IMG/VR virus record: IMGVR_UViG_3300021956_000020
Coordinates: 1 to 44,964 of that record
DNA: 44,964 nucleotides
From: a virus
Direction: 5' to 3' (one strand)
Made by a program: the position numbers and the translations under genes. Below, in pieces: positions 1-44,964 of this stretch (positions are counted from its first letter, which is position 1; each line of letters starts with the position of its first letter). A model generated the notes under the pieces. The model had not been told where the DNA came from, did no database searches, and saw only the letters and a list, made by a program, of their open reading frames with translations.

Positions 1-780
1 CTATCTATTCAATACTATGGAGTTATCGTCAATTACGATATTCAGTCCCTGCCAGTTAGCAAAGTCTCTTACCGACACCATAGACTTGCCATCCATAATA
101 ATAGGTGAACAAGGGATTGTCCCACCATCCCACAATGGGACTAAGTCAAACGTCAAGCGAGTCTTTACTTCTTCCCCATACAAAGCCTCAAGCATAGGAC
201 GAAGTGGCGCGTACGTCTTACCATTAGCATTCACAGCCTTGATGGTGTCAGAACCAATTACAACATCCCACCCATCAGCAACTTCATTAATCAGGTCAGC
301 CCATCTAGCAAACACTATCCTGCTAGGGTTACGGAACTTGTACAGGTCAGGACGTTCAACAACCTCCGTACCATTACGGCTACCATCTAGGTTACTATTG
401 CCCTCTATGGACGTAAACTTACCGTCCTTGAAGCCTGATACCAAGAATACATGAACAGCGTCTGTATCGTCCTTAGGAGCAAGCACAAAGCCTATGTCAC
501 CAACGTAAGGAGTCTTGTGAAGGATACCTAGACGCTTCGCCCTTGCGAGTAATACATCACAGCTTGCAGATGTGCCTAGTTGCCAGTCAAGTCCTGTAAG
601 GAATTTCCATCGATTGTGTACAGCAGCACACAAGAATGATGCACACCAGAAGGAACCTAGAGGTACACCGCATGACTTATTCCATACATCAATATGGAAT
701 GAACGGTTGCTTCCTACTGGCTCCTCCTTTGTGCCAACCCATCCTCTGGCGATATTAATGAACTGCTGTACTGGTGTCAT
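1..780 (-). CDS. Endolysin: CHAP domain plus C-terminal stalk-like domain
   Basis: Predicted peptidoglycan hydrolase for host lysis (259 aa). The N-terminal half has the CHAP/NlpC-like layout: Cys46 in FWCASF, His110 in DAVHVFLVSG and a polar residue in SIEGNSN near 125-130, a plausible Cys-His-Asn/Glu catalytic set. Residues about 175-259 resemble the copper-amine-oxidase N-like stalk domain (YAPLRPMLEAL, then SMVSVRDFANW), found on cell-wall proteins of Gram-positive bacteria and probably a wall-binding module here. No signal peptide is seen, so a holin would be needed for release. The ATG overlaps the stop of the giant upstream gene in an ATGA junction. It is the last gene of the late operon inside the window. 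The family call is strong; the exact bond cut (amidase or endopeptidase) is unknown. Confidence 0.8.
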   Translation of the reverse strand: MTPVQQFINIARGWVGTKEEPVGSNRSFHIDVWNKSCGVPLGSFWCASFLCAAVHNRWKFLTGLDWQLGTSASCDVLLARAKRLGILHKTPYVGDIGFVLAPKDDTDAVHVFLVSGFKDGKFTSIEGNSNLDGSRNGTEVVERPDLYKFRNPSRIVFARWADLINEVADGWDVVIGSDTIKAVNANGKTYAPLRPMLEALYGEEVKTRLTFDLVPLWDGGTIPCSPIIMDGKSMVSVRDFANWQGLNIVIDDNSIVLNR

Positions 781-3700
781 TTCAGTAACTCCTGCTCCAT
801 AGCCTCAATCTGCTCTGGTGTTGTTCTAGCACCAGGACTTGCCAACCATTCTTCTCTGTTAGCACCAAGGATGTAGTACTGCATTCCCGGTGGGTTACCG
901 TATGTATCGTAATCATATTCACCCTTACCAGCAGGTGGGTTGTATCTAATACGACCACCTAGTGCAGATACAGCACCTATGAACCCAGCCTCAAAGAACT
1001 TATCGTCCTCTAGTCTGTCTTCAGCCATCTTATATGTTTCAAGATAAGACTGCATCCACAAGAACATAAGGTTCTTCGTTACGAACTTACTGAGTTTCAT
1101 ATCTGGTAGAGGAATACCAATCTCAGACATCGTAGGACGGGCTACACCTTCCCACCAAGATTGCAAGTCTGTATCAATGTAACCTACAGGCTTACCCATA
1201 AAGTCACGACCAGTAAATGCCTCCGTCATAATGCCGATTGCAGGTGAGTTGACGATACGACCAAGTGCAAAGGATGACATCATCTCAGTCATCTTCTTTA
1301 CACCTTCCTTTGGTGAATCCTTAACAGAGACCTTTAATGCATTGAAGAACGAGTCAGTAAACTCAAGTGCCATCATGCTTCCACCCGGAGCCTTGAACAC
1401 ATAGTTGCCAACCTGAATCTTTGTAGCCATATTACCAACAGACGTTTGAACCTTGAACTGGTCAAACGGTCGCATATAACCAAAGAATGCTACAAGTGCA
1501 TACCAGAAGGCTTGAGCCTTCGCTGCCATTCGGATATTAGCCCTGAGTACATATGGGTTCAAAGAGCGGTCAGTAGGAATACCATTCGCCTTCAACCACT
1601 TCTTACCAGGTGCTGACATCGCAACAACTTGACGAAGGATTGGGTCAGCAATAACGCGACTGGTAAGCCAACGTGGTGCAAACATTACACGCCGCATCAA
1701 TCGACCAATAGCCTTGTCATATTCATTAGCAGTGAACTTGACATCACCATTCATAACATTCAAGATAGCAGCCATATCACTAGCCATTTCCTTGAATCCT
1801 TCAGAGGATGGGTCGTAACCAAGTTCAACGTAATGCTCACACGCCTGATAGAACTTGTTAAACTTTACGTAGTCCTTCATCATCGTCATAGCACGTTCAG
1901 ATGCAGCCTTGAGAGGGACATGACGCTCACCAGTCAATAGACCTTGGATATCAGGGTCTACATCAAGTTCGTCAATATCCATCAAGTCAATCTCAGGAAG
2001 AGTTGCACTAGGGTCACGTTGCCTTAGTTGCTCAAGCTTCTCTTCTCGTTCCTTGCGCTTCTGTTCAAGGATGCGGTCATACTCAATAGTTGCAAGGTTG
2101 AGATTAGCCTCCTTAGCCAATTCATAGAATCGGTTGGAACGAATAACATCACCCATTTCGTGAACTTGCTTACGTCCATAGAACATACGGCGGTTCACAA
2201 TATTAGTTCCGTTATCAAAGCCTATGTTAGGTGCAAGCGACTTTGGACCAAACATAAGTGACTTGAAGAACAAGTCAGGTGATTCAATCGGGTTAGCAAG
2301 CATCCAGTTCTGAACCAGTGGAGCTGACCAGTCACCTGCCATTGGGAACCGACCTAGTGCATTGATAACATCAAGAGTCCTAGTAACGGGGTTCTTATCA
2401 AGGAAGTTTAAGATACGGCTAACTGCTGACTCACTTGTAGCAATCGTCTCAGTTCCGTCTTCAGCGACTACTGTTACTGGGTTATCTTCACTAGCCTCAT
2501 CAGGCTCACCAGTATCGCTGATAACAGCATCACTGATAGGACGCAGACTGTAAATAGGAGTGCCGCTACCAGCCGCATACTGAACCCGACCCATAGCATT
2601 ATTGACTTCATTCTTCTTTAGGTCACCGTAAGGAGCAGTGCTATCCTTGTACAAAGATTGCACACGCTTATCAAGTGCAACAATACCCGTCTTTGAATCT
2701 TCAATAGGTGCAAGTGATGCTTTGTGTACATCTGTCCCTGTAAGTGTTTCGTACGAAGAACGACCAAGCGTTTCTGTATACAAAGCACGTAGAGCCTTAG
2801 CATCCTTAGTGATTGCAGAATGGGCAGCATAAGCCATCAAGTCAGAATACTCTCCAGCACTTACCATCTTTACAGCCTCTGAAAGGCTGTTATGAACAGC
2901 ATCAAGGATGTCGATGTAACGGAGTGGTTTACCATCAACGTCCTTATGCTTACTGTTAGCCATCAAAGGATGACCCTTAGTAATAGGTTGAGGTGTCAGC
3001 AAGAACTTACTAGGTGTATCAGAACCAGTAGTACTTACACTCAGTCCTAGATAGGTAAACTGCCGGTCTAGTTCAGACATCAGGGAATCATAAGATGCTT
3101 TTGTCTCTGGATTAGTACTGTACGTGTTCTCTGGCAGACGATTATAATTGTCAACCATAGCAATCCTACGCTCAGGATTGTCAGGTACAGATGCAAAGTC
3201 TATATTCGGTAGGCTGATTGACCGACCAGATACAGAAGATATAGCGTCTTCAAGGACTGACTTTACTCTTTTGTCTGCAACAGGCTCACGTCCGGTTTCA
3301 TAGATTTCCGGCTTGAGGAGGTGAAGTACATTTCTCGCTTCGTAGTAAGGAATGGCGTAGCCTTCCGCCGATTGGTTTCCGAAATGCCAGATTCTTTCAG
3401 CACCTTGGATAGCCTGAACCGGAATACGTCTTTTAGAGATTTCTCTGGCAATCTTGTCAACGGCTTGCTCGAAGGTATTGAGGGACTCTTCATATGGTTT
3501 TCCTACTTCTTCTACGTTATGTAACGTAACTGAACGGCTATCCAATCCCTTACGGATATACGGATAGATACGCTTCATTACCGCATACATATTGTCAGTG
3601 ACTGGATTCTCAAACTCAAAAGTAACAGATGGGTTTACTGTATAACCACCCCTGTCGTTGTAACCAAGGTCTTCAGATGGTGTAGCAGGTGACACTAAGA

Positions 3701-6700
3701 TAGCGTTCTGGATATTGTTGCGAGCAGCAAAGTCAATAGCCTTACCAATCGTATCAATACCTACAGGTGACAACCCAATAGTGCCATCTATGACGAGAAC
3801 GTCATTCAGTTCCATCACTCGGATGTTGCTATTACCTAGACCAGAACGGTCAGCGTCAGCAATAACTCGTCGCCCAACGATAGGTGTGACGGATTCACGT
3901 GGCATACCACTACGGGTAGCAGACTCAGCGTAATCACCAGGGGTCTGTGAATCAGGGTTAGTGTCAGAGGACTGACCGTTTGCTAACGCTCTGTTGATTC
4001 TCGGCGTATCACCAACTTGCCGACTGGAGTACAGGACATTACCGCCGGTGTTGTCTGCGTCCACGTTGTAATTGAGCCGTTGATAATCGCCTTGAATCTC
4101 CAGTTGACTTGCATATGGCTCTGCGTCTTTGATTGCTTTTTGCAGGTCTTTGATTGAGCTGCGATACCAATCGTATGCGGACATTTTGGTTGACTTACCC
4201 TTGGTGAAGGTATCACTTGTCGTTCCATTTCCACTTCGCATTACTCCCACTACGTTCAACCAGTTTTGCAAACTCAGAGAATCAGACGGGTTGTCAGAGA
4301 CATCAGACAATAGCCCGTACTTGTAAGCTTGATTGACTATTCCAAGCAATCTATTAGGCATCTCTGCCTTGAGGATTGTATCTGCGTTTGCTTTTTGCGT
4401 AGCATCTCCAGCTGCATCTAGTCGATACTTGAAATCTGTATCGTCAACAAATTCATCAACCTTACCTTGAAGTCCTTCATAGGTTGAGTCACTAAGTGCC
4501 TTAGTAACTTTGCTATAAGAATCAATGAGACCGACTACAGATACGCCTCTTTGACCAGACGAGCCAGACATAAACGTCAGCATCATCTTGCCAAACTCAG
4601 GAGTCTCACTAATAAAGTCAGACAAGGCAACAACGCTCTTAGGTGCTATATCTACAGTCTTCCCGTCAGCGGTCTTGACTGTTACGATAGGCTTCTCAAG
4701 CATCGTATCCCTGACAAGTCCTGGACCACCCGGATACTTCTTAGTAGGCTGGATAACACCACGAGAAAGCGTCCCATCATTATTACGGAACAGGATTGGT
4801 GCTTTATCCCATAGGGATACAGTCTGGTTGTTATATGGGACTACCCATTCAACCTTAGGCTTGTTATCTACTGGGATAGCAGTGCCATCAACCATACGAC
4901 CGTAAGCCTTACGCATAAATCCCTGTATGGTGTCCCACACCTCGCCTAGACGCTTCTTAGTAGCCTTACTGCCTTGTACTCCAGTGAACGCTTCTTTCTC
5001 GCCTGTAAGGAAAGATAGTTTCATCCTAGCTGCAAACATCTCTTGCAGTTCGTATGAAGTTACATTTGTATTGGTTGACGTTGGCTCACGAAGCGTCTTG
5101 CCTAGTTTGGTAGCAACCTCTCGTGCCATATCAATAGGCATATTCTCAAGCAGTGCATGAGATAGTTCTTCAACAATAGTAGATGGGTCACTATTGTTCT
5201 TAGTCAAGAACACTACCTGTTGACCAATATTGGTATCGTTACCTCTAATGTTGACGTATGCACCTTCACCAACAAACAAGTCATTAAAGTCCTTGTTGAT
5301 ATCTGGAGCCTTAGACAAGACTGCGAATACAGGTATATTGGTTCGATATCGTTCACGCACCAACTTAGCCTGAACCTTGGCAACTACATCAGCCTTTTGT
5401 GATGGAGTCAGTGCTGTCCCTTCACCTGCCTTAGTGAAGAAGTTAATTGGGAGGTACTGGTATTTTCCTTCTTCATTCAAAGCAACAACTTTACGACTAG
5501 CCTCATCATTCAACATATCAATAATGCTGTTTAGACGTGGCATATCTACAGACTGATAAAGCCTTGCAACCCTATTCTGACGCTCTACTGCCTTGCGTTT
5601 AGCAAAGTCCATACCTTCTTCAATAGGCTTCTCAAAGATAGAGTATTCAGCTGCATCACCACTAGGAGACGCACTCTTGAATGCAGTAACACCTTGAGCC
5701 AACTGCTGTGCAAGTAGTAGGTCTCTATTTACGAATGCATGAATCCACTCATCGTAATACTGAGATATAGCCGTAGCGTACTTCTGAGCCTCAGCAGGAT
5801 TAATACCTTGATTGGCATCAGTAATGACGTTGACTAACGTCTGTTGTAGTTCCCCAATATTACGTGCCTTACGGAACACATCATTAATGTTTCCAAGCCC
5901 TTCGATAGATGCTTGAATACGAACGAGTGATGGGTCATCAAGGATTTCCACATCTCCCGGTAATGTTGTATTGAGTTCACTTCCTTCTTCCTCAGGCGTA
6001 AAGATTGGCTCACTAATAAGGTCAGCAGTTTCAATGGCAGTTTCTTTTACTACTGGGTTAACTTTTGGTACTTCAACTGCTGGCGCAGTTACTTCAGGTG
6101 TAAAGGTAGTAGTAGGTCTAGTAGGCTCTTGTGCTTCAACTTTTTTAGGTTGCTCAACAACAGTAAATGGTTCAGGCAAACGACCTTCCTGTGGTGCGCC
6201 TAATATAATGTGTGGCTTAAACGTATTAGTAGTTTTTTCTCCATTTACAAAAACAGGGAACACCAAACCCGGCATTATAACTCTGCCAACTGTATTGTAA
6301 AAACGTCCATCAGGTGCAGGATTAATAGCAACCGCTCGAACCTTATTAGTGTCATTAACCGGGTCACCAACATTAAGGTCAAAAAGTTCAGCACCGGATT
6401 CTTTAAATAATTCCGTTATGGCATTTTTATATGCAACGGATTGGTCACCCCAAATACCTCTATCATCACTGCCTTTTCCAGATGCTTTAAATAAAGCTGC
6501 ACCCCAATTTACAAACGGAGGCTTACCTTCAACCGGCACAGGTTCAAGTGCTTTTTTAACTTCATCATAAACTGTTTGTTCAGCAAGGTTTAATCCTAGA
6601 GGTGTCTCAACCTTAGACTCTACAGGCTTAACTTCCTTCGCTTTAGCCTCAGGTAACTTTAACGCTTCAAGCCTATCAATAGACTTTGATATAGCACCAA

Positions 6701-9700
6701 TCCTTGATTGCTCACCAAGGTGCGTATCAAGTGATGGCTTGACACTATTAAAGCTAGACTTTATAGATGCTATTGCAGAATCAATATTCTTGATAGACGT
6801 TTCTGCAAGTGCTATTGATTCAGGAGTTGCTTTGCCTGATTCAATTTCGTTTGCCAGAGTGTCAATAACCTTTGTCTTTGCAATTGAAACTTTAGATAAT
6901 GTTTCAACGAAATCCTTAGACAGAGTGTCAACTGTGGACTCAACAGCACGTCTAGAATCATCAACCCTAGCCTGATTGTATGGGTCAGTATTACGCTTAT
7001 TACCAAGGTCATCAACCTTGAATGTTACTAACTTCTTCTTTAAATCTTTAACGCCAGCATCAATCCTGTTCAATCCACCACGTATTGGATGAGCCAACTC
7101 ACCAGCTTGAGCAGGTCGCTCAACCGTAGGTGTAGGTTCAGCCTGTTGTTTTGGTTGTACTACAACCTCTGGCTTTGACTCAATAGGTGTTGTAACAGGA
7201 GCCTCCTTAGAATAAGTGCCAGAAGGTCTTGTTGTACGCTTACTTACTATATTAAAAGGCTCTACTACTGGTGTATTTGTAGATGGACCAAACAAAATCT
7301 GACCACTAGATGCCTGATAAATAGCAACTCCGTTTTGGTCGTGAATCTTACGTACAGCAATAAAGGTTTCTGTATCTTTACCACCTACACGCATAACACC
7401 AAGGTCAAATACTTCAGGGAATACTACAGAAGAATCTTCATATCCAATTGCATCACCGTTTGTTTTAGGGTGAACAAATATATTATCTTTGAGTTGCGTA
7501 GTACCTGATTCACCTAGAATCGGGTCAAGTTCAGGGAATAGTGATGAATTGAATGGAACAGTACGAATTACTGAACCACTTCCTTCAAAGTCAACCTTTA
7601 CAAGTAGGTCACCAGTTTTGTTGGTTCCTATGATTTCACCTGATTCACCTTCACCAATATTTATCTTCCTTCCTTGAAGTTTAGATATAGCGTCAGTTAA
7701 TGCATCAAGGTCGTTATACTTTAAGTCAACAGCAATCTGTGATGCACCATCATTAGCTGCTTGAACATCTTTTGCACGTTGTGATACAACCTCAGGCTCT
7801 TCCTTAGTTATAGGTTTAGGTTTTTCCTCAACCTTAGGTTCCGGTTTCTTTGCTTCAGGTTTAGGTTTTTCCTCAACCTTAGGTGCTTCAGCCTTTGGCT
7901 CAACCTTCTTTGCAGGTTCTACCTTAGGCTCTGCTTTCTTTACTGGTTCAGCCTTAGCGACAGGTTCAGCCTTAGGTGTAGGTGTTACAGTCTCAGCCTT
8001 TTTAGCCTCTGCCTTTGTAACAGGTGAAACATCACCATATGCTCGTGCAATAGCTGATTCCTGGACAATATAAGCAGGTGAGGATGGGTTAGTAGCACTA
8101 ACTGCAACTGGTCCAAATTTAGAGTTACCAACAACAACAGCCGTATCAACTTCTCCGGATGGAGTCACGTGGTCTATAAGTGAACCAACTTCATACTGAT
8201 TGACAGCAGGGCTAATAGTCTTATCAAAACCTTTATTGTTTTCTTTGCGAGCCACAGCCAACCTATCTTTGACTGTTCCATCAGGTAGCCCTTCAGAAAT
8301 AAGTTGATTGCGATAGTTACGGATATTGGTTTTACGTGTGTCTACATCAGACATCTGGTCTGGTGTAAGAAGGATAGGATTAAACTCTCCCTTTACAGTT
8401 GTTCTATCAGTGTCCTTGAATAACGGGTTATGCTTTGTTCTGTCAACCCTATAACCTGACATATCAAGGTTCATAGCAGTGGTATCAAGAACTTCTCTTG
8501 CTACCTGACCTGCCTTTACACCTTCTTTGATTCCTTCACGAGTGATTCCTTGAATAGTGTCGTTAGGAACGACCATCATATCGAAACCACTTACAGGTGA
8601 TGGGACTTGAACAACTGAGTAATTGTTATCAACAGCCTTGACTATCCGTCCGTAGAAAGGAGTACCAGAAATATTAATCTCTCTGTCAAAGTCATCAAAT
8701 GATGGACCTTCACCTTCAGACGTTGGAATATAACTGGATGCCTGACTTAGTTCAGAGTCGTAACCTTTACGCTGATATCCAGTCTTATCGCTTGGTAGAA
8801 GATTGCCAGCCTTAAATGCTTTACTAGCAATGCGCTTATTGTCACCAATCAACAAGTCAGGGCTGATAAGGTCAACGCTTGATTCACCAGTCTTTTTGTC
8901 TGTAACCTTGACCATAGCAAGACCATCAGCAGTCAAGCCAAGGAACAACTGGCTCTCGCCACCCTTTGATGGAACCCTGCCAAACATAGTCCCAACACGC
9001 CCGTAGGTTCCAGAAACGATATCACTAACCTTTGGAGCAATACTTGCTACAGCATCTAGTACGTTAGTTCCAATCGCAGGATTTGTAACAGGAGTCCTAT
9101 CACTATCAACTGGCGGTGCTGGCTGAATAGTTGTAGTCATTGTTTCAGGGTCAACGACAGCAACATTACCTCCACCAATAGGGACTACATTAGATGCAAG
9201 TGTTGGTGCTGGTGTAGACGTACCAGATACCCTACCCTTAGGCACAACAGGTGTTGTAGGCACTCCTTCAGGCGTAATAGAAGGAGCAGATGGAGTCAAA
9301 CCCTCGTAGGCAAATGGAGTAGTTGTTCCATACCTAGCATCTAACCCACGTACAATCGACTTACCAATTCTTTGACCCGGTGCATTAAGAATATCTCCAA
9401 GGCGATGTCTACCTTCAAACATTGAACCAAGAGCAGTCATACCTAAAATCTTCCACAATGGGTCACGCTCTGATTCAGGCTTCTCAGCATTACCCTTTAA
9501 TGCAAGATAAAGGTCAGCAGAACCTTCAACGCCTCTCTCAGTAATGTCAGAAAGGAACTCTTGTCCAGCAGGGGATGCAGAGAATCCACGACCAAACGTA
9601 GCAGCCGTACCTACCCCTGGAATCTTTTCTAATGTCTGCCCTATAGAACGACTAGCCTTAGCTAATGGCGTAGCAGCAAATCTACCAGCAAGACCTTCAG

Positions 9701-10871
9701 TAGGTATAGATGCAGCCGTAAGTGCTTGTCTACCAGCAGTACCTAGTTTAGTAGCCTGATAACCTGACTTTAATCCACCTACAAATCCCTTAGGAAGGGT
9801 AGGAGTACCCATCAAAAGGTTGGGTGCGAACTCACCTGCAAAAGCAGCACTAGGAGCAAGTTCAGTACGCTCACCCATAAACTCTGCTCTAGCTTGACTT
9901 AATGGACTACGTTGAATATCAAACCCAAAACCGTTTTTAGATGGTTTATAAGAAGAGCCTAATGCAAACTCAGTAAGGAAGTTTTGTGCTTGTCCAGTAG
10001 CGGCAGCGGCAGCAAGACCAGTTGCAGTACCAACAATAGCACCACCAATAGGTGTAGTTACGGCAGATGCAGGAATAGCAGTAGAACTACCAACAGTAAG
10101 CGCAGCAATAGATGCAGGAATAGCTTCAACAAACTTTGTGCCAGCAATCTCAGCTACATCCATACCAGTCTTAAATGGCTGAGATACATCAATCGTCGCC
10201 TTAGGATAGTAAGCCTTTGCAAGTGCAGTATCCATAGCCTCTGACGCTTCTGGATTAAATACTCCGACACCTCTTGAGACAGCAGATGCAATAGGTACGG
10301 TAACTGCTTTAAATGCACCTACTGGTATAGACGTAATTGCACCAGCAGTAAGCCCACCTATAGTGCCTGGCTGATAAAACTTCGTCTCGCCCTTGGTGCG
10401 TTCAAGTTCAGTAGCTGCTTTCTGTGCCGTAGGGATAACCTCTTCTTGAAACTTCTTACGTGCTGTGCCAAGAGGTGATTGTGTATCTAATGTATAGCCA
10501 GTGAATAGTGGACCATCTGCGGGACCACCTTCCATCTGACCACCAGTCCTACGCAGTAAGTCAAATGGCGTAACAGGTGTAACCCTTTTTTCTTGAACAA
10601 TCTGACCGTTACGCATAACTGGAACGGTAGTCTCTTTAGAGATAGGTTGCCCTTGAGGGTCTAATACGTTTACTTTGCGTAATGCAGCATCTCGCTGTTG
10701 AGCAAGGTTCTGATACTTAACTACCTCGTCTTTAGTGAGGAAGTTATTCTTCAACCCATAAGACAGAGATTCGCTATATATACGACGAAGTGAACTATCA
10801 ATAAATGTTCTGTCATCCAGTGACAAGTCATTAAGAACTCGACGAAATCTCTGCTTTGGGTTTTCAGCCAT
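777..10871 (-). CDS. Giant large polyvalent / internal virion protein (3364 aa)
   Basis: A single intact frame of 3364 codons, probably packaged in the virion and ejected with DNA. Residues about 165-300 hold two glycine/alanine-rich hydrophobic stretches that could cross or disturb a membrane. Residues about 960-1030 are a Lys-Ala-Glu-Pro linker. Around residue 1900 there is a zincin-like helix (VEELSHALLENM) followed by SYELQEMFAARM; the first metal His of HExxH is Glu. Residues about 2600-2720 (LDAVHNSLSEAV, YAAHSAI, ALYTETLGR) and about 2850-3250 (GDWSAPLVQNW, FAPRWLTSRV) match blocks I know from large polyvalent proteins of other phages. No T7/N4-type RNA polymerase motifs were found. 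It sits after two coiled-coil internal proteins and before the endolysin. The exact enzymatic role is unknown. Confidence 0.75.
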   Translation of the reverse strand: MAENPKQRFRRVLNDLSLDDRTFIDSSLRRIYSESLSYGLKNNFLTKDEVVKYQNLAQQRDAALRKVNVLDPQGQPISKETTVPVMRNGQIVQEKRVTPVTPFDLLRRTGGQMEGGPADGPLFTGYTLDTQSPLGTARKKFQEEVIPTAQKAATELERTKGETKFYQPGTIGGLTAGAITSIPVGAFKAVTVPIASAVSRGVGVFNPEASEAMDTALAKAYYPKATIDVSQPFKTGMDVAEIAGTKFVEAIPASIAALTVGSSTAIPASAVTTPIGGAIVGTATGLAAAAATGQAQNFLTEFALGSSYKPSKNGFGFDIQRSPLSQARAEFMGERTELAPSAAFAGEFAPNLLMGTPTLPKGFVGGLKSGYQATKLGTAGRQALTAASIPTEGLAGRFAATPLAKASRSIGQTLEKIPGVGTAATFGRGFSASPAGQEFLSDITERGVEGSADLYLALKGNAEKPESERDPLWKILGMTALGSMFEGRHRLGDILNAPGQRIGKSIVRGLDARYGTTTPFAYEGLTPSAPSITPEGVPTTPVVPKGRVSGTSTPAPTLASNVVPIGGGNVAVVDPETMTTTIQPAPPVDSDRTPVTNPAIGTNVLDAVASIAPKVSDIVSGTYGRVGTMFGRVPSKGGESQLFLGLTADGLAMVKVTDKKTGESSVDLISPDLLIGDNKRIASKAFKAGNLLPSDKTGYQRKGYDSELSQASSYIPTSEGEGPSFDDFDREINISGTPFYGRIVKAVDNNYSVVQVPSPVSGFDMMVVPNDTIQGITREGIKEGVKAGQVAREVLDTTAMNLDMSGYRVDRTKHNPLFKDTDRTTVKGEFNPILLTPDQMSDVDTRKTNIRNYRNQLISEGLPDGTVKDRLAVARKENNKGFDKTISPAVNQYEVGSLIDHVTPSGEVDTAVVVGNSKFGPVAVSATNPSSPAYIVQESAIARAYGDVSPVTKAEAKKAETVTPTPKAEPVAKAEPVKKAEPKVEPAKKVEPKAEAPKVEEKPKPEAKKPEPKVEEKPKPITKEEPEVVSQRAKDVQAANDGASQIAVDLKYNDLDALTDAISKLQGRKINIGEGESGEIIGTNKTGDLLVKVDFEGSGSVIRTVPFNSSLFPELDPILGESGTTQLKDNIFVHPKTNGDAIGYEDSSVVFPEVFDLGVMRVGGKDTETFIAVRKIHDQNGVAIYQASSGQILFGPSTNTPVVEPFNIVSKRTTRPSGTYSKEAPVTTPIESKPEVVVQPKQQAEPTPTVERPAQAGELAHPIRGGLNRIDAGVKDLKKKLVTFKVDDLGNKRNTDPYNQARVDDSRRAVESTVDTLSKDFVETLSKVSIAKTKVIDTLANEIESGKATPESIALAETSIKNIDSAIASIKSSFNSVKPSLDTHLGEQSRIGAISKSIDRLEALKLPEAKAKEVKPVESKVETPLGLNLAEQTVYDEVKKALEPVPVEGKPPFVNWGAALFKASGKGSDDRGIWGDQSVAYKNAITELFKESGAELFDLNVGDPVNDTNKVRAVAINPAPDGRFYNTVGRVIMPGLVFPVFVNGEKTTNTFKPHIILGAPQEGRLPEPFTVVEQPKKVEAQEPTRPTTTFTPEVTAPAVEVPKVNPVVKETAIETADLISEPIFTPEEEGSELNTTLPGDVEILDDPSLVRIQASIEGLGNINDVFRKARNIGELQQTLVNVITDANQGINPAEAQKYATAISQYYDEWIHAFVNRDLLLAQQLAQGVTAFKSASPSGDAAEYSIFEKPIEEGMDFAKRKAVERQNRVARLYQSVDMPRLNSIIDMLNDEASRKVVALNEEGKYQYLPINFFTKAGEGTALTPSQKADVVAKVQAKLVRERYRTNIPVFAVLSKAPDINKDFNDLFVGEGAYVNIRGNDTNIGQQVVFLTKNNSDPSTIVEELSHALLENMPIDMAREVATKLGKTLREPTSTNTNVTSYELQEMFAARMKLSFLTGEKEAFTGVQGSKATKKRLGEVWDTIQGFMRKAYGRMVDGTAIPVDNKPKVEWVVPYNNQTVSLWDKAPILFRNNDGTLSRGVIQPTKKYPGGPGLVRDTMLEKPIVTVKTADGKTVDIAPKSVVALSDFISETPEFGKMMLTFMSGSSGQRGVSVVGLIDSYSKVTKALSDSTYEGLQGKVDEFVDDTDFKYRLDAAGDATQKANADTILKAEMPNRLLGIVNQAYKYGLLSDVSDNPSDSLSLQNWLNVVGVMRSGNGTTSDTFTKGKSTKMSAYDWYRSSIKDLQKAIKDAEPYASQLEIQGDYQRLNYNVDADNTGGNVLYSSRQVGDTPRINRALANGQSSDTNPDSQTPGDYAESATRSGMPRESVTPIVGRRVIADADRSGLGNSNIRVMELNDVLVIDGTIGLSPVGIDTIGKAIDFAARNNIQNAILVSPATPSEDLGYNDRGGYTVNPSVTFEFENPVTDNMYAVMKRIYPYIRKGLDSRSVTLHNVEEVGKPYEESLNTFEQAVDKIAREISKRRIPVQAIQGAERIWHFGNQSAEGYAIPYYEARNVLHLLKPEIYETGREPVADKRVKSVLEDAISSVSGRSISLPNIDFASVPDNPERRIAMVDNYNRLPENTYSTNPETKASYDSLMSELDRQFTYLGLSVSTTGSDTPSKFLLTPQPITKGHPLMANSKHKDVDGKPLRYIDILDAVHNSLSEAVKMVSAGEYSDLMAYAAHSAITKDAKALRALYTETLGRSSYETLTGTDVHKASLAPIEDSKTGIVALDKRVQSLYKDSTAPYGDLKKNEVNNAMGRVQYAAGSGTPIYSLRPISDAVISDTGEPDEASEDNPVTVVAEDGTETIATSESAVSRILNFLDKNPVTRTLDVINALGRFPMAGDWSAPLVQNWMLANPIESPDLFFKSLMFGPKSLAPNIGFDNGTNIVNRRMFYGRKQVHEMGDVIRSNRFYELAKEANLNLATIEYDRILEQKRKEREEKLEQLRQRDPSATLPEIDLMDIDELDVDPDIQGLLTGERHVPLKAASERAMTMMKDYVKFNKFYQACEHYVELGYDPSSEGFKEMASDMAAILNVMNGDVKFTANEYDKAIGRLMRRVMFAPRWLTSRVIADPILRQVVAMSAPGKKWLKANGIPTDRSLNPYVLRANIRMAAKAQAFWYALVAFFGYMRPFDQFKVQTSVGNMATKIQVGNYVFKAPGGSMMALEFTDSFFNALKVSVKDSPKEGVKKMTEMMSSFALGRIVNSPAIGIMTEAFTGRDFMGKPVGYIDTDLQSWWEGVARPTMSEIGIPLPDMKLSKFVTKNLMFLWMQSYLETYKMAEDRLEDDKFFEAGFIGAVSALGGRIRYNPPAGKGEYDYDTYGNPPGMQYYILGANREEWLASPGARTTPEQIEAMEQELLK

Positions 10872-12529
10872 TACTTTTTGCCACCTGACATTATCTTCAC
10901 GAGTGCGTTAGCTTTATTTGAAACTTGACCCGGTTGTTGACCTACATGAAAACCATTTGGTCCAATCGGGATAACACTACCATCACTCAATCTAAATACG
11001 GCACTTCCTGCTGTTGTGCCACCTCCCGGCGCAGGTGCTGGACCCGGTGCTGGATAAGGAGACGGCGGATATGGATATGGATAAGGTGCTGGTGCTCCAC
11101 CACCCGGCATAACTATAACAGGTGCTTGTTGCTGTTGTGGGTAACCTTGATACCCATAACTTTGCATCGGAGATGTGCTACCAAACATAGACATATCAAT
11201 ATCAACATCACCTAGCCCAATACTGTCCATAGATTGCCTAAAACTATTGTAATCAATACCACCAGAAGCAGCCCTACGTAAAGTTGCAACTTCACCTTCA
11301 AGGAAATTAATAGCCTCTTGAGCAGCTCGTCGTTCGTTAGGTTTACCTTCAGTTGTAGCCTTTGCTAATGTTTCTTTAGCATTAAGTAATGATGCCTCAG
11401 CACGTTCAACATTAGCTGCTGCAGTAGCCTGAATCTTGCGATTGAAGTCAGCCATCCTAAATGATGTATTGATACCTAACTTACGCTTTGCATCTTCTCT
11501 TGCTAACTCAGCTAGGTCCCTACGAAGAGCAAGCCCAGCGTAACGAATACCAAGACTCTCCTTAGCAATTTTTGCCCTTAGTTGGTCGTTACTAATCTTA
11601 GCGAAAACCTGTTGCGTTTTGAGTTTCATCTCCTCAGGGCGCATTTTTATCTTGGAATCAATATCTTTAATAGCCGCCTCAGTACGGTCAATATCAGCGT
11701 ATATCTTCTTGACCTTAGCACCCTCAATACCTGAAGGCATATATTCAGCAGTAATATCTTTAGCAGGTGTGACGTAAGACTTCATCAACTTACCGTCTTG
11801 CTCAGTAAGTCGTACAGTCTGACCAGTCTGTGGGTCTACAAAAGTACTACCTGCACCAAGACCTTTAGCACGTAATGCTTCAGGTTCCATAACAGCAGTA
11901 AGTGGAGACGCTGTTTCAGTACCCTTACCTACAACGGACTTGTATCCAGGGAGGAACTTGTCAATAATCTGTTGTGAAGCACCGATTGCAGATAGTGCAT
12001 CACGTCCACGTTGCACCAAAAATCCTTTAGACTCAGCATCAGGGGTAAGTTCAGCCTCTTTACGATATCCCTCTGCCATTTTAATCAACTGAGAAATATC
12101 CATAGATGGCTTCGGCAACATACCTGACTGAATTGATGAAGGCTTCATCAACTTAGTGACATCACCAAATCTAGTTGACAACTCCTGAGACATCTCAGGG
12201 TCAGCCGTCATAGACTTTAGGTATGCTTCGTTCTCAGTACGTCTGCGGTTACGTGAAGCAAGGATAGCCTGTCGGCTACCTTCATCCATACCGGGTTGCA
12301 TTAAAGACTTTAGAGTTGCATCCTCATCAGCAGCATCTAGTTCAGCAACACGTCTAGCCTCTTTGAACTTAGTGTCAAGTTCCATACCACGTTGCTTACG
12401 CTCTGTAAGTTTGAACTGTTCGCCAGCTAACTTGAACTGCTCTTCAGCACGTTTAGCAGCACGTTGCTGTTCAACAAATTGATTACCCTGCTGGAAGCCT
12501 TGTAGTAAACCTGTTAGATTAATAGCCAT
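10871..12529 (-). CDS. Putative internal virion protein, coiled coil with Pro/Tyr-rich tail region
   Basis: 552 aa, not assigned to a named family. Residues 20-130 are charged and Gln/Glu-rich with heptad-like spacing, and about 270-400 form a second long Ala/Glu/Arg-rich helical stretch. Residues about 450-510 are low complexity (repeated PYP and PAPG units) followed by a short C-terminal domain containing SDGSVIPIGPNGFHV. The start codon overlaps nothing upstream (5-base gap) and the stop overlaps the start of the giant protein by one base. Position between the nozzle and the polyvalent protein matches internal core or ejection proteins of podoviruses. That role is inferred from position and composition only. 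Confidence 0.65.
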   Translation of the reverse strand: MAINLTGLLQGFQQGNQFVEQQRAAKRAEEQFKLAGEQFKLTERKQRGMELDTKFKEARRVAELDAADEDATLKSLMQPGMDEGSRQAILASRNRRRTENEAYLKSMTADPEMSQELSTRFGDVTKLMKPSSIQSGMLPKPSMDISQLIKMAEGYRKEAELTPDAESKGFLVQRGRDALSAIGASQQIIDKFLPGYKSVVGKGTETASPLTAVMEPEALRAKGLGAGSTFVDPQTGQTVRLTEQDGKLMKSYVTPAKDITAEYMPSGIEGAKVKKIYADIDRTEAAIKDIDSKIKMRPEEMKLKTQQVFAKISNDQLRAKIAKESLGIRYAGLALRRDLAELAREDAKRKLGINTSFRMADFNRKIQATAAANVERAEASLLNAKETLAKATTEGKPNERRAAQEAINFLEGEVATLRRAASGGIDYNSFRQSMDSIGLGDVDIDMSMFGSTSPMQSYGYQGYPQQQQAPVIVMPGGGAPAPYPYPYPPSPYPAPGPAPAPGGGTTAGSAVFRLSDGSVIPIGPNGFHVGQQPGQVSNKANALVKIMSGGKK

Positions 12530-12534
12530 AGTTT

Positions 12535-13989
12535 TTATCCATAGAATGAACGAGCAAGCGTTGTGCCGCCAAGATTCCCAGTTTCACCTTGACGCAGAAT
12601 AGCATTCTCACTCATAGGTTGACCAATATATTCAGGGTTATTGCGAGCATACATCTTCATATATCTACCAGTACGTGGGTCAAGATATGCAACCAACGCA
12701 AGCCCATTGCCAAGGTCTTTACTAATACGCTTAGATGGAGACTTTTCTATCTCTTGCATAGTTGCAATATCAGTTACTTGAGTAAGTCCTCCACCTAATG
12801 CTTGAGGTTGTGCTGAACCAAATGCGCCGCGAAGTACTGCTGGCACATTAAAGGCATTACCAAAAGCATCACCTAAAGGGGTTGCACCTTCTCCTATTGA
12901 ACGCTCAAGAGCAGCTAAATCTCTTGCATCCTGGAAAATGTTTCCACTACGACCAACTATTGGAGCATTACTTAATAATGCATCATATTGTGCTTTTTCA
13001 TCAGCCAAAATCTCTGCTGCAATTTGGTCAGATGAAGGCGTGTCAGTTGGCATAACGTCAGTCGCACCAGTCTTCTGACCCCTACGCTTTATCCTGTCTA
13101 ACTCAGGTGAAAGCAAAGCAAGTACGCTACCAATATTCTCCATCTCTTGTTGACGGTTAGCCCTAGCAATAGCCTCTTCCTGCATACGTTGTTGACGCTC
13201 AAGGTTAGCTTGATTCAACGCCATTTGAGATGCTTGCAAGTTTATACCTTGACCAGCCTGTAGTTCAGCCGCCGCTTGTGCGTCTCGATTAGCAAGAATA
13301 TTGAATGCCGCTTGCAACATCTCAGGACGTTGCTGTAACTGCTGTTGAGTAATGGCATTATTCAACGCAGCAGAACGCTCATTCTGAGCAGCTAGGTTAG
13401 CCTGTTCTACACCAGCCTGAATACCACCACCTACACCACGTGCAGCCAAGTTCTGCGCCATAGCAGATTCAGATGCAGCACCAATCTGTCTATTACGGGC
13501 TTCACCAGCACCATAGATAGGAGCCAATTGGCGGCTGGATAAACCCTGTTGCAACATATCAAGAAGGTCACTTTGTACCTTCTCATACTGAGGACGAATC
13601 TGTTGACGTTGCTCCATAGCATCACGCATCTGTTGTGACGCTAGGTTGCGCTGACTTTCAATAGCATTAGCATTAATTGCTTGAGCAGCTAGTTTAGATT
13701 CATCATAAACAGGTTTACGTGGATTCATCATCCTATTGAAATTGATGCCACCTGTAATATCGTTGAAAGTTTTGATTGCACCATAAGCAGGCACAGCAGT
13801 ACGTAAGTATGTATCAGCACCACTAGCCAAAGCACCACCAACATCTCCCTTGAGTGCCTTCTGCCCAGCGTCCATATAACCCATAGTGTTTGAGAATCCA
13901 CTAAGGTTATTGACATCCTGCGCCCACTTAGGGTTTTGCTTTGACATTCGACCAAACCAAGCGAATGGATTTGCTGAATTACTTGCCAT
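12535..13989 (-). CDS. Putative internal virion protein, helical Gln/Ala-rich
   Basis: 484 aa. Residues about 95-300 are almost entirely helical, rich in Gln, Ala, Asn and Arg (QQMRDAMEQRQQ, LNNAITQQQLQQ, EAIARANRQQEM). The C-terminal third is more mixed and ends in a compact segment with YLDPRTGRYMKMYARNNPEY. This resembles small internal virion or injection proteins next to tail genes in podoviruses. The start shares one base with the stop of the 43-aa gene upstream (TAATG), so it is translationally coupled. No catalytic motif is visible. Confidence 0.65.
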   Translation of the reverse strand: MASNSANPFAWFGRMSKQNPKWAQDVNNLSGFSNTMGYMDAGQKALKGDVGGALASGADTYLRTAVPAYGAIKTFNDITGGINFNRMMNPRKPVYDESKLAAQAINANAIESQRNLASQQMRDAMEQRQQIRPQYEKVQSDLLDMLQQGLSSRQLAPIYGAGEARNRQIGAASESAMAQNLAARGVGGGIQAGVEQANLAAQNERSAALNNAITQQQLQQRPEMLQAAFNILANRDAQAAAELQAGQGINLQASQMALNQANLERQQRMQEEAIARANRQQEMENIGSVLALLSPELDRIKRRGQKTGATDVMPTDTPSSDQIAAEILADEKAQYDALLSNAPIVGRSGNIFQDARDLAALERSIGEGATPLGDAFGNAFNVPAVLRGAFGSAQPQALGGGLTQVTDIATMQEIEKSPSKRISKDLGNGLALVAYLDPRTGRYMKMYARNNPEYIGQPMSENAILRQGETGNLGGTTLARSFYG

Positions 13990-14120
13990 TAATTTGTACC
14001 ATCATTCGCTTCTTTAGTAATGCGAATCCTTCGTTCAATCTCTTCCTGCATTATACATATAAGGCGCATTAGGTCATCTACTGATAACTCTTTGACCACA
14101 TCTTCAAACTCTTCATACAT
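13989..14120 (-). CDS. Small acidic helical protein (43 aa)
   Basis: A 43-aa reading frame filling the gap between two structural genes. It begins MYEEFEDVVKEL and ends ITKEANDGTN, predicted to be one or two amphipathic helices. AGGT lies about 8 nt before the ATG, and the TAA overlaps the next ATG by one base. Both are typical of this operon and argue that it is translated. Function unknown; perhaps a small chaperone or assembly factor for the neighbouring internal proteins. Confidence 0.65.
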   Translation of the reverse strand: MYEEFEDVVKELSVDDLMRLICIMQEEIERRIRITKEANDGTN

Positions 14121-14130
14121 ACATCTATAC

Positions 14131-14589
14131 CTAAGAGAAACTTAGTACTTGCCATCCAGGGCTAGTTCCACTAACACCATCCGTACAAGCAATAAACGAA
14201 CAACAAGTATGAGTATTCTTTAATACAGTAAAGTGAGCAGGTCTCCACAACGTATCACCCGTCTGCACTGCAATACTAACTTCATTAGAACCACTGTCAA
14301 CTTTAGCTAACCAAACAATACGACCTATACAAGAGTTAGCCGGTGGCAACGTAACTGCAATATTGTTACTCGTACAATCACACCTTAAAACATAAGGTGC
14401 GTTGTCTAAAGTAATCGTCGCATCCGTAGTTGTAGTAATTGTTATCTCAGCAGCAACAGCCTTAGGTCTTTCGTTGTATTTACTGAAGTCACCTTCAATA
14501 ACAACGACACTAGAACCCGGCAATATCTGTACAGCAGGTACACCTTGGTCACCCGGAGGTGTAACTGGAGCAGGTGTTGGAATACTCAT
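14131..14589 (-). CDS. Small beta-rich virion protein, probably fibre/knob
   Basis: 152 aa. After a Pro-rich N-terminus (residues 1-25) the sequence is mostly beta-type. The segment TITLDNAPYVLRCDCTSN and IAVTLPPANSCIGRIVWL looks like the small beta-sandwich found at the ends of phage fibre or appendage proteins. WQVLSFS closes the chain. It overlaps the nozzle stop by one base. Fibre or knob is the best guess from the fold-like pattern and neighbours; no receptor can be named. Confidence 0.5.
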   Translation of the reverse strand: MSIPTPAPVTPPGDQGVPAVQILPGSSVVVIEGDFSKYNERPKAVAAEITITTTTDATITLDNAPYVLRCDCTSNNIAVTLPPANSCIGRIVWLAKVDSGSNEVSIAVQTGDTLWRPAHFTVLKNTHTCCSFIACTDGVSGTSPGWQVLSFS

Positions 14590-17500
14590 TATCTATGCCT
14601 CTGGATTCCACTCTCAACCATATGGATGTGAACTGCATATAACCTAAATGGATAATCTAATTCAGTGCCAGACAACCCAATCTGGAAATTGACACCAATA
14701 ACATCCCTGTTTAATCCTCTTATAGCCCTAGATGAGTTACCCGTAATAGTGTAATCACCAGTTGTCTGTATACCAACTTCATTCTGAACAACCCAACTAA
14801 CCGTTGAACCACCAGTCGTATCACCAATAGCGTGTAAGTCTATCTGGCTAGGACGATTCTTAGAGTAATACGAAACACCATCGGAGTATGCTTGACCAAA
14901 AGCCCTAGTAAATACTTCCCAATCAATCTCACCTAGCAAACAGAACTCAGGGACTGTTCCACCAGTAAACGCATATGCGGGACCACCAACAGCGGTACTC
15001 AGTTGCACACTGTTATTCGTAACCGCCTTCACATACATCGTTGCGTCTACAGCAAGACCGCCACCAGCCTTTACAATAGTGACTGGGTCGTTGACCACAA
15101 GTCCCGTAGTGTTTGTAGTACCAGAGAATGACAGAGTGCTGGTTCCTGAACCACTTGTTGGCTTATACCTATACAGGCTGTCGTAGAACTTATTCAGTAT
15201 GTATATCTGACCATCATATCCACCAACATAAAGGATACTACTATCATTTGTTGTATCTATAGACACACCACCAGTCATTACAGATGGCGCACTAAACGAA
15301 ACCCATCCTGAATAACGTGTATCCCACACATATGCCTGAACATTCTTACGGTAGTCATCGGTATCAGTTTTATACGCTCTAGGTGCAAACAAGAATAACT
15401 TCTTGTCATGCATCGTCATAAATGACTTAGCGTACTGTTCAGCAGTAATGAAGTTATTGCTATCAATCTGAACTCTATAACTACTAATGGACATCAACCC
15501 ATCTAAGGCTACAGACTTAGGAACAACTTGAGTGCCAGCAAATTGGACAACACCATTCGTATTCAAATACCAAGGTTGACCAAGTACATTAGCCAAACCT
15601 CTAGGCGCAAGTAAACCAATACCAGGTTCACGCAAGAATGCCTGTACCGAATAGTTACTAGGGTCAAAACCTGTAACAGGATAAACGGTATTCTCTCGGA
15701 AGACGAGGAGTACAGCTGTCGTACTGTTGTTACGTGACATCATATCGCCGTGGTACGACAACATATTCACGATGTACTCTTTGTCATCTTTCGAGGAGAC
15801 ATCAAACGAAGCACCCTTTATAGCAACTTTAGGGTCAGTCAATAACGGTACATGAGTAGTATTGATTGTGTATTCGTTGTCTGCATCAAACTGCCACGAT
15901 GTCCACAACGTATTATTTTTAGATACCCATAACCGATTCTGGTGAACAGAGATAGCAGTAGCACCAGTCGGGAAGTTATCCTGACCAGACTCATACACAT
16001 CGCCCTGAGAACCCTTTGGACCATCATCTAGGACAGCAGATTCAGCGACATTATCAATAAGCGTAATGCCACCAGTCGTACTAAGTAAAGTTAGGTTTGA
16101 ACCGTTTATACTATTGTCACTTAATTTCAAAGAGCCAATACACCGATACAACCCATCAGTAAATGCAGTACTAGACCTATAAATAATCAGGTGTGTATAA
16201 CCAGTACCAGTAAGTGTTTCGTTACCGGGGTTCAGCATAATCTGATTAGCACTAAGTGCTTCACTAGCAGTTATCTGTTCACTAGCACCAGACAACTCAC
16301 TTTCAAATCCCTTTGTATAAACAGTTGATGCGCCTGTTCCAGTACCGGGTACATAAGGTGCAGACGAACCATCTTCTGGATACCATCTTGAAAATCTATA
16401 GGTATATTTGATATCAGCAGACAAGTTGCCATTTACAACTATGTCTCCGATATACATAAAGTCTTCACCATCAACTAAGTCTTGAATGTCAGTCTCACAA
16501 CGGAGGTACATCTGACGTACAGCACTAATACGGGAGTCAGTAAAACCTCTTACACTCCACGTCATATAGCCATTCTTCTCATCAATAGTGCCGTAACCAC
16601 CCCACTCGATGGCAGCACCACTCTGCTGTAAACCTATTCTAAGATTAGGTGCAATAGCCCGAATCTTCTCAGGTAATTGCATACGCATACTAACGCTGTC
16701 GTACTTACTCCAGTCTTTTGCGGTGGCAAAAGAAAACTTGACAGCACAACCTTTGAGGAGTCCTGCGTACCCAGCAACATTAGTATTGTTTTGGTAAACC
16801 TTTACCTTGACTAATCCAGTAATAGGGTCAGCAGCATCAGTACTATCAGTATTGAGTCGTGGGCTTACAGCGTGTAGGTTTACGTTGGTTACATAGACAC
16901 CTTTCTGACTACCATCCTTTGCGTTGATATTCTGTATCAATATCTGGAATGATGTAATCTGGTCTCTAAATGGACGGAAGTCACATAATAGATTAGCCTT
17001 TATCCAGTCAGTACCAGACCTAGCAATAGGTGGCGCAACAATAGCAGATGCATATGCACCCTGAATAGCAACGCCATTCTTATAAGCTTGTAGAGATACC
17101 TTTATGGATTGACCTGTGACACTATTCTGAGTGTCTACGTTAATCGCCCATAAACTGACTAAGTATAAACCTGCACCTTGAACAGTATGGTAACTATTAC
17201 TGCCAGTAGCGGTAAACGTGTAAGCAGCACCACCCTGAGACACAATAGATACCGTAAAAGTATTAGCCGTTGGTACAGTCAACACCCACGCTGGAGTATT
17301 AGCAGGAATACCTGTAGTACCCATAAAGATTATCTTCTGACCAACTTTGAGGTTATGACTTGTACTTGTTACTGTAGTCGTAGACGCAACAGTACAACTG
17401 ATAGCAGTCGTACTATCATTTTGGTTAGTAAAGTTTAACTGCTCATCTGGTACGTTGATGTACTGCAACGTATGTGTACCACTTCCAGCACTACCAGCAG

Positions 17501-18575
17501 TAATGGCAGTACCACCTACAGAAGCAGATACTTGTATGATTGATGCTGTCGGAGTCCCTACAACAAAGTATGTCGTATTGATAGCAAAGTTAGTAGGTAA
17601 TGCACCCGCTGTAGAAAACTGTACTGGTGTACCGACAGCAGGTATAGGGTTAAACGTACCACCTATGTCAGCACTACCATTAGTGAATGTGACCGCTGTA
17701 CTCGTATATGGAATATTCTGGTAGATGCCATCATCAGTACCAGCAATCTCAATCATACGAGTTGCACCCTGACCTAGAGGAGACACAATCTCAGCGGTTA
17801 CACCAGATGGGAAGTTACCAGCAGCAACAGTAAGTGGAATAGCCTTACGTTGTGGGTCGCCTGAATACTTCAACCAAGCAGCTGCTGACGTTGGCATAGC
17901 ACCCGTACTACCAGCAGTAAAGTTCCAGTCAGAGATAAGTGTAGTAATCCCACCTGTCCTAAGGATTGGACCAACAGCACTATCAATAAACGTATGCTTG
18001 TTAGTAGAAGGCACACCATACTCAACAAACGCATATGCCCTAGCAGACGGCTTCAGATTAGGGAATCCACTAATAGTAGGAATAATCTCGATGGTTGAGC
18101 CATCCGTACGGAACAAGCCAATAGGTGATTCAGTCCCGTCTGACTTACGCCCTGGAACACCATACACATACTTGCCATAAGCAACCATACGAACATTAGG
18201 GCTATACAAAGTATCGAAAGCACTACTACTAGTAAGGTTCGTATATGTATTGGTAGTCGTATTGAATAGGCGAACATCACCAGCAGATGTATATACAAAG
18301 TTACTTGTAACACCAGCAGAGTTCTTAATAGGAACCATCTCGTAAACGCCGTTAGCGTCACTGCCAGCACCATTCAACTCAGTTGGCTGTAGTAGCCCCT
18401 GCCAGCCATTACGTAGCACAAGGGAACCACCATCAAGTTGCATATTACTGATGGTCTCAGCATAGCCAGTATCAAGCTTGTTAGGGTCGTTGTACGTGTC
18501 AATACCACGCCATATTTTGTCACCAACGACAAATGGCTGGGCTGAATCAGTAACCATACGTGTTGTATCTGCCAT
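14589..18575 (-). CDS. Tail nozzle / tubular protein B-like beta-propeller
   Basis: 1328 aa from the ATG at 18575, preceded by AGGGTG 7 nt upstream; the ATG shares a base with the upstream TGA. An upstream TTG at 18578 is less likely. The N-terminus (WRGIDTYNDP, LDTGYAETISNMQLDGGSLVLRNG) and the block near residues 1000-1060 (PGIGLLAPRGLANVLG then YLNTNGVVQFAG) follow the T7 gp12-type nozzle pattern. Inserted beta-sandwich-like segments at about 220-480 and 480-700 make it longer than the roughly 800-aa T7 protein. It probably forms the distal tube of the short tail through which DNA exits. Family call good; function of the insertions unknown. Confidence 0.7.
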   Translation of the reverse strand: MADTTRMVTDSAQPFVVGDKIWRGIDTYNDPNKLDTGYAETISNMQLDGGSLVLRNGWQGLLQPTELNGAGSDANGVYEMVPIKNSAGVTSNFVYTSAGDVRLFNTTTNTYTNLTSSSAFDTLYSPNVRMVAYGKYVYGVPGRKSDGTESPIGLFRTDGSTIEIIPTISGFPNLKPSARAYAFVEYGVPSTNKHTFIDSAVGPILRTGGITTLISDWNFTAGSTGAMPTSAAAWLKYSGDPQRKAIPLTVAAGNFPSGVTAEIVSPLGQGATRMIEIAGTDDGIYQNIPYTSTAVTFTNGSADIGGTFNPIPAVGTPVQFSTAGALPTNFAINTTYFVVGTPTASIIQVSASVGGTAITAGSAGSGTHTLQYINVPDEQLNFTNQNDSTTAISCTVASTTTVTSTSHNLKVGQKIIFMGTTGIPANTPAWVLTVPTANTFTVSIVSQGGAAYTFTATGSNSYHTVQGAGLYLVSLWAINVDTQNSVTGQSIKVSLQAYKNGVAIQGAYASAIVAPPIARSGTDWIKANLLCDFRPFRDQITSFQILIQNINAKDGSQKGVYVTNVNLHAVSPRLNTDSTDAADPITGLVKVKVYQNNTNVAGYAGLLKGCAVKFSFATAKDWSKYDSVSMRMQLPEKIRAIAPNLRIGLQQSGAAIEWGGYGTIDEKNGYMTWSVRGFTDSRISAVRQMYLRCETDIQDLVDGEDFMYIGDIVVNGNLSADIKYTYRFSRWYPEDGSSAPYVPGTGTGASTVYTKGFESELSGASEQITASEALSANQIMLNPGNETLTGTGYTHLIIYRSSTAFTDGLYRCIGSLKLSDNSINGSNLTLLSTTGGITLIDNVAESAVLDDGPKGSQGDVYESGQDNFPTGATAISVHQNRLWVSKNNTLWTSWQFDADNEYTINTTHVPLLTDPKVAIKGASFDVSSKDDKEYIVNMLSYHGDMMSRNNSTTAVLLVFRENTVYPVTGFDPSNYSVQAFLREPGIGLLAPRGLANVLGQPWYLNTNGVVQFAGTQVVPKSVALDGLMSISSYRVQIDSNNFITAEQYAKSFMTMHDKKLFLFAPRAYKTDTDDYRKNVQAYVWDTRYSGWVSFSAPSVMTGGVSIDTTNDSSILYVGGYDGQIYILNKFYDSLYRYKPTSGSGTSTLSFSGTTNTTGLVVNDPVTIVKAGGGLAVDATMYVKAVTNNSVQLSTAVGGPAYAFTGGTVPEFCLLGEIDWEVFTRAFGQAYSDGVSYYSKNRPSQIDLHAIGDTTGGSTVSWVVQNEVGIQTTGDYTITGNSSRAIRGLNRDVIGVNFQIGLSGTELDYPFRLYAVHIHMVESGIQRHR

Positions 18576-19318
18576 CAATCACACCCTCTGCGCTTCCAGC
18601 TATTTGTTTTTGTACCATCATGCTTAGTGCCTGATATGCCATTAGCATAACGCAACATTAATGGACCAAGTGGGAATTGAAAACCTATAGAACCATACGT
18701 ATGGAAACCATTATCACCACGCCGTATCCACGTCTGTTCAGTTGTAGCCGGTACAAATACGCTACCAGCAGCCAACCTGAATATAGGTATGAATACACCA
18801 CTACGGAATGAACCAGCAGGTAAATCATCTACTGGGTCAAACACATATTCAGGGCATTCACAAACAGTGTAACCTATATCTAGGTCAACACTTGCACTTG
18901 CTGACAACGAGATGCTTGCATCAACGACTCCACCAACAATAGGGTCAGTAGTAACGCCAGCCTGACCATTCAACGCTAATGCAAAATTAATTACTGGTGT
19001 ACTTGTTACACCAACATTACCACTCAAAGTCAGCGACTGAACAAACCTAACTTGAGTCGTAGTGGTCGTCGTAGTACTAAGCGATATCGTCCTTATTTGT
19101 ACAGGAGTCTCTGAAACAGATGATTGACCAGATAAAGAGACAACCTGAAATACAGGAAGGATAACTGTTGTCTGACCAGATAAAGACAGGCTTGGAGGTA
19201 CGACAGAAGGAGGGTCAATCGTAATAACCGCACCGCCACCTCCACCTTGACCGAAGTCAGTAATAACAACTGGTGGAACAGCGGCAGGTGGTAGACCACC
19301 CTCTTCTTGTGTAGGCAT
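18575..19318 (-). CDS. Beta-rich structural protein with Ser/Thr repeats
   Basis: 247 aa. After a Pro/Gly-rich N-terminus the protein has four to five loose repeats around SLSGQ/TLSGN/ALNGQ/SLSAS (residues about 44-150), each a short beta-strand unit. The C-terminal domain contains ASVDLDIGYTVCECPEY and ends near RYANGISGTKHDGTK. It lies between the tail-fibre-like gene and the nozzle with one-base overlap. Probably a minor tail or appendage protein. I do not recognise the family. Confidence 0.55.
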   Translation of the reverse strand: MPTQEEGGLPPAAVPPVVITDFGQGGGGGAVITIDPPSVVPPSLSLSGQTTVILPVFQVVSLSGQSSVSETPVQIRTISLSTTTTTTTQVRFVQSLTLSGNVGVTSTPVINFALALNGQAGVTTDPIVGGVVDASISLSASASVDLDIGYTVCECPEYVFDPVDDLPAGSFRSGVFIPIFRLAAGSVFVPATTEQTWIRRGDNGFHTYGSIGFQFPLGPLMLRYANGISGTKHDGTKTNSWKRRGCD

Positions 19319-19321
19319 CTA

Positions 19322-19711
19322 CTAATCCATAGATATCGTAATGCCACCAATATTGAACTGGAGGGATTGACCTGAAGTTACAGTGACAGCACTATCAAAA
19401 TTACCATAAAGCAAACAAGTACCAGATGAAGCAGCAGTATAAAAGCCCACACCATAAACAGTAGTACTACCCCAACCTGAGTTAGTAAATGTAATAGCAC
19501 CTGTATTAGTGACAGAACTTCCACCTGATGAACTCCCGAATGCAATAGCCTGACGGGAACTGCCACTCATCTCAGTCTGAGACGAGTCTGAACCAGCTGC
19601 ACTCAAGATGCCAACATAGGTAACCTGACCAGCTGTATAGGATGTTCCATTCAATATAAGATTCAATAACGCACTCTCAAGAGTGTTCGTCATAGCAGTA
19701 GTAGTAGGCAT
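19322..19711 (-). CDS. Small tail fibre-like protein (beta-sandwich)
   Basis: 129 aa. The pattern TYVGILSA, then SSRQAIAFG, AITFTNSGWG, VYGVGFYTAASSG, LLYGNFDSAVTVTSGQ and a final hydrophobic strand matches a common phage family annotated as tail fibre or minor tail protein (consensus: viability-type strand, S-R-Q, then G-x-G-x-Y and a final G-x-L strand). The whole protein corresponds to that domain, so it appears complete. It probably decorates the tail or capsid. Role in adsorption is inferred from the family and from the adjacent tail-spike genes. Confidence 0.6.
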   Translation of the reverse strand: MPTTTAMTNTLESALLNLILNGTSYTAGQVTYVGILSAAGSDSSQTEMSGSSRQAIAFGSSSGGSSVTNTGAITFTNSGWGSTTVYGVGFYTAASSGTCLLYGNFDSAVTVTSGQSLQFNIGGITISMD

Positions 19712-19721
19712 CTCTTATTCC

Positions 19722-21764
19722 TTAATTAGGGTCTATTCCACTTACGTTGGATGATACCGCAGTAGTCGTGACTGTGGCAGTCCACGCATCTGTAGAGTCA
19801 TCTTCCTTCTTTACAACCATCTGAGAACTACCTACGTTGACTTTATTACGCAACGCACGTAGAGCAGAACGTACAGTACGCTCCTCAGCAGTACCAGCAT
19901 TCAAACCACTACCAAGGTCTCTTGCAAGCATCTCATCTGCAAGTGCATTCGTCTGTAGCTTCTCACCAAACGAACCTGACGTTGTATGACCAGTACGTTG
20001 CTCATCCCATACCGCATCAATAATGTTGTCAGGGTTAGCGACTGTACCTACTGAGCCAGATAAATTACCAGTAATGTTTCCAGCAACACCACCAACTGTT
20101 CCGACTACGTTACCTGTTACGTTGCCCGCAACGCTTCCTACGGAACCTGTAGTGTTAAAGGTCTGGGAAGTAGCGAGTGAGTATCCAGTTTTATCTTGGA
20201 TGAACGCACCAATAGAACCAATATTATTGTGTGTTGATGCGACTGCATCAAGAACAGCTTGTGCTGTTTGTGCAGCGGTTAGACCACCAGAACTGAGCTT
20301 GATAGTCATTACTGCGCCATTAGTACCTGACGCACCTCTGACAACGACTGTTACGTCATCTGCACCCGCTGCTACTGCTGCATCTGGTAGGTCAAGTCGA
20401 TATACGCCAGGCATCGTACTAGCGTTGACTTCAGCAAAACCACCTGCTGTCCACGCTTGTGCAATAGTGCGAGCAACTAAAGGTATCTGTACGTCTGCGG
20501 TACGTGTACGGTTGTAATAAGCGGATAAGCCAGATGTGGAGGCTGTTAGACCTGTAGCACCGAGATAGAGTTCGATGCTTTGTGAAGTTGAGCCGGGAGC
20601 GATTGTGATGGTGGATGCGTTGCGCTCGGTTGGCTGATACGGAGGCATATCGCTTTCAGTCTTAGACTCAATCGCACCAATCGTCGGCGTACTCGTCCAA
20701 GTATTACCGTACAGGTCAACAGTAGGCGCACCTGTTGCGGTACCTGCACCAATGAGTGGAGAGCCTGTAGCAGGAGCAAACCAAGGAAGCATACTGTAGC
20801 CTTGAACTCTGCTTGCGCCAAAATCAAACATTGGAGCAACTGTTGTGTTTGTTGTTGGGCTGATATTTGTATATGTTGTTGCTGCTAAAATAACATTATT
20901 AGTTTGGCTAATTGTTATCGATGAACCAGATGTAACACCAATACCTGATCCCGCACTAATGTAATTGTTTCTAAGAATAGTTGATGTTCCTGAAACTTGT
21001 GCAATATTTGTAAAAGTTATACCGTTTGTATTTGTGAATACAAAATTGTTGTATATTTTTACACCTGTTATTTGATTAGCAGAAGCTCCTTCAAAAACAA
21101 CAGTTGGACCAAACGTAGCAATATTAGAAAATATAAAACTGTCACGTAGCGTAACATCCCAATCATATGTTGCTGTTTGTGACGTTGAATAAAACCAGAC
21201 AGGGAATCCAGCATAAACTGCACATCTGTCAATTAATATAGTTTTCTTACCACTTGTACAATAACAGGCTATCCCTACGGATCTGATAGTTGCCAATCCT
21301 TGAACAACACATCGGTTTATTGAAATGTTTCCACCACTGACAAACATAACGGCGCAACCTGCGGTGTTTACAGCTAGACTTCCAGTTGGTGCACCATCAA
21401 TACATAAGTCTTGTATATCTATATAATCTCCTGTGATAGATATTGCTTGACTACCAGACGGTATAGCTGTGTCTGTAATATAATTAGTCAGACGTACACG
21501 TCCAGCAGATCCACCTGTCCAAGCTCTTGTAAATGTTGGGTCACCATAAATCTTGATTGTGTTTCCAGCACTGCCAGTCAATGTTGTGGATGTAACAACT
21601 TCTCGATAAGTACCGGGAGCAATCCAGACGGTATCACCAGCGACTAATCCCGGATTAGTACCAGATGCAGCACCTAATGCAAACTGAACAGTCAGCCAAG
21701 GTGTGCTAGGACTAGTGCCGTTATTAGCGTTGCTACCGTAAGGAGCGACATAGTATGTAGGCAT
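19722..21764 (-). CDS. Tail spike 2, right-handed beta-helix (pectin-lyase-like), paralog of the 22084 gene
   Basis: 680 aa. The N-terminal block (YYVAPYGSNANNGTSPSTPW, DTVWIAPGTYRE) is typical of parallel beta-helix proteins. Residues about 90-330 are the beta-helix with many short G/N/T/I turns. Residues about 375-500 (NASTITIAPGSTSQSIELYLG to VMTIKLSSGGL) are a conserved module almost identical to its paralog. The C-terminal 180 aa contain a Gly/Val repeat (GNVTGNV, GNITGNLSGSVG) and a closing helix-strand block ending GIDPN. Probably binds or degrades host surface polysaccharide. Catalytic residues cannot be assigned. Three of the five GATC sites of the window fall in its helix region. 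Confidence 0.7.
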   Translation of the reverse strand: MPTYYVAPYGSNANNGTSPSTPWLTVQFALGAASGTNPGLVAGDTVWIAPGTYREVVTSTTLTGSAGNTIKIYGDPTFTRAWTGGSAGRVRLTNYITDTAIPSGSQAISITGDYIDIQDLCIDGAPTGSLAVNTAGCAVMFVSGGNISINRCVVQGLATIRSVGIACYCTSGKKTILIDRCAVYAGFPVWFYSTSQTATYDWDVTLRDSFIFSNIATFGPTVVFEGASANQITGVKIYNNFVFTNTNGITFTNIAQVSGTSTILRNNYISAGSGIGVTSGSSITISQTNNVILAATTYTNISPTTNTTVAPMFDFGASRVQGYSMLPWFAPATGSPLIGAGTATGAPTVDLYGNTWTSTPTIGAIESKTESDMPPYQPTERNASTITIAPGSTSQSIELYLGATGLTASTSGLSAYYNRTRTADVQIPLVARTIAQAWTAGGFAEVNASTMPGVYRLDLPDAAVAAGADDVTVVVRGASGTNGAVMTIKLSSGGLTAAQTAQAVLDAVASTHNNIGSIGAFIQDKTGYSLATSQTFNTTGSVGSVAGNVTGNVVGTVGGVAGNITGNLSGSVGTVANPDNIIDAVWDEQRTGHTTSGSFGEKLQTNALADEMLARDLGSGLNAGTAEERTVRSALRALRNKVNVGSSQMVVKKEDDSTDAWTATVTTTAVSSNVSGIDPN

Positions 21765-21991
21765 TATTCAGCTGTCCCCGCTACAATTTCTTGAGCCATT
21801 ACAATTGAGAATTGGCTACTATATGCTTGTTGAAATTCAGCATCTTGCGTAACCCACCAACCGAATACACTCGTACCATTCTCACCAAACGTGCCGATAA
21901 TGTTGCCGTCATCATCAGTAATGTCACCAAAGACAATCCAATCACCGGGCGTATTTGGATTAGGCTCTAGCCGGTAGTTCTGGAGGTTCAT
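21764..21991 (-). CDS. 75-aa conserved protein preceding tail spike 2
   Basis: 75 aa, function unknown. It shares about half of its residues with the 75-aa protein at 23979-24206, including VFGDI, IGTFG, GTSV, WWVTQD and the C-terminal VMAQ. The TAA overlaps the ATG of the spike (TAATG) and the ATG overlaps the TGA of the 28-aa micro-peptide, so three genes are translationally coupled. Small, acidic and soluble. A spike chaperone or spike-attachment adaptor would fit the strict pairing with a spike gene, which is inference. Confidence 0.65.
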   Translation of the reverse strand: MNLQNYRLEPNPNTPGDWIVFGDITDDDGNIIGTFGENGTSVFGWWVTQDAEFQQAYSSQFSIVMAQEIVAGTAE

Positions 21992-22074
21992 TTGCCCACC
22001 TTCAATGCACTTGCTTCAACACCCTTGAACGGCATAGTAAGGAACGCTAGTACACTAGACTTATACATATTCAT
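21988..22074 (-). CDS. 28-aa micro-peptide, shortened paralog of the 24203 gene
   Basis: Reads MNMYKSSVLAFLTMPF and ends EASALKVGK. The last 23 residues are identical to those of the 40-aa peptide at 24203-24325. GAGGT lies about 8 nt before the ATG at 22074, inside the end of the upstream spike gene, and an in-frame TAG just before the ATG fixes the start; a second ATG two codons later is possible. It lacks the Ala-rich hydrophobic N-terminal half of its paralog. Conservation of the same C-terminus in both copies with silent changes argues for selection at protein level. Function unknown. Confidence 0.6.
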   Translation of the reverse strand: MNMYKSSVLAFLTMPFKGVEASALKVGK

Positions 22075-22083
22075 CTAATACCT

Positions 22084-23979
22084 CTACGTAGGGTCAACGC
22101 CAGTAATCGTCTTACTGCTATCACTACTACTTACTGTAGCAGACCACGCAGTAGTCGTATCGTCTTCTTTGTAAACAGTCATCTCATTATTGATGACTGT
22201 AGTCTTATTACGCAAACCTCTTAGAGCAGACCTTACAGTCCGCTCATTTACTGTTCCTGCACCTGAACCACTTCCTACATCTCTAGATAGGAGTTCATCT
22301 GCCAGTACATTATCCTGCAACTTAGCACCAAACGTGCCAGCAGTTGTGTGACTTGACTGAGGCTCATCCCATACGGCTTGTGGTATAGCTTGAACTATAG
22401 ATTCAGTAGAACCTACAACTGAGCGCGTTTCGTTTAGTACACCACCAAACTCTGTAGCCGTTATATATGGCGATGGGTCAGCACCCCACACAGCAGATGC
22501 AGTCTGCGCTGATGTCAAGCCACCAGACGACAACTTCACCGTCATTACCGCACCGTTAGTACCAGAAGCACCTCTGACCACTATCGTGACATCGTCAGCA
22601 CCAGCCGCCAAAGCTGCATCAGGCAGGTCGAGTCTATAGACCCCCGGCATATTGGTTGCGTCTACCTCGGCAAAGCCACCAGATGTCCACGCCTGTGCGA
22701 TTGTACGGGCTACCAGAGGGATAGATACAGAAGCAGTGCGTGTGCGGTTGTAGCGGGCTGTGAGACCGCTTGTGGAGGCTGTTAGACCTGTAGCACCGAG
22801 ATACAGCTCGATGGATTGTGATGTACTTCCGGGAGCAATTGTAATCGTAGAGGCGTTGCGCTCGGTTGGGTTGTATTGACCGACCGACGATGCAATCTTG
22901 AATGTTGCTGCTCCAACATCTGGATTTGTACTTGTCCACGCATCACCAAAGATATCAACGGTTGGCGCACCAGATAGTGTTCCGGTGTTTTGAGCTATTG
23001 AGCCGTTATAGGATGCAAAGAAATCAAGCGCATATAAACCCGTTATACGGCTGTAATCGATGTCTACTGCGAAGACTCCAGACTGTGAGTTTGAACCTGT
23101 TGCTGGTCCACTACGATCTGTTGCACAACTGAAACGATTATAATCTTCGGTTACAGTATTTGCAGATGCACCTAACCCAGTGCCAGCAAATGCACAAATA
23201 GCATTATTGTAATAAGTTGTTTTATTAGTTGTATTCGATGACCGCAAATATAAGCAGTCTCCATAAGTTACAAAGACATTGTTGTAAAAAGTAACACCAT
23301 TGCCTACACCAGGACCTTCTGACGGATTTGTAATGATTATGCAATTACTGTTGTAAGTAAAAATAGAATCTTTGACATTTATTGCCAAATCAAAACTTGT
23401 CCCTGTCGCTGGACTCTGTATATTTAGTCCGGCATATCCACCAAAAATAATACATTTGTCGAACGTTGCAGATATAGCAGTAGTAGTGGTTGTTGTTGCA
23501 AATACGCAACTTGAACTATTACCTCTGCGATACAGACTGAATACGCATTTCTCAACAGTGTAGTTTTTAGCGTTTAGGAAATGCGCTATACCCTGTCCAG
23601 CTGATGTCTGATATCCCTCAATATGCAAATTGCGTAGAGTGAAGTACGTTTTATTATCGCAAGTCAAAGTTTGACTTGATGTCGGTGTACCGGTGTTGTC
23701 TGTGGCAAATGTCGTTATTCTGACACGACCAGCAGTGACACCTGTAAACTGTGCGGCTGTAGGGTCACCAGCAACCACTAATGTATTAGATACACTCGGC
23801 GTAATCGACATCGTGACTGTTCCACGATATGTGCCGGGAGCAATATAGATGGTGTTTGTTGCGTCTGGTAAAGCAGCATTTGCAAGGGCATACGCAACCG
23901 TTGCCCACGCTTGACCAGTGCCTGACCCTGTACCTGTGTTGGCATTATTGCCGTCAGGTCTGACGTAGTAAGTCGCCAT
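22084..23979 (-). CDS. Tail spike 1, right-handed beta-helix, paralog of the 19722 gene
   Basis: 631 aa with the same plan as the other spike: N-terminal YYVRPDGNNANTGTGSGTG and NTIYIAPGTYRG, a beta-helix at about 90-340, then the shared module (NASTITIAPGSTSQSIELYLG, GVYRLDLPDAA, VMTVKLSSGGL) and a C-terminal block ending ITGVDPT. It lacks the Gly/Val repeat present in the paralog. The beta-helix parts are strongly divergent while the flanking modules remain close even at DNA level, suggesting different receptor specificities on a common anchor. One GATC site is in its helix part. Its start overlaps the stop of the 75-aa gene. Confidence 0.7.
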   Translation of the reverse strand: MATYYVRPDGNNANTGTGSGTGQAWATVAYALANAALPDATNTIYIAPGTYRGTVTMSITPSVSNTLVVAGDPTAAQFTGVTAGRVRITTFATDNTGTPTSSQTLTCDNKTYFTLRNLHIEGYQTSAGQGIAHFLNAKNYTVEKCVFSLYRRGNSSSCVFATTTTTTAISATFDKCIIFGGYAGLNIQSPATGTSFDLAINVKDSIFTYNSNCIIITNPSEGPGVGNGVTFYNNVFVTYGDCLYLRSSNTTNKTTYYNNAICAFAGTGLGASANTVTEDYNRFSCATDRSGPATGSNSQSGVFAVDIDYSRITGLYALDFFASYNGSIAQNTGTLSGAPTVDIFGDAWTSTNPDVGAATFKIASSVGQYNPTERNASTITIAPGSTSQSIELYLGATGLTASTSGLTARYNRTRTASVSIPLVARTIAQAWTSGGFAEVDATNMPGVYRLDLPDAALAAGADDVTIVVRGASGTNGAVMTVKLSSGGLTSAQTASAVWGADPSPYITATEFGGVLNETRSVVGSTESIVQAIPQAVWDEPQSSHTTAGTFGAKLQDNVLADELLSRDVGSGSGAGTVNERTVRSALRGLRNKTTVINNEMTVYKEDDTTTAWSATVSSSDSSKTITGVDPT

Positions 23980-24206
23980 TATTCGGCATCTCCACTTGTA
24001 ATCTGTTGAGCCATTACAACGGCAAATTGTCGAACAATTTGCGACTGAAATAGTTCATCTTGCGTAACCCACCAAAGATTGACGCTGGTTCCATCAGGCC
24101 CAAATGTGCCGATTAGGTTGTTTGAATCGTCGTAGATATCACCAAAGACACGCCAGTCAGTGGACGGTGCTGGTTCCTTGACAATGTCAAAGTTTACAAA
24201 GTTCAT
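23979..24206 (-). CDS. 75-aa conserved protein preceding tail spike 1
   Basis: 75 aa, paralog of the protein at 21764-21991, sharing VFGDI, IGTFG, DGTSV, LWWVTQD, F-VVMAQ. It occupies the same place between a micro-peptide and a spike gene and has the same one-base overlaps at both ends. The only GGCC tetranucleotide found by eye in the window (24097-24100) lies here. Function unknown; pairing with the spike in both cassettes suggests a spike-specific partner. Confidence 0.65.
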   Translation of the reverse strand: MNFVNFDIVKEPAPSTDWRVFGDIYDDSNNLIGTFGPDGTSVNLWWVTQDELFQSQIVRQFAVVMAQQITSGDAE

Positions 24207-24325
24207 TTGCCCACCTTCAAAGCACTTGCCTCAACACCCTTGAAAGGCATCGTTAAGAACGCCAGCACACTAGACACCGCAGCAGAGACACCAGCCGCTA
24301 CCGCCTTCGAGCCGTACAGTGCCAT
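24203..24325 (-). CDS. 40-aa hydrophobic micro-peptide (cassette member)
   Basis: Reads MALYGSKAVAAGVSAAVSSV, then LAFLTMPF and ends EASALKVGK. Residues 8-25 form one Ala/Val/Ser-rich hydrophobic segment that could enter or lie on a membrane. The ATG shares a base with the upstream TGA (TGATG) and the stop overlaps the next ATG (ATGA), so it is embedded in the coupled operon. A 28-aa copy occurs at 21988-22074. It adjoins the membrane-protein cluster, so a lysis or assembly role is possible but unproven. Confidence 0.65.
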   Translation of the reverse strand: MALYGSKAVAAGVSAAVSSVLAFLTMPFKGVEASALKVGK

Positions 24326-24507
24326 CACTTCTTCACCTTACGCTTATCAATAGCCAGCATGACTACATCACGCACCTTCTCAAGGTCAGACGTGGACAAG
24401 AAGTCTAGATTGTCGATGATTTGTTGCACTAGTAGCATCTCACCAAATGGAATCTTTACCTCAGGGACATTAGCATTTTTCTTTAATAGCTTACTAAGCC
24501 AACTCAT
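24325..24507 (-). CDS. Small helical protein (60 aa), unknown
   Basis: 60 aa, basic at both ends (WLSKLLKKN, DKRKVKK) with an acidic amphipathic middle (QQIIDNLDFLSTSDLEKVRD). No membrane segment is evident. It overlaps the putative holin by four bases and is followed by the micro-peptide with one-base overlap, so it is part of the membrane/lysis cluster by position. Function not recognised. Confidence 0.55.
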   Translation of the reverse strand: MSWLSKLLKKNANVPEVKIPFGEMLLVQQIIDNLDFLSTSDLEKVRDVVMLAIDKRKVKK

Positions 24508-24839
24508 AGCATTTCCTCCTTGGACGCTCTACTAAAAACCAAATCACTAGGTGTATTCTCACGTATCTGTTGCAATACTACATCTCGTTGAGACTGTAAC
24601 TGAAAGGCTTTAGCATCCGAATCCTGACGTACAAAAAATGCGATTACCGCAGTTACCAGTGCAGGAATACCTGCACGTACTCCTTCAACAGCACATAACG
24701 TAAACATCTTCATTACATAACCAAATGTAGCAGTATCTGGTATGTGCCTTGCCTCCCACTCCATATTGAATGCGGGACCAGCACTAGCCATAAATGCACC
24801 AAGTGCAATCCATACCAGCCTACTCCAAGCTATGTTCAT
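24504..24839 (-). CDS. Putative holin / small membrane protein
   Basis: 111 aa. Two hydrophobic segments, at about 8-25 (LVWIALGAFMASAGPAF) and about 57-72 (IPALVTAVIAFFV), are followed by a charged cytoplasmic-type tail (residues 73-111). Size, two membrane passes and location beside a second one-pass membrane protein fit a holin. The endolysin is encoded far downstream in the same operon. Membrane topology is read directly from the sequence; the holin role is inference. Confidence 0.5.
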   Translation of the reverse strand: MNIAWSRLVWIALGAFMASAGPAFNMEWEARHIPDTATFGYVMKMFTLCAVEGVRAGIPALVTAVIAFFVRQDSDAKAFQLQSQRDVVLQQIRENTPSDLVFSRASKEEML

Positions 24840-25105
24840 CGTGATGTCTTAGTCTTTTCCTCTAGGACTCTGAGTCGCTCCTTGACGTTCTGCAACTCTT
24901 TATCCAACCGTACAATCTCAACACGCATATCGTGAATACTACCCTTGAGGTCTTTATACTGGGTTTCACTTTGGGTCGTAAGGTGAGCCAACATAATCTC
25001 AAGTTTGTCCACTTTACGAACAAACGTGAATGATGCGCCTAAGAATGAAGACACACCTGTGAGCAGGGTAGACAAAACTACTGGGAGAATATCCTTAACT
25101 TCCAT
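24836..25105 (-). CDS. Single-pass membrane protein with coiled coil
   Basis: 89 aa from the ATG at 25105, which has AGGTGG 6-7 nt upstream; a TTG at 25135 would add ten residues but lacks a clear site. Residues about 5-30 are a hydrophobic segment (ILPVVLSTLLTGVSSFLG). Residues 40-85 are a heptad-rich coiled coil (DMRVEIVRLDKELQNVKERL). The plan resembles holin-accessory or spanin-like proteins. It overlaps the adaptor gene by 11 bases and the putative holin by 4. Function inferred only from topology and position. Confidence 0.55.
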   Translation of the reverse strand: MEVKDILPVVLSTLLTGVSSFLGASFTFVRKVDKLEIMLAHLTTQSETQYKDLKGSIHDMRVEIVRLDKELQNVKERLRVLEEKTKTSR

Positions 25106-25835
25106 CGGAACCACCTGTAACTGGAGGGATTGCAAATGGAGAACCCGGCATACGCAAGAAGGTATCCAACTGAGACCATAGCCTCATACGCACTTCGTTA
25201 TACCAATTTCCCCAGAAGGCACGTTGAGCAACAGATGGGTCATCCGTATTCTTTAATGCCAACTTGTAGGCAGCGTAACTAGCCCACATCTTCAACTGCA
25301 AGTCATCAGGAATAACCGTAATAGACGTTGCAGAGATATTACCTAGAACACCACATCCATAAACAGTAAACGTAGTGGATGCCGATGGTGCAGGATAAAC
25401 CCTTATTCCGTAGTCACCAGAGCGATACCAATACTTTGGTGTACCTACAGCGGTAGCCTCAAAGGATGGGTCATATGCACGTAGTGATGGTTCGCTACAG
25501 TGTGTCAGATTCGTAAGACCAGACTGTACTGTTAGTGGAAACCACATACTACTAGCGTCATTCACCGTTGAATCGTCAGTAGGAACATAAGTGGAATCCA
25601 GAGACAGACTGGATAAATTGATAATAGGATTGGACTGAGTAATCGTCCCCTTAGCTGGAACGTATATACAAGTCCTACACGTTTCTTTGATAGCCTCATT
25701 CAAGTAGGCTTCGATTGTTGCACTCGTCGTGGTCGTAACAGTACCTGAGCCATTACCAACTTCACCAACAGATGAGTTAGTTGCTTCGTTCAGGAGTCGC
25801 AGTACCTCTGAGGTAAGCGTTGCAAGATTAGCCAT
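25095..25835 (-). CDS. Head-tail adaptor/gatekeeper-like protein
   Basis: 246 aa. The N-terminus (LATLTSEVLRLLNEATNS), then IEAYLNEAIKETCRT, and the C-terminal WASYAAYKLALKN and WYNEVRMRLW helices around a central beta part (YWYRSGDYGIRVYPAPS) follow the SU10-type adaptor pattern found after capsid genes in podoviruses. It probably docks under the portal ring and seals DNA. Its neighbour at 25835 has a related helical plan, and the stop of that gene abuts this start. Confidence 0.55.
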   Translation of the reverse strand: MANLATLTSEVLRLLNEATNSSVGEVGNGSGTVTTTTSATIEAYLNEAIKETCRTCIYVPAKGTITQSNPIINLSSLSLDSTYVPTDDSTVNDASSMWFPLTVQSGLTNLTHCSEPSLRAYDPSFEATAVGTPKYWYRSGDYGIRVYPAPSASTTFTVYGCGVLGNISATSITVIPDDLQLKMWASYAAYKLALKNTDDPSVAQRAFWGNWYNEVRMRLWSQLDTFLRMPGSPFAIPPVTGGSDGS

Positions 25836-26476
25836 TAGACTGTCCTTCGACCATATATAGCAGAGTTTGACTCAACCATACCCAGTCTATCCAGATACTC
25901 GCTCTTGTACAACGCAAGTACATTAGCATCCTTCATCTGCATAGCTCGTGAGTACAAAACAGAGTACACCAAACAATCGTGTGCAGATTCAGGGAGGGGA
26001 CACTCTTGGTCGTCAGCAAGTGGTACAGCATTACCATTAGTGTCGTACTGCCATATCATTCCAGGTTGACAGTAACCTTCAATCATAACGCCGTTTGTGA
26101 CGTTAGATTCTGGCGTAGGAAGGAACCTAAGCCTATTGGTGGCATAAAGTATACAAGCGTCAATAACAGCGTTTCCTTGCGTCCTGTAGCGGTCTACCTG
26201 ACGGTCAGCAAAGTCTAATAATCGCAATCGCTTATATACGTTATCTTCTAACTTGAATACTCCCCTAATACGATACATATCAGGGGAGCAGTATTCGTCT
26301 ACATCTTCTTCTAAGTCTAGGTAACGTCTGCCAAACAAACAGTCTGTTTTACGGGCTATCTGATTGGCAGATTCCAGTACTAGGTATTCCAATCCAAATG
26401 GGTCAAGGTCTTGCTTGCTACCAAAGTGGTGCAAACCTATCATCCTGACCTTTTGTTTGATTTCACCTAGTGTCAT
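25835..26476 (-). CDS. Putative head-tail connector/adaptor protein
   Basis: 213 aa. Helical N-terminus (TLGEIKQKVRMIGLH, LVLESANQIARKTDC), a central strand region with MYRIRGVFKLED, and a C-terminal helical pair (AHDCLVYSVLYSRAMQMKD, YKSEYLDRLGMVE). This two-helix plus beta layout is usual for phage adaptors; the gene order MCP, decoration, adaptor, adaptor supports it. Not assigned to a specific family. Confidence 0.5.
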   Translation of the reverse strand: MTLGEIKQKVRMIGLHHFGSKQDLDPFGLEYLVLESANQIARKTDCLFGRRYLDLEEDVDEYCSPDMYRIRGVFKLEDNVYKRLRLLDFADRQVDRYRTQGNAVIDACILYATNRLRFLPTPESNVTNGVMIEGYCQPGMIWQYDTNGNAVPLADDQECPLPESAHDCLVYSVLYSRAMQMKDANVLALYKSEYLDRLGMVESNSAIYGRRTV

Positions 26477-26494
26477 CTCGTTACCTTATATTAC

Positions 26495-27067
26495 TTAGAG
26501 GCTGACTGAGCCGTCACGTCCGTTGACAAGAGCAGCCATTAGTACTTGAACTGTTGCTCCAGATGCAGCACCAGAAGCTGTACCAACTACTTGCAATTGC
26601 CAATACGGTTTTGAGGACAATACAGGAATGTATGCAACATACGTTCCAGCAGATGTCTGAAGTGGTACTGCAGCTGAGATATCAGCCGGAGACGAGGACA
26701 GTGCGCCAGCAGATACTGTAGATGCAGCAGAGCCAACGACCTTCCAAGTTGGAGAACCGATGTTTGTAAGTGTTCCACCCATAGTGTAGATAACTTTTGC
26801 AAACAACTCCATATTCTGACCGTTAGTACCGACAAGGTCGGATGAACCAGAAGCTGCTGTTTCTGCTTGAGCAGTAAAGTTTGCAGCATCGGCAAGAACC
26901 ATATTTGGAGTTGAAAATACATCGGACGCACCACGATAAGCAACAGATGATGCTGTAATCGTAATTGTTGCACCCAACTTATCAGTTGTTGCAGTCTGGT
27001 TCATCTGAGGAGCAGATGCACCTGTAACTGCTGTAAATTTGAAGGAAGCCTTCTTATCACGTGCCAT
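26495..27067 (-). CDS. Putative capsid decoration / head protein
   Basis: 190 aa, rich in Ala, Ser, Thr and Val with beta-type alternation and no Cys. The site GAAAGGAAG is about 10 nt before the ATG. It follows the major capsid gene by 19 bases. Low-complexity beta-rich proteins in this position are often head decoration or fibre proteins. I do not recognise a family. Confident as a gene; the role is inference. Confidence 0.55.
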   Translation of the reverse strand: MARDKKASFKFTAVTGASAPQMNQTATTDKLGATITITASSVAYRGASDVFSTPNMVLADAANFTAQAETAASGSSDLVGTNGQNMELFAKVIYTMGGTLTNIGSPTWKVVGSAASTVSAGALSSSPADISAAVPLQTSAGTYVAYIPVLSSKPYWQLQVVGTASGAASGATVQVLMAALVNGRDGSVSL

Positions 27068-27086
27068 TTCTTCTTCTTCCTTTCTA

Positions 27087-28124
27087 TTACGGAGTGACCG
27101 AACAGTTCAAGCGACCAACAGCACGAGTATGTGGAATCCACAAACCAATACCCCAGTCGAATACTACGTTATGCATAATGCCATTTTCCTTGGAAAGACC
27201 AAGGTAAGTAGGCTTAAATGGTCCACTCTGCCATCCCTGTGCATATCCAGTTCCATAACGAACTGCATAGATGGATGATGCTTTACCAGCTGTGATAGCG
27301 TTGTTATCAGCATCATTAGCAACAGTTTGCGTGTCAGAAATGATGCTCGTCGTACCGTCAGCCTTACGTCCAACAACACGTACAGTTGCGTTCTTAAACT
27401 TTTCTACTGGTCGGTCATATGAGTCACGAGTAACATCAAAACCAGCACCAATGCCCATAAGGCGAATTGCAAATTCAACCTGACGTTTACACTTTTCAGA
27501 CATATACAAGACAACGCCATCTCCATCTGGAGCGTTCATATTGTCAAGCAATTGCTGAAGATATGACATAAAAGCGTTAGCCTTTGCTGCAGTAGCATTA
27601 GTAAGGTCAATTGCTGCAGATGCAGTAGGTGCATTAATGGACATCTGCTGAGGGATATCAAAATCGCTGTAGTTGTCCATACGATACGCAAGTCCAGGAA
27701 AACAATCAACATTGCCCGTAAGGGGATTGTTATTAATGAACTTGTCATTAAAGTCATAGGAGAAACCTTCAAGGAAGATTTGTACCTGTGCTTCAATTGG
27801 GTCAATGATATTCGTCGGCTGGTCAAGCAGAACGTGGTCAACAAGAATCTTGTTGCGAACCAAGTACATCTGCTCTTCGTACGACTTTGGTCGTCCCTTG
27901 ACTGCTACTGGTTCAGAGTTTACACCCGTCCAGTTTGGCGAAGGGATACCGGAGTTGAGGTAACGAACACCAATCTGCTTGAGAGATGGTGATGTGTAGA
28001 GAGGAATGTCTTTAAGTGCATTCCAAGTCTTGTGGAGGGATTTTGTGATTTCCTTGACGAGTGGGTCATTGCTGATTGCTGCTTGGTCCGCAAGCGTCAA
28101 GGCACCGTTAAAGTCAATAGCCAT
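27087..28124 (-). CDS. Major capsid protein (HK97-fold type)
   Basis: 345 aa, the right size for a processed-independent HK97-fold capsid protein. It lies directly after the scaffold gene and has strong upstream AGGAAAGG. Features are an N-terminal helical arm (residues 1-50), an E-loop-like region (LNSGIPSPNWTGVNSEPVAVKGRPKS part), a spine-helix region (IEAQVQIFLEG, DFNDKFINNNPLTG), an A-domain segment (GVVLYMSEKCKRQVEFAI) and a closing C-terminal strand set. Assembles the icosahedral head. Assignment rests on gene order, length and fold-like pattern. Confidence 0.75.
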   Translation of the reverse strand: MAIDFNGALTLADQAAISNDPLVKEITKSLHKTWNALKDIPLYTSPSLKQIGVRYLNSGIPSPNWTGVNSEPVAVKGRPKSYEEQMYLVRNKILVDHVLLDQPTNIIDPIEAQVQIFLEGFSYDFNDKFINNNPLTGNVDCFPGLAYRMDNYSDFDIPQQMSINAPTASAAIDLTNATAAKANAFMSYLQQLLDNMNAPDGDGVVLYMSEKCKRQVEFAIRLMGIGAGFDVTRDSYDRPVEKFKNATVRVVGRKADGTTSIISDTQTVANDADNNAITAGKASSIYAVRYGTGYAQGWQSGPFKPTYLGLSKENGIMHNVVFDWGIGLWIPHTRAVGRLNCSVTP

Positions 28125-28138
28125 TTACGTAGCCTTTC

Positions 28139-28972
28139 CTACATTGTTTTGTTTCGATTGATACCCATCATTTCTGAGAGGGATATTCTTCGTTGTTGTT
28201 GTGATACGCCACCAACCACTGGTGCTGCTGAACCTGCTTGTGATTGTGGAGTCGGAGTACGTTGACTCTGAACCACTTGCTTTGTAAGTTCTGGAACTAG
28301 TGATTGCTGAAGACTCTGAATCTGCTCATGTACAAGTCTTACTGCATCCGAAGGCTTTACGCCTACGTTTACAAGACTGTCCACCATATGATTAGCCTTC
28401 TGTGCCAGTGGATACTGCTGGATAGCCTGTTCACGTTCTCGTTGAACCATAAACTGACTGACTTCCTGCATTGCCTGTTCATAGCGGAACTTCTGTAGTT
28501 CTGCATCAAGTTGCATTTGGGCAGTAGTTGGGTCAACCAACTCTTGTTGCTCAAGTTCACGATAGCGTTGGCGAATAGAATCTTCCTGCGCTTGAACCTG
28601 TTGCTGTTGCATAGCCCTTTGAATATCAGCAGCGGATTGGAATCCTTGCTGTTCAAACTGACTAATAACATCAGCCCATTTATCAAGCCGCTCAGAAGCA
28701 GCTCTCGCCTTATCGTTTACTTCCCTGAACCTATCGTAAGGGATAGGACCCGGTTCCTTAGTATCGATGGCTGGCTCTGACAGATAGCCGAAACTATCAT
28801 CAGGTGCGGATTGCTCCGCTGGGACCATAGCACTTTCGTTAACGCCTGTCGTGCTTCCAGTATCGTAGTCGGCGGTTCCACGCACTGCGTCCAAAATGGC
28901 GTTACCAACGCCGTAACCGTCTGACGCACCCGCTGATGAATCGGGTGTAGGTGTCATCATCTCGTCTGACAA
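28139..28972 (-). CDS. Capsid scaffold / assembly protein
   Basis: 277 aa beginning at a TTG with AAGGAG 10 nt upstream; internal ATGs lie 4-5 codons later but are too far from the site. The N-terminal 75 residues are acidic and disordered, followed by PYDRFREVNDKARAASERLD. Residues 95-215 are Gln/Glu-rich coiled coil (RQRYRELEQQELV), and the end is basic (QQQRRISLSEMMGINRNK). This acidic-helical-basic plan between portal and capsid is characteristic of scaffolding proteins, which leave or are degraded after head assembly. Confidence 0.7.
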   Translation of the reverse strand: MSDEMMTPTPDSSAGASDGYGVGNAILDAVRGTADYDTGSTTGVNESAMVPAEQSAPDDSFGYLSEPAIDTKEPGPIPYDRFREVNDKARAASERLDKWADVISQFEQQGFQSAADIQRAMQQQQVQAQEDSIRQRYRELEQQELVDPTTAQMQLDAELQKFRYEQAMQEVSQFMVQREREQAIQQYPLAQKANHMVDSLVNVGVKPSDAVRLVHEQIQSLQQSLVPELTKQVVQSQRTPTPQSQAGSAAPVVGGVSQQQRRISLSEMMGINRNKTM

Positions 28973-29005
28973 ATTTATCGTACTCCTTATTTCTTACATT
29001 GCCAA

Positions 29006-31228
29006 CTATTGGGGATTCATTTGTTGTTTCAATTTTTCCTTTGAAACATCAACGATACCCTTTGCAGCATCGTTCTCCTGAGTCAGGCGTGAACGCTCCC
29101 GCATCTTGATAAGGTCAGATTCTGTCTTAGCAGCAATCTGTGCCTGTATCTTCTGTGTGTCCAGTTCAGACTGCAACTGAGCAGCTTCTGGGTCAAACTT
29201 ACGAGCAGACTCAGCAGCAAGACCTTGTTGCTGTGCCATTTGCTGTTGCATCATCATTGCCTGTTGAGCCATACCTTCTTCCTGTTCATCAAGATGTTGG
29301 ATAATCTTAGATGTCTCAGGAATGTTCAACATACTGACAACAAGCTTGTTTGTTGATGGGTCACCAGGGTCACCAAACAATCCCATCTGTCGCATAGTCA
29401 GTAACTTCTGTAACTTCTGGTCAGGGCTATCTTCCATACTTGAACCAGGCACATACACAATGCGGTATTGACCTCCGTTGCGAATATGCTCAAATGTAAT
29501 AACACCCTGCTCGATGTTTTCGTATGGATTAGACTCTTGGTCAACATTACCAATGAATGGTGCTACACCAAACTCTTCAACAAGAGCAATCTCCCACTCT
29601 TTGATTTTGGCGGCTGATATCTCAATGTCCGCACGTACATAAGAGTGTTGCGTATTGTCCGCTCTTTGAAGCAACTGAACTGCCTCAGCAGGTGTTCCAG
29701 CAGGAGCCATACCTTGAGACACATCATGCAATCCAGCAATATCCATCATGTCCTTTTCAACATATTGAAGCATAGGGAATAGGTCACCACCAATGCCCGG
29801 CGCACGACTTACTACTGGAGGCGCAGAACCGGGGTTGTAGTAAATCTTCTTGTACGTACGAGTCTCGTCGTAGTAATCATCACCAGTATTGTTGAATGCA
29901 TCAGCACCTACATTAGATAGACGCTGAACCATTACATAGTCTCGTTGTTGCTCAAACTGCTCAAGCATACGTGAGTAAACTCGATTGTATGTCTGTTGCA
30001 ATGAGCAAAGGTCAAAACCTAGTGAGTGTCCGTACGGTGTACCACTACGTGGTTGCCAACGAAGAGGTATGAATGGAAACTCGTCTTTCTTCTTGTATAA
30101 CCAAGGTCCAGCGTGTAGTAATACAGCGTTAGTGCTAACTATGTATCGTCCAGATGGATATTGCTGTGACGGTTTTTCCCAGTACTCATAAACAATTGCA
30201 GCACGTTTTTTGGAGTCACTCTGTGCAAGTCTAGCAGTAGATGGTGGAACCCATCCATTACCTGAACCGTTGCCACCTTCAAGGTAAGCATCAATATATG
30301 ATGCGTTATTACCCATCATTGCGTCAGGGTTAACTAACTTACCTGTGTCACCATAGTTGTCTACGAACCAAGACAGTGGTTTTGCAGATGCGTGAATCAA
30401 CCAACGAACGTCAGCATCACGCTTGGCTGTTGGGTCTAGAAATACGTCAAAGGCAGGAAGAATCTCTTCCTTGACATCACCAATCTGGATGTTTTCATAT
30501 CCTGTAATCTCACCTGTTTCAGGAGAGAAGTACGGCATAACCTGTTCACCTTTGGCATCCCAGTAAATCTTTAGATAAGATGTTCCGCACACACAAGCCC
30601 AGCGTACACGTTCCTTTAACTGAGTCTCTCGACTGAACTTACGGTTATAGTGACCACAGATGTGGTTTGCTTCATCAGAAGCAAGTAGGTCTTTTTTGGA
30701 ATGCGAAAGTGGTACAGCTCTCGCATCTGGTGCAACCTGAGTCAACTTACCTACAACACCATCAATCAATGGGCGCATCTTATTGACTGTGATGTAACGG
30801 TTAGGTTCGTCCTTATTCTGTAACTGGATTAGGTTACGTGTTTGGCTTGAGATTCGGAACCACTGCCTACCTTCAAAGAAGGCAATAGCCATAGCCCACT
30901 CAAGTTCCATCTCTTGCCTTGCTCGATAAGCAATATCAAACTGCTCTTTGACGAACTTGGTAATCTTTATCTTTTCCTCATCAGGAGCATCGGGTAATAC
31001 CTTCCACTCATTTGAGTTATGGTCTAGCGTAAGATTATTGTCATTAATAGTCTCATCATTTTTTAGTTGAGCAGCACCGGGGATGCCATCAACCATACGC
31101 TTTTCAAATGCCATAACTTTAGGTTGCATATCTTCTTGCATCTTTTGCTCGGCAAAAGAAACCATCCCAGACATAACATCCATTCCAAGAGTGTTCTTAT
31201 TCCTCTTGCGCTGTAGAGGTAATCGCAT
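29006..31228 (-). CDS. Portal protein (P22-like)
   Basis: 740 aa from ATG 31228. That ATG shares a base with the TGA of the small upstream gene (TGATG), which decides the start over a TTG four codons earlier. Key segments: QEMELEWAMAIAFFEGRQWF, NRYITVNKMRPLIDGVVG, EEILPAFDVFLDPTAKRDAD, FPFIPLRWQPRSGTPYGHSL, MLEQFEQQRDYVM and a Gln/Met-rich C-terminal tail (MAQQAMMMQQQMAQQQ). These are typical of the P22-like/podoviral portal family. Forms the dodecameric DNA gate and nucleates assembly. Confidence 0.8.
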   Translation of the reverse strand: MRLPLQRKRNKNTLGMDVMSGMVSFAEQKMQEDMQPKVMAFEKRMVDGIPGAAQLKNDETINDNNLTLDHNSNEWKVLPDAPDEEKIKITKFVKEQFDIAYRARQEMELEWAMAIAFFEGRQWFRISSQTRNLIQLQNKDEPNRYITVNKMRPLIDGVVGKLTQVAPDARAVPLSHSKKDLLASDEANHICGHYNRKFSRETQLKERVRWACVCGTSYLKIYWDAKGEQVMPYFSPETGEITGYENIQIGDVKEEILPAFDVFLDPTAKRDADVRWLIHASAKPLSWFVDNYGDTGKLVNPDAMMGNNASYIDAYLEGGNGSGNGWVPPSTARLAQSDSKKRAAIVYEYWEKPSQQYPSGRYIVSTNAVLLHAGPWLYKKKDEFPFIPLRWQPRSGTPYGHSLGFDLCSLQQTYNRVYSRMLEQFEQQRDYVMVQRLSNVGADAFNNTGDDYYDETRTYKKIYYNPGSAPPVVSRAPGIGGDLFPMLQYVEKDMMDIAGLHDVSQGMAPAGTPAEAVQLLQRADNTQHSYVRADIEISAAKIKEWEIALVEEFGVAPFIGNVDQESNPYENIEQGVITFEHIRNGGQYRIVYVPGSSMEDSPDQKLQKLLTMRQMGLFGDPGDPSTNKLVVSMLNIPETSKIIQHLDEQEEGMAQQAMMMQQQMAQQQGLAAESARKFDPEAAQLQSELDTQKIQAQIAAKTESDLIKMRERSRLTQENDAAKGIVDVSKEKLKQQMNPQ

Positions 31229-31359
31229 CAGATGTACCAATCCTTATCATCCTGCTTTTTACGTGCAGGTATATTCCTACGAATGCAGTGTAATTCATAT
31301 GCGGTGTATACACACGCACAAGTAGTTATAAATGCAAGTGTACCAAAGTAAATGTTCAT
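31228..31359 (-). CDS. Small membrane protein between TerL and portal (43 aa)
   Basis: Reads MNIYFGTLAFITTCACVYTA, then YELHCIRRN and ends KKQDDKDWYI. Residues 2-22 form one hydrophobic transmembrane-like helix followed by a basic then mixed cytoplasmic tail, an N-out/C-in plan by the positive-inside rule. The TGA overlaps the portal ATG by one base, and the start lies only 5 bases past the TerL stop. No clear Shine-Dalgarno precedes it, so it may depend on coupling to TerL. Function unknown. Confidence 0.6.
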   Translation of the reverse strand: MNIYFGTLAFITTCACVYTAYELHCIRRNIPARKKQDDKDWYI

Positions 31360-31364
31360 AGTTT

Positions 31365-33104
31365 TCACAGGTAATCTTTCCTACCGTACCCATCATCTGC
31401 CCATAATGGCTTCCACGTTTTCATATCTGATGTCTCTGGACACTTGACCGGATATTCACGCCACATCAATCCATAGCGGAATGAGTCAATCGCGTGGTCA
31501 CTCCTCGTACCTCCATCAATCTCTTCAGGGTCTCTAGGGTCAGCCATAGTATTGCTTAGTTCCCTAATAAGGTTAGGACAAGCATCCCTGAGAATGCGTA
31601 ACTTTGGCTTCACCTTGTCACCATCCACTCTACTTGCAATCAACCATTCTTTGACTCTACGCCAACCAGCCTTACGGTCTTTAACTGCACGTACACAAGG
31701 AATACCCTTCTTCCACCATATCTCTACTGGATACTCACCAATACGTTGAGAAACATTCTCAGGTGGAAATGTATTTGCCCAGTCAAATGCAACTGCTTCA
31801 AGTTTAGTGTTCCACTTACCATCCTTGAAACGTCTGTCTGCTGGTTCTGCTAATTTATGCTTCTCCATAAGGAGAAGTGCATTCTCAGCCTGTTTAGAGG
31901 ACACGTGACCTGCTTCGTAAAACTCTCCGATAGCGTAGATATTCTCTTTTTCATCACTTGCATAGAGAATGAATGCCGCTGGTGAGCCTGTACCAAAGTC
32001 GTGACTTGCCCAGTATCTCCACCAGGGCTGAAGTTCTACAGCATCTACTACGTGCCAAGGTTCTCCGTCTGGACCATATTCCTTGAAGTCAGCAAAGAAC
32101 TTACCTCCAACACCAACTTCATGCTGGCACTCTCGAAGGAAAGCGATAATACCAAAGTCATCAATTTCTCTTTGACAAACCTCAATAGACTTATGCTCCC
32201 AGTTAGCCTCACCACCAGTAATCTTGTACCCTGTGCGTCCGTCCTCTTTTTCAACAGGCACATACTGTAAGTTTTGAATAGCTGGAACAATAGGTGATTG
32301 GATTCTGTTCTGTAACATATCCAACTCACCACTAAGCACTCGGCTCATTACTGAGTTAGCGTGGATTCTGTTCTGAACAAATACGATTGCACAGTCAGTA
32401 CTCTTCGCAGGGAGAATAGTCTGGGTGATAGTTTGAATCTTTTTTTCAACCCTATTGACTGAGTCATCCAATTCATCAATATCATCCAAGATAATCATGT
32501 CTGGGCGAAGGTTGTCTAACTTCACACCACGTGCGCCGGTATCAAGTCCAAAAGCTAGGATATTGAATCCGTTAGCTGTACGCAGTTTCTCAGCATTCCA
32601 ACCCTTTGAATATCCATACTTATTAATAGCCCGTTCAATGCCACACTTTTCCATCGTGTTAGCAATGTCGGCAACGTGACGGTTAGCGGCATCCTGCGTT
32701 GAACACACATACAGAAGGAACCTGCGAGTAGCCTTAACTGCAATACGACTGGATATAAGTTCCATCGTAGTAGACTTACCACCACCACGAAACCAACACT
32801 CAATCAACGCCGGTGGAGGTGAACCAGTCTTAATGCCTTCAGCCCACTCCCACGCACGTATGTGATGCTTACCGAGTGGTGCTGACGCAGCGTGTGGGGC
32901 AAACTTTCGTAGCCACTTCGTATACTCTAACTCACTACCATCAATAGGGTGAGCCGTTGAACCAAACTCACTACCATCAATAACATCATCAAATTTCTCT
33001 TGCATAGCCTCAAGCAATGCAATACTCAAAGGCTTATTCGGTCGGATGAACTTCTTGAGTGGTTTCGGCGTTATCTTCGTATTGACCAGACTCTTCTGAG
33101 CCAT
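31365..33104 (-). CDS. terL: Terminase large subunit
   Basis: 579 aa DNA-packaging motor. The ATPase domain has Walker A RGGGKST at 106-112 and Walker B MIILDDID at 203-210. A coupling motif region lies near CAIVFVQNRIH (238-248). The nuclease domain has the expected acidic residues at D369 (SHDFGTG), D441 (FDWAN) and D536 (RSDHAIDSFRYG), an RNase H-like set. The start has GAGGT 7 nt upstream although it lies 71 bases inside the preceding gene. Cuts concatemers and translocates DNA through the portal. Confidence 0.9.
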   Translation of the reverse strand: MAQKSLVNTKITPKPLKKFIRPNKPLSIALLEAMQEKFDDVIDGSEFGSTAHPIDGSELEYTKWLRKFAPHAASAPLGKHHIRAWEWAEGIKTGSPPPALIECWFRGGGKSTTMELISSRIAVKATRRFLLYVCSTQDAANRHVADIANTMEKCGIERAINKYGYSKGWNAEKLRTANGFNILAFGLDTGARGVKLDNLRPDMIILDDIDELDDSVNRVEKKIQTITQTILPAKSTDCAIVFVQNRIHANSVMSRVLSGELDMLQNRIQSPIVPAIQNLQYVPVEKEDGRTGYKITGGEANWEHKSIEVCQREIDDFGIIAFLRECQHEVGVGGKFFADFKEYGPDGEPWHVVDAVELQPWWRYWASHDFGTGSPAAFILYASDEKENIYAIGEFYEAGHVSSKQAENALLLMEKHKLAEPADRRFKDGKWNTKLEAVAFDWANTFPPENVSQRIGEYPVEIWWKKGIPCVRAVKDRKAGWRRVKEWLIASRVDGDKVKPKLRILRDACPNLIRELSNTMADPRDPEEIDGGTRSDHAIDSFRYGLMWREYPVKCPETSDMKTWKPLWADDGYGRKDYL

Positions 33105-33909
33105 CTATTACCTCTGCATCTATAATCATGTCATCAACAGAATCTGCGTAGACAGCAAGCAATTTACCAATACCAGCTTTGATACCTTGGTATTCCTCAT
33201 TGTTAGAAACATTAGCCTTAATGATATTCACCAACTGCATAACTAGGCTAAACGCTTGGTCTACCTCTAGTGTATACGCCTTCTGATGAAGTAGTCGCTG
33301 TTCTGTCTCTACAATACTCGTTCTTTTTTCAATGAGTTCAATAACATCCTTTGCAGCTGCATACTCAGACATTACCTCATTGAGTGCTTTACCTAAAGCA
33401 TCAAACGTATCCCAAAAATCTTCAGCGTACTTCTTCTCAACACAAGTACGATACATCTCTTGTATCTTCTTGTATTGCTCAATGCTTACACCTTCAGCTG
33501 CTGCTTCTGCCCTTGTATCAAGTAATGCAGTAATATATGCAGTGTCATCTCTAAGAGACCACAACTCTGGGTCTTCTCTTAGTTCGTCAATACGTTTTAG
33601 TAGTCGAGAACCAACATTCCTAAAACGAGATGCAGCACCAGTACGACTTGATAATCCTGTTGTAAAGTTAGCCTTATCAACCGCTACGACTTCCTTTGGG
33701 ATACCGCCGTGCCTCATACACAAGTTTCCCCCTTTAATAGCGAAGTTCTTGCATAGGAACGTAGACTTGTTGATAGAGATTTCTGCGTTACATAATTTAA
33801 CTAAGGTTCCATTTCTAGTCTTGTATCGCTCTCCATCTTTTTCAGTGATTGGGTCTTTACTGTTGTCACTACGACCATACGAAAGATATCTTCTTGCCTT
33901 TGGTGTCAC
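33034..33909 (-). CDS. Putative terminase small subunit
   Basis: 291 aa from a GTG start. Residues about 50-70 contain a Cys/His patch, LCKNFAIKGG then LCMRHGG, of the C-x-H-G-G kind seen at the N-terminus of many TerS-like proteins. The remainder is helical (RLLKRIDELREDPEL, KIQEMYRTCVEKK, VDQAFSLVMQLVNIIKAN) with an acidic tail. It lies directly upstream of and overlaps TerL by 71 bases. Recognises the packaging site. The TerS call rests on position, the HGG motif and the helical plan. Confidence 0.6.
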   Translation of the reverse strand: MTPKARRYLSYGRSDNSKDPITEKDGERYKTRNGTLVKLCNAEISINKSTFLCKNFAIKGGNLCMRHGGIPKEVVAVDKANFTTGLSSRTGAASRFRNVGSRLLKRIDELREDPELWSLRDDTAYITALLDTRAEAAAEGVSIEQYKKIQEMYRTCVEKKYAEDFWDTFDALGKALNEVMSEYAAAKDVIELIEKRTSIVETEQRLLHQKAYTLEVDQAFSLVMQLVNIIKANVSNNEEYQGIKAGIGKLLAVYADSVDDMIIDAEVIDGSEESGQYEDNAETTQEVHPTE

Positions 33910-33913
33910 TTGT

Positions 33914-33942
33914 TTTACTTGATGCCCTTATTGTTGTATACT
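33914..33942 (+). promoter_or_regulatory. Promoter for the 33949 gene, leaderless
   Basis: TTTACT at 33914-33919 and TATACT at 33937-33942 are separated by 17 bp. The -10 box ends 6 nt before the ATG at 33949 and no Shine-Dalgarno is present. Transcription would start at or next to the A of the ATG. Confidence 0.6.
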
Positions 33943-33948
33943 TTTACT

Positions 33949-34215
33949 ATGTCAGATATACCAGTAGTAAAGCATTATCGCCAAGGAAAGATTCAAGCAA
34001 TAGACGTTATTACTGACTGGAGTCTTAATTTTGCACTAGGCAACGTCCTGAAATACGTTGGCAGGGCTGGCAAAAAAGAAAGTGCCACTCGGCAAGAAGA
34101 CTTGCAAAAGGCACTTTGGTACTTGATATTTGAGATTACTAAATCAACATCTGTAGCTGACAATATTGTTATTGCTGCTTGTAGTATTAGTGAAACAACT
34201 AATCAGGTTGATTAA
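33949..34215 (+). CDS. DUF3310-like protein (88 aa)
   Basis: Starts at ATG 33949 (MSDIPVVKHYRQG); an upstream in-frame ATG at 33910 would lie over the promoter. The motif HYRQGKIQAIDVI, NFALGNVLKYVGRAGKK and EDLQKALWYL is the DUF3310 signature found in many phages, sometimes called nucleotide-kinase-like although function is unproven. It is divergent from the TerS gene and convergent with the 34230 gene. Confidence 0.75.
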   Translation: MSDIPVVKHYRQGKIQAIDVITDWSLNFALGNVLKYVGRAGKKESATRQEDLQKALWYLIFEITKSTSVADNIVIAACSISETTNQVD

Positions 34216-34223
34216 ATTAACCT
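34205..34223. terminator. Weak bidirectional hairpin between convergent genes
   Basis: AGGTTGA and TTAACCT pair (7 bp including one G-T) around a TTAAA loop, overlapping the stop of the rightward gene and ending just before the stop of the leftward one. There is only a short T-rich stretch on each side. Probably limits read-through between the convergent genes. Confidence 0.35.
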
Positions 34224-34229
34224 TCATTA

Positions 34230-34871
34230 TTAGAAGATAGAAATCATATCAGCAACTTTCTTTGCTTCTGCTGCTTCATCCATCTTTACTTTTGGCTCTT
34301 GATTTCCTTGACGCTTCTTCATTTCAAGTGCTTTTACAGGATTAAACATAGACTGCGTTTGAAACCATTCCCTCATTGCAAGACGAACTTGTTGTTGAGA
34401 TTCTGGGGCAAGTTTACGAAACTCTTCTGACCCAGATAATAGCCTCATATATTCAGAAGGGTCTTTCATTTGACCTTTCTTCACAGACTGTTGCACAAGT
34501 GAAACTCCATATGCAAGAGCTTTACCAGGTGGTGTACCTTGATTTCCTTTCAAAAACTCCAAGACATCTCCACCAGACTCAGGTGCTTTAGGTGGTCCAA
34601 ATACAGACTTATCAGTATTACCCATACCATATGTCATACCTTGTTTCATATTTCTAGTTCGGACTGGAGGAGGAGGAATAGGTCTTCCTTCTTTTCTAGC
34701 CTTTGTTTGCTCTTGAGCAAGACGATATGCATCTTCTTCACTCATAACATACTTTGGCTGTGTAGACAATCTAACTGGAGGAGGAGGAATAGGTCTCCCT
34801 TCCCTTCTGGCTTTAGATTGCTCTTGAGCAAGACGATATGCTTGATCTTCAGTTAATCCTGACTGTGGCAT
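34230..34871 (-). CDS. Protein with two tandem 28-residue repeats
   Basis: 213 aa. Two near-identical units, AYRLAQEQSKARREGRP and AYRLAQEQTKARKEGRP, each followed by IPPPPVR, occupy residues about 7-33 and 44-70. The rest is polar and helical (SEEFRKLAPESQQQVRLAMRE), ending in a Lys/Glu tail. It is the last gene of the leftward run starting at 35785. Function unknown; the repeat with a Pro cap suggests a protein-binding peptide present in two copies. Confidence 0.6.
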   Translation of the reverse strand: MPQSGLTEDQAYRLAQEQSKARREGRPIPPPPVRLSTQPKYVMSEEDAYRLAQEQTKARKEGRPIPPPPVRTRNMKQGMTYGMGNTDKSVFGPPKAPESGGDVLEFLKGNQGTPPGKALAYGVSLVQQSVKKGQMKDPSEYMRLLSGSEEFRKLAPESQQQVRLAMREWFQTQSMFNPVKALEMKKRQGNQEPKVKMDEAAEAKKVADMISIF

Positions 34872-35080
34872 TATTTTTTCTTGCCCTTCATAAGACTATG
34901 TTCTTTCACTTCACCTCTAACCATAGAAGCAACAGATGAAGGACGCTTGCCATATTCTTTTGTTTCAGCCTTCATTACGGCAGATGTTGATTTCATAGGT
35001 TTCTTATGCTCACCAGATTCAACACCCATCAACTTTGACATAGACATAGAACCTTTTGGATAAGGCATTCCCATTGGCAT
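34871..35080 (-). CDS. Small basic protein with spaced E-H motifs (69 aa)
   Basis: Starts MPMGMPYPKG with AAGGAG 8 nt upstream. It contains SKLMGVESGEHKKP, AETKEYGK and GEVKEHSLM, three spaced repeats of an acidic residue-x-(K/G)-E-(H/Y) motif, in a Lys/Met/Ser-rich background. The neighbour at 35083 carries the same SKLMGxExxEH motif. Function unknown; probably a paralogous pair by motif rather than alignment. Confidence 0.55.
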   Translation of the reverse strand: MPMGMPYPKGSMSMSKLMGVESGEHKKPMKSTSAVMKAETKEYGKRPSSVASMVRGEVKEHSLMKGKKK

Positions 35081-35082
35081 AG

Positions 35083-35352
35083 TTATTCTCCTTTATAAAC
35101 AGCAGTTGCTTTTTTACGTTGACTCAATGAGCCTTTAATGACGATATCTCCCATTGGATTAGAATGCTCGCTTGCTTCAGCCTCTAAAGCCCTACGCATA
35201 TTAGGGACAGATTTAAGGTTATGCTCTCGTTGCTCATTCTTACGAAATTCAAGTGGAGTTGGAGGACGGTCTAAGTTATGTTCTTTTTGTTCAATGCCCA
35301 TCAACTTACTCCAAGATAGATGGTTGATGTGCTTATTCATTTGGTTAAGCAT
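35083..35352 (-). CDS. Small protein with spaced E-H motifs (89 aa), partner of the 34871 gene
   Basis: Contains WSKLMGIEQKEHNLD, KNEQREHNLK and AEASEHSNP, the same three-fold spacing of E-x-x-E-H seen in the 69-aa neighbour. Mostly polar and helical with a basic end. Part of the leftward run between the 57-aa and 69-aa genes with 2-base gaps. Function unknown; Glu/His spacing could bind metal, which is speculation. Confidence 0.55.
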   Translation of the reverse strand: MLNQMNKHINHLSWSKLMGIEQKEHNLDRPPTPLEFRKNEQREHNLKSVPNMRRALEAEASEHSNPMGDIVIKGSLSQRKKATAVYKGE

Positions 35353-35526
35353 TTACTTAGCCTTGCCTAATACTTTCTTGAGTCTAGGGTTCTTAGCCTT
35401 AGCCGCAGGACTTGCTTTACGAGCAGCTGATGCAAGAATAGCACCTGCACTATTCATAGAGATGCCTTGTTTCTTGGCAATCTCAGCCTGTACAACTTTA
35501 AACCCACGATGTGCTTTAGTTTTCAT
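35353..35526 (-). CDS. Small very basic Ala/Lys-rich protein (57 aa)
   Basis: Reads MKTKAHRGFKVVQAEIAKKQ and continues GISMNSAGAILASAARKAS to KVLGKAK. GAGG lies 7 nt before the ATG and the stop abuts the next start. The sequence looks like one helix-turn-helix-sized domain with a basic tail (AAKAKNPRLKK). It resembles small phage proteins of unknown function in which IAKKQGIS and AGAILA are conserved. Nucleic-acid or capsid association is possible. Confidence 0.65.
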   Translation of the reverse strand: MKTKAHRGFKVVQAEIAKKQGISMNSAGAILASAARKASPAAKAKNPRLKKVLGKAK

Positions 35527-35536
35527 TCTTGCCTCA

Positions 35537-35785
35537 TTAACAGTTCCACGCTCTTAGCGATTTATTTATACGGCTATTAGGGTCAGCAGCAGTCTTTGCA
35601 GACGTACGCTTTGCCTTCATACCTTTCATCCTACTACAAAATGAATCACGCCTTGCAGCATCTTTAGGCGTTTTAGGATTAGGAGCCGGTGGTTTTAAGT
35701 TGGCACCAGTAGTCTTTTTAAAATGCGCTCGTCCAGCAGCATTTAATCCACCACTAGGATTCTGGTATTTCTTTAGTACGCCCAT
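35537..35785 (-). CDS. DUF6321-like small protein (82 aa)
   Basis: The pattern SGGLNAAGRAHFKKTTGANLK, then RRDSFCSRMKGMK and a final LRAWNC matches a small conserved phage family annotated as DUF6321. Highly basic with two Cys (in SFCSRM and at the C-terminus). First gene of the leftward run. It seems leaderless, with TACAAT ending 6 nt before its ATG and no ribosome site. Function unknown. Confidence 0.7.
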   Translation of the reverse strand: MGVLKKYQNPSGGLNAAGRAHFKKTTGANLKPPAPNPKTPKDAARRDSFCSRMKGMKAKRTSAKTAADPNSRINKSLRAWNC

Positions 35786-35791
35786 AATCGG

Positions 35792-35820
35792 ATTGTAACG
35801 TATGACGCTATTAATACATA
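35792..35820 (-). promoter_or_regulatory. Leftward promoter for the 35785 gene, leaderless
   Basis: On the minus strand TACAAT (plus coordinates 35792-35797) ends 6 nt before the ATG at 35785. A poor -35 (TATGTA or TTATGT) lies 17-18 bp upstream. It shares the 52-bp intergenic space with an opposing leaderless promoter for the 35838 gene. Confidence 0.5.
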
Positions 35821-35831
35821 ACTGATAAACT
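35802..35831 (+). promoter_or_regulatory. Rightward promoter for the 35838 gene, leaderless
   Basis: ATGACG at 35802-35807 and TAAACT at 35826-35831 (18-bp spacer). The -10 ends exactly 6 nt before the ATG at 35838, and no Shine-Dalgarno is present. Confidence 0.45.
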
Positions 35832-35837
35832 TATCAT

Positions 35838-36197
35838 ATGGCACAAAAATTAATCACATCTACTGATGACCCTTTGTACATAAACGCAATTGTTCATCTT
35901 GCTAACCTTCTTGACGAGCGTACTTTTGGAACACCTATGGGTGTATCTCCAAAATGGAAAGAGAAGTTTACTGGCAAACAGTTCTGCGAAGAGGGATGTA
36001 TAAACGGACGATGTATGGGTCACACACTCATATGCAATTTAGGCGAGATAACCAAACATCCAACATATAAGTACTTTGTATTCCATCGAGAAGATTACTC
36101 AAACGGTAAACAACAAAATGTCATTTACTTCTATGAGGAAGAAGGAAAAGCTGAGACCCAGTTTAATACCTTAAAAAGGAGAGCAAGAGATGTTTGA
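35838..36197 (+). CDS. Cys-containing protein of unknown function (119 aa)
   Basis: Contains a Cys/His cluster FCEEGCINGRCMGHTLIC around residues 50-67 that could bind zinc, followed by YKYFVFHREDYSNGKQQN and a Glu/Lys-rich end. Starts at a leaderless ATG. Overlaps the LuxR-type gene by 8 bases, which carries its ribosome site (AAAGGAG) in this gene. I do not recognise the family. Co-transcription with a DNA-binding protein suggests a regulatory pair. Confidence 0.6.
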   Translation: MAQKLITSTDDPLYINAIVHLANLLDERTFGTPMGVSPKWKEKFTGKQFCEEGCINGRCMGHTLICNLGEITKHPTYKYFVFHREDYSNGKQQNVIYFYEEEGKAETQFNTLKRRARDV

Positions 36198-36417
36198 CAA
36201 CCTCACAGTAAAAGAGAAGTACATCCTTCATTTAATGGCTGTAGATAAACTTACAGTTAAAGAGATTAGTGAGAAAGTACTCATCTCACCACGTACGGTA
36301 CATTACCATCTGCAAAACATTTACAAAAAACGAGGCTATCCAACATCGGCTAGGTCTCAGATGAAAGTTGCTTTGGAATACGTTGAATATATTAATTCAG
36401 GTATTGCAGAGAATTAG
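36190..36417 (+). CDS. LuxR/GerE-type helix-turn-helix regulator (75 aa)
   Basis: Essentially one DNA-binding domain: LTVKEKYILHLMAVDKLTVK, then EISEKVLISPRTVHYHLQNI, YKKRGYPTSARSQ. The pattern T-x-x-E, L-T-x-x-E-I, S-x-R-T-V-x-x-H-x-x-N-I-x-K-x-G is the GerE fold; no sensor domain is present. AAAGGAG precedes the ATG. It is followed directly by the candidate small RNA unit, so it may control or be controlled with it. A phage transcription factor by family; targets unknown. Confidence 0.8.
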   Translation: MFDNLTVKEKYILHLMAVDKLTVKEISEKVLISPRTVHYHLQNIYKKRGYPTSARSQMKVALEYVEYINSGIAEN

Positions 36418-36431
36418 TAATCATGTATACT
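36404..36431 (+). promoter_or_regulatory. Promoter of the candidate small RNA
   Basis: TTGCAG at 36404-36409 and TATACT at 36426-36431 separated by 16 bp, overlapping the end of the LuxR-type gene. Predicted start near 36438. No reading frame with a ribosome site follows before the terminator. Confidence 0.5.
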
Positions 36432-36437
36432 ATTTTT

Positions 36438-36526
36438 GTCTGAGTTATACCTACCTACCTACCTCGATTCAGGCTACCTTTCATGATGAAGAGCCAGCTT
36501 ACTCCCAGAGCTGGCTCTTTTAATTT
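36438..36526 (+). ncRNA. Candidate small RNA with anti-Shine-Dalgarno segments
   Basis: A unit of about 80-90 nt between a promoter and a strong intrinsic terminator. Its single-stranded-looking 5' half holds four tandem ACCT units (36449-36464) and then TACCTTTCAT (36475-36484). The 9-mer ACCTTTCAT is the exact complement of ATGAAAGGT, which stands before or between the small genes at 42642-44946, and resembles the CACCUCCUUUC tail of 16S rRNA. No start codon with a site lies before the terminator. It could instead be the 3' untranslated region of the upstream gene. Pairing is seen in sequence; regulatory action is inference. Confidence 0.5.
36490..36526 (+). terminator. Strong intrinsic terminator
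   Basis: Perfect 10-bp stem AGAGCCAGCT/AGCTGGCTCT around a 9-nt loop, followed by TTTTAATTT. Ends the rightward unit and also separates it from the convergent dUTPase gene, whose stop is at 36532. Confidence 0.9.
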
Positions 36527-36531
36527 GCCTA

Positions 36532-36957
36532 CTAGATACCTGTGCTACCTAGTCCACCAGTACGAATAGCATCACTTGTTACTGGGGTCAGGATATCTAC
36601 ATCGCACTTAGCAAATACTAACTGAGCAATGCGGTCACCTTTGTTGATTACAAACTCACGTTCTTCAATACCATTTCCAGGAACCTTTGAAATGATTACC
36701 TTTACTTCCTGCTTGTAATCTGAATCAATGATTCCTGGTGCATTCAATACAAAGACACCATACTTAGCAGCTAGACCTGACCTAGAACAAACCATAGCGT
36801 AATGCCCTTCAGGGATATCTACCGACACACCAGTGGAAACAATCACAATACTGCCGTTATAGATAGTATGCTCTGTAGTTGCGTATAGGTCAAATCCTGC
36901 TGACCCTGACGTAGCCCTAGTAGGAATGACTGCATCTTTATCTAGTAGGTTAAACAT
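36532..36957 (-). CDS. dut: dUTP diphosphatase (dUTPase)
   Basis: 141 aa from ATG 36957, which has AAGGAGAG about 7 nt upstream; a longer start at 36981 lacks a site. All five trimeric dUTPase motifs are visible: SAGFDLYA (about 19-26), CSRSGLA (58-64), NAPGIIDSDY (72-81, with the catalytic Asp), GDRIAQLVF (107-115) and the C-terminal RTGGLGSTG. Hydrolyses dUTP to dUMP, keeping uracil out of DNA and giving substrate to ThyX, whose gene overlaps it upstream by 8 bases. Confidence 0.92.
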   Translation of the reverse strand: MFNLLDKDAVIPTRATSGSAGFDLYATTEHTIYNGSIVIVSTGVSVDIPEGHYAMVCSRSGLAAKYGVFVLNAPGIIDSDYKQEVKVIISKVPGNGIEEREFVINKGDRIAQLVFAKCDVDILTPVTSDAIRTGGLGSTGI

Positions 36958-37612
36958 TTTTACTCTCCTTCGATTCTTCATTCATCTCTTCCATAACACT
37001 TGCAATAAAGGGAAACTGTATTTTGAACTCATCAAATATTTTGTTTGCCAAGTCCTCATGTTCGCTTTGCGTACCGTTACCACGCCGTACGTTCATATAG
37101 TGAATCCAATTGCGGATGTATGAGTTGGCATACAACTTAGTAGGCGCACACTCAGGTAGGATAGCCCTTGCCGTTTCAAAGGCTACGCCACATTCAATCA
37201 ACTGGTCATATGACTCTTGAATCTTGCGAACTGCATCAGAAACAATGCTGTCAGCATAAACCTGCATATCAGTTGGCAACTCGATGGATGATTGACGATT
37301 GTACGGATGCTTACCACGCATAGATGGCGCAATGATGGGTTTATCAACCTCTGCATACCTTTGACTGAACTCCTGGACACGAATACTTGAATGCCGTATG
37401 AACTGACGGCTAACCATTCTAGTCGTCTCAATTTCAATTGTCCAGTTAGCCATCTCAAATATTGACCAATGGTTATTACGCATACAGTACTTGAGAAGAC
37501 GTTTATTCTCTCGCTCTGACCTATCAAACTGTTTGCTTGACGAAACTCTTGCACAGAAACAAATATGTTCCTCAGCATCTGGAGTTTTCCATATAGTCTT
37601 AACTTCGTTCAT
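36950..37612 (-). CDS. thyX: Flavin-dependent thymidylate synthase ThyX
   Basis: 220 aa. The ThyX motif region reads FIRHSSIRVQEFSQRYAE (R-H-S-x7-S), where the usual third residue is Arg (RHRx7S); the Ser and the following Q-R-Y are kept. Other family features: WTIEIETTRMVSRQF, RAILPECAPTKLYANSY, IRNWIHYMNVRRGNGTQSEH. Makes dTMP from dUMP using FAD and methylene-tetrahydrofolate, coupled with the overlapping dUTPase. AGGT lies 7 nt before the ATG. The Arg-to-Ser change could alter activity. Confidence 0.88.
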   Translation of the reverse strand: MNEVKTIWKTPDAEEHICFCARVSSSKQFDRSERENKRLLKYCMRNNHWSIFEMANWTIEIETTRMVSRQFIRHSSIRVQEFSQRYAEVDKPIIAPSMRGKHPYNRQSSIELPTDMQVYADSIVSDAVRKIQESYDQLIECGVAFETARAILPECAPTKLYANSYIRNWIHYMNVRRGNGTQSEHEDLANKIFDEFKIQFPFIASVMEEMNEESKESKNV

Positions 37613-37628
37613 TGATTACCTATAGAAT
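37599..37628 (+). promoter_or_regulatory. Promoter for the 37634 nuclease gene, leaderless
   Basis: TTAACT (37599-37604) and TAGAAT (37623-37628) separated by 18 bp. The -10 ends 5 nt before the ATG at 37634 and no Shine-Dalgarno is present. The promoter lies over the start of divergent thyX. Confidence 0.5.
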
Positions 37629-37633
37629 CCTTT

Positions 37634-38107
37634 ATGTACAAGTCTTTTGAAACCTCCGCCAATCGACAGGCTGAAGCATATGCAGCACTCAAACTGCAAA
37701 GCCGTCTATTCTGCATATTTGGTGAGTGTGATATATCAACCACCAACAAGCAGTGTAGGCACGATATTGAGTGGGTATCTGGAGAATCAAAAGGCATTTG
37801 CGAGTTTAAGCAACGCACTCATAAGTTTGGAACGTACCCCGATGTAATGATTACTAAATCCAAATGGGACTACCTAAGACGTTATAACGGTTACGCTATC
37901 TTACTTACTGAGTTCATCGATGGTGACTATGTAACTGAAGTACAGAGTATGCCTGACCTAGAACCGAGGCTCGCTGGTCCAAGATTAAAGAGGAATGAGT
38001 ATGACGAAGCGTTGTCCGTCTTCATTCCTCTTACGTACTTCATTCCACTAGGACTGTGGGTTCCTAAGCAAACGGGTCTTCAATCTCATTCAAGTCAGAT
38101 TGACTAG
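37634..38107 (+). CDS. PD-(D/E)xK-type nuclease
   Basis: 157 aa. The core CRHDIEWVSGESKGICEFKQR gives an Asp (about 44) then Glu-x-Lys (about 57-59), followed by DVMITKSKWDYLRRYNGYAI, the usual strand-helix continuation of the restriction-endonuclease-like fold. An N-terminal helix with RQAEAYAALKLQ precedes it. Likely acts on phage or host DNA (recombination, repair or degradation). The 3' end overlaps the tail of the ssb gene on the other strand by 44 bases. Confidence 0.6.
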   Translation: MYKSFETSANRQAEAYAALKLQSRLFCIFGECDISTTNKQCRHDIEWVSGESKGICEFKQRTHKFGTYPDVMITKSKWDYLRRYNGYAILLTEFIDGDYVTEVQSMPDLEPRLAGPRLKRNEYDEALSVFIPLTYFIPLGLWVPKQTGLQSHSSQID

Positions 38108-38450
38108 CAGTTGACTTAGGCGATTCACTTCCGCCTCCAGTCTTTCCACTGTCCAAAGGCTGAATCGTATCAGCAATAATCTCCCAAGCCTTGCGCTGTT
38201 GGTTTTCTTTATCAGTATATGAGCGAACTTGGATACGACCATCAATAGCCACAAGCCTACCCTTAGATAGGTAAGTGCAAGCAAAGTCCGCAGACTGACC
38301 CCAAGCCGTAACATCAAAGAAGTCCGTTTCCTTCTCTCTACCCTTACGGTCAACCGCAATACGCAAGTTAGCAACTGACTTACCACTACCAGTTTGGCGA
38401 TGTTCAGGGTCAGCAACCAAGCGACCAATAAGAATAGCCTTATTCAGCAT
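38064..38450 (-). CDS. ssb: Single-stranded DNA-binding protein
   Basis: 128 aa OB-fold SSB: LNKAILIGRLVADPEHRQTG, VANLRIAVDRKG, TDFFDVTAWGQSADFACTYL, KGRLVAIDGRIQVRSYTDKE, followed by a Ser/Gly-rich linker and the acidic tip EDPFA, the kind that recruits partner proteins. It binds single-stranded DNA in replication and recombination. Overlaps the upstream 91-aa gene by 11 bases and, convergently, the nuclease gene. Confidence 0.92.
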   Translation of the reverse strand: MLNKAILIGRLVADPEHRQTGSGKSVANLRIAVDRKGREKETDFFDVTAWGQSADFACTYLSKGRLVAIDGRIQVRSYTDKENQQRKAWEIIADTIQPLDSGKTGGGSESPKSTASQSDLNEIEDPFA

Positions 38451-38715
38451 CAGTAACCTCTGGATTCAATATCAACTTATACGAAGGAGTTACAACCTGC
38501 ATAGAACGAATAGCCAACTCTGCAAAGTCTAACATAATCTTCATTGGAACTTTTGCTTCGTAGTTGCGAATGTACATCCAAGCTTCACCAGCAGATACCG
38601 CTGACAGCATTTCGGTGCTATCTTCAGTCTTGATTGCTACATCGTAGGTTCCAGGAACCTTAGGGTTGATTACAACCTCTGCGTCAGAATCCCTTGAAAA
38701 GGAAATAATCTTCAT
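38440..38715 (-). CDS. Unknown protein upstream of ssb (91 aa)
   Basis: Starts at MKIISFSRDS (38715), with AGAGGAG 7 nt upstream; an ORF start at 38748 lacks a site. Beta-rich N-terminal half (AEVVINPKVPGTYDVAIKTE), then SAVSAGEAWMYIRNYEAK and a helix with MLDFAELAIRSM. No family recognised. Coupled to ssb by overlap, so a role beside DNA replication is plausible. Confidence 0.65.
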   Translation of the reverse strand: MKIISFSRDSDAEVVINPKVPGTYDVAIKTEDSTEMLSAVSAGEAWMYIRNYEAKVPMKIMLDFAELAIRSMQVVTPSYKLILNPEVTDAE

Positions 38716-38738
38716 CACTGTACTCCTCTGACAGTAAC

Positions 38739-38754
38739 CTGTCATCAATGACAG
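38739..38754. promoter_or_regulatory. Palindrome upstream of the 91-aa gene
   Basis: CTGTCAT and ATGACAG separated by CA form a perfect inverted repeat of 16 bp, 24 bases upstream of the ATG at 38715. Could be an operator, or in RNA a 6-bp stem with a TCAA loop ahead of the ribosome site. A second TGACAG half lies close by. Confidence 0.4.
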
Positions 38755-38767
38755 TGTATCACATCAA

Positions 38768-39025
38768 TTACTTGACGCTACCATCTGAGTTTCTTTTGAA
38801 ACTGCGATTGGTCGCAGGTTTCACCAACCGTAGGTTGGAAGGTGCATTAGTACCACCTTTTGAAAGAGGTTTCTTATGGTCGATGTCTTTACCTTTACGG
38901 GCTACACCATTAGCATCCATAGCCCTACGAGCCTTCTGTCTTTCCATACGGGTTGGGTGTTCACCCCTAGCAACCTGTTGCTTATATTCCTTGTCGTAAG
39001 GTCTGGCTTTATTTACGTATGGCAT
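38768..39025 (-). CDS. HNH endonuclease (85 aa)
   Basis: Small HNH protein. The core KDIDHKKPLSKGGTNAPSNL with RLVKPATNRS gives the D-H, N and N positions of the beta-beta-alpha metal fold; the N-terminal half is basic (ARPYDKEYKQQVARGEHPTR). AAGGAAAC precedes the ATG. Phage HNH proteins can nick DNA in packaging or repair or move as homing enzymes; here it is a free-standing gene some 5 kb from terL. Confidence 0.85.
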   Translation of the reverse strand: MPYVNKARPYDKEYKQQVARGEHPTRMERQKARRAMDANGVARKGKDIDHKKPLSKGGTNAPSNLRLVKPATNRSFKRNSDGSVK

Positions 39026-39302
39026 AGTTGTTTCCTTGGATAATCATAACACAATCACTACGTGCGTCATATATATGTACATACGTAGTATGTATATATA
39101 TCTTCTTGTTAATAGGGGTATAAAAAACTTGACCCTCCCCCCTCAAAAAACTTACCCCCCAATAATCGGGATTGGCAGTAAATATTCATTTATTAAGTGG
39201 ATAAATCTACCTCTCCCAACAGGATAGAATTAGTTCATAGAACCCATTAAGCCTCTGAATATGCTCAAACAAATGGGTCACTTTTACTAGGAATAATGCC
39301 CT
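39026..39302. promoter_or_regulatory. Divergent intergenic region with palindrome and C-tract direct repeats
   Basis: 277 bp without a gene. A long AT-rich inverted repeat is centred near 39086: TACATAC-GTA-GTATGTA inside ATATAT flanks, 39071-39101. AAAAAACTT repeats at 39122-39130 and 39145-39153 (23-bp period), each followed by a run of C. A leftward -10 TATGAT (39043-39048) precedes the HNH gene. For the rightward GTG gene AATAAT (39292-39297) lies 5 nt before the start. Suggests a regulated divergent promoter. Confidence 0.45.
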
Positions 39303-39689
39303 GTGAGTACTGCAAAAAAGACTAATCCAAGCCTCTGGAATAAGATAGTTAGTGACGTAAAATCATCATCTAAAGGTGGTGATTCTGGCGAATGGTCAGC
39401 CCGCAAAGCTCAGTTAGCAGTACAAAAATACAAGGCTTCAGGTGGTGGTTACGAAGGTCCAAAAAAGGCTGATAATAGCCTTGCAAAATGGACTGACCAG
39501 AAGTGGCGTACTAGTGACAATACACCTTCAGAGGGTAAAAAGCGGTATCTGCCAGATAAGGCTTGGTCAGCACTTAGTTCTGGTGAAAAGGCAGCAACTA
39601 ATCGAGCCAAAGCAGAGGGCAACAAAACTGGAAAGCAGTTTGTTGCACAACCTAAATCCATAGCCAAAAAGGTATCTAAGTTCCGTTGA
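39303..39689 (+). CDS. DUF5872-like basic protein (128 aa)
   Basis: Starts at a GTG (STAKKTNPSLWNKI). The blocks WSARKAQLAVQKYKASGGGY, LAKWTDQKW, KRYLPDKAWSALSSGEKAAT and GKQFVAQPKSIAKKVSKFR match a widespread small basic family (DUF5872) seen in phages and giant viruses. Strongly basic, so DNA or RNA contact is likely. The promoter for the next gene begins within its last codons. Function unproven. Confidence 0.75.
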   Translation: MSTAKKTNPSLWNKIVSDVKSSSKGGDSGEWSARKAQLAVQKYKASGGGYEGPKKADNSLAKWTDQKWRTSDNTPSEGKKRYLPDKAWSALSSGEKAATNRAKAEGNKTGKQFVAQPKSIAKKVSKFR

Positions 39690-39714
39690 CATGACACTTT
39701 TACTAGGTTAGAAT
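39686..39714 (+). promoter_or_regulatory. Near-consensus promoter for the 39732 gene
   Basis: TTGACA at 39686-39691 and TAGAAT at 39709-39714, spacer 17 bp. A leader of about 11 nt with AGAGGTAG leads to ATG 39732. The spacer contains ACTTTTACTAGG, a string that also occurs just upstream of the previous gene (39280-39291). Confidence 0.8.
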
Positions 39715-39731
39715 TACCTAGAGGTAGTGAT

Positions 39732-39947
39732 ATGACATTTGGCGAGATATACAACGATATTGCATATGGGAAGATTGTAAGTCGTGTTCACTGGGGTAGT
39801 GACCAGCTAACATTACGTTGGTCAGAAGTATTCAATTGCTTTGTTGTCAAAACCCCTGAAGCAGAGACTCAAATGGAATCACTCACACTACCATCTGACT
39901 GTTTTTTTGCTGATGACTGGATTGTAGTGGAGACACCATCTTGGTAA
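39732..39947 (+). CDS. DUF2829 / Tad2-like protein (possible anti-Thoeris)
   Basis: 71 aa: MTFGEIYNDIAYGKIVSRVH, a short middle, then LTLPSDCFFADDWIVVE. The layout (N-terminal M-x-F-x-x-A/I, G-K-x-V-x-R-x-x-W, C-terminal D-x-x-A-D-D-W-x-V-V-E) follows DUF2829. Some members (Tad2) bind the nucleotide signal of Thoeris defence. It is shorter than the usual members, so the call is tentative. It precedes and overlaps the methyltransferase gene, consistent with an anti-defence pair. Confidence 0.45.
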   Translation: MTFGEIYNDIAYGKIVSRVHWGSDQLTLRWSEVFNCFVVKTPEAETQMESLTLPSDCFFADDWIVVETPSW

Positions 39948-41206
39948 ATCCATACACATTACATCTTGGTAACTGCCTTGATACCCTCAAAACCTATCCC
40001 GATAACAGCATAGACTCTATCGTTACTGACCCACCGTACGGTATATCATTTATGTCCAAGAAGTGGGATTATGACGTACCTTCTGTTGAGATATGGCAAG
40101 AATGCCTACGTGTACTTAAGCCTGGTGGCTATCTTTTATCGTTTGCTAGTACCCGTACGCAGCATCGTATGGCGGTCAATATTGAAGATGCTGGGTTCAC
40201 CATCAAAGATTGTATTGCGTGGGTTTATGGTAGTGGATTTCCTAAATCACACAACGTAAGTTGTGCTATTGACAAGTCATTTGGACATCCCAATAGGGGT
40301 AGAGCAATCCCTACAGCATCCACATATCAAGCCTCTGACGTTGATAAAGAGAACAAATTGACCAGTAATGAGGTTGCACCATATGAGCCTATTACTGATA
40401 AAGCCAAGGCTTGGCAAGGCTGGGGGACAGCCCTAAAGCCAGCTATGGAAATGATTACTATGGCTCAAAAACCTATCAAAGGTACGATTGCAAGTAACGT
40501 ACTAGAGTGGGGTACAGGAGCCATTAACATAGATGGCACACGTGTTCCTATGGATGAAGATGACTTTGCTAAGTTATCTACTGGCGTAGATAAAATACGT
40601 GAGAGGGGTGGCGTAATGGATAACTCCTGGAAGAATAGTAGTGACCTATCAGGTGCTAATCCAGCCAATCCACTAGGTAGATGGGGAGCTAACTTCATAC
40701 ATGATGGCTCACAAGAAGTACTAGAGTTATTCCCTGATACAAAACCTAGTAGGTCTGGTGGTATCTCATTTAATAAAGACACACAACATTTAAATGGCAA
40801 AAAACCACATCCACGTACAGGGCATGATGACTTAGGTGGTTCAGCATCTAGGTTTTTTTACTGTTCTAAGGCTAACAAGAAAGACCGTAATGAAGGACTA
40901 GAAGGTTTAGAGCCTAAGCAATATTCGCATGATGGCAGAGAAGTACGTAACGAAACAGCCTATCAACGTAACGATAGCGTAGCTGCCAATCACCATCCAA
41001 CGGTCAAGCCTACTGACCTTATGTGCTATCTTGTACGAATGGTAACTAGAAAAGGGTGTACGGTATTAGACCCATTTATGGGTAGTGGTACTACAGGCAA
41101 GGCAGCAATGCGTGAAGGAATGAACTTTATTGGGTGCGAGCTTGATGCAGAATACTTAGCAATCGCTGAGAAGCGTATTCAATACGAACTCGATAAACGA
41201 GTCTAA
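39941..41206 (+). CDS. DNA (cytosine-N4/adenine-N6) methyltransferase, beta class
   Basis: 421 aa from a TTG start with GGAG 8 nt upstream, overlapping the previous gene. Catalytic motif IV TDPPYG is at residues 29-34, followed by LRVLKPGGYLLSF. The SAM-binding block is C-terminal: HHPTVKP, then LDPFMGSGTTGKAA (motif I) and IGCELDAEYLAIAEKRI. The order IV, target domain, I defines the beta class. The long middle (about 120-340) is probably the target-recognition domain. No restriction partner is seen, so it likely protects phage DNA. Recognition site unknown. Confidence 0.85.
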   Translation: MVNPYTLHLGNCLDTLKTYPDNSIDSIVTDPPYGISFMSKKWDYDVPSVEIWQECLRVLKPGGYLLSFASTRTQHRMAVNIEDAGFTIKDCIAWVYGSGFPKSHNVSCAIDKSFGHPNRGRAIPTASTYQASDVDKENKLTSNEVAPYEPITDKAKAWQGWGTALKPAMEMITMAQKPIKGTIASNVLEWGTGAINIDGTRVPMDEDDFAKLSTGVDKIRERGGVMDNSWKNSSDLSGANPANPLGRWGANFIHDGSQEVLELFPDTKPSRSGGISFNKDTQHLNGKKPHPRTGHDDLGGSASRFFYCSKANKKDRNEGLEGLEPKQYSHDGREVRNETAYQRNDSVAANHHPTVKPTDLMCYLVRMVTRKGCTVLDPFMGSGTTGKAAMREGMNFIGCELDAEYLAIAEKRIQYELDKRV

Positions 41207-41351
41207 CAATATTGGAGATACTCTAATCTGTATCCTCGGAATTGAAGCCCTCGATAGGTGAAAGAGTAAGCCCTACCTAGACCACCTTGACCAATATTGT
41301 ATGTGCTAGTATCAACTACCAATCCAAAGTTATTCATACCAGCACACTCGT
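41207..41351. other. Non-coding spacer with inverted repeat
   Basis: Contains ACAATATTGG (about 41206-41215) and its complement CCAATATTGT (about 41291-41300), able to form a 10-bp long-range stem. TTGACC (41287-41292), 17 bp before TATCAA (41310-41315), is a weak candidate promoter for the RNA element that follows. A 44-codon leftward frame here has no ribosome site. Confidence 0.35.
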
Positions 41352-41464
41352 GAACTACTGACGGATTCCAACCGTCTTAGAGCGAAACTTGACCTGAATA
41401 ACAGCGTACGGACTCTAAACTGCCGCCGGGATGACTCATCCTTTGCAGGGGTAGCGAGTAGTTC
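41352..41464. ncRNA. Candidate multi-branched structured RNA element
   Basis: A perfect 8-bp closing stem GAACTACT (41352-41359)/AGTAGTTC (41457-41464) encloses three further stems. P2 is GACGG-7 nt loop-CCGTC at 41360-41376. P3 is TTAGAG/CTCTAA at 41377-41382/41413-41418. P4 is CTGC/GCAG at 41420-41423/41445-41448, topped by GGAT-GACTC-ATCC. The total is 113 nt. Stems abut one another as in a junction. The strand is uncertain. Not a tRNA: it is too long, lacks a D-arm and has no CCA end. No known riboswitch was recognised. Confidence 0.45.
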
Positions 41465-41475
41465 TTACTGCCAAT

Positions 41476-41537
41476 TGTACCATATAGTGGTATATCTACT
41501 AGTCTAGATGTATACTGTAATCACCACCGAGAGGTGG
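41476..41537 (+). ncRNA. Competing hairpins and GNRA hairpin downstream of the RNA element
   Basis: TGTACCA/TGGTATA (41476-41482/41488-41494, loop TATAG) shares bases with a second stem TATATCTA/TAGATGTA (41491-41498/41505-41512), so only one can form at a time. Next comes CCACC-GAGA-GGTGG (41524-41537), a 5-bp stem with a GNRA-type tetraloop on the plus strand. Together with the element upstream and the terminator at 41611 this suggests a rightward non-coding transcript. Confidence 0.4.
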
Positions 41538-41610
41538 CATTCTGAATGAAAGTCTCCAGAAAACCCACGTCAGAATATTCCATTGGCTCTTAGCCTCTGT
41601 TAACAAAGAA

Positions 41611-41640
41611 AAACCCCGGCTTGTCACTGGGGTTCTTCCT
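41611..41640. terminator. Intrinsic terminator (bidirectional, best leftward)
   Basis: AACCCC/GGGGTT stem around an 11-nt loop. On the minus strand it is followed by TTTTTCTTT, ending the nuclease gene at 41703. On the plus strand it is followed by TTCTTCCTTT, ending the rightward transcript. Confidence 0.75.
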
Positions 41641-41702
41641 TTGGTATGTTGTTGTTCTTGTTGATGCTCACTTCTCAGTGGCAAGAACATAATACCCTAT
41701 AT

Positions 41703-42050
41703 CTACATATAACCCATAGCGTGACCAGCATTCATAAGCATCTCAGCCAGGTCTTCTCCATCAGCTGAGACAGAACCTAGTATCCTGCCGTACTTATCCT
41801 TCTTATGGTTCTTTACACTAACAACTATCTGTACGGTATTTACCTTACTGTTAACCCAGTTTTCAGTAAAGCCTTTAGCGGTTACTCCAGCCTCTGTACT
41901 CATCTCAGGGCAGTCAATCTTTGCTAGGCGTATCTTGATTGCTGTAAGGGCTACACCAAAACCTAAGTCGATATCAGCCTCGAGCGTATCACCATCAACT
42001 ACACGCACATTCTTAAGGACGTAATGGTACAGGGTACTAATCTTGTTCAT
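41703..42050 (-). CDS. Staphylococcal-type (thermo)nuclease
   Basis: 115 aa from ATG 42050 (MNKISTLYHYVLKN); longer starts have no ribosome site. The core KNVRVVDGDTLEADIDLGFG, then IKIRLAKIDCPEM, NHKKDKYGRILGSVSADGED, LAEMLMNAGHA is the SNase fold with Asp and Arg active-site positions (VDGDT, IRLAKID and YGR). A calcium-dependent nuclease cutting DNA or RNA; in phages the role may be host DNA breakdown. The start seems leaderless. Confidence 0.85.
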   Translation of the reverse strand: MNKISTLYHYVLKNVRVVDGDTLEADIDLGFGVALTAIKIRLAKIDCPEMSTEAGVTAKGFTENWVNSKVNTVQIVVSVKNHKKDKYGRILGSVSADGEDLAEMLMNAGHAMGYM

Positions 42051-42057
42051 ACTAATC

Positions 42058-42092
42058 ATAATACTACTAATATCTGTACGTACAACGTACGT
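42058..42092 (-). promoter_or_regulatory. Leftward promoter with overlapping palindromic operator
   Basis: On the minus strand TTGTAC (plus 42080-42085), 16-bp spacer, TATTAT (42058-42063), 7 nt before ATG 42050. A perfect inverted repeat ACGTAC-AAC-GTACGT (42078-42092) covers the -35 box and could bind a repressor. Confidence 0.5.
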
Positions 42093-42107
42093 GTGCATAC
42101 GGAACAC

Positions 42108-42376
42108 CTATCTGACTTGCACTACCTTGATATGCACACCATACGCCAGTTATACGGAACACACTTACTACAGCACCATCTATCAATCTTCTACCTGAGT
42201 ATAAATTGTATGTAACAGTAGTTGACCACCTTACAATTGGAGTAAGTGAGGTAGGAAAGAAATTTACTATTGTTACACTTTGCAAGTATGTAGTAGATGA
42301 GTTTAGATAGTTTCTACGATGGGAGAAATAAGTGAGTAGAAGAGAGTGAGATTTATCTGTAGGAGTCCCCCCATCC
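42108..42376. other. Non-coding stretch without recognised signal
   Basis: About 270 bp with scattered stops in all frames. Purine-rich on the plus strand after about 42240 (AGTAAGTGAGG, GAGAAATAAGTGAGTAGAAGAG). TTGACC and TTGCAA occur but no well-placed -10 box follows. Nothing further supported. Confidence 0.3.
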
Positions 42377-42431
42377 AATACACGCACTGGGGACGGGAGG
42401 TTGCCTTACCCGGTACCCCACATCGTGTATT
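42377..42431. ncRNA. Long nested hairpin
   Basis: AATACACG/CGTGTATT (8 bp), TGGGG/CCCCA (5 bp) and CGGG/CCCG (4 bp) are nested, separated only by CAC/CAT and A/GTA internal loops, with an 11-nt apical loop. In all 17 pairs over 55 nt. It is flanked by direct repeats GGAGTCC (about 42362 and 42442). No T-run follows, so not an intrinsic terminator. A regulatory RNA, a processing site or a DNA cruciform are possible. Confidence 0.45.
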
Positions 42432-42474
42432 CCAGCATTTCGGAGTCCTCATTTTACATCGTACAAATACCACG

Positions 42475-42502
42475 TTACCAGATGAGCGATTTGGTATAGA
42501 AT
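42475..42502 (+). promoter_or_regulatory. Possible rightward promoter before the small-gene array
   Basis: TTACCA (42475-42480), 16 bp, TAGAAT (42497-42502). Directly downstream is an alternating purine-pyrimidine tract GCGCGCGCG near 42507-42517. If used it would give a leader of about 150 nt for the first array gene, which also has its own closer promoter. Confidence 0.35.
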
Positions 42503-42593
42503 GGAACGCGCGCGCGTGAATACCACAGGTATAGGTACGCTGTCAAGTAATTAAGCGTGTATACCAGTGTGTAATTGTCCACACTCACAACCC

Positions 42594-42622
42594 TTGCATA
42601 TACCGTACGGGTATGCAATAAT
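42594..42622 (+). promoter_or_regulatory. Array promoter 1 with palindrome in the spacer
   Basis: TTGCAT (42594-42599), 17 bp, AATAAT (42617-42622). The spacer is filled by TACCGTACGGGTA, an imperfect palindrome with a CCGTACGG core. Drives the gene at 42661. Same plan as 43294-43322. Confidence 0.65.
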
Positions 42623-42660
42623 ATCCCCGTAAGCAAGTTACATGAAAGGTAAACAAAGAA

Positions 42661-42855
42661 ATGGCTAAGTTGCACAAATACACTGTCAAAATCAAAGTAG
42701 GTAAGAAAGTTACCCGTTACTCATTTCACGATTATGACCGAGCATTTTCTTATGCGTTCCGTAAATCGTTTAATTCTACGGGTCACTACATCGAATTAGT
42801 GGACAATTTCACCCCCACTGGTTCAAAAGTAAAACACACATTTCAGGATAGTTGA
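42661..42855 (+). CDS. Small basic protein, array gene 1 (64 aa)
   Basis: MAKLHKYTVKIKVGKKVTRY then SFHDYDRAFSYAFRKSF. Beta-type N-terminus, one amphipathic helix, polar end. ATGAAAGGT (42642-42650) ends 10 nt before the ATG and supplies AAAGG. Its stop codon lies in a perfect palindrome TTGAGAAT-C-ATTCTCAA (42852-42868). Family not recognised; probably an early accessory protein. Confidence 0.65.
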   Translation: MAKLHKYTVKIKVGKKVTRYSFHDYDRAFSYAFRKSFNSTGHYIELVDNFTPTGSKVKHTFQDS

Positions 42856-42912
42856 GAATCATTCTCAAACCAACAAAGTAAACAAAAATCAACAAAGGTA
42901 GACGGTAGTATC

Positions 42913-42950
42913 GGCAGGTATGCAAATGTGTACCTGCCAGTATGAAAGGT
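42913..42950 (+). promoter_or_regulatory. Hairpin H1 plus ATGAAAGGT ribosome-site module
   Basis: GGCAGGTATGC pairs with GTGTACCTGCC around AAAT (11 bp with two G-U pairs). Three nt later comes ATGAAAGGT (42942-42950), 7 nt before the next ATG. One of four equivalent modules; compare 43609, 44300 and 44908. Confidence 0.7.
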
Positions 42951-42957
42951 AAACAAA

Positions 42958-43275
42958 ATGAGAGTAATTGAGAAACAAATGATGCAGGCTATTCGGCAGG
43001 GTAAATCCTGGAAATTGGATAATACGGAAGTTCGTCACATAGACGCAGACGAAAGTAGAATCACCCTTGTGTATCTACACAACAATCTAATTGCCGAAAT
43101 AGGCTTGACTAGAATTACCTTGTGGAATCGTGGGTATTCTACTCAGACAACGAAATCACGTATCAATGCCATACTGTCGGGTATAGGGTCAGGTTTGCAC
43201 GTATACCAGAAATCCTATGTGTGGCACATAGACGGTACGCAGTGGGTAGACGGGACAGAATATTTCATACGCTAA
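42958..43275 (+). CDS. Conserved phage protein, TTKSR family (105 aa)
   Basis: MRVIEKQMMQAIRQGKSWKL, then VYLHNNLIAEIG, RGYSTQTTKSRINAIL and a C-terminal VYQKSYVWHIDG. This is a small family I recognise from many phages (M-R-x-I-E-x-x-M-x-x-A-I, Y-L-H-x-N-x-I-A, T-T-K-S-R-x-N-A). No function is established. Preceded by hairpin H1 and ATGAAAGGT. Confidence 0.75.
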   Translation: MRVIEKQMMQAIRQGKSWKLDNTEVRHIDADESRITLVYLHNNLIAEIGLTRITLWNRGYSTQTTKSRINAILSGIGSGLHVYQKSYVWHIDGTQWVDGTEYFIR

Positions 43276-43293
43276 CAGTGTGATATTTTACAC

Positions 43294-43322
43294 TTGTCAT
43301 ATACCGTACGGTATGTAATACT
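43294..43322 (+). promoter_or_regulatory. Array promoter 2 with perfect palindrome in the spacer
   Basis: TTGTCA (43294-43299), 17 bp, AATACT (43317-43322). The spacer holds the perfect 14-bp palindrome ATACCGTACGGTAT (43301-43314). Start of transcription predicted near 43329. Drives the gene at 43343. Confidence 0.7.
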
Positions 43323-43342
43323 CTTATTGAAGGTAGGAAATT

Positions 43343-43597
43343 ATGGAAACTGTAGATGAAATTCTAGCAAGCGTTGGCAAGGTATGCAATTACCCTGCGC
43401 ATTATGTAAATGGTGAATTCGACTTTGTAGGTAGACCAGATTTTGATGCTGACAGCGATTTTGCACGTTGTAGAAATTGTAATGTGTGGGGTACTTGTTA
43501 CGAGGTAACAATCCACCATATACCGTCAAGTGATTACGATATATGCAATATATGCGAGTCGTGTATTTACAAATCAGAGTATGGCGATACTGAATAG
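43343..43597 (+). CDS. Putative zinc-binding protein, array gene 3 (84 aa)
   Basis: Cys-rich: VCNYPAHY near 14, then ARCRNCNVWGTC (about 49-60) and DICNICESC (about 70-78). The CxxC pairs suggest a zinc-ribbon-like fold. Ribosome site is the variant TGAAGGTAGG (43328-43337). Unknown function. Composition resembles the other Cys-rich array gene at 43775. Confidence 0.65.
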   Translation: METVDEILASVGKVCNYPAHYVNGEFDFVGRPDFDADSDFARCRNCNVWGTCYEVTIHHIPSSDYDICNICESCIYKSEYGDTE

Positions 43598-43650
43598 ATG
43601 AAAGGTTAGCAGGGTATGCGCCTATGTATACCCTGCACATTATGAAAGGT
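43598..43650 (+). promoter_or_regulatory. ATGAAAGGT - hairpin H2 - ATGAAAGGT module
   Basis: The 9-mer occurs at 43598-43606, directly after a stop codon and with no gene behind it. Next is the hairpin GCAGGGTATGC/GTATACCCTGC (43609-43636, 11 bp, loop GCCTAT), then the 9-mer again at 43642-43650. This duplicate arrangement shows that hairpin and 9-mer travel as a repeat unit. Confidence 0.7.
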
Positions 43651-43665
43651 TAGCAGGTGGTAGTG

Positions 43666-43770
43666 ATGTTGATGTCTGATTTGTTTATGGCGTTATGTAT
43701 CTATGCATTCCCAGTATCTATTTGGTGCACATCGTTTTGCATTTCTGAATTGATGGTGAAAGGTAAATAG
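43666..43770 (+). CDS. 34-aa membrane micro-protein, array gene 4
   Basis: Reads MLMSDLFMALCIYAFPVSIW and ends ISELMVKGK. Residues 6-27 form one hydrophobic membrane-spanning segment with a basic C-terminus. AGGTGG lies 5 nt before the ATG, and ATGAAAGGT further upstream. Its last codons contain TGAAAGGT (43757-43764), which serves as the ribosome site for the next gene. Function unknown; possibly a membrane-acting host takeover or exclusion peptide. Confidence 0.55.
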   Translation: MLMSDLFMALCIYAFPVSIWCTSFCISELMVKGK

Positions 43771-43774
43771 ACCG

Positions 43775-44041
43775 ATGATAAAAGAGAATTTCGCATACAA
43801 AGTAGACGCAAGTAAACCCGTCCCAACGGTAGCATTTCCAGGATGTTATCCCATCTATTACATAACGCGCGATTGTGTCTGCCTATGCCCAGATTGTGTG
43901 AATAACAACCTGAAATTATGCGCTGATACCGACAACGATAATTGGTTTGTAGAAATATCAGATGTCAATTGGGAAAATCCCGAATTATACTGTGACAATT
44001 GCGAGTGTCGTATACCATCGGCGTACGCTGATAACGAGTAG
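43775..44041 (+). CDS. Cys-rich conserved phage protein, array gene 5 (88 aa)
   Basis: YPIYYITRDCVCLCPDCVNN, then DNWFVEISDVNWENPELYCD, NCECRIPSAYADNE. The plan Y-Y-x-T, C-x-x-C, then D-V-N-W-E-x-P-x-L-Y-C-x-x-C-x-x-R-I-x-S-A-Y is one I know from many small proteins of actinobacterial and other phages. The four-Cys set suggests zinc. AAAGGT ends 10 nt before the ATG. Function unknown. Confidence 0.72.
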   Translation: MIKENFAYKVDASKPVPTVAFPGCYPIYYITRDCVCLCPDCVNNNLKLCADTDNDNWFVEISDVNWENPELYCDNCECRIPSAYADNE

Positions 44042-44058
44042 ATGAAAGGTTAGAACAA

Positions 44059-44286
44059 ATGGAAATTCAGACGTTGGAAAATGCACATCAAATGCTAGGT
44101 CATGTCATGCAGAATTTACGTAACGTGCAACAAGCAATTACTACGGTATGTGCAGACGTACCGGAATTGTCCGATAGTTTTACTGAGTGTATCGGTTTGA
44201 TGTATTCACAATTGGCGGAAGTATCGGATTTCATTATTGACCCAGATGTGGAAAATGCGTGTGAAGGTAACCACGTAATAGGGTAA
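44059..44286 (+). CDS. Small helical protein, array gene 6 (75 aa)
   Basis: MEIQTLENAHQMLGHVMQNL, then RNVQQAITTVCADVPELSDS and MYSQLAEVSDFII. Acidic, almost fully helical, suggesting a two- or three-helix bundle. ATGAAAGGT (44042-44050) directly follows the previous stop and ends 8 nt before the ATG. No family recognised. Confidence 0.65.
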   Translation: MEIQTLENAHQMLGHVMQNLRNVQQAITTVCADVPELSDSFTECIGLMYSQLAEVSDFIIDPDVENACEGNHVIG

Positions 44287-44299
44287 CAGGTAGGCAGAT

Positions 44300-44338
44300 G
44301 TAGGGTGTGCATACCGTATACCCTACCAAATGAAAGGT
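44300..44338 (+). promoter_or_regulatory. Hairpin H3 plus ATGAAAGGT module
   Basis: GTAGGGTGTGC (44300-44310) pairs with GTATACCCTAC (44316-44326) around ATACC (11 bp, two G-U). ATGAAAGGT follows at 44330-44338, 8 nt before the next ATG. Confidence 0.7.
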
Positions 44339-44346
44339 GGGACATT

Positions 44347-44475
44347 ATGTGCAAGAAATCATTTGATGCAGGTAGACGTGCTAGGCGTGCAATAGAGAAT
44401 TTTGTAGTATCAGTGTTCACACTTGGCGCATTCTATATAATCTATTGTGGGTTGTGGATTCTACAGGGTAGATAG
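44347..44475 (+). CDS. 42-aa membrane micro-protein, array gene 7
   Basis: Reads MCKKSFDAGRRARRAIENFV, then SVFTLGAFYIIYCGLWIL and ends QGR. A basic N-terminus is followed by one transmembrane helix (residues about 19-39), predicted N-in/C-out. GAAAGGTGGG is placed 8 nt before the ATG. Function unknown; the second membrane micro-protein of the array. Confidence 0.6.
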   Translation: MCKKSFDAGRRARRAIENFVVSVFTLGAFYIIYCGLWILQGR

Positions 44476-44492
44476 AATCCAGGCGTAGGGTA

Positions 44493-44531
44493 TACGGTAG
44501 TGTGCAATATCTCACATACACACATACCGTA
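44493..44531. promoter_or_regulatory. Interrupted inverted repeat overlapping array promoter 3
   Basis: TACGGTAGTGTG (44493-44504) pairs with CACAC-A-TACCGTA (44519-44531), 12 bp with one bulged A. It overlaps the -35 region and part of the spacer of the promoter at 44517-44545. Could be an attenuator-like RNA structure at the end of the 42-aa gene or a second operator. Confidence 0.45.
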
Positions 44532-44545
44532 CAATCTGGTAGACT
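44517..44545 (+). promoter_or_regulatory. Array promoter 3 with operator half-site
   Basis: TACACA (44517-44522), 17 bp, TAGACT (44540-44545). The spacer begins CATACCGTACA, which keeps the left half of the ATACCGTACGGTAT palindrome but not the right half. Drives the gene at 44604. Confidence 0.5.
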
Positions 44546-44564
44546 AGTAGTGTAGATGGATGCA

Positions 44565-44588
44565 GGGTATCAATACCCGATGAAAGGT
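44565..44588 (+). promoter_or_regulatory. Short hairpin H4 plus ATGAAAGGT
   Basis: GGGTA-TCAA-TACCC (44565-44578), 5 bp, then ATGAAAGGT (44580-44588). A second site, AGGTAGGTA, lies nearer the ATG at 44604. A reduced version of the module; both sites are complementary to the candidate small RNA. Confidence 0.6.
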
Positions 44589-44603
44589 AACAGGTAGGTA
44601 ACT

Positions 44604-44894
44604 ATGGAACGATATAACGGCTGGGCGAATTACGAAACGTGGAACGTAGGGCTTTGGTTTATGGATGATATGGTATCTATCGCATCCGATAATGGCGAAC
44701 CAGTCGATGCAGACTGGTGCCAGGATTTCGTAGATGAATATATGAATAGCGAATACCGAGGTATCAATACCGGATTCATCGGTGATGTTATAAATGGGTT
44801 TATACGTTCCATAGACTGGCACGAAATCGCAAGTCACGTAAACGATACAGCAGAATTAACCAAAGACGAAGACGAAGACGAAGACAACGAGTAG
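44604..44894 (+). CDS. DUF7249-like YETWNV protein, array gene 8 (96 aa)
   Basis: Begins MERYNGWANYETWNVGLWFM; the N-G-x-x-N-Y-E-T-W-N-V-x-L-W motif defines a small widespread phage family (DUF7249 or similar). The middle (DWCQDFVDEYMNSEY) and SIDWHEIASHVND match its usual ending; the extreme C-terminus is an acidic EDEDEDNE run. Function unknown. Preceded by AGGTAGGTA and ATGAAAGGT. Confidence 0.75.
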   Translation: MERYNGWANYETWNVGLWFMDDMVSIASDNGEPVDADWCQDFVDEYMNSEYRGINTGFIGDVINGFIRSIDWHEIASHVNDTAELTKDEDEDEDNE

Positions 44895-44907
44895 ATAGGT
44901 AGGTAAC

Positions 44908-44946
44908 GGTAGGGTATGCAAGCGTGTACCCTACCAGATGAAAGGT
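44908..44946 (+). promoter_or_regulatory. Hairpin H5 plus ATGAAAGGT module
   Basis: GGTAGGGTATGC (44908-44919) pairs with GTGTACCCTACC (44924-44935) around AAGC (12 bp, two G-U). ATGAAAGGT follows at 44938-44946. The gene it serves lies beyond the window, so the array continues to the right. Confidence 0.7.
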
Positions 44947-44964
44947 ATCTAACAGACTGATACC

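Follow-up and report, generated by a model that had tools for sequence, protein, structure and literature searches.

The 36438-36526 region of a 44,964-base IMG/VR virus record from an uncultured phage (the whole of which is hereafter called the window) appears to encode a trans-acting phage small RNA that would mask the Shine-Dalgarno (SD) sequences of the early genes throughout their regulon, a reading to which we assign a probability of roughly 70% on the basis of sequence comparisons. By computation, the RNA gene and its fold are conserved in related phages, the complementarity of the RNA to its own lineage is restricted to early leaders, and the RNA co-varies with the ribosome-binding site (RBS) of those leaders. 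A single RNA would thus probably shut down the translation of the entire set of early genes.

Direct reading of positions 36404-36526 gives TTGCAG, 16 nt, TATACT and then GTCTGAGTTATACCTACCTACCTACCTCGATTCAGGCTACCTTTCATGATGAAGAGCCAGCTTACTCCCAGAGCTGGCTCTTTTAATTT, and the promoter TTGCAG-N16-TATACT claimed in a first-pass annotation of this DNA is indeed present on the plus strand at 36404-36431 (TTGCAG at 36404-36409, TATACT at 36426-36431) as a sigma70-type promoter whose position is conserved in relatives. It was absent from the output of a simple promoter scan of the window because of its weak -35 box. The promoter overlaps the end of a 75-aa LuxR/GerE-type HTH gene (36190-36417, plus strand; Pfam GerE, 1.8e-10; synteny in relatives), and by gene layout a dUTPase gene (36532-36981) follows in convergent orientation. 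The predicted +1 (36438) is 7 nt past the -10 box and is the first base of the 5' stem of a candidate small RNA of about 89 nt with two hairpins (36438-36526, plus strand). Its minimum free energy is -29.2 vs -14.4 for shuffled sequences (z -5.5). The 5' hairpin (stem 36438-36446/36466-36474, plus strand) carries the first putative anti-RBS module in its 19-nt loop ATACCTACCTACCTACCTC, which has an unpaired probability of about 0.9 in the fold model and holds the four tandem ACCT units previously noticed (36449-36464). The second module is the linker TACCTTTCATGAT (36475-36487, plus strand), unpaired in the same model, with TACCTTTCAT at 36475-36484. The intrinsic terminator hairpin (36488-36526, plus strand) has the 7-nt loop ACTCCCA and a U-rich tail in its predicted fold; the previously described terminator was thus recovered, but not its perfect 10-bp stem, since the predicted stem has 13 pairs, of which 11 are Watson-Crick and form an unbroken or near-unbroken row. 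A small protein as the product of the locus was rejected, since the short frames that are present are not retained in relatives, in agreement with the annotated lack of a supported reading frame. When the sequence was searched against Rfam 15 with cmscan, no family reached the gathering score, and the one weak match, to an unrelated leader, was at chance level.

Relatives were found in IMG/VR by searches with the HTH protein and its 119-aa neighbour. About 20 related contigs carry the RNA element in the same slot, directly behind the HTH stop, and in all of these slots a -10 box, TATACT or TATAAT, lies directly 3' of that stop. A TTG-type -35 box is found 16 nt upstream of the -10 box in groups 1, 2, 2b and 2c of these relatives, the promoters reading TTGCCA-N16-TATAAT, TTGCCA-N16-TATACT or, in contig L097, the consensus TTGACA-N16-TATACT. 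In groups 1-3 the RNA starts with GTCT exactly at the expected +1. The homologues share a fold in which the loop of the 5' hairpin measures 12-19 nt, the linker 10-18 nt and the C-rich loop of the terminator hairpin 7-8 nt, and their minimum free energies give z values of -4.6 to -6.7 against shuffles, none of 500 shuffles being as low. Pairing in the 5' stem is retained across groups through U-G to U-A and G-C to G-U changes, and the fifth stem pair shows a two-sided change, from G-C to A-U, in group 3. Groups 1 and 3 have a good U-tract at the terminator and groups 2/2c a poor one (CTCCTTATT, CTCCTCATTT), so that the RNAs of the latter may end elsewhere. In groups 2/2c (L013:4340-4364 and homologues) a 3' tail, CUCCUCCUUAUU or CUCCUCCUCAUUU, that is nearly the 16S anti-SD replaces the U-tract. 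A search of genome contigs returned neither a relative nor a host copy of the RNA hairpin, and the portal and capsid matches in cultured phages were about 22% identical and mixed (Arthrobacter, Paenibacillus and cyanophage).

The early-gene RBS of the lineage is GAAAGGTAGGTAGGT-ATG, and its complement is present in the loop and the linker of the RNA; the linker TACCTTTCATGAT is complementary to the ATGAAAGGTA that is repeated in the array at 42642-44946. The window holds 10 copies of ATGAAAGGT vs 0.44 expected, eight of them on the plus strand at 42642-44946, one antisense to the RNA and one in a DUF6321 gene; the earlier counts of eight exact ATGAAAGGT copies in the array and of four extended to ATGAAAGGTA were borne out. 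The tenth copy, within the DUF6321 coding sequence (35621-35629, minus strand), is probably incidental. All the predicted targets of the array lie on the plus strand. They comprise the RBS ATGAAAGGTAAACAAAGAA-ATG (42642-42663; duplex -17.6 kcal/mol), the RBS of a Kyano_Gp96-like gene (Pfam) below an inverted repeat (42942-42960; -20.3 kcal/mol), two ATGAAAGGTTAG copies flanking an inverted repeat (43598-43670; -19.6 and -26.9 kcal/mol), the RBSs TGAAAGGTAAATAGACCG-ATG (43757-43777; -14.3 kcal/mol), ATGAAAGGTTAGAACAA-ATG (44042-44061; -15.3 kcal/mol) and ATGAAAGGTGGGACATT-ATG (44330-44350; -16.0 kcal/mol), the two-part target ATGAAAGGTA-AC-AGGTAGGTA upstream of a DUF7249 gene (44580-44606; -24.8 kcal/mol) and, at the window edge, AGGTAGGTA, an inverted repeat and then ATGAAAGGTA (44897-44947; -25.2 and -16.7 kcal/mol). 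The two-part target pairs with both the linker and the loop in the duplex prediction, its AGGTAGGTA lying at 44592 in the correct antiparallel order, as had been proposed for the ACCT repeats. Imperfect inverted repeats (e.g. GGCAGGTATGC..GTACCTGCC and GTAGGGTATGC..GTACCCTACC) were also observed within 42880-44946, just upstream of ATGAAAGGT in several array leaders.

The array leaders therefore belong to the target set, as first suggested, but the set is not limited to the array, and most of it lies past the window end. In the relative G001, more early genes continue past the point that matches the end of the window, and the near-complete relatives (G001, 61 kb; G003, 56 kb; G004, 59 kb) contain dozens of early genes, many of them with GAAAGGTAGGTAGGT. 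The window array corresponds to the edge of a long early/replication module that in the relatives includes DnaB helicase, ERF recombinase, DNA methylase and many small genes. The RBSs of this module are typically GAAAGGTAGGTAGGT-ATG or a portion of it, whereas structural genes use ordinary AAGGAG-like SDs. The AAAGGUAGGU contained in the early RBS reads as the ideal SD AAAGGAGGU with one inserted U. In some early leaders of G001 (1-1300 and 60600-61108; L078, L081), a TATACT box (GTATACTAGT) ends a few nucleotides before ATGAAAGG, which suggests that these genes have separate promoters with very short 5' leaders starting near the RNA target.

Duplex energies were calculated for the RNA of each group against leaders and compared with those of 200 dinucleotide-shuffled RNAs. 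With start codons taken from a simple ORF caller, and with the "early" and "late" classes inferred from gene content, position and strand, the early leaders of the window gave a mean duplex energy of -17.4 kcal/mol vs -11.6 kcal/mol for the shuffled RNAs, none of the 200 shuffles being as good as the real RNA. The z values for early leaders were -4.8 to -5.2 in groups 1 and 2 (G001 -4.9, G003 -5.2, G004 -5.0), -3.2 in G006 (group 2b) and -2.4 in G007 (group 3), and those for late leaders, between -0.2 and +1.3, revealed no pairing signal. At least 7 contiguous complementary nucleotides were present in 6/6 early vs 1/25 late leaders of the window (p=9.5e-6), in 26/38 vs 1/28 leaders of G001 and in 8/8 vs 2/27 of G006, with smaller margins in G003 (15/31 vs 4/25) and G004 (20/38 vs 5/26); the complementary runs reach up to 16 nt. 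These data, including the comparison of real and shuffled RNAs that the first-pass annotation had named as a check, agree with its statement that such a match is unlikely to arise by chance.

Comparison of the related phages revealed that the RBS and the RNA change together, both between groups 1 and 2b and between groups 1-2 and group 3. This is the opposite of the refuting case named in the first-pass annotation, a repeated site that changes in related phages without a change in the RNA. In group 1 the leaders carry ATGAAAGG and the RNA CCTTTCAT, and in group 2b the leaders carry TAGAAAGG and the RNA CCTTTCTA. ATGAAAGG is concentrated in the array of the window (8/10 copies) and on the early strand of G001 (12/13); it is missing from the early strand in group 2b (G006, G009), where the leaders contain TAGAAAGG and AAAGGTTA and the linker TAACCTTTCTA matches the TAGAAAGGTTA of its own leaders. 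The larger change separates groups 1-2, in which the RBS AGGTAGGT faces ACCTACCT in the RNA, from group 3 (G007, portal about 81% identical), in which GGAGGGG and AGGGGTT face CCCCTCC and AACCCCT. The group 3 RNA has no ACCT repeat; its 5' loop presents CCCCTCC and its terminator loop ACCCCTTC. The commonest leader 7-mers of G007 include AGGGGTT (10/11 copies on the early strand) and GGAGGGG (6/7), one group 3 leader reads TTGGAGGGGTTCA-ATG, and AGGTAGGT is missing from the early strand. When matches of at least 7 nt to its own RNA were counted, G007 showed 13/34 early vs 2/23 late leaders (p=0.012), a moderate effect given that 2/200 shuffles were as good; exact 8-mer counts with naive starts had given no excess of leader matches in group 3, and these statistics are to be read as obtained after the measure was switched to energies and 7-nt runs following that null result. 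The exchange of RNAs was consistent with this change in specificity: the group 1-2b RNAs made 0-3 matches on the 34 group 3 early leaders, and on the early leaders of the other groups the group 3 RNA scored 0/6, 3/38, 3/31, 3/38 and 0/8. The ACCT RNAs of groups 1-2b are largely interchangeable on one another's leaders, and therefore the strong change in specificity amounts to essentially one event (to group 3) plus a smaller change in the linker.

In group 4 (G017, L150:4180-4460), an RNA-like element with the loop AACCUAACCUCCUAA / AACCTAACCTCCTAA lies behind the HTH gene, and some leaders carry AGGAGGTT. This by-eye match is suggestive only and was rejected as independent proof of co-variation, the statistics in the truncated early region of G017 being not significant (z -1.1; 3/17 early vs 3/26 late leaders). 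The near-canonical AGGAGGTT early RBS is possibly the ancestral state of the system. Target reading by the terminator loop UACUCCCAG, which would be a third module in groups 1-2, was likewise rejected because TGGGAG sites have no clear enrichment before early genes. Taken together, the locus displays the properties of a regulatory sRNA gene, that is, sequence signatures of its own promoter and terminator (with a weak tail in groups 2/2c) and no conserved reading frame, a conserved structure with unpaired seed regions, and a target complementarity that exceeds chance and co-varies with the targets, group 4 being not significant. Co-variation and the conserved promoter and fold support the annotated view that the RNA is directed at many early SDs, and would be compatible with masking and repression.

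Because the pairing evidence is neutral as to the sign of the effect, the pairing could be real and yet serve another purpose. The abundant early mRNAs might sequester the RNA like a sponge and free it to act on host or late mRNAs only when early transcription declines, or the pairing might stabilise or activate the early mRNAs; the inverted repeats just upstream of the RBS in many array leaders could complicate regulation. The two versions together are unlikely, as the pairing covers the SD a few nucleotides before the start codon, where a block of initiation is expected, and a search for late-gene complementarity found none. Less probable still is that the RNA imitates the 16S anti-SD tail, an alternative offered by the first-pass annotation, and in this way dampens host translation in general, the match to the phage RBS being a by-product of a C-rich sequence. 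The ACCU and CCUCC modules are anti-SD-like, and near-matches to the 16S end are seen in the loop AACCUAACCUCCUAA of group 4 and the tail CUCCUUAUU of group 2. Nevertheless, the mimic fits the data less well because the complementarity is lineage-specific: shuffles that preserve composition fail to match, the co-variation follows the lineages, and no excess of pairing is seen on late leaders, whose SDs are ordinary. On their own early leaders, the RNAs of groups 1-3 average -14.3 to -20.1 kcal/mol vs -5.9 to -9.3 kcal/mol for the 16S tail. The position of the element directly behind the HTH stop codon, with a terminator before a convergent gene, would also suit a mere 3' untranslated end of the HTH operon with incidental complementarity; we consider this very improbable, the reading being largely refuted by the co-variation with distant loci and ruled out in its incidental form by fold and co-variation, in addition to the conserved 16-nt promoter spacing and loops and the 5' stem that begins at the predicted +1. 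Finally, the minus strand reads ATGAAAGGTAGCC...AGGTAGGTAGGTAGGTATAAC, as would the RBS of a minus-strand gene, an idea with next to no likelihood that the gene layout refutes, since the frame behind that ATG closes within a few codons, the genes farther along are encoded on the plus strand, and the promoter, fold and terminator conserved in relatives are all plus-strand features.

According to the preferred reading, transcription of the sRNA would begin at its own sigma70-type promoter, located where the HTH gene ends, and would finish at the intrinsic terminator. It would present two or three anti-RBS modules, in the 5' hairpin loop, in the linker and, in group 3, also in the terminator loop, and the linker would pair with GAAAGG and/or the ACCU loop with the AGGU repeats of early leaders. 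This antiparallel pairing would cover the SD just before the start codon of the many early and replication genes that share GAAAGGTAGGTAGGT, so that 30S binding would be blocked and the synthesis of early proteins lowered. Late structural genes with ordinary SDs would be spared, and host genes probably too. Because the early regulon is addressed as a whole, the most likely occasion for such a control would be the early-to-late switch; a role of the RNA in immunity against a second phage is possible.

Bacterial trans-acting sRNAs that mask SDs combine a short RNA, an exposed pairing segment and a terminator hairpin. The phage RNA shares their mechanistic logic, but they regulate assorted host genes, whereas the candidate described here addresses the repeated, lineage-specific RBS of its own early regulon and co-varies with it. 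Among phage RNAs, the 77-nt c4 antisense RNA of P1/P7 prevents translation by annealing to the region around a ribosome binding site, its complementary segments being probably located in loops (PMC12197685). The RNA proposed here from sequence resembles c4 in its RBS-blocking chemistry and loop-borne complementary segments, and differs from it in that c4 acts on the ant mRNA in immunity and the targets here would be the RBS motif of many unlinked early genes; cmscan against Rfam 15 matched the RNA at 36438-36526 to neither c4 nor any other catalogued family at the gathering score. As to scope, T4 RegA acts on the translation initiation regions of about 30 mRNAs and T4 RegB on the GGAG SDs of early mRNAs (PMC3014915). 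Like RegA, the candidate would be one factor for many early mRNAs; however, RegA and RegB are proteins, and the candidate factor here is not a RegA-family protein but an RNA without a conserved reading frame that would read the RBS by base pairing.

A likeness on the target side is found in the Cluster K mycobacteriophages, in which a conserved motif at the RBS position (SAS) precedes many non-structural genes, half of them with upstream inverted repeats (ESAS); whether its trans factor is an RNA or a protein was not settled in 2011 (PMC3203893). The early vs late contrast in our phages likewise reveals a single RBS-position motif limited to non-structural genes, and the inverted repeats of the window array resemble those of ESAS. 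The target sides are otherwise alike, but the motif is GGGATAGGAGCCC in Cluster K and AGGTAGGT here; early leaders carry GAAAGGTAGGT or GGAGGGG/AGGGGTT rather than the SAS repeat GGGATAGGAGCCC. In Anaya, a 385-bp non-coding gap (59682-60066; L156:35683-36067) that is conserved in 177 Cluster K records contains a lone opposite-strand SAS in a hairpin loop and a -10-like TTTTAGACT box. This anti-SAS hairpin loop was found in 4/11 Cluster K phages (Anaya, Ganymede, Niklas and Amelie), and it is altered or absent in Hammy, Cain, Shandong1, Yuna, Scarlett, Keshu and MacnCheese, with SAS unchanged in those checked. An anti-SAS RNA was therefore rejected as a general parallel, and the gap is taken as a lead and not as support, because Yuna, Cain and Hammy keep a fixed SAS despite the loss or alteration of the loop.

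Searches of the open-access literature revealed no phage RNA that targets an RBS motif common to early genes, although an earlier description is possible. Global control of the early-to-late transition at the level of translation is known in phages from proteins (T4 RegA and RegB), and here it would apparently be exerted by a single RNA of about 89 nt. Natural compensatory changes are the evidence that this RNA may read a repeated, lineage-specific SD variant that precedes many genes of the phage itself. We regard it as possible, though somewhat less likely than not, that the private early RBS and the phage RNA are a co-evolving lock and key, in which ribosomes still read an SD variant with one additional U and a single RNA could turn off the entire early regulon in translation while late and host mRNAs are spared. 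Such a system would provide a ready-made orthogonal RBS/RNA pair. It also offers a testable idea for phages with a private early RBS motif, e.g. the Cluster K mycobacteriophages: if the reading is true, similar anti-RBS RNAs may be what reads the start-associated sequences of other phages.
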